NCBI RefSeq assembly: GCF_003363715.1
Contig: NZ_QREV01000006.1
Location: 62,001 to 126,000 of the forward strand
Source: Parabacteroides acidifaciens
Lineage (GTDB): Bacteria > Bacteroidota > Bacteroidia > Bacteroidales > Tannerellaceae
Direction: 5' to 3'
Length of the DNA: 64,000 bases
The notes under the pieces were generated by a model. That model was not told the DNA's origin. It ran no database searches and saw only the letters and a list, made by a program, of their open reading frames with translations. Positions 1-64,000 of the stretch are shown piece after piece (the stretch's first letter is position 1; each line of letters begins with the position of its first letter). The translations under genes and the position numbers were made by a program.

Positions 1-931
1 CCCTCGTATTATCGTCGCTCTTATTCTTGGCAAAAATAAACGGCTCGTAAGCATAACGGAACGCCTGGATAAACATCACCATCACCACTGCCACCTTGAA
101 ACAGGCGCCGTAAATCCCGAGTTGGGTATTCGCATAGTCCTTGTCTTCAAACAGGAAAGGAAAGAGAATTTTATCCGCTGTCTGGTTGAAAATACCGGCA
201 ATCCCCAGGATCAGGATCGGAAACGAGTACTTCAGCATCTGCTTCAGCAACACAAAGCTGGCCTTTTCGCGAAGTCCGGGAACCATATCCGGCACTAAAA
301 GCAGGAAGGTCACCGCCGAAGTCGCCACATTGGCGATAAAGATATACCCAACCTGATAGTCCGGCACATAGAACCAACTGACTAATCCCGGCACGTGCTC
401 GTACAGCCAGGGACACGCGATAAGGAAGAATATCACCAGCGCGATATTCAGGAATATATTAAACAGCTTGATACCGGCAAAGCGAACCGCCCTGCCCTGA
501 TACCGGAGGAAAGCAAACGGGATACAGCAAAAGGCATCCACCGCGACAATCCCTGCCATCATCCCGACATATTCCGGATGAGCCTCATAGCCCAGCGAAT
601 GGCTGATCGGCGTCAGTGCACCGAACACCAAGACCATAAAGAAAACAGAAGTCATCGCAAGACTGAACAGCGTCGTCGCATAGACGCGCATCGGAAGCTT
701 AATCTCCTTCTTGTTCATAAAACGGAAAAAACCCGTTTCCATCCCATACGTAAGAATCACCATCAGCAAAGCTGTCCAGGCGTACAAATTCGTCACGATT
801 CCATAATCGCTTTCTGTAGCCAACACACGCGTGTACATCGGCACCAACATCCAGTTCAGGAACTTCCCGACAATACTGCTGACGCCATAAATCGCGGTCT
901 CACCGGCGAGCCGCTTCATTCCTCCTGCCAT
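1..931 (-). CDS. Oligosaccharide flippase (MATE/MOP superfamily), 3' end outside window
   Basis: This is the N-terminal ~310 residues of a polytopic membrane protein; the rest lies beyond the left edge. I translated it by reading the minus strand from ATG at 931 (MAGGMKRLAGETAIYGVSSI...). It opens with the pattern typical of Wzx-like flippases: a short cytoplasmic N-terminus, then GETAIYGVSSIVGKFLNW and a run of hydrophobic helices. The family moves lipid-linked glycans across the inner membrane. The start lies 6 bp after the ruvB stop, so the two are probably cotranscribed. An ATG at 919 directly abuts GGAGGA and is too close to it to be the start. The substrate cannot be told from the sequence. 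Confidence 0.8.
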   Translation of the reverse strand, partial: MAGGMKRLAGETAIYGVSSIVGKFLNWMLVPMYTRVLATESDYGIVTNLYAWTALLMVILTYGMETGFFRFMNKKEIKLPMRVYATTLFSLAMTSVFFMVLVFGALTPISHSLGYEAHPEYVGMMAGIVAVDAFCCIPFAFLRYQGRAVRFAGIKLFNIFLNIALVIFFLIACPWLYEHVPGLVSWFYVPDYQVGYIFIANVATSAVTFLLLVPDMVPGLREKASFVLLKQMLKYSFPILILGIAGIFNQTADKILFPFLFEDKDYANTQLGIYGACFKVAVVMVMFIQAFRYAYEPFIFAKNKSDDNTR

Positions 932-937
932 AACTTT

Positions 938-1963
938 TTAATCAAATAAAAATCCATGTTCACTTCCCCTGCTACGCCCCAAATGCGTATAAGCCAGTTC
1001 TGTCACCTCGCGGCCACGCGGTGTACGCTTAATAAAACCTTCTTTGATCAGGAAAGGCTCGTAGACCTCTTCCAGCGTTCCGGGATCTTCTCCAAGAGCC
1101 GTCGCGATCGTAGTCAGCCCCACCGGACCGCCACCGAACTTGTCGATAATGGTCGTCAACAGCTTGTTGTCGACCTGGTCGAGCCCGTAACGGTCTATAT
1201 TGAGCGCCTCTAACGAATAGCAAGCAATCGCCTTGTCGATTTCGCCGGACCCTTTCACCTGCGCAAAGTCACGCACACGGCGCAACAGCGCATTGGCGAT
1301 ACGGGGCGTACCGCGGCTACGGGAAGCAATCTCGCGGGCGGCACTCAGCTCGCACTTCACATTCAGGATATCGGCGCTGCGGAGCACAATCTTCGTCAAT
1401 GTCTCCATCTCGTAATATTCGAGGTGCATATTGATTCCGAAACGGGCACGGAGCGGACTCGTCAGCAAACCGCTGCGTGTCGTAGCCCCGACCAACGTAA
1501 ACGGAGCCAGGTCGATCTGGATGGAACGGGCGCTCGGCCCCTTGTCGATCATAATATCGATCCGGTAATCCTCCATCGCCGAATAGAGATATTCCTCGAC
1601 AATCGGGCTTAACCGGTGGATTTCATCGATAAAAAGGACGTCATTTTTCTCTAATGAGGTCAACACTCCCGCCAGATCGCCCGGTTTATCCAACACCGGT
1701 CCGGAAGTCACTTTAAAGCCGACTCCCAACTCGTTCGCAATAATATTGGACAGTGTCGTTTTACCCAATCCGGGAGGCCCATGCAGCAGCACATGGTCGA
1801 GTGCCTCCTTACGCATCCGGGCCGCCATCACGAATATCTTCAGGTTCTCGACCACCTTGGCCTGTCCGCTGAAATCATGAAACGAAAGCGGCCGGAGCGC
1901 ATTCTCATACTCCCGCTCGCTTTCCGGCACCCGTGCGTCCCTTATATCAAATTCATCTTCCAT
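938..1963 (-). CDS. ruvB: Holliday junction branch migration DNA helicase RuvB
   Basis: RuvB is the hexameric AAA+ motor that, with RuvA, drives branch migration of Holliday junctions. The 341-residue protein has normal family length and shows Walker [11 protein letters not shown], Walker B LFIDEIHR, the sensor-1 region [10 protein letters not shown], the arginine-finger segment and the C-terminal winged helix ([17 protein letters not shown]). The N-terminus [21 protein letters not shown] matches Bacteroidota RuvB with LRP-x-x-F following. It heads a minus-strand unit with the flippase gene 6 bp downstream. A -7 box sits about 20 bp before the ATG. Confidence 0.97.
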
Positions 1964-1981
1964 ATTCTTTTACTTTGACAA

Positions 1982-1990
1982 GCAAAGATA
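1982..1990 (-). promoter_or_regulatory. Predicted ruvB promoter -7 box
   Basis: On the minus strand the sequence reads TATCTTTGC, a perfect fit to the Bacteroidota -7 consensus TAnnTTTGC, 19 bp before the ruvB ATG. A TTG about 22 bp further upstream (2015-2013) could be the -33 element, inside the 3' end of the neighbouring ATPase gene. The assignment is by motif only. Confidence 0.5.
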
Positions 1991-1998
1991 GTAAGAAT

Positions 1999-3348
1999 TT
2001 AGAACTCTCCTACAACCTCAGTTCCAGGTTCAAAAAACATTATGTAATAAACCGGGATGTAAGTTACTCCGTTCTTTTGGAAAACCTTTTGCTCATTCGA
2101 CAAGACAAAAGCTTGGCGGATGTTATATGTCTCTACTTTTAACAGTTTATTAAGCGCACTATGGACGGTGTAATCTTTACCTGATTTAACCTCTAAAGGT
2201 ATCACGCTTAGATTATCCGTATCGTCTATCAAGAAATCCACTTCTCCATTGTTTTTATTATCATAGTAATACAGGTTATATCCATGCGCACACAATTCTT
2301 GCGCCACAACCGTTTCATAAACCGAACCTAAATTAATACTTTGCACGTCTTGCATAATGGCTTGTATATTATTCCTGAAAAACAAACCGGTAAGCAATCC
2401 GACATCATTCAAATAGAGTTTAAGCAGGTTCTTACCTGAATTTTCCACCAATGGATAGCTGGGCACACTGATCGCTTTCACTTCCAAAGCAACCCCGGCA
2501 GAAATAAGATAATCAAATTCTTCTGCATAATCAGTCATCCGCTTTCCTTTCTTCCCTTCAATATCTTTCGCCACCATACGTTTCTTCTTGTTCTCCAAAT
2601 TGGACGGGATCAGACTATACACACGCTGTATCTTTAATTTAGCATGGTCTCTCTCATATTTGGAAGCATCCACTCCGTAAAGGGCCAAAATATCTTCCTG
2701 TATTTTACGGATAGCCACTACATTCTTCTCGTCCACAAATGTCTTCACAGCATCGGGCAATCCACCAACAATCAGATATTTCTTAAACAGGTCAAGCATT
2801 TTAGCATGCAGGGAATCCGGCAGGGACTGACGCTCCAAGAACTGAGTCCGCATAGTGGATAGGGCCAATTCACCAACACCATTGGCAATGAGAAACTCCT
2901 CAAAATCCATCGGGTACATGTGTTTGATTTCAATACTACCCAAAGGAATAGAAGAGGTATTCTTCAAAGTTACTCCCAGCAGAGAGCCACTTGCTATATA
3001 TGTAAACCAATTGTCTTCTTTCAAGAACTTCAACAAGGTAAGCAGGTGATCGTAGGCTTGGATCTCATCAATAAAGACAAGCGTGGTGGCACGCTCCTTC
3101 ATCCGGTCGCCTGCCACCACACTTAATGCCAGATAGAAATCATTCACCGTCCTGGTATCCGCAAAGATCCTATCTCCCAGCTTATCCTCTTCCATGTTTA
3201 TCTCTATATAGTTTTTATAGAGTTTCTGTCCGATATGGCGGATAATAAAAGATTTGCCGATTTGCCGTGCTCCGTCTACAATCAACACTTTATTGGAATC
3301 TGATTGCAGGTAGTTCTCAATATAATTTCCGATCTTACGATATAACAT
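1999..3348 (-). CDS. AAA ATPase with DUF4143 domain
   Basis: The 449-residue protein is a predicted P-loop ATPase of the AAA_14/DUF4143 type, common in multiple copies in gut Bacteroidota. Walker A is GARQIGKSFII near residue 27-37 and Walker B is LVFIDEIQAYDHLL near residue 90-100. The C-terminal half carries the DUF4143 nuclease-like fold with EVDFLIDD and PLEVKSGKDY, an arrangement like the E/D-x-K core of PD-(D/E)XK enzymes. The biological role of the family is not settled; defence or toxin-like roles have been suggested. The gene stands alone and has an unusual promoter with three direct repeats. A distant paralogue lies at 9105. Confidence 0.85.
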   Translation of the reverse strand: MLYRKIGNYIENYLQSDSNKVLIVDGARQIGKSFIIRHIGQKLYKNYIEINMEEDKLGDRIFADTRTVNDFYLALSVVAGDRMKERATTLVFIDEIQAYDHLLTLLKFLKEDNWFTYIASGSLLGVTLKNTSSIPLGSIEIKHMYPMDFEEFLIANGVGELALSTMRTQFLERQSLPDSLHAKMLDLFKKYLIVGGLPDAVKTFVDEKNVVAIRKIQEDILALYGVDASKYERDHAKLKIQRVYSLIPSNLENKKKRMVAKDIEGKKGKRMTDYAEEFDYLISAGVALEVKAISVPSYPLVENSGKNLLKLYLNDVGLLTGLFFRNNIQAIMQDVQSINLGSVYETVVAQELCAHGYNLYYYDNKNNGEVDFLIDDTDNLSVIPLEVKSGKDYTVHSALNKLLKVETYNIRQAFVLSNEQKVFQKNGVTYIPVYYIMFFEPGTEVVGEF

Positions 3349-3351
3349 ATT

Positions 3352-3426
3352 ACACTTTTCCTTAATTTACCACAGCACAAATATACACTTTTCCAATATT
3401 ATTGCAACCAGAAAAACACACTTTTC
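3352..3426 (-). promoter_or_regulatory. Promoter of the DUF4143 gene with three 33 bp-spaced direct repeats
   Basis: The motif ACACTTTTC occurs at 3352-3360, 3385-3393 and 3418-3426 (plus-strand coordinates), exactly 33 bp apart, about three helical turns. On the minus strand the -7 box TATATTTG is at 3385-3378 and a TTG at 3407-3405 gives a 19 bp spacer, so the repeats straddle the promoter. This looks like an operator array, possibly autoregulatory. The repeats are seen directly; the role is inferred. Confidence 0.5.
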
Positions 3427-3465
3427 TTATCAAAACCATATCATGCTGTAGCAGCTTATAGGAGA

Positions 3466-4074
3466 TTAGCGGAATATCGGTACAAATATAGAGACTTGCA
3501 AATCACGTGTATGCCCGTATTTCATATAAGGAACGCCTTTCATCACGTTGCACGTACCATGTTTATACATCAGAGCCAGATCGAAGTATTTGAAGGCATA
3601 GGCAGCCTTGAGTACAACCGGGACATCGAATGCCGATTTAATCCTGTTCCCAATCATTATATCTTCTTTAAAATGAATCGTAGGTTCGACGCCTGCTCCA
3701 ACCTTCAGGCCTCCTATCAAGTTATAATTAACAACTCCGTTCAACGCGATGTAATTTCTTGCAAATTTGCTCTTATAGCCTTTGACAGGTGCCACTTCAT
3801 AGCCAACTGAAGCTATCTCCCCCCGCTTTTGCCCATAAAGCAAAGCTGCATCCACAGACAACCGGTGTTTCAATTCAAGTTGGAACTGATAACCCACATG
3901 AAAAGCCGGTTTCACATCCGGCACGTTGAATCCTTTCCCCTCTTTGGCAATCGTCTTGTCATTATACCAGTCCATCGACACCCCACCGATCACACCACTT
4001 CTGATTTTTCCACCTTGTGCAGAAACAGATAAACACACGAAACTCAACAATAAAAACATCAAACTCTTCTTCAT
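3466..4074 (-). CDS. Outer-membrane beta-barrel protein (porin-like), copy 1
   Basis: The 202-residue protein starts with a Sec signal peptide (MKKSLMFLLLSFVCLSVSAQ, cleavage near residue 19) followed by alternating amphipathic strands, as in small 8-stranded barrels of the OMP_b-brl family. It ends in VSIFVPIFR. The motif HGTCNVMKG near the C-terminus also occurs in a decayed form at 8880-8920. It is a paralogue of the next gene upstream (4159-4782): same length, same layout and a nearly copied leader before the ATG. No specific function can be assigned; such proteins are often stress- or locus-specific surface proteins. Confidence 0.75.
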   Translation of the reverse strand: MKKSLMFLLLSFVCLSVSAQGGKIRSGVIGGVSMDWYNDKTIAKEGKGFNVPDVKPAFHVGYQFQLELKHRLSVDAALLYGQKRGEIASVGYEVAPVKGYKSKFARNYIALNGVVNYNLIGGLKVGAGVEPTIHFKEDIMIGNRIKSAFDVPVVLKAAYAFKYFDLALMYKHGTCNVMKGVPYMKYGHTRDLQVSIFVPIFR

Positions 4075-4140
4075 ATCAACTCTCTTTTTATTTGTTAGAC
4101 TATATCTCTATGACCGGAAAATCAAAGAAGTCCCCTATCC
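4075..4140 (-). repeat. Duplicated 66 bp leader before OMP copy 1 (partner at 4783-4847)
   Basis: The 66 bp immediately before the ATG of OMP copy 1 closely resembles the 65 bp before the ATG of OMP copy 2 (4783-4847). Both end (plus strand) in CCCCTATCC or ACCCCTATCC and share GAAAAATCAA-like and ATATCAACTC blocks. The leader was therefore copied together with the gene, and both genes probably keep the same promoter or mRNA leader. No clean -7 box was found in it. Confidence 0.65.
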
Positions 4141-4158
4141 AAAGGATGTGAGTTTTTG

Positions 4159-4782
4159 TTATTTAATGGTAAACGGGATATACACGGAAAACATAAAATC
4201 GGACAGGCGTCCCGTGCGTCCATAAGCAGGTCCGTCGTTGAAATGCTTTAATGTATTCAAGCAACCGTATTGATAGGAAAGCGACAATTCGCAATGCCTT
4301 CCTGCACGGCATCCCAACTTTGCCAAAACAGGCAAGTCGAAGACGGCTTGCGGGCGGGCATAGAGTGTCGGAGCAACGCCCAACCCAAAATAACAATTCT
4401 TAGAGAACCTGATATTCCAACTGGCTGCTACGGATACTGGCATGATAAATTCACTAAAATCCTTTTCACCATCACTATGACCCACATAATCTCCATCAGC
4501 CGCTAAAAACGGGGAATACTTATGAGAATTCATATTCTGGAACCCTACCGTAACATCCAGATCATAAAAGAACATACGTTCCGGCAGAAAGCGGAAGCGG
4601 TAACCAATCATTCCATTTACTTTCAAATTATGATTGTATTTGAGATCATCTGAAGGAGGCATAATTTGTTGATCATCACGTAATGCAAAACCGACACCAC
4701 CACCAACTAACAAACCGTGCTCCACCTGAGCAGACACAGATATTGAAACCAATAATAACAGAAACAACAAATGTCTTTTCAT
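4159..4782 (-). CDS. Outer-membrane beta-barrel protein (porin-like), copy 2
   Basis: A 207-residue paralogue of the 3466-4074 product. It has a Sec signal peptide (MKRHLLFLLLLVSISVSAQ), a glycine-rich first strand (VGGGVGFAL) and alternating hydrophobic strands to a C-terminal FSVYIPF. The segment YQYGCLNTLKHF aligns with MYKHGTCNVMKG of copy 1, which shows common ancestry. It lies 84 bp upstream of copy 1 in the same direction, and each gene has its own copied leader. Function unknown; outer-membrane location is inferred from the fold pattern. Confidence 0.75.
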   Translation of the reverse strand: MKRHLLFLLLLVSISVSAQVEHGLLVGGGVGFALRDDQQIMPPSDDLKYNHNLKVNGMIGYRFRFLPERMFFYDLDVTVGFQNMNSHKYSPFLAADGDYVGHSDGEKDFSEFIMPVSVAASWNIRFSKNCYFGLGVAPTLYARPQAVFDLPVLAKLGCRAGRHCELSLSYQYGCLNTLKHFNDGPAYGRTGRLSDFMFSVYIPFTIK

Positions 4783-4847
4783 ATCAACTCCCTTTTTGTC
4801 TTTTAGGCTTTACCTATATGACAGAAAAATCAAGGAAACCCCTATCC
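4783..4847 (-). repeat. Duplicated leader before OMP copy 2 (partner at 4075-4140)
   Basis: Second member of the leader pair described at 4075-4140. It differs from its partner by scattered substitutions and about one indel over 65 bp. Confidence 0.65.
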
Positions 4848-4856
4848 TGTAGTGTG

Positions 4857-5309
4857 TCAAAGTGTAAATTTGTATCCAACTGATAATCCTAATACCGCAA
4901 ATTTATCTGTTACACAATTTTGATAATAACCGAAACTTAAATTAACTTTTGAAACATCAATACCCATTTTACATGCAACACCTATTTGCCCGATAGATGC
5001 AATTCCCAAATAAGGTCCGACATTGATATTCATTTTTAACTTGTTACTTATTGGCAACCTATATTGTATATAAATAGGCAAATTGACACCAATCCTCCAA
5101 TCATCATAAGAATACGTTGGCTCCGGATTAGAATACAGCATCAGACCCGTTTGTAAATAGAAATTATTTTTCAAAGGAAAACCGATATCTGCACCCGTCT
5201 GCAAACCCCATTTATGTGAATAAATAATTCCGGAATAAGGTTGTAGTTCTATTCCCCTCACACACAAAGAAGATATAAGTAAAAATAGAGAAATAATTAT
5301 TCTTCCCAT
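4857..5309 (-). CDS. Small outer-membrane beta-barrel protein, copy 3
   Basis: The 150-residue protein has a Sec signal peptide (MGRIIISLFLLISSLCVRG) and about eight short amphipathic strands (for example LPIYIQYRLPI, KVNLSFGYYQN, AVLGLSVGYKFTL), ending in the aromatic/Leu pattern of barrel proteins. It is shorter than copies 1 and 2 and only loosely similar to them. It lacks their 66 bp leader. The coding sequence is more AT-rich than that of copies 1 and 2. Function not recognised. Confidence 0.65.
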   Translation of the reverse strand: MGRIIISLFLLISSLCVRGIELQPYSGIIYSHKWGLQTGADIGFPLKNNFYLQTGLMLYSNPEPTYSYDDWRIGVNLPIYIQYRLPISNKLKMNINVGPYLGIASIGQIGVACKMGIDVSKVNLSFGYYQNCVTDKFAVLGLSVGYKFTL

Positions 5310-5405
5310 AAGTATTATTTTTAATTAAACACAAACAATTACAACAAGGCATATCATCAAATATTGTTTATTTGATGATATGTCTTGTTAGAACTCAAAA
5401 ATTCT

Positions 5406-6488
5406 TTAATACACTACATGTTGATATTCCGTTACGATTCGATGACCACATGTATTCGGATCCATTCCCGGATAAGGATGATATGTATTATATGCACCAC
5501 CATATTTACCCGTATTTCCTGTCCGAGCCCGATAATGTACACAAATAGGATCCTCTATTCTCTCAGGGACAGAACTGCTCAAAGAACTTCCTGTAAGAAT
5601 ATAAGTTGATGTAAATAAGCTCGTTTTCTTTGATGATGTTACAGTCTGTAAATACATCATTTGATCATTTCCGAAAGTTATACGACCATTCTCATCAAAG
5701 TAGATAGTCGCTCCCAATCCTTTTAAATGAATTGTTAACTCTTCAACCATACAATCATCATTATAATCTTTCCATCCAACCAGCTGACCATATACACGAG
5801 GACGCACACTAATGTCCATACAGACTTTCTCTTCTTTAGAGGTACTACCTGCTACAACATTCTTGTATATCTTAAACCAAGTAAACAGTTTATACAAACT
5901 ATTGCCATTCCGATATTCAATTGCTGGATACTCAACTGTATTCCGAGTTCTTGATCTTAAGGAATAGTCTATAATTTCATCATCTTTACTTTTTGAAGGA
6001 TATTCTACACTTATATAATCACGATTAACAGTATGCTTAATTGAATTGACATAAAAATAGCGTTTCTTATTAGCTACACATTGATAAACATGAGCTTCAA
6101 TTATAGGAGAAATAAATCCATATTTATCCTTATATACATATTCAGAATTTTGCGCTATAATATCATCATAACTATTCACTTCCATATATTCTAAATTATC
6201 TATGATATTTTGAACATAAGTACGATAAGATTTAAAATTATTTTTTTCTTCCCAATTCTTATACTCGTCATCAGATAGCTTAACTAACGAGTCAGATAAA
6301 GAATAATAATCATCAATTGATCTAAAATTTAAAGCGCCATCTTCCTCTATTAAATAAGGAACATTTAATGGCAAAAAAGACTTGGTTTTCACAACATCAA
6401 CTGTTTCAGGTACAATGCTATCCTTTTCACAAGAAACTAAAAGATATGCAAACAAACAGATCCATATAAACAAACTATTTACTTTCAT
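5406..6488 (-). CDS. Hypothetical lipoprotein, 360 aa
   Basis: I do not recognise a family with certainty. The N-terminus MKVNSLFIWICLFAYLLVSCEKDS is a lipoprotein signal with the lipobox Cys at residue 20. The mature part begins with a charged segment (LSDDEYKNWEEKNNFKSY near residues 72-90). The C-terminal third is rich in Ser/Thr and aromatic residues and ends in ITEYQHVVY-like sequence. The ATG is 6 bp after the stop of the DUF3244 gene, so both are one transcript. Base composition is strongly AT-rich. The protein is probably anchored in the outer membrane; its role is unknown. Confidence 0.7.
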   Translation of the reverse strand: MKVNSLFIWICLFAYLLVSCEKDSIVPETVDVVKTKSFLPLNVPYLIEEDGALNFRSIDDYYSLSDSLVKLSDDEYKNWEEKNNFKSYRTYVQNIIDNLEYMEVNSYDDIIAQNSEYVYKDKYGFISPIIEAHVYQCVANKKRYFYVNSIKHTVNRDYISVEYPSKSKDDEIIDYSLRSRTRNTVEYPAIEYRNGNSLYKLFTWFKIYKNVVAGSTSKEEKVCMDISVRPRVYGQLVGWKDYNDDCMVEELTIHLKGLGATIYFDENGRITFGNDQMMYLQTVTSSKKTSLFTSTYILTGSSLSSSVPERIEDPICVHYRARTGNTGKYGGAYNTYHPYPGMDPNTCGHRIVTEYQHVVY

Positions 6489-6494
6489 AACTTA

Positions 6495-6848
6495 TCAATT
6501 AATTTTTCCATTAATAAAATTCTCACCACACATAATAAACAACATATCTCCCTCTTTCACCTCCTCTTCTAAAGAAATTACAACCGAAGGTTGTGCCTCT
6601 ACAGATTGTTTATACACTACTTCTCCCGCTGAATTTATCACAGTCACTTCAACTGTTCCTAAATTAGCAGAGAACTCCAACAACAAATCTTTATTGTTGT
6701 CTTCAACCCATGCCTGAATAGGTTGTTTAAGAATAACAGATTTAGTCACATCCCACTTTCCCTCCAGATTTATTCGTTTCTTGGCAAAGCAAGGAAACGA
6801 AAGCACTGCTATTAATAGCAAGCATCCGATTTTTCTAAATGTCTTCAT
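6495..6848 (-). CDS. DUF3244 domain protein, secreted
   Basis: A 117-residue exported protein: signal peptide MKTFRKIGCLLLIAVLSFPCFA, then a small beta domain with GKWDVTKSVILKQPIQAW, VEVTVINSAGEVVYKQ and an EEEVKEGDM segment, typical of DUF3244 proteins of gut Bacteroidota. The annotated start is the internal ATG at 6848, not the longer frame from 6884, because the -7 box of the predicted promoter overlaps 6884. It leads a two-gene operon with the lipoprotein gene at 5406. The family has no established function. Confidence 0.75.
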   Translation of the reverse strand: MKTFRKIGCLLLIAVLSFPCFAKKRINLEGKWDVTKSVILKQPIQAWVEDNNKDLLLEFSANLGTVEVTVINSAGEVVYKQSVEAQPSVVISLEEEVKEGDMLFIMCGENFINGKIN

Positions 6849-6880
6849 ATAAGCATTACTCGTTTTAAAAATTATTGGTT

Positions 6881-6913
6881 GCAAACATAAAGGAAGCCAT
6901 AAGAAGCTGCAAA
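6881..6913 (-). promoter_or_regulatory. Predicted promoter of the DUF3244 operon
   Basis: On the minus strand: TTTG at 6913-6910, a 20 bp spacer, then TATGTTTGC at 6889-6881. This matches the Bacteroidota promoter layout and places the transcript start near 6875, which fixes the gene start at 6848. Confidence 0.6.
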
Positions 6914-7120
6914 TTTGGATATGGACAAAACACTTTTCGATATGGACAAAATTGTCCTACATAAATTTATATCACCTGATAATAAGCCATATAGTTTTAT
7001 GCTACATTTTTATTATAGACAGCTCAGAGATACATAGATTCAATATTTTGAATCTATTAATCAAGACATTATACATATCCAAGTATAAAATTGTCCCTAT
7101 TTTAATGAGAATTTAGGCTT

Positions 7121-8797
7121 TTACCATCCTTGCTGGAGGATGAACTCATTAATATCGCCCCCTTTTTGACTCAGACATAGTTTCTGTCGGGTACGGCTTC
7201 GGAATTTGTTAGCAGAATCAGAACTAACTCCTAAAAGAATGGCCTCTTCACTTAAACGCAGATTAAAAAAACTAAGATAGCAGATCTTGATTTCTGTTTT
7301 TGTCAGTCCCAACGTATTTTCTTTCATAAAAGCACAGACGTTCGCAAAAAGGGAATCGATCAGACGAATCAGGCTTTTCCACTCCTCTTCGTTTAGTTTT
7401 TGTTCGATATCGGGTTCTACTTTCCTGCATTGTTCTTTTATTGTTTTATAGAAAGAAGATTGTTTCAATTTTTCAAATCTCAATGCAATGATTTCTTTCT
7501 TATATTCACTTGTATCCTCATGTGCAGCCACTTTCCTTTCCATCTCTTCCGTAAGCTCTTGAAGACGGCCTTCCTGTTCGGCTTCCTGCTCTTCATGGCG
7601 TTTTTTTTCTTCTTCTAAAAACTGTTGTTGCCGATTTATTTCAAGAAGCCTTTTTCTATCTCGCAGCTGATAGCCTACTACCAACAAAAGACAAACGACA
7701 GCAGCTAAAGCAAACAAAAGTTGTTTCTCCGCTGCCAGTTCTTTATTATTTTTAACAATAGCGACAACATTATGCCGTTTCTCAGCATCGATAATATCCA
7801 CCTGTTTCTGTTCATTATACAAAGAATCTTTCTTTTCTTGATATTGTTCCAAAAGACAAAGTGCTTTTTCCGTATCGCCAGCTTCCTTTTCAATAAGATA
7901 GCCTAAATATAAGCGATCTACCGAAGTATAAGGGTTCGCAGTCGGATTTATAGCTTTCGCCAAATAATACCGAGCAGAATCAAGAAGGCTTTCATTATAG
8001 TAAAGACTACTCAAGGCCAGATAAGTCGGAGCTTGATCTACCATATCAGAACTTAAACACTTGAAGAAACATGCTTTTGATTTTTCCACATCTCCCATCA
8101 GATCATAAATATTCCCCAATCCGTTAGCTATTTTACCAATATCTACCGAATCCTGAAGTCCTGTAATAACAGAATCCGCCATTAACATATAGTGAAGCGC
8201 CAATGACAAAGAATCGTCAAACGACCATGTTTTAGCCACATCCCGCAGGGCAAAAGCATAACTCCGACCGTTGCCAGCCTGCTTAAAAAATTCTGCCGCT
8301 TCTTCAAATTTCCTCCGCTCTTCGCTTCTTTGCCTCGTGTAAGTGTACAAATCTGCCATATAGCTACAAATATACCCTGCCACATTATATAAATGTTTTT
8401 CCTTTGCCAACTCCAACGATTCTGAATAAGCCTTTGTTGCCGGAATAAAAAGTTTATCTTTCACATATGAACGCCCCAAATATAACCCAATCCAAACTTG
8501 CTGCTCAGCCGTCCCATGACTTTTGTACCAAGACAAAGCCCGATCAAGTTGTTCAGTATATAGCATATCCTCAAAAAGCTTGTCAGCAGCCCGACAGTAC
8601 AACATACACCAGCGGGCAAATTGTTTGTCATTCAGGTTATCGGAAACTTCTATACTGTTTAATAATGTATAAGCACTGTCCGGATCAACTTCAATAAGCC
8701 CTTCCGCCCTGTTCATCAGATCATGGGCAACCCGGTCATTCCGACAGGAGAAGAATGAACAGATAAACAACAGGATTAGTAGCCATGTATTTTTCAT
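7121..8797 (-). CDS. TPR-containing membrane regulator with C-terminal helix-turn-helix
   Basis: The 558-residue protein is built like the TPR-type signalling proteins common in Bacteroides and Parabacteroides. It has a lipoprotein-like signal (MKNTWLLILLFICSFFSCRND), a periplasmic TPR-rich region (about residues 25-345), one membrane helix near residues 357-377 (LLFALAAVVCLLLVVGY), a charged coiled coil (about 380-440) and a C-terminal HTH-like segment (LGLTKTEIKICYLSFFNLRLSEEAILLGVSSDSANKFRSR with L and R positions as in LuxR-type domains). The layout suggests it passes a periplasmic signal to DNA or to a partner. It lies upstream of the DUF3244/lipoprotein operon in the same direction and may control it. 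Confidence 0.7.
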   Translation of the reverse strand: MKNTWLLILLFICSFFSCRNDRVAHDLMNRAEGLIEVDPDSAYTLLNSIEVSDNLNDKQFARWCMLYCRAADKLFEDMLYTEQLDRALSWYKSHGTAEQQVWIGLYLGRSYVKDKLFIPATKAYSESLELAKEKHLYNVAGYICSYMADLYTYTRQRSEERRKFEEAAEFFKQAGNGRSYAFALRDVAKTWSFDDSLSLALHYMLMADSVITGLQDSVDIGKIANGLGNIYDLMGDVEKSKACFFKCLSSDMVDQAPTYLALSSLYYNESLLDSARYYLAKAINPTANPYTSVDRLYLGYLIEKEAGDTEKALCLLEQYQEKKDSLYNEQKQVDIIDAEKRHNVVAIVKNNKELAAEKQLLFALAAVVCLLLVVGYQLRDRKRLLEINRQQQFLEEEKKRHEEQEAEQEGRLQELTEEMERKVAAHEDTSEYKKEIIALRFEKLKQSSFYKTIKEQCRKVEPDIEQKLNEEEWKSLIRLIDSLFANVCAFMKENTLGLTKTEIKICYLSFFNLRLSEEAILLGVSSDSANKFRSRTRQKLCLSQKGGDINEFILQQGW

Positions 8798-8825
8798 ATG
8801 TGTATTTTGTTAGATCTCTTGATTT

Positions 8826-8925
8826 ATGGGGACAAGATACAAATTCCTAATGGATATACCAATATGTTATTGTGACGATTTCAGATCAATCCTTTCATTA
8901 TGTTGCACGTGCCATAATTACTTTC
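8826..8925 (-). pseudogene. Decayed 3' end of an outer-membrane barrel gene
   Basis: On the minus strand this stretch encodes NYGTCNIMKG, matching the HGTCNVMKG motif of OMP copy 1, followed by a stop and by a degraded tail still readable as a strand resembling the VSIFVP end. No intact frame or signal peptide precedes it. The 11 bp TTTTGTTAGA-like block before the TPR gene also resembles the OMP leader. I read it as the remnant of a fourth member of the OMP array. Confidence 0.5.
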
Positions 8926-8963
8926 AAACAGAATATGGTCTGCTACAACTAAACAGAACAAGG

Positions 8964-9050
8964 ACCACAAAAACACAAAATGAAATAAAGCAAAACATAA
9001 AAGTGAAATAGCACAATTATTTAAAGTAAAATACCACAAAAACACAAAAT
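8964..9050. repeat. Pair of 18 bp direct repeats before the second DUF4143 gene
   Basis: ACCACAAAAACACAAAAT occurs exactly at 8964-8981 and 9033-9050. Between them lie further loose copies of GTGAAATA/GTAAAATA-type sequence. The second copy ends 4 bp before the -33 element of the next gene, so this may be an operator. The 307 bp between the TPR gene and 9105 otherwise hold only the OMP remnant. Confidence 0.5.
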
Positions 9051-9053
9051 AGA

Positions 9054-9084
9054 TTGTTATAACCATTATAATTCAGTATCTTTG
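9054..9084 (+). promoter_or_regulatory. Predicted promoter of the second DUF4143 gene
   Basis: TTG at 9054-9056, a 20 bp spacer and TATCTTTGC from 9077 give a good Bacteroidota promoter 20 bp before the ATG at 9105, so the untranslated leader would be very short. Confidence 0.6.
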
Positions 9085-9104
9085 CAAGCACTAAAAATAA
9101 TATT

Positions 9105-10397
9105 ATGAGTTATTTGAACAGAGTATCAGATAAAGTCCTATTAGAACGCTTAGAAGCCTTCGGAGCCGTTCTAATTGAAGGTCCCAAGTGGTGTGGAAAA
9201 ACAACAACCGCCGAACAAGTAGCACGAAGTGTCATTAAAATGCAAGACACAGATATGCGCGATGAATATCTTGCAACAGCAGCATCCAAACCATCGCTTT
9301 TGCTATTAGGAGAGACCCCAAGGTTGATAGATGAATGGCAAGATGCACCAGTACTTTGGGATGCAGTCCGCACAATGGTAGATAAGCGACAAGAGCAAGG
9401 ATTATATATTCTTACAGGTTCTAACGCTGTAAAAAAAGACCAGATTTTTCATTCGGGTAATGGACGCATTTCACGTATGAATATGTTACCGATGAGCCTT
9501 TGGGAATCACAAGAATCCAATGGCAAAATTTCTCTAAAAGAATTGTTTGACAACCCAGAATATGACATAGACGGAATTACATCTGATATGCAAATCGAAG
9601 ATTTGATATATGTTGCTTGTCGTGGAGGGTGGCCAGCAACAGTCAATATAAAGAGCTCAAAAGCAAAACTTCTTGTGGCAAGAAATTATGTTGACACTGT
9701 TTGTCGTGAGGATATTTCACGAGTTGATGGTGTGCAAAGAGATGAAAGATTGGCACGAATGATTCTTAGGGCCTATGCCCGGAATATATCCACTTTAGTA
9801 AAAAACACTTCGTTAATGGCAGATGTAACTTCTTCCGGTGAAGTATCTTGTACTCCACCTACATTTGAAGATTATGTTACAGCTTTTAAACATCTGTTCG
9901 TGATATGTAACATTGAAGCATGGTGTCCCGCCATTAGGAGCAAAACAGCTATACGTAGCGGTCTAAAGCGTTCTTTTATAGACCCATCTATCGCTGTAGC
10001 CTCCTTAGGATTAACCCCGGAAGTTCTTATAACTCAGCTAAAGACTTTTGGATTCATTTTTGAACAGATGTGCGTACGCGACCTTAAAGCTTATACACCT
10101 GATTTTAATAGTCATATCTCTTATTATCGCGACCGTTATAGTCTTGAAGCTGATCTTGTTCTTCATTTGGAAGATGGACGTTATGCATTGATTGAATGCA
10201 AATTAGGAAGTAACGAAATAAAAGAAGGAGCAAACCATTTGCTTGAAATTAAGCGTCTTATTAATGAATTCAACAAACAAGAGAAACAGGTTCCACTTCG
10301 AGAACCCGATCTTCTCATTGTTATAACTGGTGGGAAAATGGCTTACACACGCCCTGATGGAGTTAAGATTATTCCATTAGCTTGTCTTAAAGATTAA
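9105..10397 (+). CDS. AAA ATPase with DUF4143 domain, second copy
   Basis: The 430-residue P-loop protein has Walker A GPKWCGKTTTAEQV near residues 26-39, Walker B LIDEWQDAPVLWD near residues 73-85 and GSNAV as a sensor. The C-terminal half has SYYRDRYSLEADLVL and YALIECKLGS, the D/E-x-K core of the DUF4143 nuclease-like fold. The divergence from the 1999-3348 protein is large, so the two are ancient paralogues or separate acquisitions. The codon use is AT-rich. It stands alone between the OMP remnant and repeat copy A. Role unknown. Confidence 0.85.
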   Translation: MSYLNRVSDKVLLERLEAFGAVLIEGPKWCGKTTTAEQVARSVIKMQDTDMRDEYLATAASKPSLLLLGETPRLIDEWQDAPVLWDAVRTMVDKRQEQGLYILTGSNAVKKDQIFHSGNGRISRMNMLPMSLWESQESNGKISLKELFDNPEYDIDGITSDMQIEDLIYVACRGGWPATVNIKSSKAKLLVARNYVDTVCREDISRVDGVQRDERLARMILRAYARNISTLVKNTSLMADVTSSGEVSCTPPTFEDYVTAFKHLFVICNIEAWCPAIRSKTAIRSGLKRSFIDPSIAVASLGLTPEVLITQLKTFGFIFEQMCVRDLKAYTPDFNSHISYYRDRYSLEADLVLHLEDGRYALIECKLGSNEIKEGANHLLEIKRLINEFNKQEKQVPLREPDLLIVITGGKMAYTRPDGVKIIPLACLKD

Positions 10398-10452
10398 ACA
10401 CATCATCGGAAGAAAGGATGCAAAAGACAACCTTACCATGTCACTCACTTAA

Positions 10453-10969
10453 GGGTACTTATTGTAAAAAACGTATTTTCCAAGATCAGAAGAAGCCCAA
10501 TTCCAAACAAATGTTAACCCGATTTTCAGACGTCAAAAAGGAACTTTTCCGCCTTTTTTGAGTGTTTTCAGCCATTACGACCGTCCTCTTTGCCATTACG
10601 ACCGTGCTAATGTGTAGTGCACTCGGCACCTCGCGAAGATTAGCACGGTCGTAATGGCGATTTGGACGGTCGTAATTGAAAAGTGGACCGTCATAAGGGC
10701 AAAAAAGCACCTGAATTTCCTTGGGATATTTGGAACGCCGTCCGTTTTGTTTTCAAATATTCGATTCTCCGGGAGTTAAGGTTTATCACTTTGCCGGCAT
10801 TTCTACCTTTCGGCAATCAAATTGTACACTTTCCGGAATGGCCCCGGCACCTCATCTCATCCGATGTCAGCCGGAAAGATTAAAACCATGCAAAAAGTCA
10901 ATCCAAAATGGATCAAGATTTCGGACGAAATAGAAAAACAGCCCAAAAAGGGGGTTATTGTAATCTATT
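10453..10969. repeat. Dispersed ~517 bp intergenic repeat, copy A
   Basis: This noncoding stretch is copied at 43268-43785. The core 10571-10793 aligns without gaps to 43386-43608 with about 11 differences in 223 bp by eye; the flanks are looser. It contains four copies of ATTACGACCGT, two direct and two inverted. The inner pair is a perfect 20 bp inverted repeat (10592-10611 and 10639-10658) around a 27 nt loop; an outer pair of 13 bp encloses it. Both ends carry TTATTGTA. No transposase is present. A weak open frame (10683-10883) has differences spread evenly over codon positions, so coding is unlikely. The rest of the 664 bp between genes shows nothing else. Confidence 0.85.
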
Positions 10970-11061
10970 AGGTTTTCAGGACGTTCAAAACTCGAGATAT
11001 TTGAAACAGATTCCTTCTTTTTCCAGAATAATCGTATATTTATCAGCAAAAGCGTGAGCAT

Positions 11062-12015
11062 ATGTATTACAACAAAGCATTCCTGAAATTCCGGTTCCGG
11101 CAATTCGGCAAGATTGTACGGGATATTCCGGTGCCTTATCTGGTGATATTGACCGGGATGGCTGTATTTTTGTTGTGTGGGATCTATGCTTTTATGGACA
11201 ATCTTACAGGAGCGGCAATGACAGGAGGATGTTTTTTGTTACTGATCTGGCTGCTTCATTTACGACGCAACGATTTCCACTTTATCCAACTCGTGGAAGA
11301 AAAACCTCAACAAGTCTTTTTTATGGATTACTGGCTGCTGTCCGTACCCCTTTTTATTCTCGAAATAATACGCGGATATTATTGGGTCGGACTGGGAGTC
11401 TGGATCGGATGTTGGTTGATCAGCCTTCAGGAACAGCCTGTCCGCCGGGTACAAAAAGGTTTTTCGCCGCCACGTTTTATCCCGGAAAAGGCTTTCGAGT
11501 ACAGAACAGGCGTCCGTAAATATGGATGGCTGATGTTAGTTATTTACGGCAGCGCTTACGCCGGGTTGCCTTTGCCTTATGTATCTCTGGTGTCACTTTG
11601 GTTTTTGACCTGCATCATGGCTGAATTTTTCTGCTATTCGGAACCAACCTCCATACTTTGTGCACAGGAGCTGTCGGCCAACCGTTTTCTTCACCGGAAA
11701 TTAAACCTATATATACGGTTATACTTCATTCCGATGATGCCGGTGTGCCTGCTTTACACGCTCCTGCATCCCGCCCATTGGTGGTTGGCAGTGCTGTTCG
11801 TGCTATTGGGGAGCTTGAATATTGCGTTGATGGTTGTGTCCAAATATGCCGCTTATCTACCGAATACCCGGATTACGGGCGGGCAGATCGCTATTTCGAT
11901 CTCCTTGTTCGGCATACTTTTCCCGGTACTGGCTCCTCTGACTTTATTGCTTCTGATAAAAAAATATATCACGGCACGCCGTAATCTAATACAATATCTT
12001 TATGCTTACAATTGA
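11062..12015 (+). CDS. Membrane protein, probable ABC transporter permease subunit
   Basis: A 317-residue polytopic protein with about seven hydrophobic segments (for example VPYLVILTGMAVFLLCGIYAF near residue 29 and AISISLFGILFPVLAPLTLLLLI near the C-terminus). It overlaps the start of an ABC ATPase gene by 14 bp, the usual sign of a two-component transporter. I do not recognise a named permease family. The product probably forms the membrane channel partner of the ATPase. The substrate is unknown. Confidence 0.65.
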   Translation: MYYNKAFLKFRFRQFGKIVRDIPVPYLVILTGMAVFLLCGIYAFMDNLTGAAMTGGCFLLLIWLLHLRRNDFHFIQLVEEKPQQVFFMDYWLLSVPLFILEIIRGYYWVGLGVWIGCWLISLQEQPVRRVQKGFSPPRFIPEKAFEYRTGVRKYGWLMLVIYGSAYAGLPLPYVSLVSLWFLTCIMAEFFCYSEPTSILCAQELSANRFLHRKLNLYIRLYFIPMMPVCLLYTLLHPAHWWLAVLFVLLGSLNIALMVVSKYAAYLPNTRITGGQIAISISLFGILFPVLAPLTLLLLIKKYITARRNLIQYLYAYN

Positions 12016-12691
12016 AAACCTGAAAGTCGGCTATGACAAAGAGAAAGATGTCCTGAAAGGGATCTGTCTCTCGATGGAAACGGGAAAAATTCACGGACTT
12101 GTCGGACTGAACGGTGCAGGCAAAACAACGTTGCTCAATGCGCTTTACTCCTTCATCCGTCCTCAAAGCGGAACCATTCTCTATGACGGTTCACTGCTAA
12201 AAAGAAAGGAGATCGGCTATCTGGAATCGGAGAACTATTTTTACCCCTATATGACCGGTAACGAATATCTGAACCTGTTCCCTTCCGGCGGGACAAATTT
12301 CGATACGGAAAGCTGGCAAAAGCTGCTATCGCTGCCATTAGGTGAAATAACTGAAAACTATTCCACCGGGATGAGAAAAAAGCTTGCCCTGCTTGCCGTG
12401 CTGAAAATGAACAAACCGATTCTGATACTGGACGAACCTTACAATGGCCTCGACCTCGAAAGCGCTCATTTGCTGACTCTCATCTTATCGCGCCTGCGGG
12501 AGAATGGAAAAACAGTGTTTGTCACCTCCCATATTTACGAAACCCTGACAACGGTTTGCGATTATATCCACTACATGAAAGACGGTATAATCGCCAGCAG
12601 CTATCCCAAAGAGCGTTTCGGGGAACTGCAAGAAATACTCCGCACCACCGTGAAGCAACGCGCCGATGGAGCGATCGAACAACTATTATAA
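12002..12691 (+). CDS. ABC transporter ATP-binding protein
   Basis: The 229-residue ATPase has Walker A GLNGAGKTTLL near residue 36, a signature-like YSTGMRKKLALL near residue 122 (degenerate compared with LSGGQ but usual for the exporter subfamily) and Walker B ILILDEPYNGLD near residue 142, followed by the switch His in VFVTSHIYE. It is the energising subunit for the preceding membrane protein. The pair lies directly before the sialic-acid regulator but shares no evident function with it. Confidence 0.88.
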   Translation: MLTIENLKVGYDKEKDVLKGICLSMETGKIHGLVGLNGAGKTTLLNALYSFIRPQSGTILYDGSLLKRKEIGYLESENYFYPYMTGNEYLNLFPSGGTNFDTESWQKLLSLPLGEITENYSTGMRKKLALLAVLKMNKPILILDEPYNGLDLESAHLLTLILSRLRENGKTVFVTSHIYETLTTVCDYIHYMKDGIIASSYPKERFGELQEILRTTVKQRADGAIEQLL

Positions 12692-12789
12692 GTTCACATT
12701 CATATACATTTTTATTTTTACAATCACATATTTGAAAAAATTTTATATACTTTTGTGGAGCATTTTATTATTGTAAAAATCTAACGACC

Positions 12790-14004
12790 ATGAACACAAA
12801 TTTCTTATTGTCTTCCGACAGCAATAACCGGAGTGAGCTTCTTAAAAAGAAGATCATCCACTATTATATTGCCAATGGCGACGCGACTATTGCGGACCTT
12901 GGACGGGAAATGGATTTGAGTGTCCCGACCGTCACCAAGCTGGTTACCGAACTTCAGGAGGACAGCTACATCCTGGACTTCGGGAAGCAAGACACAAACG
13001 GAGGACGAAAGCCCAATATTTATGGTCTTAATCCCGCATCGGGCTATTTCGTGGGAGTAGATATGCTCAAAGACAAGCTCAATATGGCGGCTATCGATTT
13101 CAAAGGGGATAAAGTCCAATTGGAGGAAAACGTCCCGTACGAGCTGAAAAACACGCCAGCCTCGTTCGATGAGTTTTGCCGGATTATTGAAGATTTCATC
13201 GTGTCTTTGCCGATCGAACGGAATAAAATATTGGCTGTCGGAGTCAATATCTCCGGCCGCGTGAATCCGGTATCGGGCTACAGCTACAGCATCTTCTATT
13301 TTGATGAAAAACCACTTGCGCAAATACTGGAAGAGCGGTTGCAGGCAAAAGTATTCATCGAGAACGACAGCCGTGCCATGACATACGGCGAATATATGAA
13401 AGGCGTCGTACAGGGAGAAAAAAATATCCTGTTCATCAATATGGCCTGGGGCTTGGGCCTCGGCATTATTGTAGACGGGAATCTCTATTACGGCAGGTCC
13501 GGATTTTCAGGAGAGTTCGGGCACTTCTGCATGTTCGACAACGAGGTGTTGTGCCATTGCGGCAAAAAAGGCTGTCTCGAGACGGAAGCATCCGGCTCGG
13601 CTTTCCACCGTATCTTGACGGAACGACACCGGGAGGGCAGCAATACGATCCTTGCCGGTAAATTGGACAGCGGGAAAGAGATTTCGCTCGGCGACCTGCT
13701 GGAAGCTGTCCGGAAAGAAGATGTGCTTTGCATCGAGATACTGGAACAGATGGGGTTCAATTTAGGGAAAGGCATTGCCGGACTGATGAATCTCTTCAAT
13801 CCCGAATTAGTCATATTAGGCGGGACACTCTCACTGGCGGGCGAATACATCAGCCTCCCGATCAAAAGTGCTATCCGCAAATATTCGCTTAACCTGGTCA
13901 ACCAGGATACGGAAATCAAAATCTCCCGTTTGGGAGAGCGGGCGGGTGCAATCGGAGCCTGTCTTCTGTCAAGGAGCAAGCTGCTCGGCATGATACGTTA
14001 TTAA
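12790..14004 (+). CDS. ROK-family transcriptional regulator, probable sialic-acid locus repressor
   Basis: The 404-residue protein has an N-terminal winged HTH (about residues 18-70, ATIADLGREMDLSVPTVTKLV) fused to a ROK sugar-kinase-like domain. The zinc site motif CHCGKKGCLE lies near residue 255 and phosphate-binding glycines in FINMAWGLGLG and AGAIGACLLS. Family members of this size (NagC/XylR type) are repressors released by an amino sugar or its phosphate. Position just before nanA suggests control of the nan genes; the palindrome at 14043-14070 is a candidate operator. The HTH separates it from plain ROK kinases such as RokA, though residual kinase activity cannot be excluded. Confidence 0.82.
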   Translation: MNTNFLLSSDSNNRSELLKKKIIHYYIANGDATIADLGREMDLSVPTVTKLVTELQEDSYILDFGKQDTNGGRKPNIYGLNPASGYFVGVDMLKDKLNMAAIDFKGDKVQLEENVPYELKNTPASFDEFCRIIEDFIVSLPIERNKILAVGVNISGRVNPVSGYSYSIFYFDEKPLAQILEERLQAKVFIENDSRAMTYGEYMKGVVQGEKNILFINMAWGLGLGIIVDGNLYYGRSGFSGEFGHFCMFDNEVLCHCGKKGCLETEASGSAFHRILTERHREGSNTILAGKLDSGKEISLGDLLEAVRKEDVLCIEILEQMGFNLGKGIAGLMNLFNPELVILGGTLSLAGEYISLPIKSAIRKYSLNLVNQDTEIKISRLGERAGAIGACLLSRSKLLGMIRY

Positions 14005-14042
14005 CAGAACTCGCTATTCTTTAGACCATTATTTGTAATATT

Positions 14043-14086
14043 ATTTTAATATCAAGCTTGTTATTAAAATATTTTATTTATATTTG
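14043..14086 (+). promoter_or_regulatory. nan operon promoter with 28 bp palindromic operator candidate
   Basis: ATTTTAATA (14043-14051) and TATTAAAAT (14062-14070) form a perfect inverted repeat around a 10 bp centre containing AAGCTT. The -7 box TATATTTG is at 14079-14086 and CTTG at 14057-14060 can serve as -33 with an 18 bp spacer, so the palindrome covers the -33 element. That is where a repressor would block RNA polymerase. The ROK regulator encoded just upstream is the likely ligand. Confidence 0.55.
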
Positions 14087-14136
14087 CCAAGTATTTAAAG
14101 ATACCAGGTAATAAAACACATTAAACAACGCAAGTA

Positions 14137-15054
14137 ATGGAAAAGATTAAAGGCTTAATTGATGCACCTTTCACCCCGTTCTACGAAAACGGGGAGGTAA
14201 ACTACGAACCCATAGAAGCTTACGCCGGACTTCTTGTCAAAAACGGTTTAAAAGGAGTGTTTATCAACGGTTCTTCCGGCGAAGGCTATATGCTGACCGA
14301 CGAAGAACGCATGAAACTGGCCGAGAGATGGGTGGCTGTGGCCCCCGCAGGTTTTAAGGTCATCGTGCATGTCGGAAGTACTTGTGTCAAATCGAGCCGT
14401 AAGCTTGCCGCCCATGCCGGGAAGATCGGCGCCTGGGGAATCGGGGCAATGGCCTCTCCTTTTCCAAAGGTAAACCGGATAGAAGAGCTTGTCAAATATT
14501 GCGAGGAGATCGCATCCGGCGCTCCCGGACTTCCTTTCTATTACTATCATATCCCGGCTTTCAACGGGGCTTTCCTGCCGATGGTCGAACTGCTGAAAGC
14601 GGTGGACGGGCGCATCCCGAACTTTGCCGGGATCAAATATACATACGAAAGCCTGTACGAATACAACCAATGCCGCCTCTACAAAGACGGTAAATTCGAT
14701 ATGCTTCACGGCCAGGACGAAACAATCCTTCCCTGCTTAGCAATGGGCGGCGCCCAGGGCGGCATCGGAGGAACAACCAACTACAACGGCAAGGAGCTGA
14801 CCGGAATACTCGAAGCTTGGGCTGCCGGAGACCTGGAAACGGCCCGCGAACGCCAGAACTTCTCACAGGAAGTCATCAACGTGATCTGCCACTACCGCGG
14901 AAACATCGTCGGAGGAAAACGGATCATGAAACTGATCGGGCTCGACTTAGGTAAGAACCGCACGCCGTTCCAGAACATGACGGATGCGGAAGAGGCTGCC
15001 ATGAAAGCGGAACTGGAAGCAATCGGCTTCTTCGACAGATGCAATAAGTTCTAA
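14137..15054 (+). CDS. nanA: N-acetylneuraminate lyase
   Basis: Class I aldolase that splits N-acetylneuraminate into pyruvate and N-acetylmannosamine. The 305-residue protein has the pyruvate-binding GSSGEGY near residue 46, the active-site Tyr in FYYYHIPAF near residue 137, the Schiff-base Lys in GIKYTYE near residue 167 and the substrate loop GGIGGTTNYN near residue 208. Length is normal. It is the first enzyme gene after the putative operator and is followed after 14 bp by the epimerase gene. The reaction is cytoplasmic and feeds the epimerase. Confidence 0.93.
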   Translation: MEKIKGLIDAPFTPFYENGEVNYEPIEAYAGLLVKNGLKGVFINGSSGEGYMLTDEERMKLAERWVAVAPAGFKVIVHVGSTCVKSSRKLAAHAGKIGAWGIGAMASPFPKVNRIEELVKYCEEIASGAPGLPFYYYHIPAFNGAFLPMVELLKAVDGRIPNFAGIKYTYESLYEYNQCRLYKDGKFDMLHGQDETILPCLAMGGAQGGIGGTTNYNGKELTGILEAWAAGDLETARERQNFSQEVINVICHYRGNIVGGKRIMKLIGLDLGKNRTPFQNMTDAEEAAMKAELEAIGFFDRCNKF

Positions 15055-15068
15055 AAAAACAAAACGCC

Positions 15069-16265
15069 ATGAATGACATCGCACACCCGTCCGAATACTT
15101 AGGGTATTGGGGCGAAAAATACAAACAAGATCTACTGACCGACATTCTGCCTTTCTGGCTGAAATATGGGTTAGACAAAGAGAACGGAGGCTATTTCACT
15201 TGCCTGGACCGCGACGGTTCGCTATTAGACACGAATAAATCGGTCTGGTTCCAGGGGCGATTTGCCTTTATACTCGCTTATGCTTACAATCATCTCGAAA
15301 AACGCGCCGAATGGTTGAATGCCTGCAAAAGCGGTATCGACTTTATCGAAAAACACTGTTTCGATACGGACGGACGCATGTTTTACGAAGTAACGAAAAT
15401 AGGAACTCCCGTACGTAAACGCCGATATGTATTTTCTGAAACATTTGCCGCCATCGCCATGGCCCAGTATTCGATCGCTTCGGGCGACAAGAGCTATGCC
15501 GAAAAAGCGGTCAAATTGTTCAACCAAATTCTCTATTACAAGAACACACCCGGGGCATTAGAGCCTAAATTTCGAGAAGGATTCGTTGCAAAAGGTCATT
15601 CCTTTTGCATGATCCTGATCGACACTGCCGCCCGCATCCGCGAAGCGGTCAATGATCCTGTACTGACCTGCCAGATTGACGAATCGATAGCCGAACTGCA
15701 ACGCGATTTCATGAAACCAGAGTTTAAAGCGATCTTAGAGACTGTCGGACCGGACGGCGAGTTTATCGACTCGATACCGGGCCGGACCATCAATCCGGGA
15801 CATTCCATCGAAACAGCCTGGTTCATTCTCGAAGAGGCCAAACACCGCAATTGGGACCCGAAGCTGAAACAGATGGGGTTGACCATCCTCGATTGGTCCT
15901 GGAAGTGGGGCTGGGATGAAAAGTATGGCGGGATCACCTATTTCAGGGATTGTAAAAACCGCCCGCAACAGGAATACTGGCACGATATGAAGTTCTGGTG
16001 GCCGCAATGCGAAGCCATCATTGCCACGCTGTATGCGTATGAGGCGACCGGCGACCCGAAATACCTGAAGATGCACCGGCAGATCAACGAATATACCTAC
16101 GCTCGTTTTCCTGACAAGGAATACGGCGAATGGTTCGGCTATTTCCATTATGACGGAACACTCTCACAGCCTGCAAAGGGGAACATGTATAAAGGACCGT
16201 TCCACATCCCCCGGATGCTTCTGAAATGTCATCTGTTATGTAAGGAAATACTGCCCGGGCTATGA
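15069..16265 (+). CDS. N-acylglucosamine 2-epimerase (AGE family)
   Basis: Converts N-acetylmannosamine to N-acetylglucosamine, the step after nanA in the Bacteroidota route. The 398-residue (alpha/alpha)6-barrel protein has the conserved histidines in GHSFCM, NPGHSIETAW and EYWHDMKFWWPQCE, plus RKRRYVFSETFAAIA. This differs from the NanE epimerase of enterobacteria, which is a TIM barrel. The stop overlaps the start of the transporter gene by 4 bp, giving translational coupling. Confidence 0.9.
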   Translation: MNDIAHPSEYLGYWGEKYKQDLLTDILPFWLKYGLDKENGGYFTCLDRDGSLLDTNKSVWFQGRFAFILAYAYNHLEKRAEWLNACKSGIDFIEKHCFDTDGRMFYEVTKIGTPVRKRRYVFSETFAAIAMAQYSIASGDKSYAEKAVKLFNQILYYKNTPGALEPKFREGFVAKGHSFCMILIDTAARIREAVNDPVLTCQIDESIAELQRDFMKPEFKAILETVGPDGEFIDSIPGRTINPGHSIETAWFILEEAKHRNWDPKLKQMGLTILDWSWKWGWDEKYGGITYFRDCKNRPQQEYWHDMKFWWPQCEAIIATLYAYEATGDPKYLKMHRQINEYTYARFPDKEYGEWFGYFHYDGTLSQPAKGNMYKGPFHIPRMLLKCHLLCKEILPGL

Positions 16266-17512
16266 TGAACAATAAGAAATACTATCCCTGGATAGTCGTC
16301 GCCTTGCTTTGGGGCGTAGCTTTGTTAAACTACATGGACAGACAGATGCTTTCGACCATGAAGTCTGCCATGATGATCGATATTACCGAACTTGAATCCG
16401 CCACCAACTTCGGCCGCCTGATGGCTGTATTCCTCTGGATTTACGGCCTGATGAGCCCGGTAGCCGGCATGATCGCCGACCGGGTGAACCGGAAGTGGCT
16501 GATCGTAGGCAGTCTCTTTGTCTGGTCATTCGTGACATTGATGATGGGCTATTCGACTGACTTCAACCAGATTTATATCCTCCGGGCCATTATGGGAGTC
16601 AGCGAAGCCTTGTATATCCCTGCCGGACTTTCCCTGATAACGGATTACCACCAGGAGAAAACCCGCTCGCTTGCGGTCGGCGTCCATATGACCGGCCTCT
16701 ACACCGGACAGGCGTTGGGCGGCTTCGGGGCGACAATCGCCGGGGCATACAGCTGGGAGACAACTTTCCACTGGTTCGGGATCATCGGGATTGCGTACAG
16801 CCTGGTGCTGATTCTTTTCCTCAGAGATAAAAAAGACCATACGATTGTCAAGCCGCTTGCTTCGGCTCCCGGACCGAAAGAGAATCCGGTGGCGGCTGCG
16901 ATAAAAGGAATGGGAATGTTATTCGTGAACATCTCTTTCTGGATTATCCTGCTCTATTTCGCCACGTCGAGCCTGCCGGGTTGGGCAACTAAGAACTGGC
17001 TGCCGACGCTGTTCTCGGAAAACCTGTCCATCGATATGTCGGAGGCAGGGCCGCTATCGACTTTCACCATCGCGATCTCTTCCTTTATCGGGGTGATTGC
17101 GGGCGGTATATTATCTGATAAATGGATACAACGAAACGTCCGGGGCCGTATTTATACCGGTTCCATCGGACTCGCGCTGACTATTCCCGCGCTTCTGCTC
17201 TTAGGGTTCGGCAATAGCTTTGCGATGATTATCGGCGGCGGACTTTGTTTCGGTATCGGGTTCGGCATATTCGACGCCAACAACATGCCGATCCTTTGCC
17301 AGTTCGTATCGCCACGCTACCGGGCTACGGCTTACGGGATTATGAATATGACAGGGGTGTTTGCCGGAGCGTTCATCACGAAACTATTAGGCGAATCGAC
17401 GGATGCCGGAAACCTGGGACACGATTTCGCCATGATGGCGGGTCTGGTCTTTGCCGCTTTAGTCGTGGAAGTAATCTTCCTGCGACCGAAAACAATCAAT
17501 ATGAACGATTAA
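16262..17512 (+). CDS. MFS transporter, probable sialic-acid permease (NanT-like)
   Basis: The 416-residue protein has about twelve membrane helices and the MFS loop motif GMIADRVNRKW between helices 2 and 3. The start LNYMDRQMLSTM is that of the anion:cation symporter branch (NanT/ExuT-like). Between a catabolic epimerase and a sialidase gene, the natural cargo is N-acetylneuraminate crossing the inner membrane. A second ATG at 16265 is an alternative start. Confidence 0.85.
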   Translation: MMNNKKYYPWIVVALLWGVALLNYMDRQMLSTMKSAMMIDITELESATNFGRLMAVFLWIYGLMSPVAGMIADRVNRKWLIVGSLFVWSFVTLMMGYSTDFNQIYILRAIMGVSEALYIPAGLSLITDYHQEKTRSLAVGVHMTGLYTGQALGGFGATIAGAYSWETTFHWFGIIGIAYSLVLILFLRDKKDHTIVKPLASAPGPKENPVAAAIKGMGMLFVNISFWIILLYFATSSLPGWATKNWLPTLFSENLSIDMSEAGPLSTFTIAISSFIGVIAGGILSDKWIQRNVRGRIYTGSIGLALTIPALLLLGFGNSFAMIIGGGLCFGIGFGIFDANNMPILCQFVSPRYRATAYGIMNMTGVFAGAFITKLLGESTDAGNLGHDFAMMAGLVFAALVVEVIFLRPKTINMND

Positions 17513-17527
17513 TAATAAAAAAACATC

Positions 17528-19147
17528 ATGAGAAAGATACTTCTTTATTTTAGCCTCCTTCTCTTCATTCAAACGGCCTTTGCAGCCGACAGCCTGTTTG
17601 TCAGGAAACCTCTGGTTCCGATATTGATCGACCGGACGGATAATATTTTGTTGGAAATGCGCATAGACGCGCATAAAGGCGATGTACTCAACAAACTGTC
17701 CCTGCAATTCAAAGGAGAAATCGATTTAAACGACATAAAGGCGTTGCGCCTCTTTTATAGCGGCACGGAAGCAGCCTCCAGGGAAGGCCGGCATTACCGC
17801 CCCGTATCCTATATTTCCAGCCATGCGGAAGGAAAAACAAAAGCGGCCAATCCGGCTTACTCCGTTAAGCAGAATGAAGTGACGGAAATCACAGGGACGG
17901 TTACCTTCACCAGCAACCAACCGATGGTAGAGGGCGTCAACTATTACTGGGTCAGCATCGAAATGAAACCGGAAACCTCTTTATTGTCGACTCTCACCGT
18001 ACAGATGCCGATGGCCGAGATCAACGGAATGCCGGCAACGATCATGTGGGACGGCAAGGCGGATGTGCGCCGCATGGGGATCGGCGTGCGACATGCCGGA
18101 GACGATGGCGCTTCCGCATTCCGCATTCCGGGGCTGGTGACTTCCAACAACGGAACATTGTTAGGTGTGTACGACATCCGCTACAACAGCAGTGTGGACT
18201 TGCAGGAAATGGTCGACATAGGCGTCAGTCGGAGCACCGACAAAGGACAGACCTGGGAACCGATGCGCGTGGCCATGACTTTCGGCGAAACGGGCGGACT
18301 GCCTCATGCGCAGAATGGCGTGGGCGACCCGTCTATCCTGGTGGACGAGAAAACGAATACTATCTGGGTCGTTGCAGCCTGGACACACGGAATGGGGAAC
18401 GGACGCGCCTGGTGGAACTCCATGCCGGGCATGACACCGGACAGCACCGCCCAATTAATGCTTGTCAAGAGTGAGGACGACGGGAAAACGTGGAGCAAAC
18501 CGATCAATATAACCTCGCAGGTGAAAGATCCTTCCTGGTATTTCCTGTTGCAAGGACCGGGGCGAGGCATCACGATGAAGGACGGGACGCTGGTCTTCCC
18601 GATCCAGTTTATCGATTCCACCCGCATGCCGAATGCGGGCATCATGTACAGCAAAGACCGCGGAACCACCTGGCATCTGCATAACCTGGCCCGGACGAAT
18701 ACGACCGAAGCGCAGGTGGCGGAAGTAGAGCCCGGCGTCCTGATGCTGAATATGCGCGACAACCGGGGAGGAAGCCGTGCCGTAGCCACGACCCGAGATC
18801 TGGGTAAAACGTGGTACGAACACCCGTCGAGCCGCAGTGCGCTACAGGAACCGGTCTGTATGGCAAGCCTCATCCATGTGGATGCAAAGGACAATATCAC
18901 CGGAAAAGACCTGCTGATCTTCTCCAACCCGAACACGACGAAAGGACGTAACCATATCACGATAAAAGTCAGTACGGACGGAGGTATGACCTGGCCGCTC
19001 GCCAACCAGGTAACACTGGACGAAGAAGAAGGATGGGGCTATTCCTGCCTCTCCATGATCGACCGCGAGACGGTCGGCATCTTCTACGAATCGAGCGTCG
19101 CCCACATGACATTCCAGGCGGTCAAGCTGACCGATTTAGTGAAATAA
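17528..19147 (+). CDS. nanH: Exo-alpha-sialidase, GH33
   Basis: Releases terminal sialic acids from glycoconjugates. The 539-residue enzyme has a type I signal peptide (MRKILLYFSLLLFIQTAFAA), an N-terminal carbohydrate-binding-like domain seen in Bacteroidota sialidases (about residues 22-170), then the six-bladed propeller. The RIP motif is FRIPGLV near residue 197. Asp boxes are STDKGQTW, SEDDGKTW, SKDRGTTW, TTRDLGKTW and STDGGMTW. It is likely periplasmic or surface-bound. The next gene starts 7 bp after the stop. Confidence 0.94.
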   Translation: MRKILLYFSLLLFIQTAFAADSLFVRKPLVPILIDRTDNILLEMRIDAHKGDVLNKLSLQFKGEIDLNDIKALRLFYSGTEAASREGRHYRPVSYISSHAEGKTKAANPAYSVKQNEVTEITGTVTFTSNQPMVEGVNYYWVSIEMKPETSLLSTLTVQMPMAEINGMPATIMWDGKADVRRMGIGVRHAGDDGASAFRIPGLVTSNNGTLLGVYDIRYNSSVDLQEMVDIGVSRSTDKGQTWEPMRVAMTFGETGGLPHAQNGVGDPSILVDEKTNTIWVVAAWTHGMGNGRAWWNSMPGMTPDSTAQLMLVKSEDDGKTWSKPINITSQVKDPSWYFLLQGPGRGITMKDGTLVFPIQFIDSTRMPNAGIMYSKDRGTTWHLHNLARTNTTEAQVAEVEPGVLMLNMRDNRGGSRAVATTRDLGKTWYEHPSSRSALQEPVCMASLIHVDAKDNITGKDLLIFSNPNTTKGRNHITIKVSTDGGMTWPLANQVTLDEEEGWGYSCLSMIDRETVGIFYESSVAHMTFQAVKLTDLVK

Positions 19148-19154
19148 GTTTTTC

Positions 19155-22100
19155 ATGAAACGCATACTGTTCATATTAGTAAGTTTAGGTTTAGGGATAT
19201 TGGCTGCGCAAGCAGCCGGTATCCCTCATTTGCTCCCCTGGCCGCAAAAAGTGACTTGGACCGGAGAAAAGTTCCATGCCCGGGAAATTTCCGTTTCATG
19301 CGCATGGAATAAAAATTCCCCGGGCATGGAATGGTTATCGGACTGCGGGATATCCGTCGTCGAATCGCCAGGTAACCGGAGACTGACCGTCAACTTGGTG
19401 AATAGTATTCCCGGTATTCCGGTTAATCCGGACGAAGCGTATAAACTGCGTGTCACGTCCAACGAAATACTCATCGAGGCAACGACGGAAACAGGCGTCT
19501 ACCGGGCTGTCCAGACCTTGCGGCAGCTGACGGAAAAGACAGGGAAAGGCATTTCGGTCGCCGGCTGTGAAATAGTGGACTGGCCGGCTTTCCGGGTCCG
19601 CGGTTTTATGCAGGATGTAGGACGGAGTTATATCTCGCTTGAAGAGTTGAAGCGGGAAATCGCGGCCCTGTCCCGCTACAAAATAAATGTCTTTCACTGG
19701 CACCTGACCGAGAACCAAGCGTGGCGCCTGCAAAGCAAACGGTTCCCGATGCTGAGCGACAGCACGAACACAACCCGTATGCCGGGGAAATTCTATACGC
19801 TAAAAGAGGCACGGGAATTGGTTGATTTCTGCAAACGGCATTATGTCACGCTCATTCCCGAAATCGATATGCCGGGACACAGTGCCGCTTTTGTCCGCGC
19901 TTTCGGTCACGATATGCAGAGCCCGGAAGGAATGAAGATATTAAAGCTCCTGTTGGACGAAGTCTGCGAAACATTCGACGTCCCGTACCTGCACATCGGA
20001 ACGGACGAGGTGAAGTTCACAAACCCTAATTTCGTACCCGAAATGGTCGCTTATGTCCGTTCCAAAGGGAAAAAAGTAATATCCTGGAACCCCGGCTGGC
20101 ACTACAAACCGGGAGAAATAGACATGACGCATCTGTGGAGTTATCGCGGGAAAGCGCAAAAAGGGATTCCCGCCATCGATTCCCGCTTCCATTACCTGAA
20201 TCACTTCGATACGTTCGCCGACCTGTTCGCCCTCTATAACAGCCGTATCTACAACGAGCCGCAGGGCAGTGACGATCTCGCCGGGACGATCCTGGCCGTC
20301 TGGAACGACCGGATGATCCAACCGGAAGCGGACATCATCAAACAGAATAACTTCTATCCGAATATGCTCGCCATCGCCGAACGTGCCTGGCGCGGTGGAG
20401 GAACCGAATATTTCGACAAGCACGGGACTGTCCTTCCTCCGGAAAGCAGCGAAGAGTTCAAAGCTTTTGCCGATTTCGAGAACCGGTTGCTCTGGCATAA
20501 GGAACATTATTTCCAGGGATATCCGTTCGCGTACGTCAGGCAGACAAATGTCAAATGGCGCATTACGGATGCTTTCCCGAACCAAGGGAATCTGCACGAA
20601 TCGTTCCCGCCCGAAAAAACATTGGATACGCAATATACATACAACGGGAAAACATACGGAACCTGCGAGGCAAGAGGCGCCGGAATCTATCTGCGCCATG
20701 TATGGGGAACACTGGTTCCGGGTATTTACGAACAGCCGGAAGAGAATCATACGGCCTATGCCTGGACTTGGGTCTATTCACCTGAAGCGCAGGATGCCGG
20801 CGCCTGGATCGAATTCCAAAATTACAGCCGTTCGGAAATGGACCTGCCACCACTTCCCGGAAAATGGGATTACCGGGAAAGCCGCGTATGGCTGAACGAC
20901 CGGGAGATTCTTCCTCCTGTCTGGACAGCGACGCATCGCGAAAAGTCGAATGAGACGCTGCTCGGCAACGAGAACTGTGTGGTCCGTCCGCCCATCCCCG
21001 TCCATTTGGAGAAAGGATGGAACAAGGTCTTCCTCAAACTTCCGGTCGGTGCATTCACACAACCGGAAATCCGCTTGCAGAAGTGGATGTTTACATTCGT
21101 ATTTGTGACACCGGACGGTGAAAAGGCTGTCGACGGCCTTGTTTATTCACCCGATAAGAAGCTCCCCGCCGTTCATGCACAAAAGGCCAAAGTAGCCTGT
21201 ACTGGCAACAGTGTCACACACGGCTACGGAGGACTGCAAATGCCCGTTACTTACTCGGATAATATGGTGCTCCAGCGGGAAAAGCCGCTTGTTATAGCCG
21301 GTATTGCCAATGCCGGGGAGGAAGTAACAGTCCGGATTGCCGGGCAACAAGGGCAGGCCGTGACGGGTGCAAACGGCAAATGGTCTGTTACGCTGCCGCC
21401 CATGAAAGCAGGAGGGCCGTACACGTTAAGTATATCTACCGGTTCCGAAAGACTGGATTATACAAATGTCTTGATCGGCGAAGTATGGCTTTGTTCCGGC
21501 CAGTCGAACATGGCATTCCAGGTAAACAGTGCCATCGACAACCAGCGGAAAGCTTTTCTGGAATTTGCTGCCGGGAAACCGCAAATCCGTCTTTTCGATA
21601 TGAAGCCCCGTTGGGCGACAAATGCGGTGGAATGGGGTGTTTCGGTATTGGATTCACTCAACAGGCTCCAATATTACCAGGATACCGAATGGAAAGAATG
21701 CAACGAAGAAACAGCAAATCGTTTCTCGGCTGTTGCCTTCGCTTTCGGGCAGATGCTTTCGGATAGCCTCCAGGTTCCTGTCGGGCTTATCCTGAATGCC
21801 ATAGGCGGCTCGCCAACGGAAGCCTGGGTCGACCGTCAAACGCTGGAGGCAGAATTTCCGGATATTCTATACGACTGGAGACAGAATGATCTCATCCAGG
21901 AGTGGGCCCGGGAACGCGCAAGCCTCAATATCAAAAAGTCAACAAATAAACAACAACGCCACCCGTATGAGCCTTGCTACCTGTACGAATCGGGCATACA
22001 GCCACTTGAAAAGTTCCCCATACGGGGCATCATCTGGTATCAGGGAGAATCGAATGCGCACAACATAGAAGCGCACGAGAAACTATTCCGCCTGTTGACG

Positions 22101-23774
22101 ACAAGCTGGCGGGAAAACTGGCGGGAAGAGCTTCCTTTCTATTACGTGCAGCTATCCAGCATCGATCGCCCCAGCTGGCCCCGGTTCCGCGACAGCCAGC
22201 GCAAATTGATGCAATCCATACCGAACAACGGCATGGCTGTCAGCAGCGACAAGGGAGATTCCTTAGATGTCCATCCACGTCACAAACGTGAAATAGGAGA
22301 ACGTCTTGCCCATTGGGCATTAAACAAAACATACGGCCACGATTGCCTACCGTCCGGCCCGTTATACCGTTCCGTCTCTTTCAAAGCCGATACGGCCTAC
22401 ATCACTTTTGATTACGGAGAAGGGATGCATAGTTCCGACGGCGGAGAATTGCGGACTTTTGAAATCGCGGAACATGATGGATTATTCGTACCTGCCGAGG
22501 CTCTAATAACCGATGGAAAGATGATAAAAGCATGGAGCAGCCAAATCAAGCATCCGAAATTCGTCCGTTACGGCTGGCAGCCTTTTACCCGCGCCAATCT
22601 GGTAAACAGGGAAGGACTTCCGGCTTCGACATTCTGTTCGGAGGCTTCGAAGGTCGACTGGTCCGGATTGCCAGACCTGTCCGATGACGGTAAATCTGCA
22701 TTGGGCGTATCCGCTCCATTCGCCGGCATCAGCAACGGGCAGCTATTAGTTGCCGGAGGCTGTAACTTTCCCGGCAAGCCGGCAGCCGAAGGAGGGACCA
22801 AACAATATTACAGTGAAATCTATGCCTTAGATATCACCGGGCAAACGCAGGCCGAATGGCGAGTGGCCGGACAGCTATCCAAGCCGCTGGCGTATGGCGC
22901 TTCTATCGCAACACCCCAAGGCATTGTCTGGATCGGAGGAAATAACGACAAAGGGGCTTCCAAAGAGGTTTTCCAGGTAAACTGGCAGACAACGGAAGGA
23001 AAGCCAAGTATCTCCAAACTGCCTGAACTGCCCGTAACAATGGATAATTTCGCAGCCGCTTATGCCGACGGACAGATATTCGTGACGGGAGGCAACCAAC
23101 AGCAGAGACCTTCAAACGCACTCTATTCCCTCAGATTAACAGAATCGGGAAATGGAGAATGGACCCGGTTACCGGATTTTCCCGGTCCGGCCCGCATCCA
23201 GCCTGTATTAGCAGCCCAGCAATCCCAAGACGGCACACGTCTTTATCTAACAGGTGGTTTCCAGCCGGTTTCAGGTCGTCAGAGAGCAATTGTGTCGACA
23301 GATATGCTCTCTTATCATCCGGAGAAAAAAGAGTGGAGACAGGAAAGCATTCTGCCTTTTTCAGCAGAAGGTTCTCCCAATACCCTGACAGGTGGCTGCG
23401 CTGTCTCATCCGGCAACAGTTCAATCTTATTAATGGGAGGTGTCAACTACACCCGCTTTCGCGATGCGCTTAACCGTCCGTTAGAAATAGAACAGGCAAC
23501 AGCTGCCGGTAATACTTTATTACAAGATTCCTTACAAAACGAAGCCCGTAATTACCTGCTGCACCCGGTGGAATGGTATAAATTCAACACCACCCTGTTG
23601 CAATACAACACCTTCACCCGACAATGGAATGTCCTTGAAGAAAACGAAAAACTGGCACGCGCAGGAGCCGGGATTGCCATTAATGGGGACGAGATCATCC
23701 TTATTAACGGGGAGCTAAAGCCGGGGATACGCACGCCGGAAATCAATATGTTCATATACGATCCCGATAAATAA
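19155..23774 (+). CDS. Tripartite GH20 beta-hexosaminidase / sialate O-acetylesterase / sialate mutarotase fusion
   Basis: A single 1539-residue exported protein joining three enzymes usually made separately. Signal peptide is residues 1-20. Residues ~22-680 are GH20 with the catalytic HIGTDE (Asp284-Glu285). Residues ~695-1150 are a SASA esterase with the nucleophile in GQSNM (Ser784) and the DVH dyad (Asp1038, His1040). Residues ~1160-1539 are a kelch-type, cyclically permuted mutarotase like NanM, with repeated LLVAGG/VTGG/LTGG strands. The set would remove O-acetyl groups from sialic acid, mutarotate the freed sugar and trim the exposed hexosamine. No frameshift joins are seen; the frame is open throughout. 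Confidence 0.9.
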   Translation: MKRILFILVSLGLGILAAQAAGIPHLLPWPQKVTWTGEKFHAREISVSCAWNKNSPGMEWLSDCGISVVESPGNRRLTVNLVNSIPGIPVNPDEAYKLRVTSNEILIEATTETGVYRAVQTLRQLTEKTGKGISVAGCEIVDWPAFRVRGFMQDVGRSYISLEELKREIAALSRYKINVFHWHLTENQAWRLQSKRFPMLSDSTNTTRMPGKFYTLKEARELVDFCKRHYVTLIPEIDMPGHSAAFVRAFGHDMQSPEGMKILKLLLDEVCETFDVPYLHIGTDEVKFTNPNFVPEMVAYVRSKGKKVISWNPGWHYKPGEIDMTHLWSYRGKAQKGIPAIDSRFHYLNHFDTFADLFALYNSRIYNEPQGSDDLAGTILAVWNDRMIQPEADIIKQNNFYPNMLAIAERAWRGGGTEYFDKHGTVLPPESSEEFKAFADFENRLLWHKEHYFQGYPFAYVRQTNVKWRITDAFPNQGNLHESFPPEKTLDTQYTYNGKTYGTCEARGAGIYLRHVWGTLVPGIYEQPEENHTAYAWTWVYSPEAQDAGAWIEFQNYSRSEMDLPPLPGKWDYRESRVWLNDREILPPVWTATHREKSNETLLGNENCVVRPPIPVHLEKGWNKVFLKLPVGAFTQPEIRLQKWMFTFVFVTPDGEKAVDGLVYSPDKKLPAVHAQKAKVACTGNSVTHGYGGLQMPVTYSDNMVLQREKPLVIAGIANAGEEVTVRIAGQQGQAVTGANGKWSVTLPPMKAGGPYTLSISTGSERLDYTNVLIGEVWLCSGQSNMAFQVNSAIDNQRKAFLEFAAGKPQIRLFDMKPRWATNAVEWGVSVLDSLNRLQYYQDTEWKECNEETANRFSAVAFAFGQMLSDSLQVPVGLILNAIGGSPTEAWVDRQTLEAEFPDILYDWRQNDLIQEWARERASLNIKKSTNKQQRHPYEPCYLYESGIQPLEKFPIRGIIWYQGESNAHNIEAHEKLFRLLTTSWRENWREELPFYYVQLSSIDRPSWPRFRDSQRKLMQSIPNNGMAVSSDKGDSLDVHPRHKREIGERLAHWALNKTYGHDCLPSGPLYRSVSFKADTAYITFDYGEGMHSSDGGELRTFEIAEHDGLFVPAEALITDGKMIKAWSSQIKHPKFVRYGWQPFTRANLVNREGLPASTFCSEASKVDWSGLPDLSDDGKSALGVSAPFAGISNGQLLVAGGCNFPGKPAAEGGTKQYYSEIYALDITGQTQAEWRVAGQLSKPLAYGASIATPQGIVWIGGNNDKGASKEVFQVNWQTTEGKPSISKLPELPVTMDNFAAAYADGQIFVTGGNQQQRPSNALYSLRLTESGNGEWTRLPDFPGPARIQPVLAAQQSQDGTRLYLTGGFQPVSGRQRAIVSTDMLSYHPEKKEWRQESILPFSAEGSPNTLTGGCAVSSGNSSILLMGGVNYTRFRDALNRPLEIEQATAAGNTLLQDSLQNEARNYLLHPVEWYKFNTTLLQYNTFTRQWNVLEENEKLARAGAGIAINGDEIILINGELKPGIRTPEINMFIYDPDK

Positions 23775-23860
23775 AATAATGACAAAGGATAACCTATTTG
23801 TCACATCTTTCTATAACTTTGTCTCCTCATCTATTTGAATCAAAGTAATACTATTTTGTT

Positions 23861-26800
23861 ATGCCTAAGAAAATCTTATTTTCCCTTCTATTCATAATAA
23901 TAGCATTCACGAATCTGTATGCGGACAGTCGTTTTAGCGTTGAATCAAATTATAAAATCAGACGCGTGTCTCCGGAAGGAGGATTAAGCACAAACGGACA
24001 GCGTGACGTAAGGCAAGATAAATGGGGATTCATTTGGGTTATCACAGTTAATAATCTATATCGGTTCGATGGTTATACCTTTAAACTTTATACCTACAAA
24101 CTCAACAATACAACCACACCTATTTCTTGTGTTTTCGAAAGACTGGAGATCGACAAAACCGGAGATCTTTATGTAACATCCAATGTCGGTTTATTCAGAT
24201 ATAATTCCCTCACAGATAATTTCGACTGCTTATTAGAAGGCAGATGCTCTTTTATAAAAGAAGACCCAAAAGAAAGATTATGGCTATCCAATCCTTCTTC
24301 AATCGGTTTATTTGACCAGGACAGTCTTCTATTTACTCCAATAAAATCAGAAGAAAGTGACATTCCTAATGTTTCGAGTGTTTGTACGCAAGGTGGAAAT
24401 ATTTACATCGGGACAGCAACTGGCAAAATCTATTTATATGATGAAAATAAAAACACTTTCCGCCAAGTGCTTTACAATCCGGAATATAACATTGTCGATA
24501 TCACATCCGAAGGTTCTCTACTCTACGTTCTGACAGAAAGTAAAGGATTGATTGTAATCTCCACCGAAAATCATCAAAAGATCAAACAATATGACTTTTT
24601 TTATCCACAAGGAGATACACGAGTTTCCGCCAGAGCTTTATTCATTGATAAATTTAATCATATATGGATTACCGGACAACGTGGAATATACATATTAAAT
24701 CCCGAAACCGATGAGTTCATCCATCATTCATACGAAAAGACAGATCCCTACGGATTGCCAAGCAATTCTATTTGGAGAATTGCCGAAGATGTACAAGGAT
24801 GCTTGTGGTTCGGCACATATTCAGGTGGACTTTGTTTCATCAATCTCGATGAACAAAAGAGTTTAAAGTCATTCAATGGGCGAACTGATGAGTTAAGCTA
24901 TTCAGTCGTCAGTAGTTTTGCCGAAGATGATAAATATTTATGGATAGGAACAGAGGGAGGAGGACTTAACAGATATGATAAACAGACAAACAAGTTTTCC
25001 TATTTTAAATACAGACCTAACCAAAACAGCCTCTCATACGACAACATCCAATGTTTACTATACTCAAACAATATGCTTTGGATAGGTATGTCACGAGGCG
25101 GCTTAGACTGTCTGAATACAAAAACAGAACATTTCACTCATTATACGATCAATAACAATATGCTAATAAATGATCATGTTGAAAGAATCGTTGCCGAAGC
25201 AGACTCGGGAATCTGGATCAAATATCTGATGAATAGAAATTATCTGACCTACTTATCAATAAAAGAGAACACAACCAAACATTTTAATTTCCAATCACTT
25301 CCTATTCAGCCAAATGGGGATATAAGTGACATAAAAAGAGGGAATGGAGATACCTTGTGGATCGCATCCTCCCAGCAACTACTAACAATGAATGTCCGAA
25401 CACATGATGTACAAGTAGCCGGATATAAGTATTCGGATATAAAAGATCTCCATAACATTAATATCCAGACCATCCATGTCGACAATAAGCAACAACTCAT
25501 ATGGATAGGAACCCAAGGTAACGGCTTGCTGGTTTATGATATATCCAAACAAAGCTTATTGCAAAAAGCCGATTTATCAAAATATAAAGTCCATTCCATT
25601 TACAGTATAAATAAAGATAGTAAAGATAATATCTGGATGGGAACCGATAACAGCTTGTTCCGTATGAATATCGAAACCGGCAGACTTCAGCAATTTAATA
25701 AGGCAGACGGAGCACAAGGACAAACCTATTATCCTTTTTCAACATTTAAATCAAGTAATGGAGAACTCTATTTTGGAGGAAATGAAGGATTTACAATAAT
25801 TGATCCGGCTAAAATCTCCTACAACGACTTTAAATCTAAAGTCATTATTTCTGACTTTTTACTTGATAACACATCGGTTATCCCCAATAATAAATATTCT
25901 CCGCTAAAATCCTCTATTTTCCAAACAAAGGAATTAACACTCAATCATAACCAGAATAATTTTTCTTTCGAGTTCACCTCGACCAATTACCTGAACTCCG
26001 ATAAAAACCGTTTTCGCTATCGTCTTAAAAGATACGATGACAGATGGATCGAAACGGATGCAAGCCACCGGTCCGTCTCATATTCAAAAGTACCCAAAGG
26101 CATCTACTATTTTGAAATTATGACGGCCAATAATGACGGCATATGGGGCGAACTCACCTCTCTTAAAATCACAGTCAAGCCTGCTCCATGGCTGACAAAC
26201 TGGGCAATCACGGGATATATCATCTTATTTTCTATTATCCTCTATACATGTATTCGTTATTATAATTATCAACGCAAATTGAAAATGCGATATTACCTTG
26301 AAGAACGTGAACAAGAACAGAAAGAAGAATATCACCAGGCACAATTGATATTTTTCACAAACGTATCACACGATTTCCGTACCCCTCTCTCTTTAATTCT
26401 TGCGGCATTAGAACCTATCAAGTCCGGAAATCTCGCGGAAAAATACATCTCCATCCTCGAAAACAATGCCAAACGGTTAATAGCATTGGTCAATGAAGTA
26501 ATGGATTTCCGCTCCTTACAGAATAACAAAGTCAGACTAAACCTGCAAACCGGTAACTGGAATCAGTTTGTGTCAGAAAATTGTTCCGACTTCTCCGAAG
26601 CCGCAGAACAAAAAGAGATAAGTTATACCACAGAACTGGATTTATCCATTACAACAGAGCTTTACTTTGATAAAAAAGTAATGGAAAAAATACTTTTGAA
26701 TCTGCTCAACAATGCACTCAAATACACTCCAAACGGCGGAGAGATAAAAATCTCGACACTCTCTAATATTAACAACTTCACAAGTTCATATACAAACAAG

Positions 26801-27967
26801 ATTATTATCCGAACAGGAGATAATACACAAAATCTGTACGGATTGGTTATAAGCGATAGTGGAGTCGGCATTTCAGAAGCATCTATCGGACATATATTTG
26901 AGCGCTATTACCGGGTAAGCGAATCGAGTGGAACCCAACATTTAGGCTCAGGCATAGGACTTGCATTGGTAAAAAGCCTGGTAGAGCTTCATAAAGGTTA
27001 TATCGCAGTCTATAGCGAAAGAGATAAAGGCTCCGATATAGTAATCGGTTTCCCAATCGATATATCCGCCTACGAAAAAGACAATTTTAATAACGAGATT
27101 GCAAGTCAACCCCTACTATCCGGAAATAAATTAACGAGCCATTCTGCTCTCACAAGCCAGCATATAACTCCTGCACCTCTTCCGGACTTAAAGGCAAAAA
27201 ACATTCTTTTTGTCGAAGACAATGACGATCTAAGAGAGTTATTAGCGGAAATGCTTCGGGAATATTATAACGTAAAAGAAGTTACAAACGGCCAAGATGC
27301 ATTAAAACAAATAGAGGATGATAATATAGATCTGGTCCTGACTGACATCATGATGCCGGGAATGAATGGCATTGAACTGAGTAAACATATTAAAGAAAAT
27401 ATCGACAGTTCCCATATACCGGTTGTTATATTAACAGCCAAAACCGGAGATGAGAACCAAATAGAGGGCTTATATTCCGGTGCAGACATTTATTTGAAAA
27501 AGCCAGTCAATAAAGATATTTTATTATTGAGTATCTCAAATCTTTTCAAGCAACAGGCGAGAATAAAAGAATATTATGCCAAGCACTATTTCGCGCAGAC
27601 AGACAATAATGAAACATCTATAAATAAAAGGGATGCTGAATTCATGAAACAATTTACGGAAGTCATAGAAAGAAATCTGTCCAATACAGAAATCGATGTA
27701 TTACAAATTGCCTCTAATTTGGCAATGAGTAGACGTACACTCTATGGCAAAGTAAAAGCTCTGACCGGGCAATCAATCGTCGAATTCATCCGGAACTACC
27801 GGTTAAGAAAAGCAGCCCAGATATTAGCACAAGAAAATATCTCGATCAGTGCTGTAATGGAACGGGTAGGAATCGATAACGCCTCCTATTTCTCCCGAAT
27901 ATTTAAAACAGAATTTGGAGAATCTCCCTCCGATTTTGTTTCCAGACATCATAAAGAACCCAAGTAA
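23861..27967 (+). CDS. Hybrid two-component system sensor/regulator (HTCS)
   Basis: The 1368-residue protein carries a complete phosphorelay. It has a signal peptide (MPKKILFSLLFIIIAFTNLYA), periplasmic Reg_prop propeller repeats (about 30-680; WIGTEGGGLNRYD, WFGTYSGGLCFIN), a Y_Y_Y domain (about 700-775) and a membrane helix (about 785-807). The HisKA His837 is in VSHDFRTPL, the HATPase has NLLNNALKYTPNGG, the receiver has Asp1162 in LTDIMMPG, and an AraC-type HTH (about 1265-1365) ends the protein. HTCS proteins sense an oligosaccharide in the periplasm and switch on the adjacent SusC/D locus. A TAACTTTG box lies at 23814-23821. It starts a more AT-rich region than the nan genes. Confidence 0.95.
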   Translation: MPKKILFSLLFIIIAFTNLYADSRFSVESNYKIRRVSPEGGLSTNGQRDVRQDKWGFIWVITVNNLYRFDGYTFKLYTYKLNNTTTPISCVFERLEIDKTGDLYVTSNVGLFRYNSLTDNFDCLLEGRCSFIKEDPKERLWLSNPSSIGLFDQDSLLFTPIKSEESDIPNVSSVCTQGGNIYIGTATGKIYLYDENKNTFRQVLYNPEYNIVDITSEGSLLYVLTESKGLIVISTENHQKIKQYDFFYPQGDTRVSARALFIDKFNHIWITGQRGIYILNPETDEFIHHSYEKTDPYGLPSNSIWRIAEDVQGCLWFGTYSGGLCFINLDEQKSLKSFNGRTDELSYSVVSSFAEDDKYLWIGTEGGGLNRYDKQTNKFSYFKYRPNQNSLSYDNIQCLLYSNNMLWIGMSRGGLDCLNTKTEHFTHYTINNNMLINDHVERIVAEADSGIWIKYLMNRNYLTYLSIKENTTKHFNFQSLPIQPNGDISDIKRGNGDTLWIASSQQLLTMNVRTHDVQVAGYKYSDIKDLHNINIQTIHVDNKQQLIWIGTQGNGLLVYDISKQSLLQKADLSKYKVHSIYSINKDSKDNIWMGTDNSLFRMNIETGRLQQFNKADGAQGQTYYPFSTFKSSNGELYFGGNEGFTIIDPAKISYNDFKSKVIISDFLLDNTSVIPNNKYSPLKSSIFQTKELTLNHNQNNFSFEFTSTNYLNSDKNRFRYRLKRYDDRWIETDASHRSVSYSKVPKGIYYFEIMTANNDGIWGELTSLKITVKPAPWLTNWAITGYIILFSIILYTCIRYYNYQRKLKMRYYLEEREQEQKEEYHQAQLIFFTNVSHDFRTPLSLILAALEPIKSGNLAEKYISILENNAKRLIALVNEVMDFRSLQNNKVRLNLQTGNWNQFVSENCSDFSEAAEQKEISYTTELDLSITTELYFDKKVMEKILLNLLNNALKYTPNGGEIKISTLSNINNFTSSYTNKIIIRTGDNTQNLYGLVISDSGVGISEASIGHIFERYYRVSESSGTQHLGSGIGLALVKSLVELHKGYIAVYSERDKGSDIVIGFPIDISAYEKDNFNNEIASQPLLSGNKLTSHSALTSQHITPAPLPDLKAKNILFVEDNDDLRELLAEMLREYYNVKEVTNGQDALKQIEDDNIDLVLTDIMMPGMNGIELSKHIKENIDSSHIPVVILTAKTGDENQIEGLYSGADIYLKKPVNKDILLLSISNLFKQQARIKEYYAKHYFAQTDNNETSINKRDAEFMKQFTEVIERNLSNTEIDVLQIASNLAMSRRTLYGKVKALTGQSIVEFIRNYRLRKAAQILAQENISISAVMERVGIDNASYFSRIFKTEFGESPSDFVSRHHKEPK

Positions 27968-28006
27968 AAAGAAACTGTCTTTGTTCTCAGGTGCACTTCA
28001 TTTGTA

Positions 28007-28069
28007 TTAATTGGCATTTTATGCGGAAATAAAACAATTTGCGAAAAAATGTTAGTTAATGGCCATTTT
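28007..28069 (+). promoter_or_regulatory. Two similar half-sites before susC, candidate HTCS operator
   Basis: TTAATTGGCATTTT (28007-28020) and TTAATGGCCATTTT (28056-28069) agree at 12 of 14 positions and lie 49 bp apart, 82 bp before the susC-like start. AraC-type regulators bind such direct repeats. No perfect TAnnTTTG box follows, in keeping with an activator-dependent promoter. Evidence is the repeat only. Confidence 0.35.
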
Positions 28070-28151
28070 GTTCTATCCTCATCAATATCTTATCCATAAT
28101 TTTAGCCTCAAGGAGATAATCGAGCTTCGTAAAACTTTAAATTAACATTAT

Positions 28152-31100
28152 ATGAAAAAGATCATTGATTCATTCCGGCAGGTAGGAATTATACTTGCTT
28201 TTTTGTTGAGTACGACAATTCTGTTTGCTCAACAAAAAGTAACAGGAGTCGTAAAAAGTGCGTACGATGAGCCATTAATAGGTGTCAATGTCGTCGTCAA
28301 AGGAAGTACCCAAGGTACCGTTACAGATTTTAATGGCCGCTATTCAATCGAAGTGCCCAATAATAAATCTGTATTAGAATTTACTTACATCGGATTTGTA
28401 TCTCAACAAATAACTGTTGGTAACAAATCAACAATCGACATTACTTTAGTTGAAGATTCTAAAGCTCTTGAAGAAGTTGTCGTTGTAGGATACGGAACAG
28501 TTAAAAAGAGCGATCTGACAGGAGCCGTTTCGTCTATCAAATCAGAAGAACTGCAAAAGCTTCCCATGACCTCTTTGGACCAGGGTATTCAGGGAAGAGC
28601 AGCAGGTGTTCAGGTGACCAATACTTCCGGTGCTCCCGGAGGCCAGGTCTCGATACGTGTACGTGGAGGGAACTCTCTTTCCAGTAGCAACGAACCCTTA
28701 TATGTAATCGATGGTTTTCCCGTTGGGGCCGGAGCCATGGCAGACGGTAACCAGAACGGGGCAATCGCAAATAACGGAATGGTAACTATCAACCCAAATG
28801 ATATCGAATCCATAGAGATACTAAAAGATGCATCATCTGCCGCTATATATGGTTCTCGTGGTGCAAACGGAGTTGTTCTGATCACGACCAAACGAGGTAA
28901 AACAGGAAAAACCAAAGTAACTTATGACGGCTACTTTGGCATTCAAAATATTGCCAACAAAATGGAAATGATGAACGGTGAGGAATTTGCCACCATGTCT
29001 AATATCGCAGCCGAGAATGGAGGAGTGGCTCCCATTTACGGAGGAGCAAACGAGAAATGGAAAGAACCTTCCTATTACCGTAACAACAGTACAGACTGGC
29101 AAGACCTGATCTTCCGTACTGCTCTTATGCATAACCATCAAATAAACCTGAGCGGGGGATCTGAATCCAATCAATATGCCATTACCGGAAATTTCTTTAG
29201 CCAGGACGGCATCGTCATCAATTCGGATCTGAAACGCGCCTCCCTCAGGGCAAACATCGATTCAAAGATTTCCAATTGGATTAGTGTACAGACTTCTCTT
29301 ACCGCCAGCCGTACATTTTCAAATGTTGCTTTTTCCGAAGGTGACGGTGCCCAAGGCGGCGGTGTAATCAACGGAGCTCTCGCAATCCCTTCAACCATGT
29401 ACGTATACAATGAGGATGGAACATATTCGACTATGAACCAGACTCCCTATGGAGTAACAACAGGCAATCCTTACGCATTGGCTGAATTGGCAAAAGATAA
29501 ATCCACCATCGATCGGGTAATTGCAAATGTCAACCTAAAGTTTAACCTTAACAAGATCACCGATGGGCTTGCCCTTGAAATACGCGGAGGAACAGACTAT
29601 TCAAATGCTTTTCGCGACTCATATCTCCCTTCAACTGTTTTTCAGGGAGAGAGTGACAACGGTATCGCAACAAAAGGATGGAACAGGCGTTCAGTCTACC
29701 TGAATGAAAACTTATTGACTTATCAGAAAACATTCGGAAAACACGCTATCAATGCCGTAGCCGGTCTGACAATACAATATGACGACGAAATAAAAGGAAG
29801 AACGATCGTTTCCGGATTTGTAAACGACGTATTGGAAGATAACAGCATGGGATCGGCAAGTACCACCAAAGGAACTCCGACCTCATCAAGATGGTCTTCC
29901 CAGATGGCATCCTGGCTGGGACGTATCAACTATAATTATGCAGACAGATATCTATTGACTTTGACAGGACGTGCCGACGGCTCTTCTAAATTCGGTGTCA
30001 ATAACAAATGGGGATTTTTCCCGTCCGCAGCCTTAGCTTGGCGTGTAACCGAAGAAGCCTTTATGGAAGACGCAGACTGGCTCAGCAATATGAAATTACG
30101 CGCAAGCTATGGTTTGACTGGTAACCAAGGATTCGGAAGCTATTCTTCTGTAGCGAGTCTATCACAATACTCCTACAATTTAGGAGGAGACAAAGCAACC
30201 GGATTCGCCCCCAATAAGATTCCTAATTCGAACTTAAAATGGGAAACAACTTCGAACTTAGACCTGGGATTGGACTTTGGCTTTATCGACAATCGCCTGA
30301 AGTTTAACGTCGACTATTATTATAAAAAGACAAAAGATCTTCTCTGGAATGTTTCAATTCCTCTCTCTTCCGGTTTCGGTTCCATTTTCAGTAATCACGG
30401 GACACTCCGAAACTGGGGTATTGAGGCAAGTGTAAGCTACGACCTGATTACAAGTAATAAGCCCGGAGCCTTTACATGGAGCACCACGCTTATGTATTCG
30501 ATGAATAGAAACAAGGTTTTGAGTATGCCGGATGTGACACCAGGCAGACCGGACGGATATCTTTCCGGGCATTTAAGAGTGGAAGGAAGCTGGCTGGAAG
30601 AAGGTTATCCGGTTGGTATATGGAAATACTATGTGTACGACGGTGTATTCGAAAATCAAGAGATGATGGATGCTACCATTGTGAATGCCAATGGCGAGAC
30701 TGTAGCAAAACATCCGAAATCATTGACAACCGATGGATTAGGTTCTGCTAAATTTAAAGATCTGAACCAGGATGGCAAAATTGATCGTGAAGACTGGGCT
30801 GTGATCGGAGATCCGAATCCCGATTTCATTTTTAGCTGGACAAACAACTTTACATACAGGAACTTCGATTTAAGTATCTTTATTAACGGAAGTATAGGAA
30901 ACGATATTATGAACCTTGGACGTGGAGAATATGCAATGGTATCTCCATTCGCTTCACAACGGAAAGATATGCTGAACTACTGGACTCCGAATAATACGCA
31001 CACAGACATCCCTGCACCTCGTCTTGCACCACATGCCTATTTACCTTTATCATCATACATGATCGAAGATGGCTCCTATGTTCGCCTGAAAAATATCGTA

Positions 31101-31304
31101 CTGGGATATCGTTTCCCCATTAAAAAATATATTGAGTCATTAAGACTTTATGTCAGTGCTCAAAACTTATTTACCATAACCAGCTATACCGGTTTTGATC
31201 CAGAAGTAAACAGTAAAGGGCAAAACAATCGGCAGTTGGGAGTAGATTACAATGCCTATCCGACAAGCAAAGTATTTACAATGGGTGTGAATATCGCTTT
31301 TTAA
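28152..31304 (+). CDS. SusC-family TonB-dependent outer-membrane transporter
   Basis: The 1050-residue protein imports oligosaccharides through the outer membrane using TonB energy. It has a signal peptide ending near residue 26 (FLLSTTILFAQQ), a carboxypeptidase-like regulatory domain (about 28-110, VTGVVKSAYDEPLIGVNVVVKG), the segment LEEVVVVGYGTVKKSDLTG, a plug domain (about 120-235) and a 22-stranded barrel ending in the aromatic MGVNIAF. It is followed after 23 bp by its SusD partner. The cargo could be sialylated glycan (NanO-like) or another glycan; sequence alone does not decide. Confidence 0.95.
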   Translation: MKKIIDSFRQVGIILAFLLSTTILFAQQKVTGVVKSAYDEPLIGVNVVVKGSTQGTVTDFNGRYSIEVPNNKSVLEFTYIGFVSQQITVGNKSTIDITLVEDSKALEEVVVVGYGTVKKSDLTGAVSSIKSEELQKLPMTSLDQGIQGRAAGVQVTNTSGAPGGQVSIRVRGGNSLSSSNEPLYVIDGFPVGAGAMADGNQNGAIANNGMVTINPNDIESIEILKDASSAAIYGSRGANGVVLITTKRGKTGKTKVTYDGYFGIQNIANKMEMMNGEEFATMSNIAAENGGVAPIYGGANEKWKEPSYYRNNSTDWQDLIFRTALMHNHQINLSGGSESNQYAITGNFFSQDGIVINSDLKRASLRANIDSKISNWISVQTSLTASRTFSNVAFSEGDGAQGGGVINGALAIPSTMYVYNEDGTYSTMNQTPYGVTTGNPYALAELAKDKSTIDRVIANVNLKFNLNKITDGLALEIRGGTDYSNAFRDSYLPSTVFQGESDNGIATKGWNRRSVYLNENLLTYQKTFGKHAINAVAGLTIQYDDEIKGRTIVSGFVNDVLEDNSMGSASTTKGTPTSSRWSSQMASWLGRINYNYADRYLLTLTGRADGSSKFGVNNKWGFFPSAALAWRVTEEAFMEDADWLSNMKLRASYGLTGNQGFGSYSSVASLSQYSYNLGGDKATGFAPNKIPNSNLKWETTSNLDLGLDFGFIDNRLKFNVDYYYKKTKDLLWNVSIPLSSGFGSIFSNHGTLRNWGIEASVSYDLITSNKPGAFTWSTTLMYSMNRNKVLSMPDVTPGRPDGYLSGHLRVEGSWLEEGYPVGIWKYYVYDGVFENQEMMDATIVNANGETVAKHPKSLTTDGLGSAKFKDLNQDGKIDREDWAVIGDPNPDFIFSWTNNFTYRNFDLSIFINGSIGNDIMNLGRGEYAMVSPFASQRKDMLNYWTPNNTHTDIPAPRLAPHAYLPLSSYMIEDGSYVRLKNIVLGYRFPIKKYIESLRLYVSAQNLFTITSYTGFDPEVNSKGQNNRQLGVDYNAYPTSKVFTMGVNIAF

Positions 31305-31327
31305 TTAACTCATAAATCAGAATTGTT

Positions 31328-32836
31328 ATGAAATCGATCTATAAAATTATATTTGTCAGCCTTATTTTTATGGGGCTAATGACCTCTTGTTTTGACAAAT
31401 TCCTGGAAGAAGATGTATATGATTTTCTTTCTCCTAACAACTTTTACAAAACAGAGGCCGATGCCGAAGCTGCTGTAAATGCGATATACAGCCGGTTGGT
31501 ATCCAGTGAAGATAACGACATATCATTCCACCGGGCGGCATTGATGATCGGAGAATATCCGGCAGAATGTTCTTCTGCACAAACTTCAACTGTCCCGTAT
31601 CGCCTTGCATTTGAATTTTATACGTGGACTCCCAATACAGACGGCATTGAATTGGTCTGGAAATTCTTCTATCAAGTCGTTTTCCGGACGAATGTAGCGA
31701 TTGAAAACATTCCAAATATAAGTGGAGATCCGGTCAAAATCAAACGTCTGGAAGGGGAGGCCCGATTCCTGAGAGGACTTGCATATCTCTATCTGATACG
31801 TTTGTTCGACAATGTGCCTCTCACGACTGCATCCGAACAAAATGACCAGAATCTTCCAAACATGGGAACCAGTGATGCCGTCTTCAAACAAATCATCGAA
31901 GACCTCACATTCGCGGAATCAGCTTTACCGGATTTCTACAGCGGAAATAATGTCGGACGTGCAACCAAAGGAGCAGCTCAGGCATTTTTAGCAAAAACCT
32001 ATCTTACGATGGCCGGATATCCATGGAATAAAACAGAAAACTATGCTTTAGCCGCAACAAAATGTGAAGATATTATCAAATCCGGCAATTACGAACTGGA
32101 CTCTAATTATGCTATGAACTTTAAAGAGGCTGGAGAACATAACAAAGAATACATCTTTGATGCCGAATTTCAACAAAATCTGAATGGTTCCAACTGGGTA
32201 AACATGTCCAGCATACGTGACCAAAATGTTTGTGGAATGGCTGGCTGGTCTTCATTCGGAGGGACCATGAACTTTTATGAAGACATGTTGAAAAACAACC
32301 CGGGTGACAAACGTTTGGCTACAAACATCATTTTATCGTTCATCGATACAAAAACAGGAGAAGAGAAAGTCTGGGGAAAAGATTTTGATGTAAACAAAGG
32401 ATTGGTACATACCTGGAAATACATTGATCCGGAAGAGACTGGCGTAGGTGACCAGAACTCAAATCTGAACTATCACTTCACCCGCTATGCAGACGTATTA
32501 TTAATGCATTCGGAGGCCGTTAATAATGCCAACGGATTCAACGGTTCATACGACAAATACTATGGCATCAACCGGGTTAGAGAACGTGCAGGTTTGGATG
32601 CGCTCGCCAATCTGGATAAAGAAGCATTTAATAAAGCACTTATTTGGGAACGGGTTGTAGAATTATGCTATGAAGGTCATCTCTGGTATGACTATAAGCG
32701 CATGAATTGCATGGAAGAACGTGTTGCCCGTAAAGGTGTCGATATCGGAACAAACAAAAAATATTATGTCTATCCGATTCCAGTCAACGAATTGAGTAGA
32801 AATCCAAATCTGGAACAACATCCGTTATGGAAATAA
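31328..32836 (+). CDS. SusD/RagB-family surface glycan-binding lipoprotein
   Basis: The 502-residue lid subunit of the SusC/D complex. It has a lipoprotein signal with Cys21 (FMGLMTSCFDKF), the N-terminal FLSPNNFYKTEADAEAAVNAIY typical of RagB/SusD, TPR-like helices (ARFLRGLAYLYLIRLFDNVPL) and the C-terminal RNPNLEQHPLWK end. It binds the glycan at the cell surface and hands it to SusC. The reductase gene overlaps or closely follows its stop. Confidence 0.95.
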   Translation: MKSIYKIIFVSLIFMGLMTSCFDKFLEEDVYDFLSPNNFYKTEADAEAAVNAIYSRLVSSEDNDISFHRAALMIGEYPAECSSAQTSTVPYRLAFEFYTWTPNTDGIELVWKFFYQVVFRTNVAIENIPNISGDPVKIKRLEGEARFLRGLAYLYLIRLFDNVPLTTASEQNDQNLPNMGTSDAVFKQIIEDLTFAESALPDFYSGNNVGRATKGAAQAFLAKTYLTMAGYPWNKTENYALAATKCEDIIKSGNYELDSNYAMNFKEAGEHNKEYIFDAEFQQNLNGSNWVNMSSIRDQNVCGMAGWSSFGGTMNFYEDMLKNNPGDKRLATNIILSFIDTKTGEEKVWGKDFDVNKGLVHTWKYIDPEETGVGDQNSNLNYHFTRYADVLLMHSEAVNNANGFNGSYDKYYGINRVRERAGLDALANLDKEAFNKALIWERVVELCYEGHLWYDYKRMNCMEERVARKGVDIGTNKKYYVYPIPVNELSRNPNLEQHPLWK

Positions 32837-32850
32837 GAAAAGAAAAAGAT

Positions 32851-33897
32851 ATGGAAGATTTCACCAGAAGAGATTTTATAAAAGGGGTAGTCGGTGCAGG
32901 GATCTCACTGATTGCAGCAGACAGTCTGGCTTCGGTATCGATGGATATGGCAACAATAAAGAATCCTTATGATGCCAAAGGGCTACCGACCACAGAACTG
33001 GGAAAAACAGGAGTTATCATCCCGAGAATGGTCTTGGGCCTGGGAAGTCGATTCTGCCACATAGATGAAGATGAGGAAGCGTATGAAATGCTTAACTATT
33101 CCCTCGATAACGGTTTCTATTACTGGGACACGGCGCATGCTTACGATAATACCATTGCACTTCCCCCGGGAAAGAAAAAATCCCCCCGGCATATCATCAG
33201 CGAAGTACGCGTGGGCGAGGTTGTCAAATACAGGCGCAAAGAAATTTTCCTTTCTACAAAAGTAACAGCCCGCGAACCGGTGGAATCGATGAAAGAAATC
33301 GAACTCAGCCTAAAGCGACTCAATACCGACAAGCTGGATATGCTAAAAATACACGATGTGCAGTCCATAGAAGATGTCGACCAAATGAGTAAAAAAGGCC
33401 ATTTAATCGATATTCTCCATCGGTTAAAAGAAGAAGGGGTTACCCGCTTCATAGGCTTTTCTGGGCATGGAGATGCACAAGCGTTAAAAGAATTAGCCAA
33501 TCGGGGAAATTTCGACAGCATGCTGGTTGCGATGAACCACTGGAATCCTCAACAACCGTCTCCGCGTCAAGAGGTCGCTGTTCCGGCAGGAAAGAAAAAC
33601 AAAATGGGTGTACTCATTATGAAAGCCGTCCGCCCTAAAGAGACAATACCAGGCTTGCATGCTCCTGACCTTGTCAGATATGCCCTCTCACTAAAAGGAC
33701 CGGATGCCGTTGTTATCGGTATGGATAGTAAAGCAGTGGTAGATTCCAATCTGGAAATACTCCGCTACTTCAAAAAACTATCTCCGGAACGGATGAAAGA
33801 ACTGGCCATACAGCTTGAACCATTCTATCGTCACGAGAATCTTCCTTGGATGCAAGATAACTATATTGATGGTATGTGGGAAACTATGTCTGTATAA
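32851..33897 (+). CDS. Tat-exported aldo/keto reductase
   Basis: A 348-residue NAD(P)H-type reductase with a twin-arginine signal (FTRRDFIKGVVGAGISLIAAD). The AKR fold is shown by DTAHAYDN (Asp and Tyr of the tetrad), LSTKVTA (Lys) and LKIHDVQ (His), plus TELGKTGVIIPRMVLG at the domain start. I choose ATG 32851 over 32827 because the earlier one lies within the susD end and the Tat motif follows 32851 directly. Tat export implies folding with the cofactor before secretion. The substrate may be a glycan-derived sugar; the position within the locus is the only hint. Confidence 0.85.
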   Translation: MEDFTRRDFIKGVVGAGISLIAADSLASVSMDMATIKNPYDAKGLPTTELGKTGVIIPRMVLGLGSRFCHIDEDEEAYEMLNYSLDNGFYYWDTAHAYDNTIALPPGKKKSPRHIISEVRVGEVVKYRRKEIFLSTKVTAREPVESMKEIELSLKRLNTDKLDMLKIHDVQSIEDVDQMSKKGHLIDILHRLKEEGVTRFIGFSGHGDAQALKELANRGNFDSMLVAMNHWNPQQPSPRQEVAVPAGKKNKMGVLIMKAVRPKETIPGLHAPDLVRYALSLKGPDAVVIGMDSKAVVDSNLEILRYFKKLSPERMKELAIQLEPFYRHENLPWMQDNYIDGMWETMSV

Positions 33898-33914
33898 TCA
33901 ATTAAGTTAATACC

Positions 33915-35906
33915 ATGAGAAAGATTTTATTATATTTCATTATTGCTACCGGTTTACTTTCCTCCAATGTACTATTGGCGAATCCGCTAAAGGTGAAAGA
34001 AAATAAGCAAATCAGTCCCTATACCGGATATACAAGAGCACATTGGCTGGAAATAACCGAACAGCTAATAGCCGGAGCTTTAAACTATGTAAATCCGGAA
34101 ACAGGCATATTCGATTTACCAAAATCGACCGGAGCTTATTTGGATTTGGAGGATTTCAGGAATGAAAACCAGGCAAGGATAATGGAACGGATCATGGTTG
34201 GTGTTATTATTTACACGACTGCTACAGGAAAAGACGAAGTACCCGGATATAAGGGCTCCATTACAAAGCCTTTTATCAAAGCAATAACCAGAGGTACAGA
34301 TCCCGAAAACGAGGATTATTGGGGAAATCCCGATCCGAACGATCAAATAGGCGTATCGTTTGCATTGGGTATATACGCCTGCCCGAAACGTTTTTGGAAT
34401 CCGTTGACAGACAAACAAAAGAAAAATCTGGTCAACTTTTTCCGGAAACAATCATTCAACACAACTTATCATAACAATCACTACTTCTTCCATCTGTTTG
34501 CAACTTCACTTATTGAAAAGTATGGAAATGGTATCGAGTCAAACCGGGAACACCACACCCATATGATCAACAGACTTTTAGGCTGGTATAGGGGAGATGG
34601 CTGGTTTATAGATGGGAATAACCGGGGATTCGATTATTACAATCTCTGGGGATTCCAGCTCTTCAACCAAATGATTTATAAATACGATCCTGCCTGGAAA
34701 GAACAATTTGGGAATAAAATACAAGATATAGCCTCTCGCTTCCTGAAAGTTGTGCCTTATCAATACGCCCGTAGCGGAGGACACATCCCATGGGGCAGAT
34801 CACTGACCTACCGGTTTGCCAGTAATGCAGCAATCGGATGGGCCGTTATCAATAATAACAACACATTATCAGCGGGAACGGCCAGGCGCATCCTGTCCGG
34901 AGATTTAAAATATTTCTGGGAAAACGGCTGTATGGGAGAAAACGGATTACTGAATATCGGCTATTGGGGCAAAAATCAAAGTCTTGCCGAGACCTATATT
35001 GTTCCCGGTGATCCCTATTTCGCCATGCATGGCTTATGCTGCCTTTTACTCCCGGCTGATCACCCGTTCTGGACGGAAAAGGAAGAGCCTATGCCCGCTG
35101 ACATCGCCGGAGGGAAGGTCGTTGTTGACGGAGCTCAATTCACTCTCAATGTAACACCTGTAGACGGGGATGCACGTTTATATCCGGTAGGACAACCTTT
35201 CGACAGAGTAGTCTGGCAAACTCCGATCAAATATAATCAACATACTTATTCGGCGACTATCGGCTTTTGCCTGACCGGTGAAGGAGGAGAAGATATCGGA
35301 GCAGGACGAACCGGATATTCATACGATGGAAAAAAATGGATGTATAGATCGCGAAGTCGTTCTTTATTCATGACACCGGATCATATCGCGAGTGTATATC
35401 ATCTGCGATCCATGAACAAAGAAGACCACACGCCGGAATTTCAAAAAGATGAATTGATTACTCATACATTAATTGGCAATGACGGAGAAATCCATATATT
35501 CTGGCATAATTATCCGGATTCATTATTCCTGTCAATCGGAGGATATGGAATCAGTATTCCTCACAACAGTGAATTAAAAAAAGACCGGTCTCCACAAAGA
35601 TTATGTATTCATGGGGGAAACTATTATTCAACATTACAGACAATCCTGGCGCCAGATGGAGATGTTAATTCCACTTTGTTAAAACCTCGTAAAGGATGGG
35701 AACATACGCACCTATTCGGTGGATTAGGAGCTTATTGCTTCTGGCAAAGCAAGGCAGGAGTACCTCCACATACACCGATAGTAGTCTACGTAAACGGAAC
35801 AAAAGACCGGGTTCCGGCAGACGTTAATGTTAGCGTTACAAAAACATTCGACGGGTTAATTATCACTTTTGAAGGGAAACAGTATCCAATTAAAATCATT
35901 AACTGA
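33915..35906 (+). CDS. DUF2264 domain protein, exported, probable glycan-active enzyme
   Basis: The 663-residue protein has a signal peptide (MRKILLYFIIATGLLSSNVLLA) and an (alpha/alpha)-barrel-like DUF2264 region (about 40-400; TRAHWLEITEQLIAG, WYRGDGWFIDG, FDYYNLWGFQ), then a beta-rich C-terminal part. DUF2264 proteins resemble polysaccharide lyases and uronidases in layout, and some have been assigned to a glycoside hydrolase family; I cannot confirm the family number here. It is the only candidate polysaccharide-cleaving enzyme in this locus. The neighbour starts 1 bp after its stop. Confidence 0.8.
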   Translation: MRKILLYFIIATGLLSSNVLLANPLKVKENKQISPYTGYTRAHWLEITEQLIAGALNYVNPETGIFDLPKSTGAYLDLEDFRNENQARIMERIMVGVIIYTTATGKDEVPGYKGSITKPFIKAITRGTDPENEDYWGNPDPNDQIGVSFALGIYACPKRFWNPLTDKQKKNLVNFFRKQSFNTTYHNNHYFFHLFATSLIEKYGNGIESNREHHTHMINRLLGWYRGDGWFIDGNNRGFDYYNLWGFQLFNQMIYKYDPAWKEQFGNKIQDIASRFLKVVPYQYARSGGHIPWGRSLTYRFASNAAIGWAVINNNNTLSAGTARRILSGDLKYFWENGCMGENGLLNIGYWGKNQSLAETYIVPGDPYFAMHGLCCLLLPADHPFWTEKEEPMPADIAGGKVVVDGAQFTLNVTPVDGDARLYPVGQPFDRVVWQTPIKYNQHTYSATIGFCLTGEGGEDIGAGRTGYSYDGKKWMYRSRSRSLFMTPDHIASVYHLRSMNKEDHTPEFQKDELITHTLIGNDGEIHIFWHNYPDSLFLSIGGYGISIPHNSELKKDRSPQRLCIHGGNYYSTLQTILAPDGDVNSTLLKPRKGWEHTHLFGGLGAYCFWQSKAGVPPHTPIVVYVNGTKDRVPADVNVSVTKTFDGLIITFEGKQYPIKIIN

Positions 35907-35907
35907 T

Positions 35908-36774
35908 ATGATGTGTAGAAAAATATTCATAATCCTTCTTACCGGATTAATATCAATCTGTTCGCTCATAGCACAGGAAACAAAACGTCCGGCAATATGG
36001 GGGATCGCCAAAATGACATTTCTTGTGAGCGACATGGAGATGGCACGGGAATATTACGGACGTTTCCTCGGATTTGACGAAGCCTTTTCTTACCCGTCCC
36101 CATTAGGAACAGTTGTGTCGTTTAAAATAAATGATCGTCAATTTCTGGAATTTATTGTCGATAAGCAAGCCAAGCTAAAGAAACGTTTTGTCTCTCTCTC
36201 ACTGGAAACAGAATCCGTACCAGATATGCAACGTTATTTACAATCACAGGGTATGGACGTCTCCCAATGCATCACAGACGGAGCAGGGAATGAGGTTATT
36301 GTTACACAAGATGCTGCAGGAAACAAAATCGAGTTCATCGATCTCAAAGCAAATGGACTGCACCGGAAATCCAAAGGAAAATTTCTGTCTGAAAACAGAA
36401 TTTCCAAACGAATTCATCATGCCGGCTTATACGCCAAAAGTATTGATGAACAAGATCCTTTCTGGGTTAAGGTTCTGAAATGTAAAGAAATCGTCAGATA
36501 TCCGCTGGATAAAACCCAACCCGGTGTTATCCAATATCTGGGCTTAGTTAATTGTACCGAAAACATCGAACACTATTCGCCTTGTGACGAAAACTTTGGT
36601 CATCCATGTTTCCTTGTTGAAGATATGCAGGAAACGATCTACACCTTAAAGGAAAGGAGAAATGGGCAAACCATAAACCAACCTTCCATAGGAAGGACAA
36701 AACGCTGGTTACTGAACCTTTTAACTCCAGATAATACGAAAGTCGAATTTACAGAAGCATATTGTATAAAGTAA
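35908..36774 (+). CDS. Exported two-domain VOC (glyoxalase-like) protein
   Basis: A 288-residue secreted protein. The start at ATG 35908 gives the signal peptide MCRKIFIILLTGLISICSLIAQ; the longer frame begins inside the preceding gene. Two VOC modules follow, at about 30-150 (MTFLVSDMEMAREYYGRFLGF) and 165-285 (RIHHAGLYAKSIDEQDPFW). The second keeps a His at the usual metal position; the first has none there, so at most one site is complete. VOC enzymes do metal-dependent isomerisation, dioxygenation or epimerisation. It ends the polysaccharide locus. Confidence 0.8.
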   Translation: MMCRKIFIILLTGLISICSLIAQETKRPAIWGIAKMTFLVSDMEMAREYYGRFLGFDEAFSYPSPLGTVVSFKINDRQFLEFIVDKQAKLKKRFVSLSLETESVPDMQRYLQSQGMDVSQCITDGAGNEVIVTQDAAGNKIEFIDLKANGLHRKSKGKFLSENRISKRIHHAGLYAKSIDEQDPFWVKVLKCKEIVRYPLDKTQPGVIQYLGLVNCTENIEHYSPCDENFGHPCFLVEDMQETIYTLKERRNGQTINQPSIGRTKRWLLNLLTPDNTKVEFTEAYCIK

Positions 36775-36801
36775 ATTCACCATACAATGCACAGGTAACA
36801 C

Positions 36802-37401
36802 CTATACCAGCGCCATCTTACGTATATCCGCATCCCAGACCGGCTCCGTATAGATCAGTTCCACCGCTTCAGCCGGGGTAGAGGCCACCACCCAGAGGCC
36901 GGCGTGTTGAGGGCGCATGAAATGTTCGTCTACGGCTTTACGGAACATTTCCAACAGGGGATCGAAATAGCCGTTTATATTCAGGATCACAATTGGGTTG
37001 AGATACAAGCCTAACTGTTTCCAGGTGATCACTTCCAACAGTTCTTCCAGCGTACCACAACCGCCGGGAAGGGCAATCACGGCATCCGACAGATCGGCCA
37101 TCCGTTGTTTGCGTTCGTGCATATTGTCGACTTCGACCAATTCGGTTAGTCCCTTATGGCACCAGTTCTGTTCGACCATAAAATGGGGAATTACCCCTGT
37201 AACGGTTCCTCCGGCAGATAACGTACCATCCGAAACGGCACACATCAAACCGGTATTTCCCGCGCCATTCACGACACGTAACCGGCGTTCACCCAACAGA
37301 CGTCCCAACTCGGTAGCCGCCTCCTGATAGGCAGGGGCCACTTGCGTGCTGGAAGCGCAATACACACAAACCGAAGTAATCTTATTTCTCTCTTTTTCCA
37401 T
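36802..37401 (-). CDS. LOG-family protein (TIGR00730)
   Basis: A 199-residue Rossmann-type protein with the family motifs VVNGAGNTGLM and PGGCGTLEELLEVITWKQLG. LOG proteins hydrolyse nucleoside 5'-monophosphates with N6-modified adenine to release the base and ribose phosphate. It is the last gene of a four-gene minus-strand unit and its start overlaps the stop of the TIGR02757 gene by 1 bp. Confidence 0.9.
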   Translation of the reverse strand: MEKERNKITSVCVYCASSTQVAPAYQEAATELGRLLGERRLRVVNGAGNTGLMCAVSDGTLSAGGTVTGVIPHFMVEQNWCHKGLTELVEVDNMHERKQRMADLSDAVIALPGGCGTLEELLEVITWKQLGLYLNPIVILNINGYFDPLLEMFRKAVDEHFMRPQHAGLWVVASTPAEAVELIYTEPVWDADIRKMALV

Positions 37402-38147
37402 TATTCTTTCTTCTTATTGATATCGTAGCCAAACAAGGCGAAATCTCCTAAGCAAGGATCGTCGGGAAAGATACAGGCCAGAGCTTCCGTTATTTCAAGC
37501 GCCGTTTTCAAGGTGGCTGTACGTTGTGCGGTCAGCCCCAATTCCAAGGAGATCTGATGCACATGCGTATCCAGCGGAATAATCAATTGGCGGGGATGGA
37601 AAGCTGTCTTCCAGATGCCAAAATCGACGATTCCATCGGTGCGGATCATCCAACGCAGGAACATAGCCAAGCGTTTACAGGCGGAACTTCCGTTCATCAC
37701 CGGAATGCCGTTGATACCGGAAAACAAATCCTGTAGCTTCATGACCGGATTCGGGTGGGGGCTCGCCGCCAAAGCGTCTTCCAGGGAATCATATTCCCCA
37801 TAGATAGCGTTCAAGCGGTCACACAAATCACGCAAATCAGAATGTGTATAAAAGCGATAGAACGTATCCCGCTTGCCTGCAGGGACCTCCGAAACCAATT
37901 CTTTGTAGCGTCCGGACACAATCCATTCATAAGGACTTCCGCCCATCCGGTCATGCAGCCAACCGGCTTTCCGGAGGATCAATTCACGCCGTCCGTAGGA
38001 TATCCAGGAGGTGATAAAAGCAGATATCTCGATGTCTTGTTTCTCCGTATAGCGGTGGGGAAACTGAACCGGATCATCCGGAATAAAAGACTTCACATTA
38101 TACGTTCCTGCCCATTCTTTCAGGCGCTTTTCAGTCTGTTTATCCAT
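37401..38147 (-). CDS. TIGR02757/DUF2400 family protein
   Basis: A 248-residue protein of a widespread uncharacterised Bacteroidota family, recognised by RLKEWAG, DPVQFPHRY, the PLDTHVHQISLELGL segment and the C-terminal DDPCLGDFALFGYDIN. The helix-hairpin-helix-like middle with Asp-His pairs resembles base-excision glycosylases, and it lies next to an AlkD-like gene, so a DNA repair role is possible but unproven. The ATG is 4 bp after the stop of the upstream gene. Confidence 0.85.
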   Translation of the reverse strand: MDKQTEKRLKEWAGTYNVKSFIPDDPVQFPHRYTEKQDIEISAFITSWISYGRRELILRKAGWLHDRMGGSPYEWIVSGRYKELVSEVPAGKRDTFYRFYTHSDLRDLCDRLNAIYGEYDSLEDALAASPHPNPVMKLQDLFSGINGIPVMNGSSACKRLAMFLRWMIRTDGIVDFGIWKTAFHPRQLIIPLDTHVHQISLELGLTAQRTATLKTALEITEALACIFPDDPCLGDFALFGYDINKKKE

Positions 38148-38151
38148 CCGG

Positions 38152-38859
38152 TCATTTCTTTTTCAGGAAATACTGCCGCTGGTCTTCGGGGTAATGCTCG
38201 ATGGCATAGCGAAGAGCCGTCCGGGGAAGTAGTGTCGCATTGCGTTCTAAAAAGTCGGTAAGTATATCGCGATCTTTCTTTCCGACCTCACGAAGCATCC
38301 AGCCCACAGCTTTATGCATCAAGTCGTGTTTATGCGTCATCAGTTTCTCGGCAAGCGCAAGTGTATCGGTAAAATCCGAGCGACGGATAAAAGCCCAGGT
38401 GCAGACAATAGAGATCCGCTGCTTCCAGAGGTTATTGCTTTCAGCCAGTTCATACAGAATGGAACGATCCTTATCCACGAGATACTCGCCGACAACATCC
38501 CGGCAGGAGAGATCCACCAGATCCCAGTTATTGCACCGGCGCGTATTCTTCAGATAGAAACGATAAACCTTTTCCCGCTCTTCGGCAGTCGTCTTCCGGT
38601 CCTGGATACGATAGACCAGAATCAGCAAGGCACAAAGACGCGCCTCATGCCAAGGGCTGTCCAGCAAACGCTGCAATTCGTCGAAAGGCATCGCTTTATT
38701 GGCTTTCGCCACACTGCGGGTTTGCGGCACGACAACGCCTAAGAAGCGGTCACCTTCGCCGTATTGTCCCGGTCCAGTCTTAAAGAAGCGGCTCAGGTGG
38801 ACAGCTTTCTCCGGCGAGCCGACCGATTGCAGTTCGCTCAGTACGAAATCCGCCGTCAT
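38152..38859 (-). CDS. DNA alkylation repair protein, AlkD-like
   Basis: The 235-residue all-helical HEAT-like protein belongs to the AlkD/AlkC family, which excises alkylated bases without flipping them. Typical segments are PQTRSVAKANKAM, NNWDLVDLSCRDVVG, LWKQRISIVCTWAFIRR and HKAVGWMLREVGKKD. The D-x-x-D and the Trp/Arg-rich helix face are conserved. Its start overlaps the stop of the dehydrogenase gene by 4 bp. Confidence 0.9.
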   Translation of the reverse strand: MTADFVLSELQSVGSPEKAVHLSRFFKTGPGQYGEGDRFLGVVVPQTRSVAKANKAMPFDELQRLLDSPWHEARLCALLILVYRIQDRKTTAEEREKVYRFYLKNTRRCNNWDLVDLSCRDVVGEYLVDKDRSILYELAESNNLWKQRISIVCTWAFIRRSDFTDTLALAEKLMTHKHDLMHKAVGWMLREVGKKDRDILTDFLERNATLLPRTALRYAIEHYPEDQRQYFLKKK

Positions 38860-39818
38860 GGACGCAGGACCCGTGACACAGGACGGTCGCCTTCCAGGAA
38901 TCCGATTACGTTATTGCAGACCGTACGGGCCATGATGATACGCGTTTCCAATGTCTGCGTACCGATATGAGGGGTGAGGACCACGTTGTCCATTTCCAGC
39001 AGTTCGGGCGAAGGGTAATCGCCAAACTCGAATACATCCAAGCCGGCACCATGAATCGTACCGTCTTTCAAAGCCTGCACCAAGGCCTTTTCATCGACCA
39101 ACGGACCGCGTGCGGTGTTGATCAGGACGGCGGTCGGTTTCATCTGTTTCAGCTCGGCTTCACCGATGATATGATAGGTTTCCGGAGTGTAAGGGGCATT
39201 CAACGAGACATAATCGGACTGGGCGAGCAGTTCCTCCATAGAGGCATACGTCACGTTCAGCTTCGTTTCTTCCTCGACATAGAGCTGGCGACGATTATGG
39301 TAGAGGACTTCCATACCACAGGCATTCGCCCGTTTGGCAAGCGCTTTCCCGATACGTCCCATACCGATAATACCCAATGTCTTTCCGGTCACATTGATAC
39401 CTAAGTTTTCCAATACACCGACCTTCATGTCGTGGCCCAGCGTGCGCAACTTACGGTCGCATTCCGTGATGCGACGGGCCACATCGAGCATAAGTCCGAG
39501 TGCGAGGTTGGCGGTAGGGGCTGTTACCGGGTCAGGAGTATTCGCAACCGTAATGCCTTTTTCGAGGCAATAGGCAACGTCGATATTGTTATAGCCGACG
39601 GCATAGTTGGCCACTAATTTCAAATTGGGTGCATGGTCCACCAATTCCTTGTTTACAGGGAAATCGAACATCGAGCACAACACATCGTACTCCGGTATCA
39701 TCTCAAAAACTTCTTCATACGTGAAGTCTCTTCCTTCCGGAAAAGTAACCTCATACTTGCTTTCCAGCTCGGTAAAACCCTCGCGAAACATGTCGTAGGT
39801 AACTAATATCTTTGTCAT
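38856..39818 (-). CDS. D-isomer-specific 2-hydroxyacid dehydrogenase
   Basis: The 320-residue NAD-dependent enzyme reduces 2-keto acids. It has the Rossmann motif GKTLGIIGMGRIGKALAKRA, the catalytic Arg in LINTARGPLVDEKAL, the Glu in DVFEFGDYP and the His in LTPHIGTQT. The start is the ATG at 39818 (MTKILVTYDMF); the longer frame to 39941 crosses into the region upstream without coding signals. Exact substrate unknown (glyoxylate/hydroxypyruvate type or D-lactate type). It heads the four-gene unit down to 36802. Confidence 0.9.
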   Translation of the reverse strand: MTKILVTYDMFREGFTELESKYEVTFPEGRDFTYEEVFEMIPEYDVLCSMFDFPVNKELVDHAPNLKLVANYAVGYNNIDVAYCLEKGITVANTPDPVTAPTANLALGLMLDVARRITECDRKLRTLGHDMKVGVLENLGINVTGKTLGIIGMGRIGKALAKRANACGMEVLYHNRRQLYVEEETKLNVTYASMEELLAQSDYVSLNAPYTPETYHIIGEAELKQMKPTAVLINTARGPLVDEKALVQALKDGTIHGAGLDVFEFGDYPSPELLEMDNVVLTPHIGTQTLETRIIMARTVCNNVIGFLEGDRPVSRVLRP

Positions 39819-39864
39819 AAGCAGTTCTTTTATCAAATACAAAAGTACAAAATTATCTATTACT

Positions 39865-40674
39865 TTATTTCTTCTTTTCGTGCTCTCTGATAAACTGGAT
39901 GGCGAGCGGGAAACCGGCTGCACACATGGAGCCGTGGTCAAAACCGCCTAATTCATAAAGGGTCACATCGGGATGGCCTAAGAGTTTGAAGAGACGGTAG
40001 AAGTAGGCGGCTTCTTCGTAGCGACCATAGAGTTCTTTTTCGCGATCACCGGAGAGGATCAGGATGGGGGCGCAGTCTTTCCGTACATGATACAAAGGCG
40101 CTGTCTCGTCGATCGTAGGCTGCAAGGGTTTCAGGCCTTGGCGGTTGCGGGTTTCGAAATGCGTGATCACCTGGCCGCTGAAAGGGATGATTCCGGCCAG
40201 CTTGTCGGCATCTTTCCCATAACGGGCGAGCAGTTTCTTATCCAGGCCGACCATATCGACCAGATAACCTCCGGCAGAGTGGCCGGCGATATAGATAGAG
40301 GAGGTGCTCCCCCCGTATTTGTCGATATTATCGAACACCCAGGCGATTGCTGCGGCGGCATCATCCACGATATCCATCGTTTTCACATGTGGCGACAGGC
40401 GGTATTCAACACCGACGACCACCATATTATCCGTCAACAGTTGCGTCGGGACTTCCCGGCTTCCACCCGTCAGTCCGCCGCCATGAAACCAGACGACAAC
40501 CGGCACATCTTTCACTCCCGGCTGGTAAGCGATATCCAGACGGCACATCTTGGAGGCATATTCATCCTCCGCATTCCCACGATAAGAGACATTACGCTCA
40601 TAGGTATAATCGGCTGCAAAAGCCATTGCAGAAAACCATATAAGCAGAAAGGCTAACCCAATTCTATTCCTCAT
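39865..40674 (-). CDS. Exported alpha/beta hydrolase (esterase/lipase)
   Basis: A 269-residue alpha/beta hydrolase with a signal peptide (MRNRIGLAFLLIWFSAMAFAA), the oxyanion WFHGGGLTGG, the nucleophile elbow GHSAGGY (Ser near residue 132), the acid in LILSGDREKE and the His in GGFDHGSM. It belongs to the hormone-sensitive-lipase/carboxylesterase type. Likely periplasmic deacylation of an ester. It stands alone, divergent from 40848. Confidence 0.88.
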   Translation of the reverse strand: MRNRIGLAFLLIWFSAMAFAADYTYERNVSYRGNAEDEYASKMCRLDIAYQPGVKDVPVVVWFHGGGLTGGSREVPTQLLTDNMVVVGVEYRLSPHVKTMDIVDDAAAAIAWVFDNIDKYGGSTSSIYIAGHSAGGYLVDMVGLDKKLLARYGKDADKLAGIIPFSGQVITHFETRNRQGLKPLQPTIDETAPLYHVRKDCAPILILSGDREKELYGRYEEAAYFYRLFKLLGHPDVTLYELGGFDHGSMCAAGFPLAIQFIREHEKKK

Positions 40675-40798
40675 ACTTCACTCTAAATTTGAATTGATAA
40701 AACACAAGTATTCATCTTTCAAATGTAGTCAGCTTTTTACAACTAAACAAACAATTGCCCATTTCCCGGCATCTTTTTCCGATAAAGCCGATTATTTC

Positions 40799-40806
40799 CT
40801 ATTTTT
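40799..40806 (+). promoter_or_regulatory. Predicted promoter -7 box of the nucleoside-recognition gene
   Basis: TATTTTTG matches TAnnTTTG and lies 41 bp before ATG 40848. It falls inside the longer open frame from 40755, so translation from that frame's first ATG is unlikely and 40848 is the better start. Confidence 0.55.
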
Positions 40807-40847
40807 GTAACCATGAACAAGTATCTTATTACCTGTCAACAACTGCT

Positions 40848-42080
40848 ATGGTTCTAAATTACATCTGGATTGCCTTCTTTCTGATAGCCTTCGTGGTGGC
40901 ACTTTGCAAACTGGTCATCGGTGGAGACACGGAAGTGTTCACTCAAATCATCAATGCCTCTTTTGCCTCGGCAAAGACGGGGTTCGAGATCTCCCTCGGC
41001 CTGACAGGAATCCTGTCCCTCTGGCTCGGCATTATGAAAATCGGGGAAAAAGGAGGTGTGATCCAGTCCTTTGCCCGCCTGGCAGCTCCCGTATTCAGCA
41101 AGCTCTTCCCGGGAATCCCCAAAGATCATCCGGTGACAGGTTCCATCTTCATGAACCTTTCGGCAAACCTGTTAGGGTTGGATAATGCCGCCACACCGAT
41201 GGGGCTGAAGGCGATGCAGCAGCTCCAGGAGCTGAACGCGGAAAAGGATTCCGCCAGCAACCCGATGATCATGTTTCTTTGTATCAACGCTTCGGGCCTG
41301 ACACTAATCCCGATCACCATCATGATGTACAGGGCACAGATGGGAGCCGCCAACCCTTCGGATATATTCCTTCCGATCATGCTGGCGACCTTCACCTCCA
41401 CCCTTGTCGCCATACTGGCCGTCTGCATCAAGCAGCGGATCAATATCCTGCAACGGAACCTGCTGCTGTTTTTCGGAGGGCTGGCGCTGTTTATCGGCGG
41501 ACTGGTCTGGCTGTTCAACTCGCTGGAACAGGAACAGGTGTCCCTCTACTCCACCCTGTTTGCCAATACATTGCTTTTCACGATTATCTGTGGCTTTATC
41601 ATCAGTGGAATCCGGAAGAAAATCAATGTGTACGACACGTTTATCGAAGGAGCCAAAGAGGGTTTCAAGACAGCTGTCACCATCATCCCCTACCTCATCG
41701 CCGTATTGGTTGCCATCGGAATATTCAGGGCTTCGGGCGCGATGGATTTTCTGATAGACGGTATCCGCATGGGAGTTTCGGCCGCTGGGTTAGACACGAA
41801 ATTCGTAGAAGGCCTGCCCACAATGCTGATGAAACCGCTTAGCGGCAGCGGAGCACGGGGAATGATGCTCGACGCCATGAACACATACGGGGCCGACTCG
41901 TTCGTTGGCCGCCTCTCCTCCATCGTACAAGGCTCAAGCGACACAACCTTTTACGTCGTTGCTCTCTATTACGGCAGCGTCGGCATACGCAATACACGCT
42001 ACACGGTACAATGTTCCCTGTTGGCAGACCTTGCCGGGGCTATTGCGGCGGTTGCGATGACGTATCTGTTTTTTACCTGA
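40848..42080 (+). CDS. Nucleoside-recognition (Gate) domain membrane protein, SpmA/SpmB-like fusion
   Basis: The 410-residue inner-membrane protein has about nine hydrophobic helices and two Gate-type modules: residues ~40-190 resemble SpmA (GLTGILSLWLGIMKIGEKGG, LLGLDNAATPMGLKAMQ) and residues ~240-405 resemble SpmB (GAKEGFKTAVTIIPYLIAVLVAIGIF, VQGSSDTTFYVVALYYG). Fused forms are usual in Bacteroidota, which do not sporulate. The transported substrate is not known. Start selected from promoter position and MVLNYIW. Confidence 0.85.
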   Translation: MVLNYIWIAFFLIAFVVALCKLVIGGDTEVFTQIINASFASAKTGFEISLGLTGILSLWLGIMKIGEKGGVIQSFARLAAPVFSKLFPGIPKDHPVTGSIFMNLSANLLGLDNAATPMGLKAMQQLQELNAEKDSASNPMIMFLCINASGLTLIPITIMMYRAQMGAANPSDIFLPIMLATFTSTLVAILAVCIKQRINILQRNLLLFFGGLALFIGGLVWLFNSLEQEQVSLYSTLFANTLLFTIICGFIISGIRKKINVYDTFIEGAKEGFKTAVTIIPYLIAVLVAIGIFRASGAMDFLIDGIRMGVSAAGLDTKFVEGLPTMLMKPLSGSGARGMMLDAMNTYGADSFVGRLSSIVQGSSDTTFYVVALYYGSVGIRNTRYTVQCSLLADLAGAIAAVAMTYLFFT

Positions 42081-42120
42081 AAATTTCGTATCTTCGTCCT
42101 GTTAAATATAGAGAAAAAAC

Positions 42121-42534
42121 ATGGAACAACAAGATATACGCTGGAAACAACGTTTTCAGAACTTCGACAAAGCTTTCCTCCGGCTAAACGAGGCGATCCG
42201 GATCATACGGAATGACCCGGACAATTTCGTCTTGCAAGCCGGACTGGTACAGATCTATGAGTTCACGTTCGAACTTTCATGGAAAACCCTGAAAGATTAT
42301 CTGGAAGCGGAAGGATTCACATGTCCCTCCCCGCGCGCCACCTTGCGGCAAGCGTTCCAATCCGGTTATATCCGGGACGGCGACATTTGGTTACAAGCCC
42401 TGAACGACCGGAATCTGACAACTCATACGTATGACGAGGCAACGGCCCTACTGGTCACGAACAATATTCAAACAAAATATTTTCCTCTATTAAAGGAGTT
42501 ACACGCATGGCTGGAGATACAATCATACGATTAG
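42121..42534 (+). CDS. HEPN-type nucleotidyltransferase substrate-binding protein (HI0074 family)
   Basis: A 137-residue helical protein paired with the next gene. The segment RNLTTHTYDE carries the HEPN R-x4-H motif, and ELSWKTLKDYLEAEG is typical of the family. In related type VII systems the HEPN protein is an RNase toxin silenced by AMPylation from its MNT partner. The end overlaps the next start by 28 bp. Confidence 0.85.
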   Translation: MEQQDIRWKQRFQNFDKAFLRLNEAIRIIRNDPDNFVLQAGLVQIYEFTFELSWKTLKDYLEAEGFTCPSPRATLRQAFQSGYIRDGDIWLQALNDRNLTTHTYDEATALLVTNNIQTKYFPLLKELHAWLEIQSYD

Positions 42535-42827
42535 GGCTTACACCCGGTCATAAGGAAATCATCAATCGGATCTGTTCCCAATATCCGCACGTCGAGGAAG
42601 TTATCGTGTTCGGTTCAAGGGCAAAAGGCAATTACAAGCCAGGTTCGGACATAGACCTTGCAATCAAAGGCTCTAACTTGACGAGAGAAGACTTGTGTAG
42701 CCTCGCAGGAGCATTCGAAGAATCTCTCCTTCCGTTTTTCGTTGACCTTCTCTCCTACTCATCCATTACAAACCCCGATTTAAAAGCACATATCGACAGG
42801 GTTGGAATAACAATTTACAAACAATAG
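42507..42827 (+). CDS. MNT-type nucleotidyltransferase (HI0073 family)
   Basis: The 106-residue minimal nucleotidyltransferase shows VFGSRAKGNYKPGSDIDLAIKG, the G-S-x10-D-x-D core with both metal-binding Asp residues. It is the probable antitoxin or modifier of the overlapping HEPN protein. The small size is normal for stand-alone MNT domains. Confidence 0.88.
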   Translation: MAGDTIIRLGLTPGHKEIINRICSQYPHVEEVIVFGSRAKGNYKPGSDIDLAIKGSNLTREDLCSLAGAFEESLLPFFVDLLSYSSITNPDLKAHIDRVGITIYKQ

Positions 42828-42843
42828 AAACAACAGGAAACTT

Positions 42844-43266
42844 ATGGCAATAGCATTTTACGCGGAAGACACGAAGCTTCCGGCAATCAAAAAGAGAACG
42901 GTCAGCAACTGGATCAAGGCAGTAGCCGCCACATACGGGAAAAAAACGGGCGACATCAGCTATATCTTCTGTTCCGACGAGAAAATCCTGGAAGTAAACC
43001 GCCAATACCTCCAGCACGATTATTACACGGATATCATCACCTTCGACTACACCAGCGGGGATAAAATCTCCGGCGACCTGTTCATCAGCCTGGACACTGT
43101 CCGGACCAACTCCGAAACATTCCATACCGACTACAACGAAGAGCTCCACCGCACCATCATCCACGGTATCCTCCACCTCTGCGGCATCAACGACAAAGGT
43201 CCGGGAGAACGCGAAATCATGGAGGCAAACGAAGACAAGGCACTGGCAATGCTACCGGAGGAATGA
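42844..43266 (+). CDS. ybeY: Endoribonuclease YbeY (16S rRNA maturation)
   Basis: A 140-residue metalloprotein of the UPF0054 family. The zinc site is in IIHGILHLCGINDKGPGE (His-x3-His, with the downstream ligand region altered in the way usual for Bacteroidota) and DYYTDIITFDY is the conserved N-terminal block. YbeY processes and quality-controls ribosomes. Its stop is immediately followed by repeat copy B, whose inverted repeats may also end the transcript. Confidence 0.93.
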   Translation: MAIAFYAEDTKLPAIKKRTVSNWIKAVAATYGKKTGDISYIFCSDEKILEVNRQYLQHDYYTDIITFDYTSGDKISGDLFISLDTVRTNSETFHTDYNEELHRTIIHGILHLCGINDKGPGEREIMEANEDKALAMLPEE

Positions 43267-43267
43267 A

Positions 43268-43785
43268 AGGGACTTATTGTATAAAACGCTTTTTTCAGGC
43301 TCAAAAGACAGGCGAAACAAAACAAATGTTAATCCGCTTTTTTGACTTCAAAAAGGGACTTTTTCACCTTTTTTGAGCGTTTGCAGCAATTACGACCGTA
43401 CTCTTTGCCATTACGACCGTGCTAATGTATAGTGCACTCGGCACCTCGCGAAGATTAGGACGGTCGTAATGGCGATTTGGACGGTCGTAATTGGAAAGAG
43501 GACCGTTTTAAGGGCAAAAAAGCACCTGAATTTCCTTGGGATATTTGGGACGCCGTCCGTTTTATTTTCAAATATTCGATTCTCCGGGAGTTAAGCTTTA
43601 TCACTTTGTCGGTGTTTTCGCTTTTCGGTAATCAAATTGCATACTTTCCTGGACGACCTCGGCATCTCTTTTCATCTGTTGTCAGACAAAAAAGCTAAAA
43701 TCGTAAAAAAAGTCAATCCAAAATGAATCAGAATTTCAGACGAAATAGAAAAACAGCCGAAAAGGGGGGTTATTGTAAAATTTAA
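43268..43785. repeat. Dispersed ~517 bp intergenic repeat, copy B
   Basis: Partner of 10453-10969. The inner inverted repeat is at 43407-43426 and 43454-43473 with one uncompensated mismatch; the outer pair is CAATTACGACCGT / ACGGTCGTAATTG, 13 bp perfect. In copy A the outer pair also pairs over 13 bp but with a frame shifted by one base, so pairing is kept although bases differ. It starts 2 bp after the ybeY stop and fills nearly the whole 600 bp gap to 43868. Confidence 0.85.
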
Positions 43786-43867
43786 CAGAATACCCCACCC
43801 TTCGAATATCCTGCAATTAGATAAAAAACAAAAGCTAACTATACTAAAGCCTTCTACCCCACGTTCT

Positions 43868-44308
43868 ATGAATATAAACATCAAACATATTATTATGAAC
43901 ACATCAATCGCAACAAACCGGATCAAGAGATTTATCAACTCATTCCCTGAAATCTGGTATATCACCCTCTTCTCCCTGCTGGTGATTAGTGATATCGCTT
44001 GCCTGTTTACCTCCGGCTGGCATTCCGGAAATACGGTTACCACTCTGGTTTCCCTGGCGATCGTTATTTTATTGCTGATGCAACTTTTCCGGAATAATAC
44101 TTGGAGCCGTTTCCTGCTCGGTACCATTTTTACATTTGGTTCACTATTTATGTTCCTTGCTTTGCTGTCCGAATATTCCGAGTTTCCATTAGGTACGGAA
44201 CCGGGCGCAATTACCTTGCTGGCTGTCGGCATTCCGCTAATCGGCTTTTCATTCCTCATGGGCGGGAAAATGTTATTGAAAGGGATACGTAATATGTATG
44301 CTTGCTAA
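43868..44308 (+). CDS. Hypothetical four-helix membrane protein
   Basis: A 146-residue protein with four hydrophobic segments (about 29-47, 57-76, 84-104 and 115-135) and a basic tail. I do not recognise a family. A second ATG at 43895 is an equally good start. The last 18 codons are copied as a fragment at 47892, behind the second propeller gene. It precedes the signalling cluster but is separated from 44431 by 122 bp with its own promoter signal for the next gene. Confidence 0.6.
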   Translation: MNINIKHIIMNTSIATNRIKRFINSFPEIWYITLFSLLVISDIACLFTSGWHSGNTVTTLVSLAIVILLLMQLFRNNTWSRFLLGTIFTFGSLFMFLALLSEYSEFPLGTEPGAITLLAVGIPLIGFSFLMGGKMLLKGIRNMYAC

Positions 44309-44430
44309 AAACGAATTGCACAAATACGGCTTTCGTAAATTCTGACAGGCATTTCACAAAACGGGCAGAATAATACACACCGGGAATCTTCGCTTTTAAT
44401 ATGTTTGTATTTCAAATAACATATTGAAGC

Positions 44431-45681
44431 ATGAAGAATCTCACACTCCTATTAATTATTTGCTTGCTTACGGCTTGTAATCCCAGCAACCGGAACAGTT
44501 ACGGCAACTCGTTAAAAGTAATCGATGTAGAAGATGCGTTCCGACATCCGGAAGCTTTCACGTTAGCCGATCTTGGAAAAGAACAAAGCTATATTCCCCT
44601 CGAGACAACAGACTCTTCTATTGTCGCCATCTCCTCCATTACGGCGATGGTCGTAACAGACCGGCATATCCTGATCGGCGCCCGTACAGCTCCAATCAAA
44701 GTCTTTGATAAAACGACCGGGCACTATATCGGGCAGATCGGACAAATCGGAAACGGGCCGGCTGAATATCCGAACGGAACTAATTTCACTACAGACCCGA
44801 TAACCCGGAAAGTGTACGTTCGTATCTCCCCTTCAAAGCAACAATGTTATGATATCACAGGCCATTTCCTGAAAACCGTCGAATGGAAAGAAGCTGCCGG
44901 GGGCATGATCATCGCCCCCTACTTCCTGGATGATAAAATCTACACATACGTGAATATTCCAACAGAACAAACCAATAATCTTTCGTATCTTTACGATGCG
45001 GATAGTGGGGCTATACAAGATTCCCTGCCTTTGAGATGGGGAGGCGATATCCCTGCCGGGAAATCGAAGTTGGTAATGCCGCTGGCCGGTGCGGAAATGC
45101 TGGGCGGGATGGCTTACATCGTCCAATTTGAGGATAACAGGTGGACATACGGCTCGCAAAATAACGCTGCTTACTGGTATCACGACGGAGAGCTGTGCAT
45201 GAAGGATTTCTTTTGCGACACCCTCTTTACCGTAAAAGGCTTTGACCGGTTGACGCCCCGGATGGTTTTCAAAATGGGCAGTTCCGGCGGATTCGCCCGC
45301 TACGAAAACAGCGATGTAATGGAGGACAAATATATTATCACCCGCTTGATGGAGACAGAGAATATCATCTATTTCAATTTGTTTAAAGATATGTACAATG
45401 TAGACGGCTGGATGAAAGGAGGCAGTAATCCTCCCTATTGCGGAATATACGACAAACGGAGCGGGCGGACGAAAGTCATGAAATCGGTCCGTATAGAGAG
45501 CGACAGGGAAGAGATGCCGGGCTTCGCCATTTACAACATATCGACCGCTGGTGAGCTGATCGTATGCTATCAGACGGAAGACCTGATAAATGCACGCGAA
45601 AAGATGCCGGAATCCGAACAACCGGCATGGCTGAAACAATTGAAGGAGGACGATAATCCGGTAATTCTTCTAATTAAATAA
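44431..45681 (+). CDS. 6-bladed beta-propeller lipoprotein, copy 1
   Basis: The 416-residue protein has a lipoprotein signal (MKNLTLLLIICLLTACNPS, Cys16) and propeller repeats with the family start EQSYIPLETTDSSIVAI and blades such as IKVFDKTTGHYIGQIGQIGNGPAEYPN. This resembles the 6-bladed beta-propeller families (DUF4934/DUF5128 type) of gut Bacteroidota, whose function is unknown. A TATGTTTG box lies at 44400. The LytTR gene follows after 4 bp, so lipoprotein and regulator are cotranscribed. The 46692 gene is a paralogue. Confidence 0.8.
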   Translation: MKNLTLLLIICLLTACNPSNRNSYGNSLKVIDVEDAFRHPEAFTLADLGKEQSYIPLETTDSSIVAISSITAMVVTDRHILIGARTAPIKVFDKTTGHYIGQIGQIGNGPAEYPNGTNFTTDPITRKVYVRISPSKQQCYDITGHFLKTVEWKEAAGGMIIAPYFLDDKIYTYVNIPTEQTNNLSYLYDADSGAIQDSLPLRWGGDIPAGKSKLVMPLAGAEMLGGMAYIVQFEDNRWTYGSQNNAAYWYHDGELCMKDFFCDTLFTVKGFDRLTPRMVFKMGSSGGFARYENSDVMEDKYIITRLMETENIIYFNLFKDMYNVDGWMKGGSNPPYCGIYDKRSGRTKVMKSVRIESDREEMPGFAIYNISTAGELIVCYQTEDLINAREKMPESEQPAWLKQLKEDDNPVILLIK

Positions 45682-45685
45682 CAGA

Positions 45686-46042
45686 ATGGCTAAATATCTC
45701 ATCGTATCCAACAGTTACCAATTGCTGCGAATAACAGCCGACCGAGTCGCTTACATCGCTTCCGACGGCAGTTATTCGACGTTGAGGCTGATCGGTGGGG
45801 AAGAGCATATTTTCTCATTCAACCTCTCTGTTTTTGAGAAGCTGATAGAACAGCAGCTGCAGGAGGAAGCCGGTATTTTCATCCGGGTCGGCAGAAGCCT
45901 GATCATAAACAGTTGTTATATTTACAGTATCAATCTGACAAAACAGGAACTGACATTATCAGACCTGAAATTCCCGGATAAATTTGTCCTGCAGGTATCC
46001 AAAGAGGCGTTGAAATCATTAAAATCAGTAATCGAGATATGA
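45686..46042 (+). CDS. Stand-alone LytTR DNA-binding protein
   Basis: The 118-residue protein is a LytTR domain without a receiver: RITADRVAYIASDGSYSTLRLIGG, FIRVGRSLIINSCYIYSINL and LTLSDLKFPDKFVLQVS match the ten-stranded DNA-binding fold. Such short forms act as direct regulators or compete with full response regulators. The stop overlaps the start of the TonB-like gene by 4 bp. It is one of two candidates to bind the 41 bp boxes at 46565 and 48679. Confidence 0.85.
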   Translation: MAKYLIVSNSYQLLRITADRVAYIASDGSYSTLRLIGGEEHIFSFNLSVFEKLIEQQLQEEAGIFIRVGRSLIINSCYIYSINLTKQELTLSDLKFPDKFVLQVSKEALKSLKSVIEI

Positions 46043-46560
46043 AAGACGAGATAAACGAAAATGAAGTTTACTTCTTAGGGCAGGATCGTCCCATTCCTAA
46101 AAACAGCTTTTCGAAATGGAAAGTCGTGATCGGCATGATCGTGATCATCGCTCTTTCAATCGCCGGCTCGCTGACATGGAGCTTTCATAAAGGCGGTAAA
46201 GCGGTTCCTGTCCTGGAAGGAGAAATACTCGATACGGTTTCTATCCTGCCGCAAGGAAGTAAAATGCCCCGGTTTAACGGGACAGACGATATGTCCGCGT
46301 TCATGGATTGGGTCTGCAAGCACCTCGTTTACCCCAAAGGGGTGGAGACGGAGAAAGAGTTGGTCGTCGTCAGTTTCATCATCCGGACAGATGGAAAGCT
46401 CGGTGGTTTCAACATACGGAAAGCCCCCCGGAACAAAGCCTTCGAGGAAGCTGTCATCACCCTGCTCGAACAATCTCCTGAGTGGGAACCGGCGGAACTG
46501 CCCAACGGAAAGAAGGTGAATATGAAATATACGCTTCCGGTGCTTTTCAGGAATGAATAA
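46039..46560 (+). CDS. TonB-like C-terminal domain protein
   Basis: A 173-residue protein with a single membrane helix (about residues 29-48, VVIGMIVIIALSIAGSLTW) and a C-terminal TonB-type domain (about 95-173: FMDWVCKHLVYPKGVETEKE, VSFIIRTDGKLGGFNIRKA, NGKKVNMKYTLPVLF). It lacks the long Pro-rich linker of classic TonB. It may energise a specific outer-membrane receptor or serve as a signalling link for the propeller lipoprotein. Third gene of the 44431 operon. Confidence 0.8.
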   Translation: MKDEINENEVYFLGQDRPIPKNSFSKWKVVIGMIVIIALSIAGSLTWSFHKGGKAVPVLEGEILDTVSILPQGSKMPRFNGTDDMSAFMDWVCKHLVYPKGVETEKELVVVSFIIRTDGKLGGFNIRKAPRNKAFEEAVITLLEQSPEWEPAELPNGKKVNMKYTLPVLFRNE

Positions 46561-46564
46561 AACG

Positions 46565-46634
46565 CCTGTTACTCATCCAAAACCGCCATTTGCTCATTTG
46601 CCGGATACCCTCCCGATATTATCACATAGATTTG
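46565..46634 (+). promoter_or_regulatory. LytTR-type operator box and promoter of propeller gene 2
   Basis: A 41 bp box (46565-46605) shares 37 of 41 bases with 48679-48719. Within it TACTCAT (46570-46576) and TGCTCAT (46591-46597) form direct repeats with a 21 bp period, two helical turns, as LytTR dimers require. The -7 box TAGATTTG starts at 46627, 21 bp after the box, the same gap as at the kinase promoter. Confidence 0.7.
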
Positions 46635-46691
46635 AATCTAATCCTGGAAACAGGCAAATAAGGGATTGGTAACAATAATAAATTATCCGGA

Positions 46692-47855
46692 ATGAAAACT
46701 ATAACTATTTTCTTTCTATTTATTCTGTTAATAACGACAGGTTGCAAAAGACAGAATCAAACGGCAGACGACTTGATCACGGTTGACATCACAAAAAATT
46801 CTTATCCCAAAAAGGAACTGATTCTTCAAGATTTCATGGATGTGGAGTATATTCCGCTGGAAACAAACGATGATTTTGTTAATCAAGGGTTTGTACAGGC
46901 TGTAGGCGAAAAATTCATAATAGTGGCAAACTATCGGAAAGACGGAGATATTTTTGTGTATGACCGGACGGGAAGAGCCATCCGTAAGATAAACCGCCAA
47001 GGGCAAGGAGGAGAAGAATACATATCTTTTACAAGCATTACATTGGATGAGGAAAACAATGAAATGTTTCTAAACGATCATTGGGCAAGAAAAATAAAGG
47101 TTTATGACTTAGAGGGAAATTTTAAGCGAAGTTTTAAACAGAAGCAGGAAGGTAATACCCAGTTTTACGGGCAAATATTCAATTATGATAAAGAGAATCT
47201 GATTTGTTACGATGAATGTAATGACGATATTCCATTTCTGCTCGTCTCGAAGCAAAATGGGAGTATAACCAAAGAGATTAAAACTCCATTTAAAGAGAAA
47301 AAGCTCTTCTTTCAACTTTTAAGACATGAAAAGGGAACAAGAATGGCCGGGCCTGGTATGTATAGTAGAATAACTCCCTTTAATGGCAATTGGATTCTGT
47401 TAGAACCCTCATCAGATACGATCTACACCTTAATGCCCGATTGCAGTTTGCGTCCATTTATCGCACGAACCCCACCCATCCATACCATGGATCCGGGATT
47501 CTACCTGGTTTTAAAGTTGGTTTCCAATCGTTATTATTTCATGGAAAGCATAAAGAATGTATATGATTTCAGCAAAGAAGAGGGGTTTCCGAGAACGTAC
47601 CTTGTGTATGATACACAGGAAAAGGATTTCTTTAGGTATATCATATACAATGGCGATTATTCTTATAAAAAAGAATTTTATATGTCTATGCTGACCCCTA
47701 TCAATTCCAAAGGCGAATTATGGGCTACTCTAAACGCTTTCGAACTTTGCAGAGATTATGAAAAAGGGAAGTTGAAAGGCAAACTGAAAGAAGTCACCGC
47801 GACATTGGGAGAGGATGATAATCGGGTAATCATGTTGGTCAAACACAAAAAGTAA
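46692..47855 (+). CDS. 6-bladed beta-propeller lipoprotein, copy 2
   Basis: The 387-residue lipoprotein (MKTITIFFLFILLITTGCKRQ, Cys18) is a paralogue of 44431-45681. Both share VEYIPLET-type and VYDRTGRAIRKINRQGQGGEEY-type blocks. It has its own promoter with a LytTR-type box. It is more AT-rich than copy 1. Its downstream flank carries a fragment of the 43868 gene, a trace of a duplicated module. Function unknown; surface or periplasmic sensor or ligand-binder is a guess from the fold. Confidence 0.8.
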   Translation: MKTITIFFLFILLITTGCKRQNQTADDLITVDITKNSYPKKELILQDFMDVEYIPLETNDDFVNQGFVQAVGEKFIIVANYRKDGDIFVYDRTGRAIRKINRQGQGGEEYISFTSITLDEENNEMFLNDHWARKIKVYDLEGNFKRSFKQKQEGNTQFYGQIFNYDKENLICYDECNDDIPFLLVSKQNGSITKEIKTPFKEKKLFFQLLRHEKGTRMAGPGMYSRITPFNGNWILLEPSSDTIYTLMPDCSLRPFIARTPPIHTMDPGFYLVLKLVSNRYYFMESIKNVYDFSKEEGFPRTYLVYDTQEKDFFRYIIYNGDYSYKKEFYMSMLTPINSKGELWATLNAFELCRDYEKGKLKGKLKEVTATLGEDDNRVIMLVKHKK

Positions 47856-47891
47856 CCTCCAGGTTATATTATTGCTTATCAAATACAGGTA

Positions 47892-47947
47892 TTTTCATTC
47901 CTCCTGGGCGGGAAAATGTTATTGAAAGGGGTACGTAATATGTACCT
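47892..47947 (+). pseudogene. 3' fragment duplicate of the 43868 membrane protein gene
   Basis: About 54 bp nearly match 44249-44302, including the codons FSFLMGGKMLLKG. The copy reads FSFLLGGKMLLKGVRNMY and then runs on to a stop at 47976-47978 in unrelated sequence. No 5' part is present. It marks an old recombination between the two propeller genes' surroundings. Confidence 0.7.
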
Positions 47948-47955
47948 TAGTAAAA

Positions 47956-48339
47956 TCAGGACTGAAGTATATTTCTGATTTTTAGTATTGCTAATTTCAA
48001 TGGAGACAGGCTTTGCTTGACAATTGCAAATATAATTTCTTCATCAACATTGGCATATTCATGTGATATAATATTCCGGAGAGCGATCACTTTATGCCAA
48101 GGTATTTCAGGATACTCGCATAACAGCTCTCCATTTGTGCACTCATCGATCTTCTTAATATTTTCACCAATGATTTGAAGACGCATTACACAGCCATCAA
48201 AAATCAAGACATGCTCTGGTGATAGCAAAAAGTCCTCTGCCGATTGGATCGAGTTACTCCATTGCATTATCAGATCAATTGACTCGACAATTTGCTCACA
48301 ACGATCTAAAACTCTGCCCCTATCAAACATAAATGCCAT
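47956..48339 (-). CDS. HepT-like HEPN RNase toxin
   Basis: The 127-residue helical protein has the HEPN R-x4-6-H motif in LRNIISHEYANVDEE, typical of HepT, preceded by ENIKKIDE. In characterised HepT/MntA pairs HepT cleaves tRNA and is blocked by poly-AMPylation of the Tyr next to the His motif; here that Tyr is present (HEY). It overlaps its upstream partner by 17 bp. Confidence 0.88.
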   Translation of the reverse strand: MAFMFDRGRVLDRCEQIVESIDLIMQWSNSIQSAEDFLLSPEHVLIFDGCVMRLQIIGENIKKIDECTNGELLCEYPEIPWHKVIALRNIISHEYANVDEEIIFAIVKQSLSPLKLAILKIRNILQS

Positions 48340-48616
48340 CTTTAAGGATATTATTTTTCAACGCTGGCCGTAATGAATCTCTTAGCCGAATCAAATCAAC
48401 TTTACATTTACATAATGACTCTAACAATTCTTTAAGGTCAAAAAGAATGAACGGTTCAACCTTTTCAAGCGAAACAAATACATCCAGATCGCTTTCTTCC
48501 GTCTGTTCTCCTCTGGCCACAGAGCCAAAAATCCCCAACTCTTTAATACCGAATCGAGGACCAAATTCTTTTTTGAATTTAGATAAGATTTCTTTATATT
48601 CAGCTATAGACTGCAT
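48323..48616 (-). CDS. MntA-like nucleotidyltransferase antitoxin
   Basis: A 97-residue MNT protein with FGSVARGEQTEESDLDVFV (G-S-x10-D-x-D) and LIRLRDSLRP near the end. It is the probable AMPylating antitoxin of the overlapping HepT gene. Together they are a type VII toxin-antitoxin module inserted between the propeller genes and the kinase operon, on the opposite strand. Confidence 0.88.
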   Translation of the reverse strand: MQSIAEYKEILSKFKKEFGPRFGIKELGIFGSVARGEQTEESDLDVFVSLEKVEPFILFDLKELLESLCKCKVDLIRLRDSLRPALKNNILKDGIYV

Positions 48617-48678
48617 AAACCTATCGTTTTTACAAAGTTAGGAATAAAATCAATAATATGCAACTATCTTTTATTTCA

Positions 48679-48748
48679 CCTGTTACTCATCCAAACCCGT
48701 CATCTGCTCATTTACCGGACGGATACTGGTCTTTGCTGAATACATTTG
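48679..48748 (+). promoter_or_regulatory. LytTR-type operator box and promoter of the kinase operon
   Basis: Second copy of the 41 bp box (48679-48719), with TACTCAT at 48684-48690 and TGCTCAT at 48705-48711, period 21 bp. The -7 box TACATTTG starts at 48741, again 21 bp after the box. The gene starts at 48785. Identical geometry at two otherwise unrelated promoters argues for a shared activator and for autoregulation of the kinase/regulator pair. Confidence 0.7.
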
Positions 48749-48784
48749 GACTGTAATTAAATTATTCATCTTATTTTTACAGTC

Positions 48785-51412
48785 ATGAAAACAGTACTCC
48801 TATTCCTTCTTGTCTTTCTGGCACAAATCGGTTCGGCCGAGACGTTCAAGCCCTATACACCCGACTCCCTGAAAAAAGGCGATTGGGTGGTAATTGAGTC
48901 TGTCAACTATTATCCTTACATCGCCCCCGGCCTGAAAGAGGAAGTACCCTGGCGGGCGGAAAACATCCGGAGAATTACTATCCGGGGAACCGTAACGGAT
49001 ATAAATGCTAAAACGCTCACCATGGACTATACGCTTGAAAACGTATATGACTGCCGGAATGATAAAGAGAACCCCGGTTTTTCCTATTTCGACAGCCGCT
49101 ATATGCAGGATCTTGTTGCCGAAGAGAATGAGGCAGGCAAGCTGATTGCGCGTTTCACATACGACCGAAAAAGCGGAAAAACAAAAACTTTCAAGAAAGA
49201 AGATTATCTATATACGTACACAATGGCCTATATTCCTTTCGGAGTAAGAGGGACAGGGATGCCTGCCAACTCCACAGATATAGGAGCAGACGACATAAAA
49301 TTCGACAGGTTTTCGACCTTCTTATTTGATAATTTTCCGGCCAAATGGGAAAAAGACGGCACGATCCGGTTAACTCCGGATGCACGGATTGTCGATGCAT
49401 CATTTGAACTTCCTCCGAATACGGAATTTACCGTAAGCAATTTCAGTTTCGAGGCATCCAAAGATTCGACTGTCCATAAAAAAATATTTATTGCCTACCC
49501 GACTGATTATAAAGTCGGAGAACGAATGACACTGCTGCTTACTCCCGGAGATTCCATTATTCAGGACAAAGAATTATATGAAAAGACACACAATATGCGC
49601 TATATGGGACGAGGAAGCGAGCAAAACAACTTTCAATACAGTTTCGTACGGTTTGCCAACATATACGAATCTGACATACTTAACCTTGACTTCGACTCTC
49701 CCGACCAGATGAAAAAAGACTTCCAGTCCCGCAACGCCCTTTTTCAAGCTGCATTAGAGAACGATGACTTTAAGAATATGGATCCCTATTGGAAAAAGGT
49801 ATTCGAACGTTCGGAGCAATACTTTGAAGGAATGCTTGTCCTTATGCGCTATATGAAAGCGACCGACAAAGAGGCCTGGCATAAAAGCGGCCTGCTCGAC
49901 TGGCAAGCGCCTCATTTCGCATCGGTCAATCCACTCATCGACTTTGCATACAGTACGAAAAAACCGTTTGCCACATGTTACTATTCTTTCCTGTACAGGT
50001 ATTCACTCTATAAGAAACAGGAGCTCAAATCGGATAACCTATGCCTGAATAAGGAGAAAGAATTAACCCCACAGGAAAACTATCTTCTGAACAAACAGAT
50101 TTTCTCCGGTTTCCCCCAATATGTGTTAAACGAGGCGACTTTAGGGAGTATCATGTACGACAGTATGTTATCTGAAATAGAAGAAGACTATAATGATTTT
50201 ATCAGCTCCTGTCCAGATACCAGCCTGACAAATATATTGACCTCCGCATACAATAAGTTCTTGCCTTTCGAAGCCGGAAAAAACATCCGGGAGAGTGGCC
50301 TTATGATAGCCGACAGCCTGAATCTGAAGAAAGGAAGCGACCGGAAATATATCTTACTATATTTATCGACATGGGGAGGCCTTCCCGCACCGAGTCTTCA
50401 AAACGCGCTTGACTTTCAGAAACACCTTGAATCAGAAGGGATATCATCCGCCGTACGGCTCGAACTATACGCCAAATTCTCCGATCATAATGCCAATCGG
50501 GTAAAGCCTTACAAAGCGATCCCCGACCAGCAAATCGAGGAATTAAAACGTAAAGGGTTCAGCACCATGACGATCCTGATGCGTGAAGACGGGACCATCC
50601 TCTATCGCAAATTTGGCAATTGGTTATTTGATCCTCAAAAGCCACTCCTCCAAGTACTACAAAAGGACCTGAACAGAGTAGACGAGTCGATGAGTGATTT
50701 CAAAAAAGGATTCAAAGAAGGTGTTTTAGGTTCGCTCTTAGTCATTGTAATCATCGGTCTCGTTTACTATTTCCGGACAAAAAGTAAGCGGAAAGAGGAG
50801 CGCAACCGGCGGCATATCTCCGAGCTTGAACTCCGCGCGATCCGTTCCCAGATGAATCCGCATTTCATCTTTAATGCATTAAGTTCGATCCAGAATCTGA
50901 TTAACCGTTCGGCCAATCAGGAAGCGAACAAATACCTGATCGACTTCTCACGTTTGCTGCGGAAAGTACTGGCGACTTCCGAAAAGAAGTTAGTGCCTCT
51001 TTCCGATGAGCTCGAACAATTACAGTTATATTTGAAACTCGAGCAGCTTCGTTTCCCCTTCTCCTACTCGTTCGCTATTGATGAAAACATCAAACCGGAA
51101 CTGATCGAAATACCGGGAATGCTGATACAGCCGTTCGTTGAAAACGCCGTAAAGCACGGAATCGCTCCGCGGGGGGAAGGAGAAATCATAATTCGATTAT
51201 CTTTGCAGAAGCAAGTGCTGATAATCGATATTACAGACGACGGTCCCGGAATAGCGACAGACACAGACGGAGGCTTCGGCATCCGTGCCATCAGCAGCCA
51301 ATTCGAGATATTAAAGACTTTATATAATACGGAAATCAGTATTACAATTGAAAACAGACAGGAGAAAGAATCTGTTTCCGGTTGCCATGTCCGATTGTCC
51401 ATTCCTTTATAA
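48785..51412 (+). CDS. LytS-type sensor histidine kinase with degenerate thioredoxin-like domain
   Basis: The 875-residue kinase has a signal peptide (MKTVLLFLLVFLAQIGSAE), a large periplasmic region, a TlpA/thioredoxin-like domain (about 515-635), one membrane helix (about 645-665, LGSLLVIVIIGLVYYF) and a His_kinase domain with His693 in QMNPHFIFNALSS, followed by an HATPase (FVENAVKHGIAP, DDGPGI, GFGIRAI). In the thioredoxin-like part the usual W-C-x-x-C is W530-G-G-L-P, so both redox cysteines are missing. The domain may bind a ligand or partner rather than do redox chemistry. The response regulator gene follows after 11 bp. Confidence 0.88.
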   Translation: MKTVLLFLLVFLAQIGSAETFKPYTPDSLKKGDWVVIESVNYYPYIAPGLKEEVPWRAENIRRITIRGTVTDINAKTLTMDYTLENVYDCRNDKENPGFSYFDSRYMQDLVAEENEAGKLIARFTYDRKSGKTKTFKKEDYLYTYTMAYIPFGVRGTGMPANSTDIGADDIKFDRFSTFLFDNFPAKWEKDGTIRLTPDARIVDASFELPPNTEFTVSNFSFEASKDSTVHKKIFIAYPTDYKVGERMTLLLTPGDSIIQDKELYEKTHNMRYMGRGSEQNNFQYSFVRFANIYESDILNLDFDSPDQMKKDFQSRNALFQAALENDDFKNMDPYWKKVFERSEQYFEGMLVLMRYMKATDKEAWHKSGLLDWQAPHFASVNPLIDFAYSTKKPFATCYYSFLYRYSLYKKQELKSDNLCLNKEKELTPQENYLLNKQIFSGFPQYVLNEATLGSIMYDSMLSEIEEDYNDFISSCPDTSLTNILTSAYNKFLPFEAGKNIRESGLMIADSLNLKKGSDRKYILLYLSTWGGLPAPSLQNALDFQKHLESEGISSAVRLELYAKFSDHNANRVKPYKAIPDQQIEELKRKGFSTMTILMREDGTILYRKFGNWLFDPQKPLLQVLQKDLNRVDESMSDFKKGFKEGVLGSLLVIVIIGLVYYFRTKSKRKEERNRRHISELELRAIRSQMNPHFIFNALSSIQNLINRSANQEANKYLIDFSRLLRKVLATSEKKLVPLSDELEQLQLYLKLEQLRFPFSYSFAIDENIKPELIEIPGMLIQPFVENAVKHGIAPRGEGEIIIRLSLQKQVLIIDITDDGPGIATDTDGGFGIRAISSQFEILKTLYNTEISITIENRQEKESVSGCHVRLSIPL

Positions 51413-51423
51413 CAAGACGAAAT

Positions 51424-52179
51424 ATGGAAACGAAAATAACTGCAGCAATCGTTGAAGACGAACAGGGGAATAGGGAAAACCTGCTCCGTATGGTTGAAAC
51501 CTATTGTCCGCAAATCAGGATTTCAGCGATCTGCAGTTCCGTGACCGAAGCCCGTAGCATCCTCCCCGAAACAAAACCGGATATCCTTTTTCTGGATATC
51601 CGGCTGGGGGATGATACCGGTTTTAGCCTGTTGGAAAGTCTCCCGGATATTTCGTTTGAAGTGATCTTCACCACAGCCTACGACAGCTATGCAATCCAGG
51701 CCATCCGTTTCAGCGCGCTCGATTACCTGCTGAAACCGATCGACCCGGAAGAGCTGGTACATGCGGTCGATAAAGCGGTACAGGTTATTCTCAGGAAACA
51801 GGAAAATAAGCGGATGCAAAACCTGCTACAGAACGTCCGGGCACTGGACAAGCAGAAGAAAATAGCTTTGTCCGTAGCCGATAAAGTAGAGTTTGTGGAG
51901 ATCGGTTCTATCATCCGCTGCGAATCAGAAAGCAATTATACGACCTTCTACCTGAAGTCCGGAGAAAAACTGATCGTTTCCAAAACACTCAAGGAGTTTG
52001 ACGAATTACTAACGCCCTACAATTTCCTCCGCGTCCACCAGTCACATCTGATCAATCTGGATGAAATCAGAAGTTTCATCAAAACGGACGGCGGCTATAT
52101 CCGGATGAAAGACGGTTCGACCGTCAGTATCTCCCGGCAACGGCGTAACTATGTGCTGGAGGTTCTAAAGCAGTTATAA
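51424..52179 (+). CDS. LytTR-type response regulator
   Basis: The 251-residue protein has a receiver (about 1-120: AAIVEDEQGNRE, phospho-acceptor Asp in ILFLDIRLGDDTGF, Thr in VIFTTAYD, Lys in YLLKPID) and a C-terminal LytTR domain (about 150-250: IGSIIRCESESNYTTFYLKSGEK, NFLRVHQSHLINLDEIRSF, GSTVSISRQRR). It is the partner of the upstream kinase and the stronger candidate to bind the paired boxes. ATG 51424 is preceded by an AAGACGA-like site and avoids overlap with the kinase. Confidence 0.93.
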   Translation: METKITAAIVEDEQGNRENLLRMVETYCPQIRISAICSSVTEARSILPETKPDILFLDIRLGDDTGFSLLESLPDISFEVIFTTAYDSYAIQAIRFSALDYLLKPIDPEELVHAVDKAVQVILRKQENKRMQNLLQNVRALDKQKKIALSVADKVEFVEIGSIIRCESESNYTTFYLKSGEKLIVSKTLKEFDELLTPYNFLRVHQSHLINLDEIRSFIKTDGGYIRMKDGSTVSISRQRRNYVLEVLKQL

Positions 52180-52194
52180 ACCACCCTCCTGTTC

Positions 52195-52692
52195 CTATCT
52201 CCATAGTATTGCCCGATTCAGGTAATTGATAAATTCTGGATCGTCGGGGGCGATGATAAAGTTTCCACGACCGGCTGTCGTAATCAGAATGCAGTTATTG
52301 GAACGACGGGCAAAGATCTTCACATGTCCGATAGTGGTAAAAGAGAAATATCCAAGATAACCAAACAACCAGCTGGAACCGAACGAACGGATCCCAACTC
52401 CTAAATCCGATTGATCTACTTCTCGTGCCGAAATGATCTCTTCAATGCGGATATAATATTTCCGAAAGGGTGTGTCGATTGTCAACTTTTCCCCATCCAC
52501 GATAAAGCGTTTCGGCATAAAGCCCCGAGTTGTAACAGAAAGGAGGGTGCTAAAAGCAAACATGCCAAGCAATGCATACAGATCTCCATAGTAGGCCGGG
52601 AATAAGCAAACGCCATACAAGATAAAAAGCGTGACAGATGTTTTTATCTTATTGGCACTATCCATTGTCGAAGAAGAGATCCGGGCTTCCAT
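52195..52692 (-). CDS. Membrane protein with bacterial PH domain
   Basis: The 165-residue protein has two N-terminal membrane helices (about 19-55, VTLFILYGVCLFPAYYGDLYALLGMF region) and a bPH-type domain (about 63-155; FIVDGEKLTIDTPFRKYYIRIEEIISA, HVKIFARRSNNCILIT). Such proteins are common in Bacteroidota and uncharacterised. It is convergent with the regulator gene and divergent from mnmG. Confidence 0.75.
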   Translation of the reverse strand: MEARISSSTMDSANKIKTSVTLFILYGVCLFPAYYGDLYALLGMFAFSTLLSVTTRGFMPKRFIVDGEKLTIDTPFRKYYIRIEEIISAREVDQSDLGVGIRSFGSSWLFGYLGYFSFTTIGHVKIFARRSNNCILITTAGRGNFIIAPDDPEFINYLNRAILWR

Positions 52693-52776
52693 AATGTCAT
52701 TCTTTAGGTATTACTTAGATATTCCAAGATTTACAAATATAACCAAAAACCCATACAAAATGCATTCGATTTGCAC

Positions 52777-52784
52777 TATCTTTG
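52777..52784 (+). promoter_or_regulatory. Predicted mnmG promoter -7 box
   Basis: TATCTTTG at 52777, 24 bp before ATG 52808, matches TAnnTTTG. It lies within the longer open frame from 52631, so that frame's extension is not translated. Confidence 0.55.
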
Positions 52785-52807
52785 CAAAAACAAAGATAAT
52801 TAGGACA

Positions 52808-54685
52808 ATGACTTTCAATTACGATGTGATCGTGGTAGGTGCCGGACACGCAGGCTGTGAAGCCGCAGCGGCTGCAGCCAACCTGGGTTCGAAGACACTT
52901 CTCATAACAATGGATATGAACAAGATTGCGCAGATGAGCTGCAATCCGGCGGTTGGTGGTATAGCCAAGGGGCAGATCGTTCGTGAAATAGACGCTTTAG
53001 GCGGTTATATGGGAATTGTGACGGATCATACAGCCATCCAGTTCCGTATGCTGAATAAGAGCAAAGGGCCGGCTATGTGGAGTCCGCGCTCGCAAAGCGA
53101 CCGCGCCCGCTTTATCGAATGCTGGCGGGGAATACTCGAGAACCTTCCGAACCTTTATATCTGGCAGGATACCGTGCGCGAGCTTTTGCTCGATGGAGAC
53201 ACGGTATGCGGCGTAAAAACCTATATGGACGTCGAGTTCCGTGCCAAAAGCGTAGTGCTCACAAACGGGACTTTCCTGAACGGCCTGCTTCATATCGGAC
53301 GTACACAGTTGCGCGGCGGCCGTATAGCCGAACCGGCTGCAACCGGGCTGACCGAACAATTGGTTTCGTTAGGCATCAAATCCGAACGGATGAAGACCGG
53401 GACACCTGTGCGCATCGATGCACGAAGCGTCCACTTCGATGAAATGGCGGAACAGCCGGGGGAAAACGACTTCCACAAGTTCTCCTATATGGACACTTCA
53501 CACCGTGTTTTGAAACAGCTCAGTTGTTGGACGACATTCACAAATGAGGCCTGTCACGAAGTTTTGCGCCAGGGTCTCCCCGACTCTCCGCTGTACAACG
53601 GACAGATTCAAAGCATCGGCCCGCGCTATTGCCCCAGCATCGAGACAAAGATCGTTACGTTTGCAGACAAACCCCAGCATCAGCTTTTCCTGGAGCCGGA
53701 AGGCGAAACGACGCAGGAATATTACCTGAACGGCTTCTCCTCTTCCTTGCCCCTCGATATCCAGTTGCGTGCCCTGCTACAAATACCGGCATTTCGCGAC
53801 ATACAGATTTACCGTCCGGGATATGCCATCGAATATGATTTCTTCGATCCGACACAACTACAGCATAATCTGGAAACAAAACAAATCCATAACCTGTTCT
53901 TTGCCGGACAGATCAACGGAACGACGGGATATGAGGAAGCTGGCGGACAAGGACTGATCGCCGGCATCAACGCGCACATCAATTGTTATGGCGGCGAACC
54001 GTTCATATTAGGCCGCGACGAAGCCTACATTGGCGTATTGATAGACGACCTCGTCACAAAAGGCGTAGACGAGCCTTACCGTATGTTTACCTCCCGCGCC
54101 GAATACCGCATCTTGCTTCGCCAAGATGATGCGGATATGCGTCTGACGGAAAAAGCATACAAGATCGGTTTGGCAAAACAAGACCGTTACGACCTGCTCA
54201 CAGAGAAAAGAGCAAGCCGGGATGCGATCATCTCTTTTGCCGAAAACTATTCCATCAAGCCGCAATACATAAACAGCGGTTTGGAGGCATTGGGCACGAC
54301 TCCCCTTTCACACGGCTGCAAGCTGATCGAATTAATTCCGCGTCCGCAAGTCACGTTGGAAAATATGGCAGAACTTGTTCCTGCCTTCCGCGAGGTTTTG
54401 GACAAAGTTCCGGTTTCACGCAAAGAAGAGATTATCGAAGCGGCAGAAATCCTGATCAAATATAGTGGCTATATCCGTCGCGAACAGATCATCGCTGACA
54501 AGATCAGCCGCCTGGAGAATATTCATATCAAAGGTAAATTCGATTACAATTCTATCCAGTCTTTATCGACGGAAGCCCGCCAGAAGCTGACACGGATAGA
54601 CCCGGACACCATTGCCCAAGCAAGCCGTATTCCAGGCATCTCGCCAAGCGATATAAACATCCTGTTGGTGATGCTTGGCCGCTAA
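52808..54685 (+). CDS. mnmG: tRNA uridine-5-carboxymethylaminomethyl modification enzyme MnmG (GidA)
   Basis: With MnmE, this FAD enzyme installs the cmnm5 group on wobble U34 of several tRNAs. The 625-residue protein shows the dinucleotide-binding GAGHAGCEAA near residue 12, the signature NPAVGGIAKGQIVREIDALGG, TGTPVRI and the C-terminal RIPGISPSDINILLV. The start at 52808 (MTFNYDVIVVGAG) fits the family; 59 extra residues of the longer frame do not. A parS site lies just downstream. Confidence 0.97.
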   Translation: MTFNYDVIVVGAGHAGCEAAAAAANLGSKTLLITMDMNKIAQMSCNPAVGGIAKGQIVREIDALGGYMGIVTDHTAIQFRMLNKSKGPAMWSPRSQSDRARFIECWRGILENLPNLYIWQDTVRELLLDGDTVCGVKTYMDVEFRAKSVVLTNGTFLNGLLHIGRTQLRGGRIAEPAATGLTEQLVSLGIKSERMKTGTPVRIDARSVHFDEMAEQPGENDFHKFSYMDTSHRVLKQLSCWTTFTNEACHEVLRQGLPDSPLYNGQIQSIGPRYCPSIETKIVTFADKPQHQLFLEPEGETTQEYYLNGFSSSLPLDIQLRALLQIPAFRDIQIYRPGYAIEYDFFDPTQLQHNLETKQIHNLFFAGQINGTTGYEEAGGQGLIAGINAHINCYGGEPFILGRDEAYIGVLIDDLVTKGVDEPYRMFTSRAEYRILLRQDDADMRLTEKAYKIGLAKQDRYDLLTEKRASRDAIISFAENYSIKPQYINSGLEALGTTPLSHGCKLIELIPRPQVTLENMAELVPAFREVLDKVPVSRKEEIIEAAEILIKYSGYIRREQIIADKISRLENIHIKGKFDYNSIQSLSTEARQKLTRIDPDTIAQASRIPGISPSDINILLVMLGR

Positions 54686-54693
54686 AGACAGAA

Positions 54694-54709
54694 TGTTCCA
54701 CGTGAAACA
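54694..54709. promoter_or_regulatory. parS centromere-like site
   Basis: TGTTCCACGTGAAACA is an exact 16 bp match to the widely conserved parS sequence bound by ParB/Spo0J. It lies in the 85 bp gap between mnmG and uvrC, where no other feature is seen. parS sites cluster near oriC, so the window is probably origin-proximal. No parA, parB or dnaA gene is in view. Confidence 0.85.
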
Positions 54710-54770
54710 TTTACTTTAACAAGAATAGCGTAAAACACTGGAAATAGGACAGAAACATACAGAAAAGAGA

Positions 54771-56576
54771 ATGAGCGCAACCGAGGAACATATAAAAACA
54801 ATACTTTCCGTCATCCCTGAATCGCCGGGCTGCTACCAGTATTTTGACGATAAAGGGACGATCATTTATGTAGGCAAGGCAAAGAACCTGAAGCGCCGCG
54901 TTTCCTCCTATTTCAACAAGGAACACGACAGCAACAAGACGCGCGTTCTTGTCAAGCAGATACGGGACATTAAATACATCGTTGTCGATTCCGAAGAAGA
55001 CGCTCTTCTTTTAGAGAACAATCTGATCAAACAATATCGTCCCCGGTATAACGTGCTGTTGAAAGACGACAAGACATATCCATCCATTGTTGTCAAGAAC
55101 GAATATTTCCCGCGCGTATTCCAAACAAGGAATATTGTACGGGACGGCTCGCGCTATTACGGCCCCTATCCTTCCGTGTACACAGCAAAGGTCATGCTGC
55201 AAATGCTGAAAGATTTATATCCGCTACGAACCTGCAAATTGCCTCTTACACCCGAATCCATCGCCGAAGGACGCTATAAAGTTTGCCTGGAATATCACAT
55301 CAAACGGTGTAAAGGGCCTTGCGAAGGATTGCAAACACTGGAAGAATACCAGCAAAACATCTCCGAAATAAAAGAAATCCTGCGCGGAAACATTTCACAG
55401 ATAAGCAAGCATCTCTACGAACAGATGCAAACCCTTGCCGGAGAATTACGGTTCGAGGAAGCGCAAAAGATTAAAGAAAAGTACGATGTCATCGAGAATT
55501 ACCGGGCCAAATCGACAGTCGTCACGCCGATGCTTCACAATATAGACGTTTTCTCGCTGGCCGAAAACGAGAACTCCGCTTATATCAACTACATGCATAT
55601 AGGGAACGGAGCCATCGTCCAAGCCTACACTTTTGAATATAAGAAGCGTTTGGATGAATCGAAAGAAGACCTCCTCAGCCTGGGCATTATCGAAATGCGC
55701 AACCGCTTTAAAAGTACGGCACGCGAAATCATTATTCCTTTTCCGCTGGATATAGAGCTGGAAAACGTGACGATCACAGTGCCCCAACGCGGAGACAAGA
55801 AAAAACTGGTCGAGCTTTCCGAGATGAACGTAAAGCAATACAAGGTTGACAAACTGAAACAGGCGGAAAAGCTGAATCCGGAACAACGCAGCACGCGCCT
55901 TCTGAAAGAGATTCAAGACACCTTGCATCTGCCTAAACTACCCGCCCATATCGAGTGTTTCGACAATTCGAACATACAAGGGAGCGATGCGGTGGCTGCG
56001 TGTGTTGTCTTCAAAATGGCGAAACCATCGAAGAAAGATTACCGGAAATACAATATCAAGACAGTTGTCGGTCCGGACGATTACGCCTCCATGAAAGAGG
56101 TCGTACGCCGCCGCTACCAGCGCGCCATAGACGAGAAATCTCCCCTGCCCGACCTGATCATTACGGACGGTGGAAAGGGGCAAATGGAAGTAGTACGCGA
56201 AGTTCTCCAAGATGAACTCCACCTCGACATTCCGATTGCCGGCCTTGCAAAAGACGGCAAGCACCGGACATCGGAACTGCTTTTCGGCTTCCCCCCCGAA
56301 ACAATCGGTATGCCGATACAAAGTTTCATGTTCAAGTTCTTCACCCAGATGCAGGACGAAGTACACCGTTTCGCCATCACTTTCCATAAGGACAAGCGAA
56401 GCAAGAACCAGACAAAATCGGAATTAGACGCCATAAAAGGGATCGGAGAAAAGACAAAAGTATTACTTTTACGCCACTTTAAGAGCGTAAAGCGAATACG
56501 CGAGGCCAGCTTCGACGAACTGAAGGCAGTAATCGGAGAAGCCAAAACAAATGCTTTAATAAATGGTTTAAAATAA
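54771..56576 (+). CDS. uvrC: Excinuclease ABC subunit UvrC
   Basis: UvrC makes both incisions around DNA lesions during nucleotide excision repair. The 601-residue protein has the GIY-YIG domain (CYQYFDDKGTIIYVGKAKNLKRR, residues ~20-45), the UVR domain (~205-235), the RNase H-like C-terminal nuclease (ECFDNSNIQGSDAVAACVVF, IITDGGKGQ) and a tandem helix-hairpin-helix (LDAIKGIGEKTKVLLLRHF). It is followed after 4 bp by dtd in a dense operon. Confidence 0.96.
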   Translation: MSATEEHIKTILSVIPESPGCYQYFDDKGTIIYVGKAKNLKRRVSSYFNKEHDSNKTRVLVKQIRDIKYIVVDSEEDALLLENNLIKQYRPRYNVLLKDDKTYPSIVVKNEYFPRVFQTRNIVRDGSRYYGPYPSVYTAKVMLQMLKDLYPLRTCKLPLTPESIAEGRYKVCLEYHIKRCKGPCEGLQTLEEYQQNISEIKEILRGNISQISKHLYEQMQTLAGELRFEEAQKIKEKYDVIENYRAKSTVVTPMLHNIDVFSLAENENSAYINYMHIGNGAIVQAYTFEYKKRLDESKEDLLSLGIIEMRNRFKSTAREIIIPFPLDIELENVTITVPQRGDKKKLVELSEMNVKQYKVDKLKQAEKLNPEQRSTRLLKEIQDTLHLPKLPAHIECFDNSNIQGSDAVAACVVFKMAKPSKKDYRKYNIKTVVGPDDYASMKEVVRRRYQRAIDEKSPLPDLIITDGGKGQMEVVREVLQDELHLDIPIAGLAKDGKHRTSELLFGFPPETIGMPIQSFMFKFFTQMQDEVHRFAITFHKDKRSKNQTKSELDAIKGIGEKTKVLLLRHFKSVKRIREASFDELKAVIGEAKTNALINGLK

Positions 56577-56580
56577 AGAT

Positions 56581-57033
56581 ATGAGAACATTGATACAACG
56601 GGTACAGCACGCCTCGGTCACCATTGACGGGCAATTGAAGTCTAAAATAGGAAAAGGGCTGCTTGTGCTGGTCGGCGTTGAAGACCGCGACACCCGGGAA
56701 GACATCGAGTGGTTGTGCAAGAAGGTTGCCAACCTGCGGATTTTTGACGATGAAAACGGCGTTATGAACCGTTCCGTAATCGAAACGGAAGGCGAAATAA
56801 TGGTGGTCAGCCAGTTCACGCTACATGCCTCCACCAAGAAGGGAAACCGTCCCTCCTACATCCATGCTTCCAAGCCGGATATAGCGATTCCGATGTACGA
56901 AGCCTTCTGCGCAGAAATGGGCCTGCAAATCGGTAAAGAGGTACACACAGGCACATTCGGCACCGATATGAAAGTGGAGCTGCTCAACGACGGCCCTGTC
57001 ACAATCTGGATCGATTCACAAAACAAAGAATAA
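56581..57033 (+). CDS. dtd: D-aminoacyl-tRNA deacylase
   Basis: The 150-residue enzyme hydrolyses D-amino acids or glycine mischarged on tRNA. Both signature motifs are present: SQFTLHA (residues ~78-84) and NDGPVTIWI near the C-terminus. Length is normal. The next ORF starts 1 bp after its stop. Confidence 0.96.
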   Translation: MRTLIQRVQHASVTIDGQLKSKIGKGLLVLVGVEDRDTREDIEWLCKKVANLRIFDDENGVMNRSVIETEGEIMVVSQFTLHASTKKGNRPSYIHASKPDIAIPMYEAFCAEMGLQIGKEVHTGTFGTDMKVELLNDGPVTIWIDSQNKE

Positions 57034-57034
57034 T

Positions 57035-57367
57035 ATGGCAGAAGTTACGCTTAAACAGGCACAGGAGCAAGTGGACAGCTGGATCAAAACGTATGGCGTC
57101 CGCTACTTCAACGAACTGACGAATATGACAATCCTAACGGAAGAGGTCGGAGAACTGGCGCGCATCATGGCCCGCACTTACGGCGAACAGTCCTTTAAGG
57201 AAAGCGATAAACACCGCGATTTAGGCGATGAAATGGCGGATGTTTTATGGGTATTGCTCTGCCTCGCCAACCAGACAGGCGTCGATCTGACTGCCGCTTT
57301 CGAAAAGAACCTGCAGAAGAAGACCAACCGCGATAAAGAACGACATATAAACAATAAAAAACTATAA
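57035..57367 (+). CDS. MazG-like nucleotide pyrophosphohydrolase
   Basis: A 110-residue all-alpha NTP pyrophosphatase. The metal site is in LTEEVGELARI and GDEMADVLWVL (E-E-x-x-E with E-x-x-D). Single-domain members remove noncanonical nucleotides. It lies between dtd and deoC, with 3 bp to the latter. Confidence 0.9.
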   Translation: MAEVTLKQAQEQVDSWIKTYGVRYFNELTNMTILTEEVGELARIMARTYGEQSFKESDKHRDLGDEMADVLWVLLCLANQTGVDLTAAFEKNLQKKTNRDKERHINNKKL

Positions 57368-57370
57368 GAT

Positions 57371-58306
57371 ATGGCACACGAACACGATCATGAATGTGGA
57401 TGCGGACATCATCACCACGATGAAGACACCGAACATCTCCACACCGACAAATATCAGCAGGCCTTTGCCAAGTTTGAACCGGCCGGCTCGCCCGAAGAGG
57501 TTGCAGAACGGGTAAAAACAGTGCTCGAAAAGCACGGAAAAGAGAACTTCACGCCGGACGTGCTGAAACAAATTCACGGTTTCATCGACCTGACTTCCCT
57601 CACCAGCATCGACACAAAAGAAAGCATCTGGAAGCTGGTAGACAAGGTAAACGACTTTGAAGGCACTCGCCCGGACGTTCCCAACGTAGCTGCCATCTGC
57701 ACTTATCCCCTATTTGTGGAAACAGTCAAGCAGGCACTCGCAGCACAAGACGTGAAGATTGCATCTGTTGCCGGAGGCTTCCCCTCCTCCCAGACATTTA
57801 TGGAAATAAAGATTGCCGAGACCGCAATGGCAGTCATGCAGGGAGCCGATGAAATCGACGTAGTGATGAATTTAGGCTATTTCATGGAAGAGAACTACGA
57901 AGAGATTGCCGAGGAAATCCAGGAAATCAAAGAAAGCTGCCGCGATGCCAAGCTGAAAGTAATCCTCGAAACCGGTGCTCTCGTAGCTCCGGAAAGCATT
58001 CGGAAAGCTGCAATCCTCGCTCTCTATTCCGGCGCCGATTTCATCAAAACATCCACCGGAAAAGGTTACCTCGGTGCAACACCGGAAGCCGTTTATACGA
58101 TGTGCCAGGTACTGAAAAAGTACCATTCCATCACAGGAAAACGTGTCGGCATCAAAGTCTCAGGCGGTGTCCGCACAGCAGAAGAGGCAGTTCTCTATTA
58201 TACGCTCGTGAAAGAGGTCTTAGGCAACGACTGGCTGAATAAAGACCTGTTCCGTATCGGTGCAAGCAGCTTGGTGGAAGACATTGAGCAACGTTTAGGA
58301 AAGTAA
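57371..58306 (+). CDS. deoC: Deoxyribose-phosphate aldolase with His-rich N-terminus
   Basis: Class I aldolase that splits 2-deoxyribose 5-phosphate into glyceraldehyde 3-phosphate and acetaldehyde. The core shows VAAICTYPLF, KVILETGAL and the Schiff-base Lys in FIKTSTGKG, with IKVSGGVRT. The 311-residue protein is longer than the usual ~220-260 residues: the first ~30 residues (HEHDHECGCGHHHHDED) are rich in His, Asp/Glu and two Cys, a possible metal-binding tail. Strong terminator-like structures follow. Confidence 0.94.
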   Translation: MAHEHDHECGCGHHHHDEDTEHLHTDKYQQAFAKFEPAGSPEEVAERVKTVLEKHGKENFTPDVLKQIHGFIDLTSLTSIDTKESIWKLVDKVNDFEGTRPDVPNVAAICTYPLFVETVKQALAAQDVKIASVAGGFPSSQTFMEIKIAETAMAVMQGADEIDVVMNLGYFMEENYEEIAEEIQEIKESCRDAKLKVILETGALVAPESIRKAAILALYSGADFIKTSTGKGYLGATPEAVYTMCQVLKKYHSITGKRVGIKVSGGVRTAEEAVLYYTLVKEVLGNDWLNKDLFRIGASSLVEDIEQRLGK

Positions 58307-58340
58307 GCGCAACAGTAAAAATTTCTTAAAAAGTTTCACC

Positions 58341-58424
58341 TGTTCCCCAAGTCTGAAACTTTAGTTTCTCCGGCATGAAACTAAAGTTTCACCACAAGGG
58401 AACAAAAATTTCATCGTGATGAAA
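58341..58424. repeat. Nested palindromic cluster after deoC
   Basis: A perfect 15 bp hairpin (TGAAACTTTAGTTTC at 58354-58368, loop of 8, complement at 58377-58391) lies inside a second pair TGTTCCC (58341-58347) / GGGAACA (58398-58404). A third palindrome TTTCAT-CGTG-ATGAAA (58409-58424) follows. The GAAAC unit recurs five times. It may stabilise or end the deoC mRNA or be a mobile palindromic repeat. Confidence 0.65.
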
Positions 58425-58430
58425 CAAAAA

Positions 58431-58467
58431 GAGTCTCCCAAGCGAAATTCTTACGCCTGGGAGACTC
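58431..58467. terminator. Bidirectional intrinsic terminator between deoC and the Bro-N gene
   Basis: GAGTCTCCCA..GCG (58431-58444) pairs with CGC..TGGGAGACTC (58454-58467) around a 9 nt loop. An A-rich run precedes it and CTTTAA follows, so it can stop transcription from both sides. Confidence 0.8.
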
Positions 58468-58493
58468 CTTTAACTTAATATATCATATTCAAT

Positions 58494-59333
58494 TCATTTA
58501 TCCGTATCATCAGGAAGTTTCCCTAAAGAGTTATGCGCATTTAAGGGAGAGACAACAGAACGCCCTAACTGACTTTCCAATTGCTGCCGTGCAACCTTGG
58601 CAACCTTCCCTCCTTCTATCGCAACAGAAGCGTTTTCATCGAATGTCTGCGGATCTTTAGCTTGCGAAAGTTCAGTTGTAGAAGCTTCTGCAAGCATATT
58701 CAAAACCAATTCGGTATTGGTCATATTATCCCTCAGATTTTCTTTCTTCAACCCTTTAAAGGCCTTATACTCCTTCGTTGTCTTATCAGACCATGTTTTT
58801 GTGATGATATCGGTCAGGGAAGCAAACTGCACACCTTCCTCCATGCCGCAACGTTTCCATTCATCCGTTAAGTTCTTACGGATTTCAATACTTTTCAGGC
58901 GTTGGTTAATCCAACTGTCGGAATATCCCAAACGCTTATATTCCCACATAGCGCGGTCAATCGTCAGTTCCGGATCTTGCAATTCATCAATCCTTTCACT
59001 GGCAATCTGTGCCATCCACAATTTAAAGGGTTCAGCTTTAGGAGAAGGGACAGACTGGATCAGACGGAAAAGCTGTTCGGTATCGGCCACATCGGTAAGC
59101 CGTTTCTTCCCGTCTTCTGCAACCAATTTCAACTGGTTACAATTTGTAACCGTTTCATTCCCTTCTTTCTTCAATCTGTTTTTCAAAACTTTCCAATAGT
59201 TTCTGGGATCAGGGCTTTCGGTTAACACGCCAATCACATCTACAATAGAAAAGTACCATTTTTCCTGTTCATCGTCCCAAACGGTACGAACTTTACGCTC
59301 TTCAAAGAGCTTGATTGCTTCTTTTTTTGTCAT
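58494..59333 (-). CDS. Bro-N/phage antirepressor-like protein
   Basis: The 279-residue protein has an N-terminal Bro-N-type DNA-binding domain (about 1-100: VRTVWDDEQEKWYFSIVDVIGVLTE, PRNYWKVLKNRLKKEGNE) and a helical C-terminal part unlike phage lytic proteins. Members sit in prophages, mobile islands and alone in Bacteroidota chromosomes. I chose ATG 59333 (MTKKEAI) over 59357. Position next to a mobile element suggests it could be part of the island or a target-side gene. Confidence 0.75.
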   Translation of the reverse strand: MTKKEAIKLFEERKVRTVWDDEQEKWYFSIVDVIGVLTESPDPRNYWKVLKNRLKKEGNETVTNCNQLKLVAEDGKKRLTDVADTEQLFRLIQSVPSPKAEPFKLWMAQIASERIDELQDPELTIDRAMWEYKRLGYSDSWINQRLKSIEIRKNLTDEWKRCGMEEGVQFASLTDIITKTWSDKTTKEYKAFKGLKKENLRDNMTNTELVLNMLAEASTTELSQAKDPQTFDENASVAIEGGKVAKVARQQLESQLGRSVVSPLNAHNSLGKLPDDTDK

Positions 59334-59616
59334 AGTCACTGTTTTTATAATAAACACATAGCGAAAAAGTAAATTTGGGTAAAACGTAGCGAATTAGCTG
59401 ATACAGCGTTCGTTACGCTTTGTTTTTCTATGGGACAGAGCCAACGAAATACCACCTCGAAGCCAAACAGCGCAGAAGTTCAGTTACCACCTCATTACCC
59501 CCGTAACGGGTGTGAATTTCTTGCTAAATGGTTCTGTTTCTGCGATTTGCGTAATTTTGCATAGCAGTCGGTAACTCACTAATAACTAATTTTGTAACCA
59601 AAAAAAGGAGTGAGTT
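59334..59616. other. Left junction of the mobilizable element and integrase promoter
   Basis: This 283 bp gap should hold the left attachment site. It contains an imperfect hairpin followed by GCTTTGTTTTT (about 59380-59430) and, at 59551-59560, GTAATTTTGC. That string fits both the Bacteroidota -7 consensus TAnnTTTGC and the GTAnnTTTGC core used by some Bacteroides integrases. An AGGAG site precedes the int ATG. The exact att cannot be set without the other end. Confidence 0.4.
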
Positions 59617-60849
59617 ATGCGTAGTACATTCAAGGTATTATTTTACGTGAAGAAAGGCAGCGAGAAGCCGAACGGCAACCTGCCTTTAATGTGCCGTATC
59701 ACGGTGGACGGCGAGATTAAACAGTTCAGTTGCAAGATGGACGTTCCCCCACGGCTGTGGGACGTGAAGAACAACCGTGCTTCGGGCAAGAGCGTCGAAG
59801 CGCAGAGAATCAACCTTGCGGTAGATAAAATCCGTGTGGAAGTAAACCGCCGCTATCAAGAGTTAATGCAGACGGACGGTTATGTTACCGCCGCCAAACT
59901 CAAAGACGCCTATCTCGGTATCGGCGTCAAGCAGGAAACTTTGCTGAAGCTGTTCGAGCAGCACAACGCCGAGTTCGAGAAGAAAGTCGGGCACAGCAGG
60001 GCGCAGGGTACATTTACCCGTTATCGGACGGTCTGCAACCATATTCGGGAGTTCCTGCCCCATACCTACAAGCGTGAGGATATTCCATTAAAGGAACTCA
60101 ACCTCACGTTCATCAACGACTTCGAGTATTTTCTGCGCACGGAGAAGAAATGCCGCACCAATACCGTGTGGGGCTACATGATTGTGTTGAAACACATCGT
60201 TTCCATAGCGAGGAACGACGGGCGTTTGCCCTTTAATCCCTTTGCGGGATATATCAACTCTCCCGAAAGCGTGGACAGGGGCTACCTCACCCAAACGGAG
60301 ATACAGACGCTCATGAACGCACCGATGAAGAACGCCACCCACGAGCTTGTACGGGACTTGTTCGTCTTTTCTGTTTTCACGGGTTTGGCGTATTCGGACG
60401 TGAAGAACCTCACCGCCGACCGCCTGCAAACATTCTTCGACGGCAACCTGTGGATAATCACCCGAAGAAAGAAGACCAACACCGAATCGAACATCCGCCT
60501 TTTGGACGTTCCCAAGCGTATCATCGAGAAGTACAAGGGGCTGGCAAGGGACGGTCATGTTTTCCCCGTTCCGAACAACGGCAGTTGTAACAAGATACTC
60601 AAAGATATAGGCAGACAATGCGGCTTCAAGGTACGCTTGACCTACCATGTCGCACGCCACACGAACGCCACGACCGTACTTCTGTCGCACGGCGTACCCA
60701 TCGAAACGGTGAGCCGCCTTTTGGGGCACACGAACATAAAGACCACCCAAATTTACGCCAAAATCACCGCCCAGAAGATAAGCCAAGACATGGAAACCTT
60801 GTCGCACAAGTTGGAAGATATGGAGAAGAATATCTGCCGAGCCATCTAA
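59617..60849 (+). CDS. Tyrosine recombinase/integrase
   Basis: The 410-residue integrase has an N-terminal arm-binding region (about 1-90), a SAM-like core-binding domain (about 110-205) and the catalytic domain with Arg in FTGLAYSDVKNL-type box I, HVARHT (His-x-x-Arg), and the C-terminal LLGHTNIKTTQIYAKI with the nucleophile Tyr. This is the type used by Bacteroides conjugative and mobilizable transposons. A good AGGAG site lies 7 bp before the ATG. Confidence 0.93.
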   Translation: MRSTFKVLFYVKKGSEKPNGNLPLMCRITVDGEIKQFSCKMDVPPRLWDVKNNRASGKSVEAQRINLAVDKIRVEVNRRYQELMQTDGYVTAAKLKDAYLGIGVKQETLLKLFEQHNAEFEKKVGHSRAQGTFTRYRTVCNHIREFLPHTYKREDIPLKELNLTFINDFEYFLRTEKKCRTNTVWGYMIVLKHIVSIARNDGRLPFNPFAGYINSPESVDRGYLTQTEIQTLMNAPMKNATHELVRDLFVFSVFTGLAYSDVKNLTADRLQTFFDGNLWIITRRKKTNTESNIRLLDVPKRIIEKYKGLARDGHVFPVPNNGSCNKILKDIGRQCGFKVRLTYHVARHTNATTVLLSHGVPIETVSRLLGHTNIKTTQIYAKITAQKISQDMETLSHKLEDMEKNICRAI

Positions 60850-60866
60850 TTAAGAACAGAATACCG

Positions 60867-61259
60867 ATGAAAGAAGAAAGGAACATTATCACGATGGACG
60901 GGCAGGGCAATATCTCCCTGCCGAGCGATATAGGCGCAACCGCCATGACCGAGCGGGAAATCTGCGAACTGTTCGGGGTTATCGCCCCGACGGTTAGGGC
61001 AGGGATAAAGGCACTCTGCAAAAGCGGAGTTTTATCTATATATGACATAAAGCACATTATCCGCCTATCGGACAAATACAGCGCGGAGGTTTACAACCTC
61101 GAAACGATAGCCGCCCTCGCTTTCCGTGTCGAATCGTTCGGGGCGGCGAAAGTCCGCAGGGCATTATTAGAGAGGATTATACACGGGCGAAAAGAGAAAA
61201 CGACGGTATTCGTGTCGGTTGTTTCGGACGGCAAGCCCAACAGCCGTTGGAAAGCATGA
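60867..61259 (+). CDS. Small mobile-element accessory protein, HTH-like
   Basis: A 130-residue protein whose likely start is ATG 60867 (MKEERNIITMDGQGNISLP), 17 bp after the int stop; the longer frame overlaps int. The middle AMTEREICELFGVIAPTVRAGIKALCKSG reads as a helix-turn-helix. Such genes often follow int in Bacteroidota mobilizable elements and may regulate excision. No family name is assigned. Confidence 0.65.
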   Translation: MKEERNIITMDGQGNISLPSDIGATAMTEREICELFGVIAPTVRAGIKALCKSGVLSIYDIKHIIRLSDKYSAEVYNLETIAALAFRVESFGAAKVRRALLERIIHGRKEKTTVFVSVVSDGKPNSRWKA

Positions 61260-61263
61260 TGAT

Positions 61264-61318
61264 ATACCAACATACCAACATGCAAACGTACCAGCATACC
61301 AGCATGCAAACATGCAAA
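61264..61318 (+). repeat. Iteron-like short repeats downstream of the accessory gene
   Basis: TACCAACATACCAACATGC and TACCAGCATACCAGCATGC follow each other with a period of about 26 bp, and each ends in GCAAAC. Within each, ACCA-A/G-CAT is itself doubled. The array could bind a plasmid-type Rep or relaxosome protein. It is too short and irregular for CRISPR. Confidence 0.6.
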
Positions 61319-61690
61319 CCTATCACTATGGTGATATATATTGCAGGGTCTATTTCTCTTTTCAGAGGAAAGCGGAGCAATCGTTTTCGTTTACAAAGGC
61401 AAAGCAAGCACGGGGCTTTACGTCGGCTAAAAGGTCAGGCGGCTGCGCCGTTTCCCAATAAATCTTCCTCTCGCTTCGCTGCGAGCGTATTTATCGGGAA
61501 AACCTTGTATCCGACCGCCCCGTGCAAAAGAGCCTTTGAAAACGGAAACGACCGCCCCGCCACCCACCGACCGAAAGGAAAAAAATAAGGTGGGGTTACG
61601 GGCAAGCAGGCGGCAGGGACAGCCATAGCCGAAAGGCAGACGGGCAGGCAGACGGCACGCCGCAGGGTATTTACGGAGAAAATACCGTAG

Positions 61691-61748
61691 CTTATTAGGG
61701 AATTTTCCGAGCCGCAATACTACGTATCGCTGAAAATTCCCCAATAAG
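61691..61748 (+). other. Candidate oriT hairpin before the relaxase gene
   Basis: CTTATTAGGGAATTTTC (61691-61707) and GAAAATTCCCCAATAAG (61732-61748) pair over 17 bp with one mismatch. AGGGGTAAGCCCCT follows at once. It lies 100 bp before the MobV relaxase start, where oriT is usual. The remaining ~370 bp of the 593 bp gap (61320-61690) is GC-rich and holds no gene I can support. Confidence 0.5.
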
Positions 61749-61851
61749 GCAAGGGGTAAGCCCCTCTGCACACCCCATCGGGGACGGCATTTGCCGCCCC
61801 GAAGATACGAAAAATCATTGTTTCACAAGTCAAGGAAGAAAGGAAAAATAT

Positions 61852-63219
61852 ATGGGTTTCGTAGTTTTACACATGGAAAAGGCGCACGGCAGCGACAGCG
61901 GAACGACCGCACATATCGAGCGTTTCATCATACCGAAGAACGCCGACCCCACACGCACGCACCTAAACCGCAGGCTTATCGAATACCCCGACGGGATAAA
62001 AGACCGTTCGGCGGCTATACAGCAGAGATTAGAAGAAGCGGGGCTGACACGCAAAATCGGAAGCAACCAAGTACGGGCAATCCGCATCAACGTATCGGGA
62101 ACGCACGAGGACATGAAGCGGATAGAGGAAGAGGGGCGTTTGGACGAGTGGTGCGCCGACAATCTGAAATACTTCGCCGACACGTTCGGAAAGGAGAACA
62201 TCGTGGCGGCTCACCTGCACAGGGACGAGGAAACGCCGCACATACACGTTACACTCGTCCCCATCGTCAAGGGAGAGCGCAAGCGCAGGAAAAGGGAGGA
62301 ACAGACGAAGAAGCGATACCGCAAGAAGCCGACCGACACCGTGAGGCTGTGCGCAGACGATATTATGACACGGCTGAAATTGAAGTCCTACCAAGATACC
62401 TATGCCGTGGCGATGGCGAAATACGGGCTGCAAAGGGGCATAGACGGCTCGAAAGCTCGCCACAAGTCCACGCAGCAGTATTATCGGGATATACAGAAAC
62501 TCTCCGACGACCTCAAAGCGGAAGTGGTGGATTTGCAGCAGCAGAAAGAAACGGCACAGGAGGAACTAAGACGGGCGAAAAAAGAAATACAGACCGAGAA
62601 GCTGAAAGGGGCGGCAACCACCGCAGCCGCCAACATCGCCGAGAGCGTCGGTTCTCTTTTCGGCAGTAACAAGGTCAAGACGCTGGAAAGGGAGAACACC
62701 GCCCTGCATAAGGAGGTAGCCGACCACGAGGAAACCATCGAAGCCCTGCAAGATAGGATACAGACCATGCAGGCAGACCACAGCAGGGAGATACGGGAAA
62801 TGCAGCAAAAGCACGGCAGGGAGATAGCCGACAAGGACACAAGGCACAAGCAGGAAATATCGTTTCTGAAAACGGTAATCGCAAGGGCGGCAGCATGGTT
62901 TCCCTATTTCCGTGAAATGCTCCGTATCGAAAACCTCTGCCGCCTTGTCGGGTTCGATGAAAGGCAGACCGCAACGCTCGTCAAGGGAAAGCCGTTGGAG
63001 TATGCAGGGGAACTCTACTCGGAGGAACACGGACGGAAATTCACGACCGAAAGGGCAGGTTTCCAAGTGCTGAAAGACCCCACGGACGGGACTAAATTGG
63101 TTCTTGCCATCGACCGAAAGCCCATTGCCGAGTGGTTCAAGGAACAGTTCGAGAAGTTAAGGCAGAACATACGCCGACCTATACAACCGCAAAGGAAAGG
63201 CAAGGGATTCAAGCTATAA
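61852..63219 (+). CDS. MobV-family relaxase (Mob/Pre)
   Basis: The 455-residue relaxase nicks at oriT and leads the strand into the recipient. The N-terminal Mob/Pre domain (about 1-200) contains HLHRDEETPHIHVTLVP, the metal-binding His-rich motif of MobV. The C-terminal half is a long coiled coil (about 210-345). An AAGGAAGAAAGG site precedes ATG 61852. A strong terminator follows. Confidence 0.92.
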   Translation: MGFVVLHMEKAHGSDSGTTAHIERFIIPKNADPTRTHLNRRLIEYPDGIKDRSAAIQQRLEEAGLTRKIGSNQVRAIRINVSGTHEDMKRIEEEGRLDEWCADNLKYFADTFGKENIVAAHLHRDEETPHIHVTLVPIVKGERKRRKREEQTKKRYRKKPTDTVRLCADDIMTRLKLKSYQDTYAVAMAKYGLQRGIDGSKARHKSTQQYYRDIQKLSDDLKAEVVDLQQQKETAQEELRRAKKEIQTEKLKGAATTAAANIAESVGSLFGSNKVKTLERENTALHKEVADHEETIEALQDRIQTMQADHSREIREMQQKHGREIADKDTRHKQEISFLKTVIARAAAWFPYFREMLRIENLCRLVGFDERQTATLVKGKPLEYAGELYSEEHGRKFTTERAGFQVLKDPTDGTKLVLAIDRKPIAEWFKEQFEKLRQNIRRPIQPQRKGKGFKL

Positions 63220-63244
63220 ATGTTAAATCCTGCCCGATTTGCCG

Positions 63245-63287
63245 AAAAAAGTGCGGTACGCTGTTCGTGGTGTACTGCACTTTTTTT
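63245..63287 (+). terminator. Intrinsic terminator after the relaxase gene
   Basis: AAAAAAGTGC.GTAC (63245-63259) pairs with GTAC.GCACTTTTTT (63272-63286) around a 12 nt loop, then a run of seven T. The A-run makes it usable in both directions, so it may also stop ermF readthrough. Confidence 0.85.
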
Positions 63288-63416
63288 ATATTTGTTCGCA
63301 AGGTGATATACTTGAAGAAAATAACAGCCGATTTCGCTGTTAGCACAATGTTATGCGGCAGCTTAAAAGACGACACCAAACCAGAAAAATCATCTTGACA
63401 ACCACCCGACTTTGAA

Positions 63417-64000
63417 CTACGAAGGATGAAATTTTTCAGGGACAACTTCCAGCATTTCCAAAAAACAGTTTACCCATTGACTTGGAGACAAACAAACAAT
63501 TTGAGCATTAAGGTTTAAACCGAATTTTTCCGAAATTGACCTGACCTGACTTTTCCTGAAAATCGACTTTAAAGCTGTTTTTACAGATAAATCAGGTTTC
63601 TCTAACAGACAGGAAATAAATGCTAAGTATTTGGCTTTAAACTTAAAATCAAAAAATAACTGTTTTCTTTTAATGTTTAACAGGGCTGATTTGACAGTTG
63701 GCGGTGGAAAGAAACTTTCAGGACCTACCTCATAGACAAGTTTCAAATCAAAAAAAGTATGATAGAAAACGGTATATGGATTGTAAAGCTTCCTCGAAAA
63801 TAACTTTTGTGTAGGTTCTAACTGAAGGACAATGGAACCTCCCAGAAAATTTCCAAGACTCTCAAACATCAGGATTTTGAAAATATCGGAAGTAATGCCA
63901 TAAGGAATATTTGACACCACTTTGAAAGGAAATTTCGGAACTGCAAAATTCCTAAAATCACAACCGACAACTTGAACATTTCGGGCATCAGAAAATAATT
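63417..64000 (-). CDS. ermF: 23S rRNA (adenine-N6)-dimethyltransferase ErmF, 5' part outside window
   Basis: Dimethylates A2058 of 23S rRNA and so gives resistance to macrolides, lincosamides and streptogramin B. The 194 C-terminal residues are visible, ending PEKFHPS; the frame runs open off the right edge (LFSDARNVQVVGCDFRNF is the first part). The catalytic NIPYGITSD motif and the substrate-binding FFPPPTVKSALL are intact. The sequence agrees with the Bacteroides ErmF I know, apart from a few possible substitutions. AT-rich, unlike the GC-rich relaxase next to it. Confidence 0.93.
   Translation of the reverse strand, partial: LFSDARNVQVVGCDFRNFAVPKFPFKVVSNIPYGITSDIFKILMFESLGNFLGGSIVLQLEPTQKLFSRKLYNPYTVFYHTFFDLKLVYEVGPESFFPPPTVKSALLNIKRKQLFFDFKFKAKYLAFISCLLEKPDLSVKTALKSIFRKSQVRSISEKFGLNLNAQIVCLSPSQWVNCFLEMLEVVPEKFHPS

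Follow-up and report, generated by a model that had tools for sequence, protein, structure and literature searches.

The 64,000-nucleotide stretch analysed here (the window) carries two copies of a noncoding repeat, both on the plus strand and 32.8 kb apart. Copy 1 runs from CTTATTGTA at 10458 through TTATTGTA ending at 10962, and copy 2 occupies positions 43273–43777; each measures 505 bp, counted from the C of CTTATTGTA through the A of the terminal TTATTGTA. Both were identified by alignment and with nhmmer (match C101:72458-72961 for copy 1). The two sequences align from end to end, as the first-pass annotation of the window had proposed, with 86% full-length identity; the annotation's count of about 11 differences in a 223-bp core proved exact (11 mismatches, 95% identity). 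Its description of the repeat as noncoding and intergenic also holds, since each copy sits in a gap between genes and is crossed by no conserved reading frame. Copy 2 starts 7 bp past the stop codon of ybeY. The gene immediately upstream of copy 1 (9105–10397) encodes an AAA_14/DUF4143 ATPase, and the stretch containing this gene does not align to the syntenic region of a relative, G014.

Several features can be placed within the copies, all on the plus strand. The 5′ end, a G-run followed by CTTATTGTA (10453–10466), was defined from a flank alignment of 69 copies and by pattern search; the 3′ end, GGGGGTTATTGTA (10950–10962), located by flank alignment and patterns, is a direct repeat of it. 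Folding places the central hairpin module of copy 1 at 10574–10676, where ATTACGACCGT repeats are inverted around GTGCACTCGGCAC, and the same position in the two-copy alignment gives 43389–43491 for copy 2. No block is better conserved across subfamilies and species than the internal box CGATTCTCCGGGAGTTAAG, which lies at 10762–10780 in copy 1 and was found by pattern search at 43577–43595 in copy 2. A conserved 3′ block (..AAAAAGTCAATCCAAAAT..GACGAAATAGAAAAA..GGGGG) was recognised at 10881–10954 from the conservation profile and patterns, and beyond the terminus lies an optional 3′ extension (TTTGCAGGAGGTTCAAAACTTG..; 10963–11013).

A modular repeat family and its distribution

The repeat belongs to a family dispersed through the window's own genome (G000; 5.10 Mb in a draft assembly of 144 contigs), where the window element has 97 matching pieces. 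Pattern searches counted at least 119 five-prime ends, at least 127 internal boxes and at least 103 exact three-prime ends; reversed-pattern controls for ends and box gave 0 matches in G000, so the likeness of the copies is not due to chance. Among the matches listed, the union of patterns marks 147 places, of which the 62 at contig ends are probably halves of unresolved copies. A fair estimate of family size is ~120–150 dispersed copies of 505 bp, about 1.2% of this 5.1-Mb Parabacteroides genome, in place of the two copies of ~517 bp annotated at first. Because many contigs end in the element, it accounts for many of the assembly breaks in G000. A literature search found no description of a 505-bp Parabacteroides family; the family is real and apparently undescribed, and its spacing is its surprising property.

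Full copies are 503–505 bp long in all three of the subfamilies. Their 5′ end reads GGGGG-CTTATTGTA-(T/A)AAAACGYATTTTT and their 3′ end GACGAAATAGAAAAA..GGGGG-TTATTGTA; the shared terminal TTATTGTA reported earlier is real, and a G-run precedes it at most ends. The ends form a direct repeat, GGGG-TTATTGTA, with 12 of 13 bp matching. Terminal inverted repeats, already described as lacking, were not found: the best inverted match of the ends is internal and at the 95% level of shuffles. Many copies stop at TTATTGTA, a large subset carries a further ~45–85 bp of 3′ extension, and in an older subfamily the 3′ end is shorter. The element is multicopy, short, noncoding and intergenic, attributes that it shares with MITEs in general; a hidden gene was rejected because the copies have no reading frame in common and show no three-base periodicity. 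One of 94 full copies overlaps a scored ORF, by 26 bp, and as all gene arrangements are represented, a fixed position upstream of promoters was rejected. Orientation relative to the G-rich strand is unbiased (23 of 44), on which ground a replication-polarity motif of KOPS or Chi type was discarded.

By full copies, the subfamilies number 49 (A), 21 (B) and 11 (C), and both window copies belong to A. The three have the same ends, box CGATTCTCCGGGAGTTAAG and length and a similar 3′ half, and differ in the central module (~130 bp), which folds into a hairpin in each (DNA fold z = −9.3, the subfamily A consensus, −3.3 and −2.6 for A, B and C); the modules of two relatives gave z = −5.1 and −2.5. 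A and B have inverted modules, and C has degenerate repeats of about 21–22 nt. Some A and B copies stand head to head, mostly around a ~210-bp palindromic spacer (CCTGCCGCAGGCTCTCTTTTGCCGTTTCG..), in composites of ~1.2 kb. Between head-to-head B and A copies this spacer is 92–97% identical from locus to locus (L003:1293-1500, L028:1290-1496, L100:1494-1701, L064:1018-1228 and L013:406-615), and the arrangement, read from its sequence, would be a duplicated composite.

Other repeats lie beside the element. At L005, L118 and L154 the element is enclosed by a longer unit bounded by inverted ends, CTCACCCGATAATCATTGGGGATAA .. TTATCCCCAATGATTATCGGGTGAG; this unit has the look of a MITE in its own right that carries the element as cargo. 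A AACTTTCAACTCTTAACTTTCAACTATCCGG repeat directly precedes the G-run in ~20 copies (for example L009, L020 and L119) and also occurs without the element at L091 and L315, and a dispersed repeat around ATTGCATGGGCATGGAATTTCGGATGGATGGGCATGGA is present in the 5′ flanks of L135, L139 and L156 and in the 3′ flank of L137.

By the strict 3′-end pattern, the family occurs in 5 of 39 Parabacteroides genomes, with at least 103 copies in G000, 23 in G002 (the species from water deer), 6 in G014, 4 in G013, 3 in G021 and 0 in the other 34. A search of 393 genomes from the order turned up next to nothing: one short unconfirmed match in another genus of the same taxonomic family and one chance-like match. 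A scan of named genomes, covering species other than the window's own, placed all matches in one water-deer Parabacteroides MAG. The plasmid, phage and viral collections PLSDB, INPHARED and IMG/VR held no match to the element, and an origin of that kind was rejected. Divergent relatives of the box were found in further Parabacteroides genomes. Intergenic sequences in G016 (L182, L191, L197), G015 (L189, L195, L200, L203) and G017 (L183) end in CGATTCTCCGGGAGTTAAG + AATACAAAATGTCA and have upstream repeats of a different kind; they are probably distant relatives of the family.

Conservation and history of the copies

A core better conserved than its flanks had been taken in the first-pass annotation as a sign of selection, and the pattern recurs in the three subfamilies. 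Uniform change would leave 1.6 invariant sites in subfamily A, where 185 of 503 were observed. Divergence measured in windows follows a similar profile in A, B and C (Spearman 0.70–0.81): it is lowest at both the 5′ end and the 3′ block, in the hairpin, and in and around the box, and highest at element positions 21–40 and 341–440. In each of the three subfamilies the box has fewer private (singleton) mutations than the variable segment, though in A they are near uniform. G013, G014 and G021 have kept one copy at orthologous positions, and there it also bears out the suggested selection, being conserved at ~72–97% per 60-bp window against 61–68% just downstream; a second orthologous locus had no excess conservation over neighbouring DNA. 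The conserved blocks and the retention at orthologous sites could equally signal a host function.

Presence and absence were compared with one genome per species, the nearest species, G014, being ~17% divergent. A copy present in G014 is missing from the corresponding place on the window's own contig (about 630 vs 36 bp). The best presence/absence site in this comparison has ~90 bp of extra difference beyond the element, and a clean empty site is absent. The sequence TTATTGTA is constant at both ends of the element and in solo sites; it is one candidate for a duplicated target sequence, GGGGNTTATTGTA being the other. Solo TTATTGTA sites, at L174, L319, L320 and L160, have typical 5′ or 3′ surroundings and lack the interior, which suggests that the interior was lost between the terminal direct repeats. 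The closest pair of subfamily A copies differs by 6.8%; as no A pair is closer, the family would now be quiet in this genome, and it appears not to have been recently active there, apart from a possible duplication of composites.

Spacing along the chromosome

The spacing result rests on the draft assembly of one genome, G000. With pairs within 1.6 kb merged into one locus, the matches listed give 69 within-contig gaps, the shortest of which is 9.5 kb. Among these matches, gaps below 5, 10, 15 and 20 kb number 0, 1, 3 and 11, against 5.0, 11.8, 19.1 and 26.0 expected, and 0 of 10,000 random placements reached the observed minimum gap or the counts below 10, 15 and 20 kb. An independent scan with profile models covered 1.68 Mb of contiguous sequence, favouring the longest contigs; it recovered one copy missed by the pattern listing and gave 34 gaps, of which one was below 15 kb compared with 9.6 expected (0 of 20,000 placements matched). 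The over-dispersion also holds when placements are limited to non-ORF sequence as an intergenic null. The only close neighbour in the 1.68-Mb scan is a 109-bp remnant, 1.1 kb from a full copy. Head-to-head pairs ~140–340 bp apart are the exception to the repulsion, and several of them resemble duplicated composites. Gaps average 38 kb, yet one stretch of 160 kb (G000:C68:245-160237) has no copy; its GC content is uneven (0.41–0.51), and it is possibly acquired DNA.

Around an existing end, the transposons Mu, Tn7 and Tn3 avoid inserting over a range of several kb up to tens of kb, and Mu cis-immunity is reported to peak around 5 kb and to decay to 25 kb (PMC7350765). The spacing found here, known from copy positions only, resembles target immunity of this type. 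Those transposons are autonomous and have their own machinery (PMC7350765), whereas the 505-bp element is known without candidate machinery.

Mobile element or chromosomal site

We see about an even chance that the family is a non-autonomous, MITE-like noncoding element, now quiet, whose past spread avoided occupied neighbourhoods in a manner like target immunity. A trans-acting recombinase or transposase recognising the ends, box and hairpin would have spread the copies; new ones would have been kept out of roughly 10–20 kb around an existing copy, a range in line with that reported for cis-immunity of phage Mu; interiors may occasionally have been lost through recombination between the terminal direct repeats; and the minimum divergence in subfamily A is what would be expected if the family is quiet at present. 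In favour we count copy number and fixed length, intergenic dispersal, the solo sites, the absence of a G014 copy from the window's own contig, the conserved blocks that recur between subfamilies and the spacing, as well as the same hairpin trait in each subfamily despite unlike sequences. The MITE-like option of the first-pass annotation stands as far as high copy number, noncoding and intergenic character, presence/absence between species and solo scars are concerned, but not for terminal inverted repeats, which are missing. Against the MITE-like reading we count this lack, together with that of a defined target duplication and of a transposase-bearing relative; the lack of recently duplicated single copies, and with it of any direct sign of movement; the Y1 family PF01797 missing from three element-bearing genomes; the presence/absence site that is not cleanly empty; and the close head-to-head pairs. 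No transposase lies between element ends in the copies examined or in the 1.68 Mb scanned. The first-pass annotation had named two finds that would speak against an unclassified repeat, a relative with a transposase and a match to an IS, MITE or Rfam family already named; neither turned up in these searches.

The family behaves like a modular, non-autonomous element in the manner of BOX and BrickBuilt. The BrickBuilt MITE of Porphyromonas gingivalis, from the same order, is likewise strictly intergenic with a limited host range, has a constant leader and tail around a central repeat region, and makes up 0.44% of its genome compared with about 1.2% for the 505-bp element (PMC4596501). BrickBuilt has IS5-type TIRs (GAGACC..GGTCTC) and a tandem minisatellite whose 23-nt unit varies in number, is 84–991 bp long and occurs in 19 copies (PMC4596501), whereas the 505-bp element has no TIR, a fixed length, hairpin modules differing in sequence and far more copies (~120–150). 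In a by-eye comparison with that report (PMC4596501), the IS5-type TIR GAGACCTTCGCA / TGAAAGGTCTC was not seen in the consensus ends. The 23-nt minisatellite between leader and tail was not found in A, B or C. Pneumococcal BOX is likened here by architecture only. In the parts of its description drawn on here (PMC3049150), BOX is a modular dispersed element (boxA/boxB/boxC) with strong secondary structure, the product of an old burst and now apparently dormant; it differs from the 505-bp element in size and module make-up, its length varies, and those parts do not report a spaced distribution.

A further reading, possible and held tentatively, is a chromosome-marking site or the product of a self-spacing dispersal system of no known kind. 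The family would then be a non-autonomous element without TIRs, with copies that repel one another over 10–20 kb in any orientation and a swappable hairpin acting as specificity module for a dedicated protein.

That the copies are chromosome sites, maintained by selection at one per 20–45 kb and recognised through box and hairpin by a DNA-binding protein, we regard as rather unlikely; this would allow a mobile origin, with maintenance for a function such as nucleoid organisation, a domain boundary or similar. The over-dispersed spacing, an unexpected point in favour of the chromosome-organising site suggested at first, agrees with it, as do the box and ends conserved in all subfamilies, the scarcity of private mutations in the box relative to the variable segments, and the orthologous copy that exceeds adjoining intergenic DNA in conservation in three species. 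The private mutations of subfamily A are near uniform, however, and the second orthologous locus has no such excess; copies do not favour the G-rich strand, the central module is freely replaced, and a family with 0 copies in 34 other Parabacteroides by the strict 3′-end pattern is unlikely to serve a general housekeeping role. That few genomes of the genus have the family, and that its modules can be exchanged, weighs against an essential role.

The spacing could also result from purging in an ordinary MITE, in which nearby copies would recombine and one of them, or a chromosome segment, would be lost until distant copies were left, an explanation we find quite improbable. Repeats of 505 bp are able to recombine and the solo scars point to local losses, but inverted neighbours, which invert rather than delete, are equally depleted: same-orientation gaps (n = 27) have a minimum of 9.5 kb and opposite-orientation gaps (n = 32) one of 11.8 kb (p = 0.44). 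Equal spacing in both orientations means that deletion between direct repeats fails to explain the spacing, and a recombinational purge of direct repeats was rejected as its cause. Moreover, the one other dispersed palindrome family frequent enough for the spacing test, which served as control in the 1.68 Mb scanned, is clustered if anything, not repelled.

Very doubtful, too, is a structured noncoding RNA, each copy being transcribed and working either as an sRNA or, in cis, as an attenuator or terminator for adjacent genes. The hairpin is strong (MFE z about −5 for the plus strand, besides the value for the subfamily A module as DNA) and is preserved in three unlike module sequences, yet folding is about equal on both strands, compensatory changes within subfamilies are few, promoter or terminator signal is not above shuffles, and there is no fixed relation to gene orientation. 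No Rfam family matched at the gathering threshold, sub-threshold matches being generic miRNA-type hairpins, and an Rfam identity was rejected. The immobile structured RNA among the initial suggestions is the weakest of them, the hairpin being equally readable as a DNA cruciform.

A REPIN-like element mobilised by a RAYT, a REP-associated Y1 transposase, is highly improbable and largely refuted: its modules would be palindromic and its dispersal intergenic, as here, and G000 has one Y1 gene, but RAYT genes (PF01797), present in G000 and G021, are absent from the element-bearing G002 (23 copies), G013 and G014, a distribution that misfits that of the element. The single Y1 gene (at 1501–1836 of L282, G000:C61:12211-15546), with several GCCCTTACAGGGC palindromes, different from the element's, on both sides, is an ordinary RAYT accompanied by REPs of its own and has no relation to the 505-bp element. 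REPIN/RAYT families are also non-autonomous, palindromic, intergenic and lineage-specific (PMC3116915); the 505-bp element is several times longer than a REPIN, has no paired REPs and, unlike those systems, lacks a RAYT in three of its five host genomes.

Small bacterial repeats are usually considered scattered or clustered, and here ~1% of a genome is made up of copies that keep a minimum spacing, their ends being fixed and their hairpin exchangeable. Two questions become testable in this family: whether a repeat that is not autonomous can possess target immunity, and whether spaced repeat arrays are co-opted for chromosome organisation.
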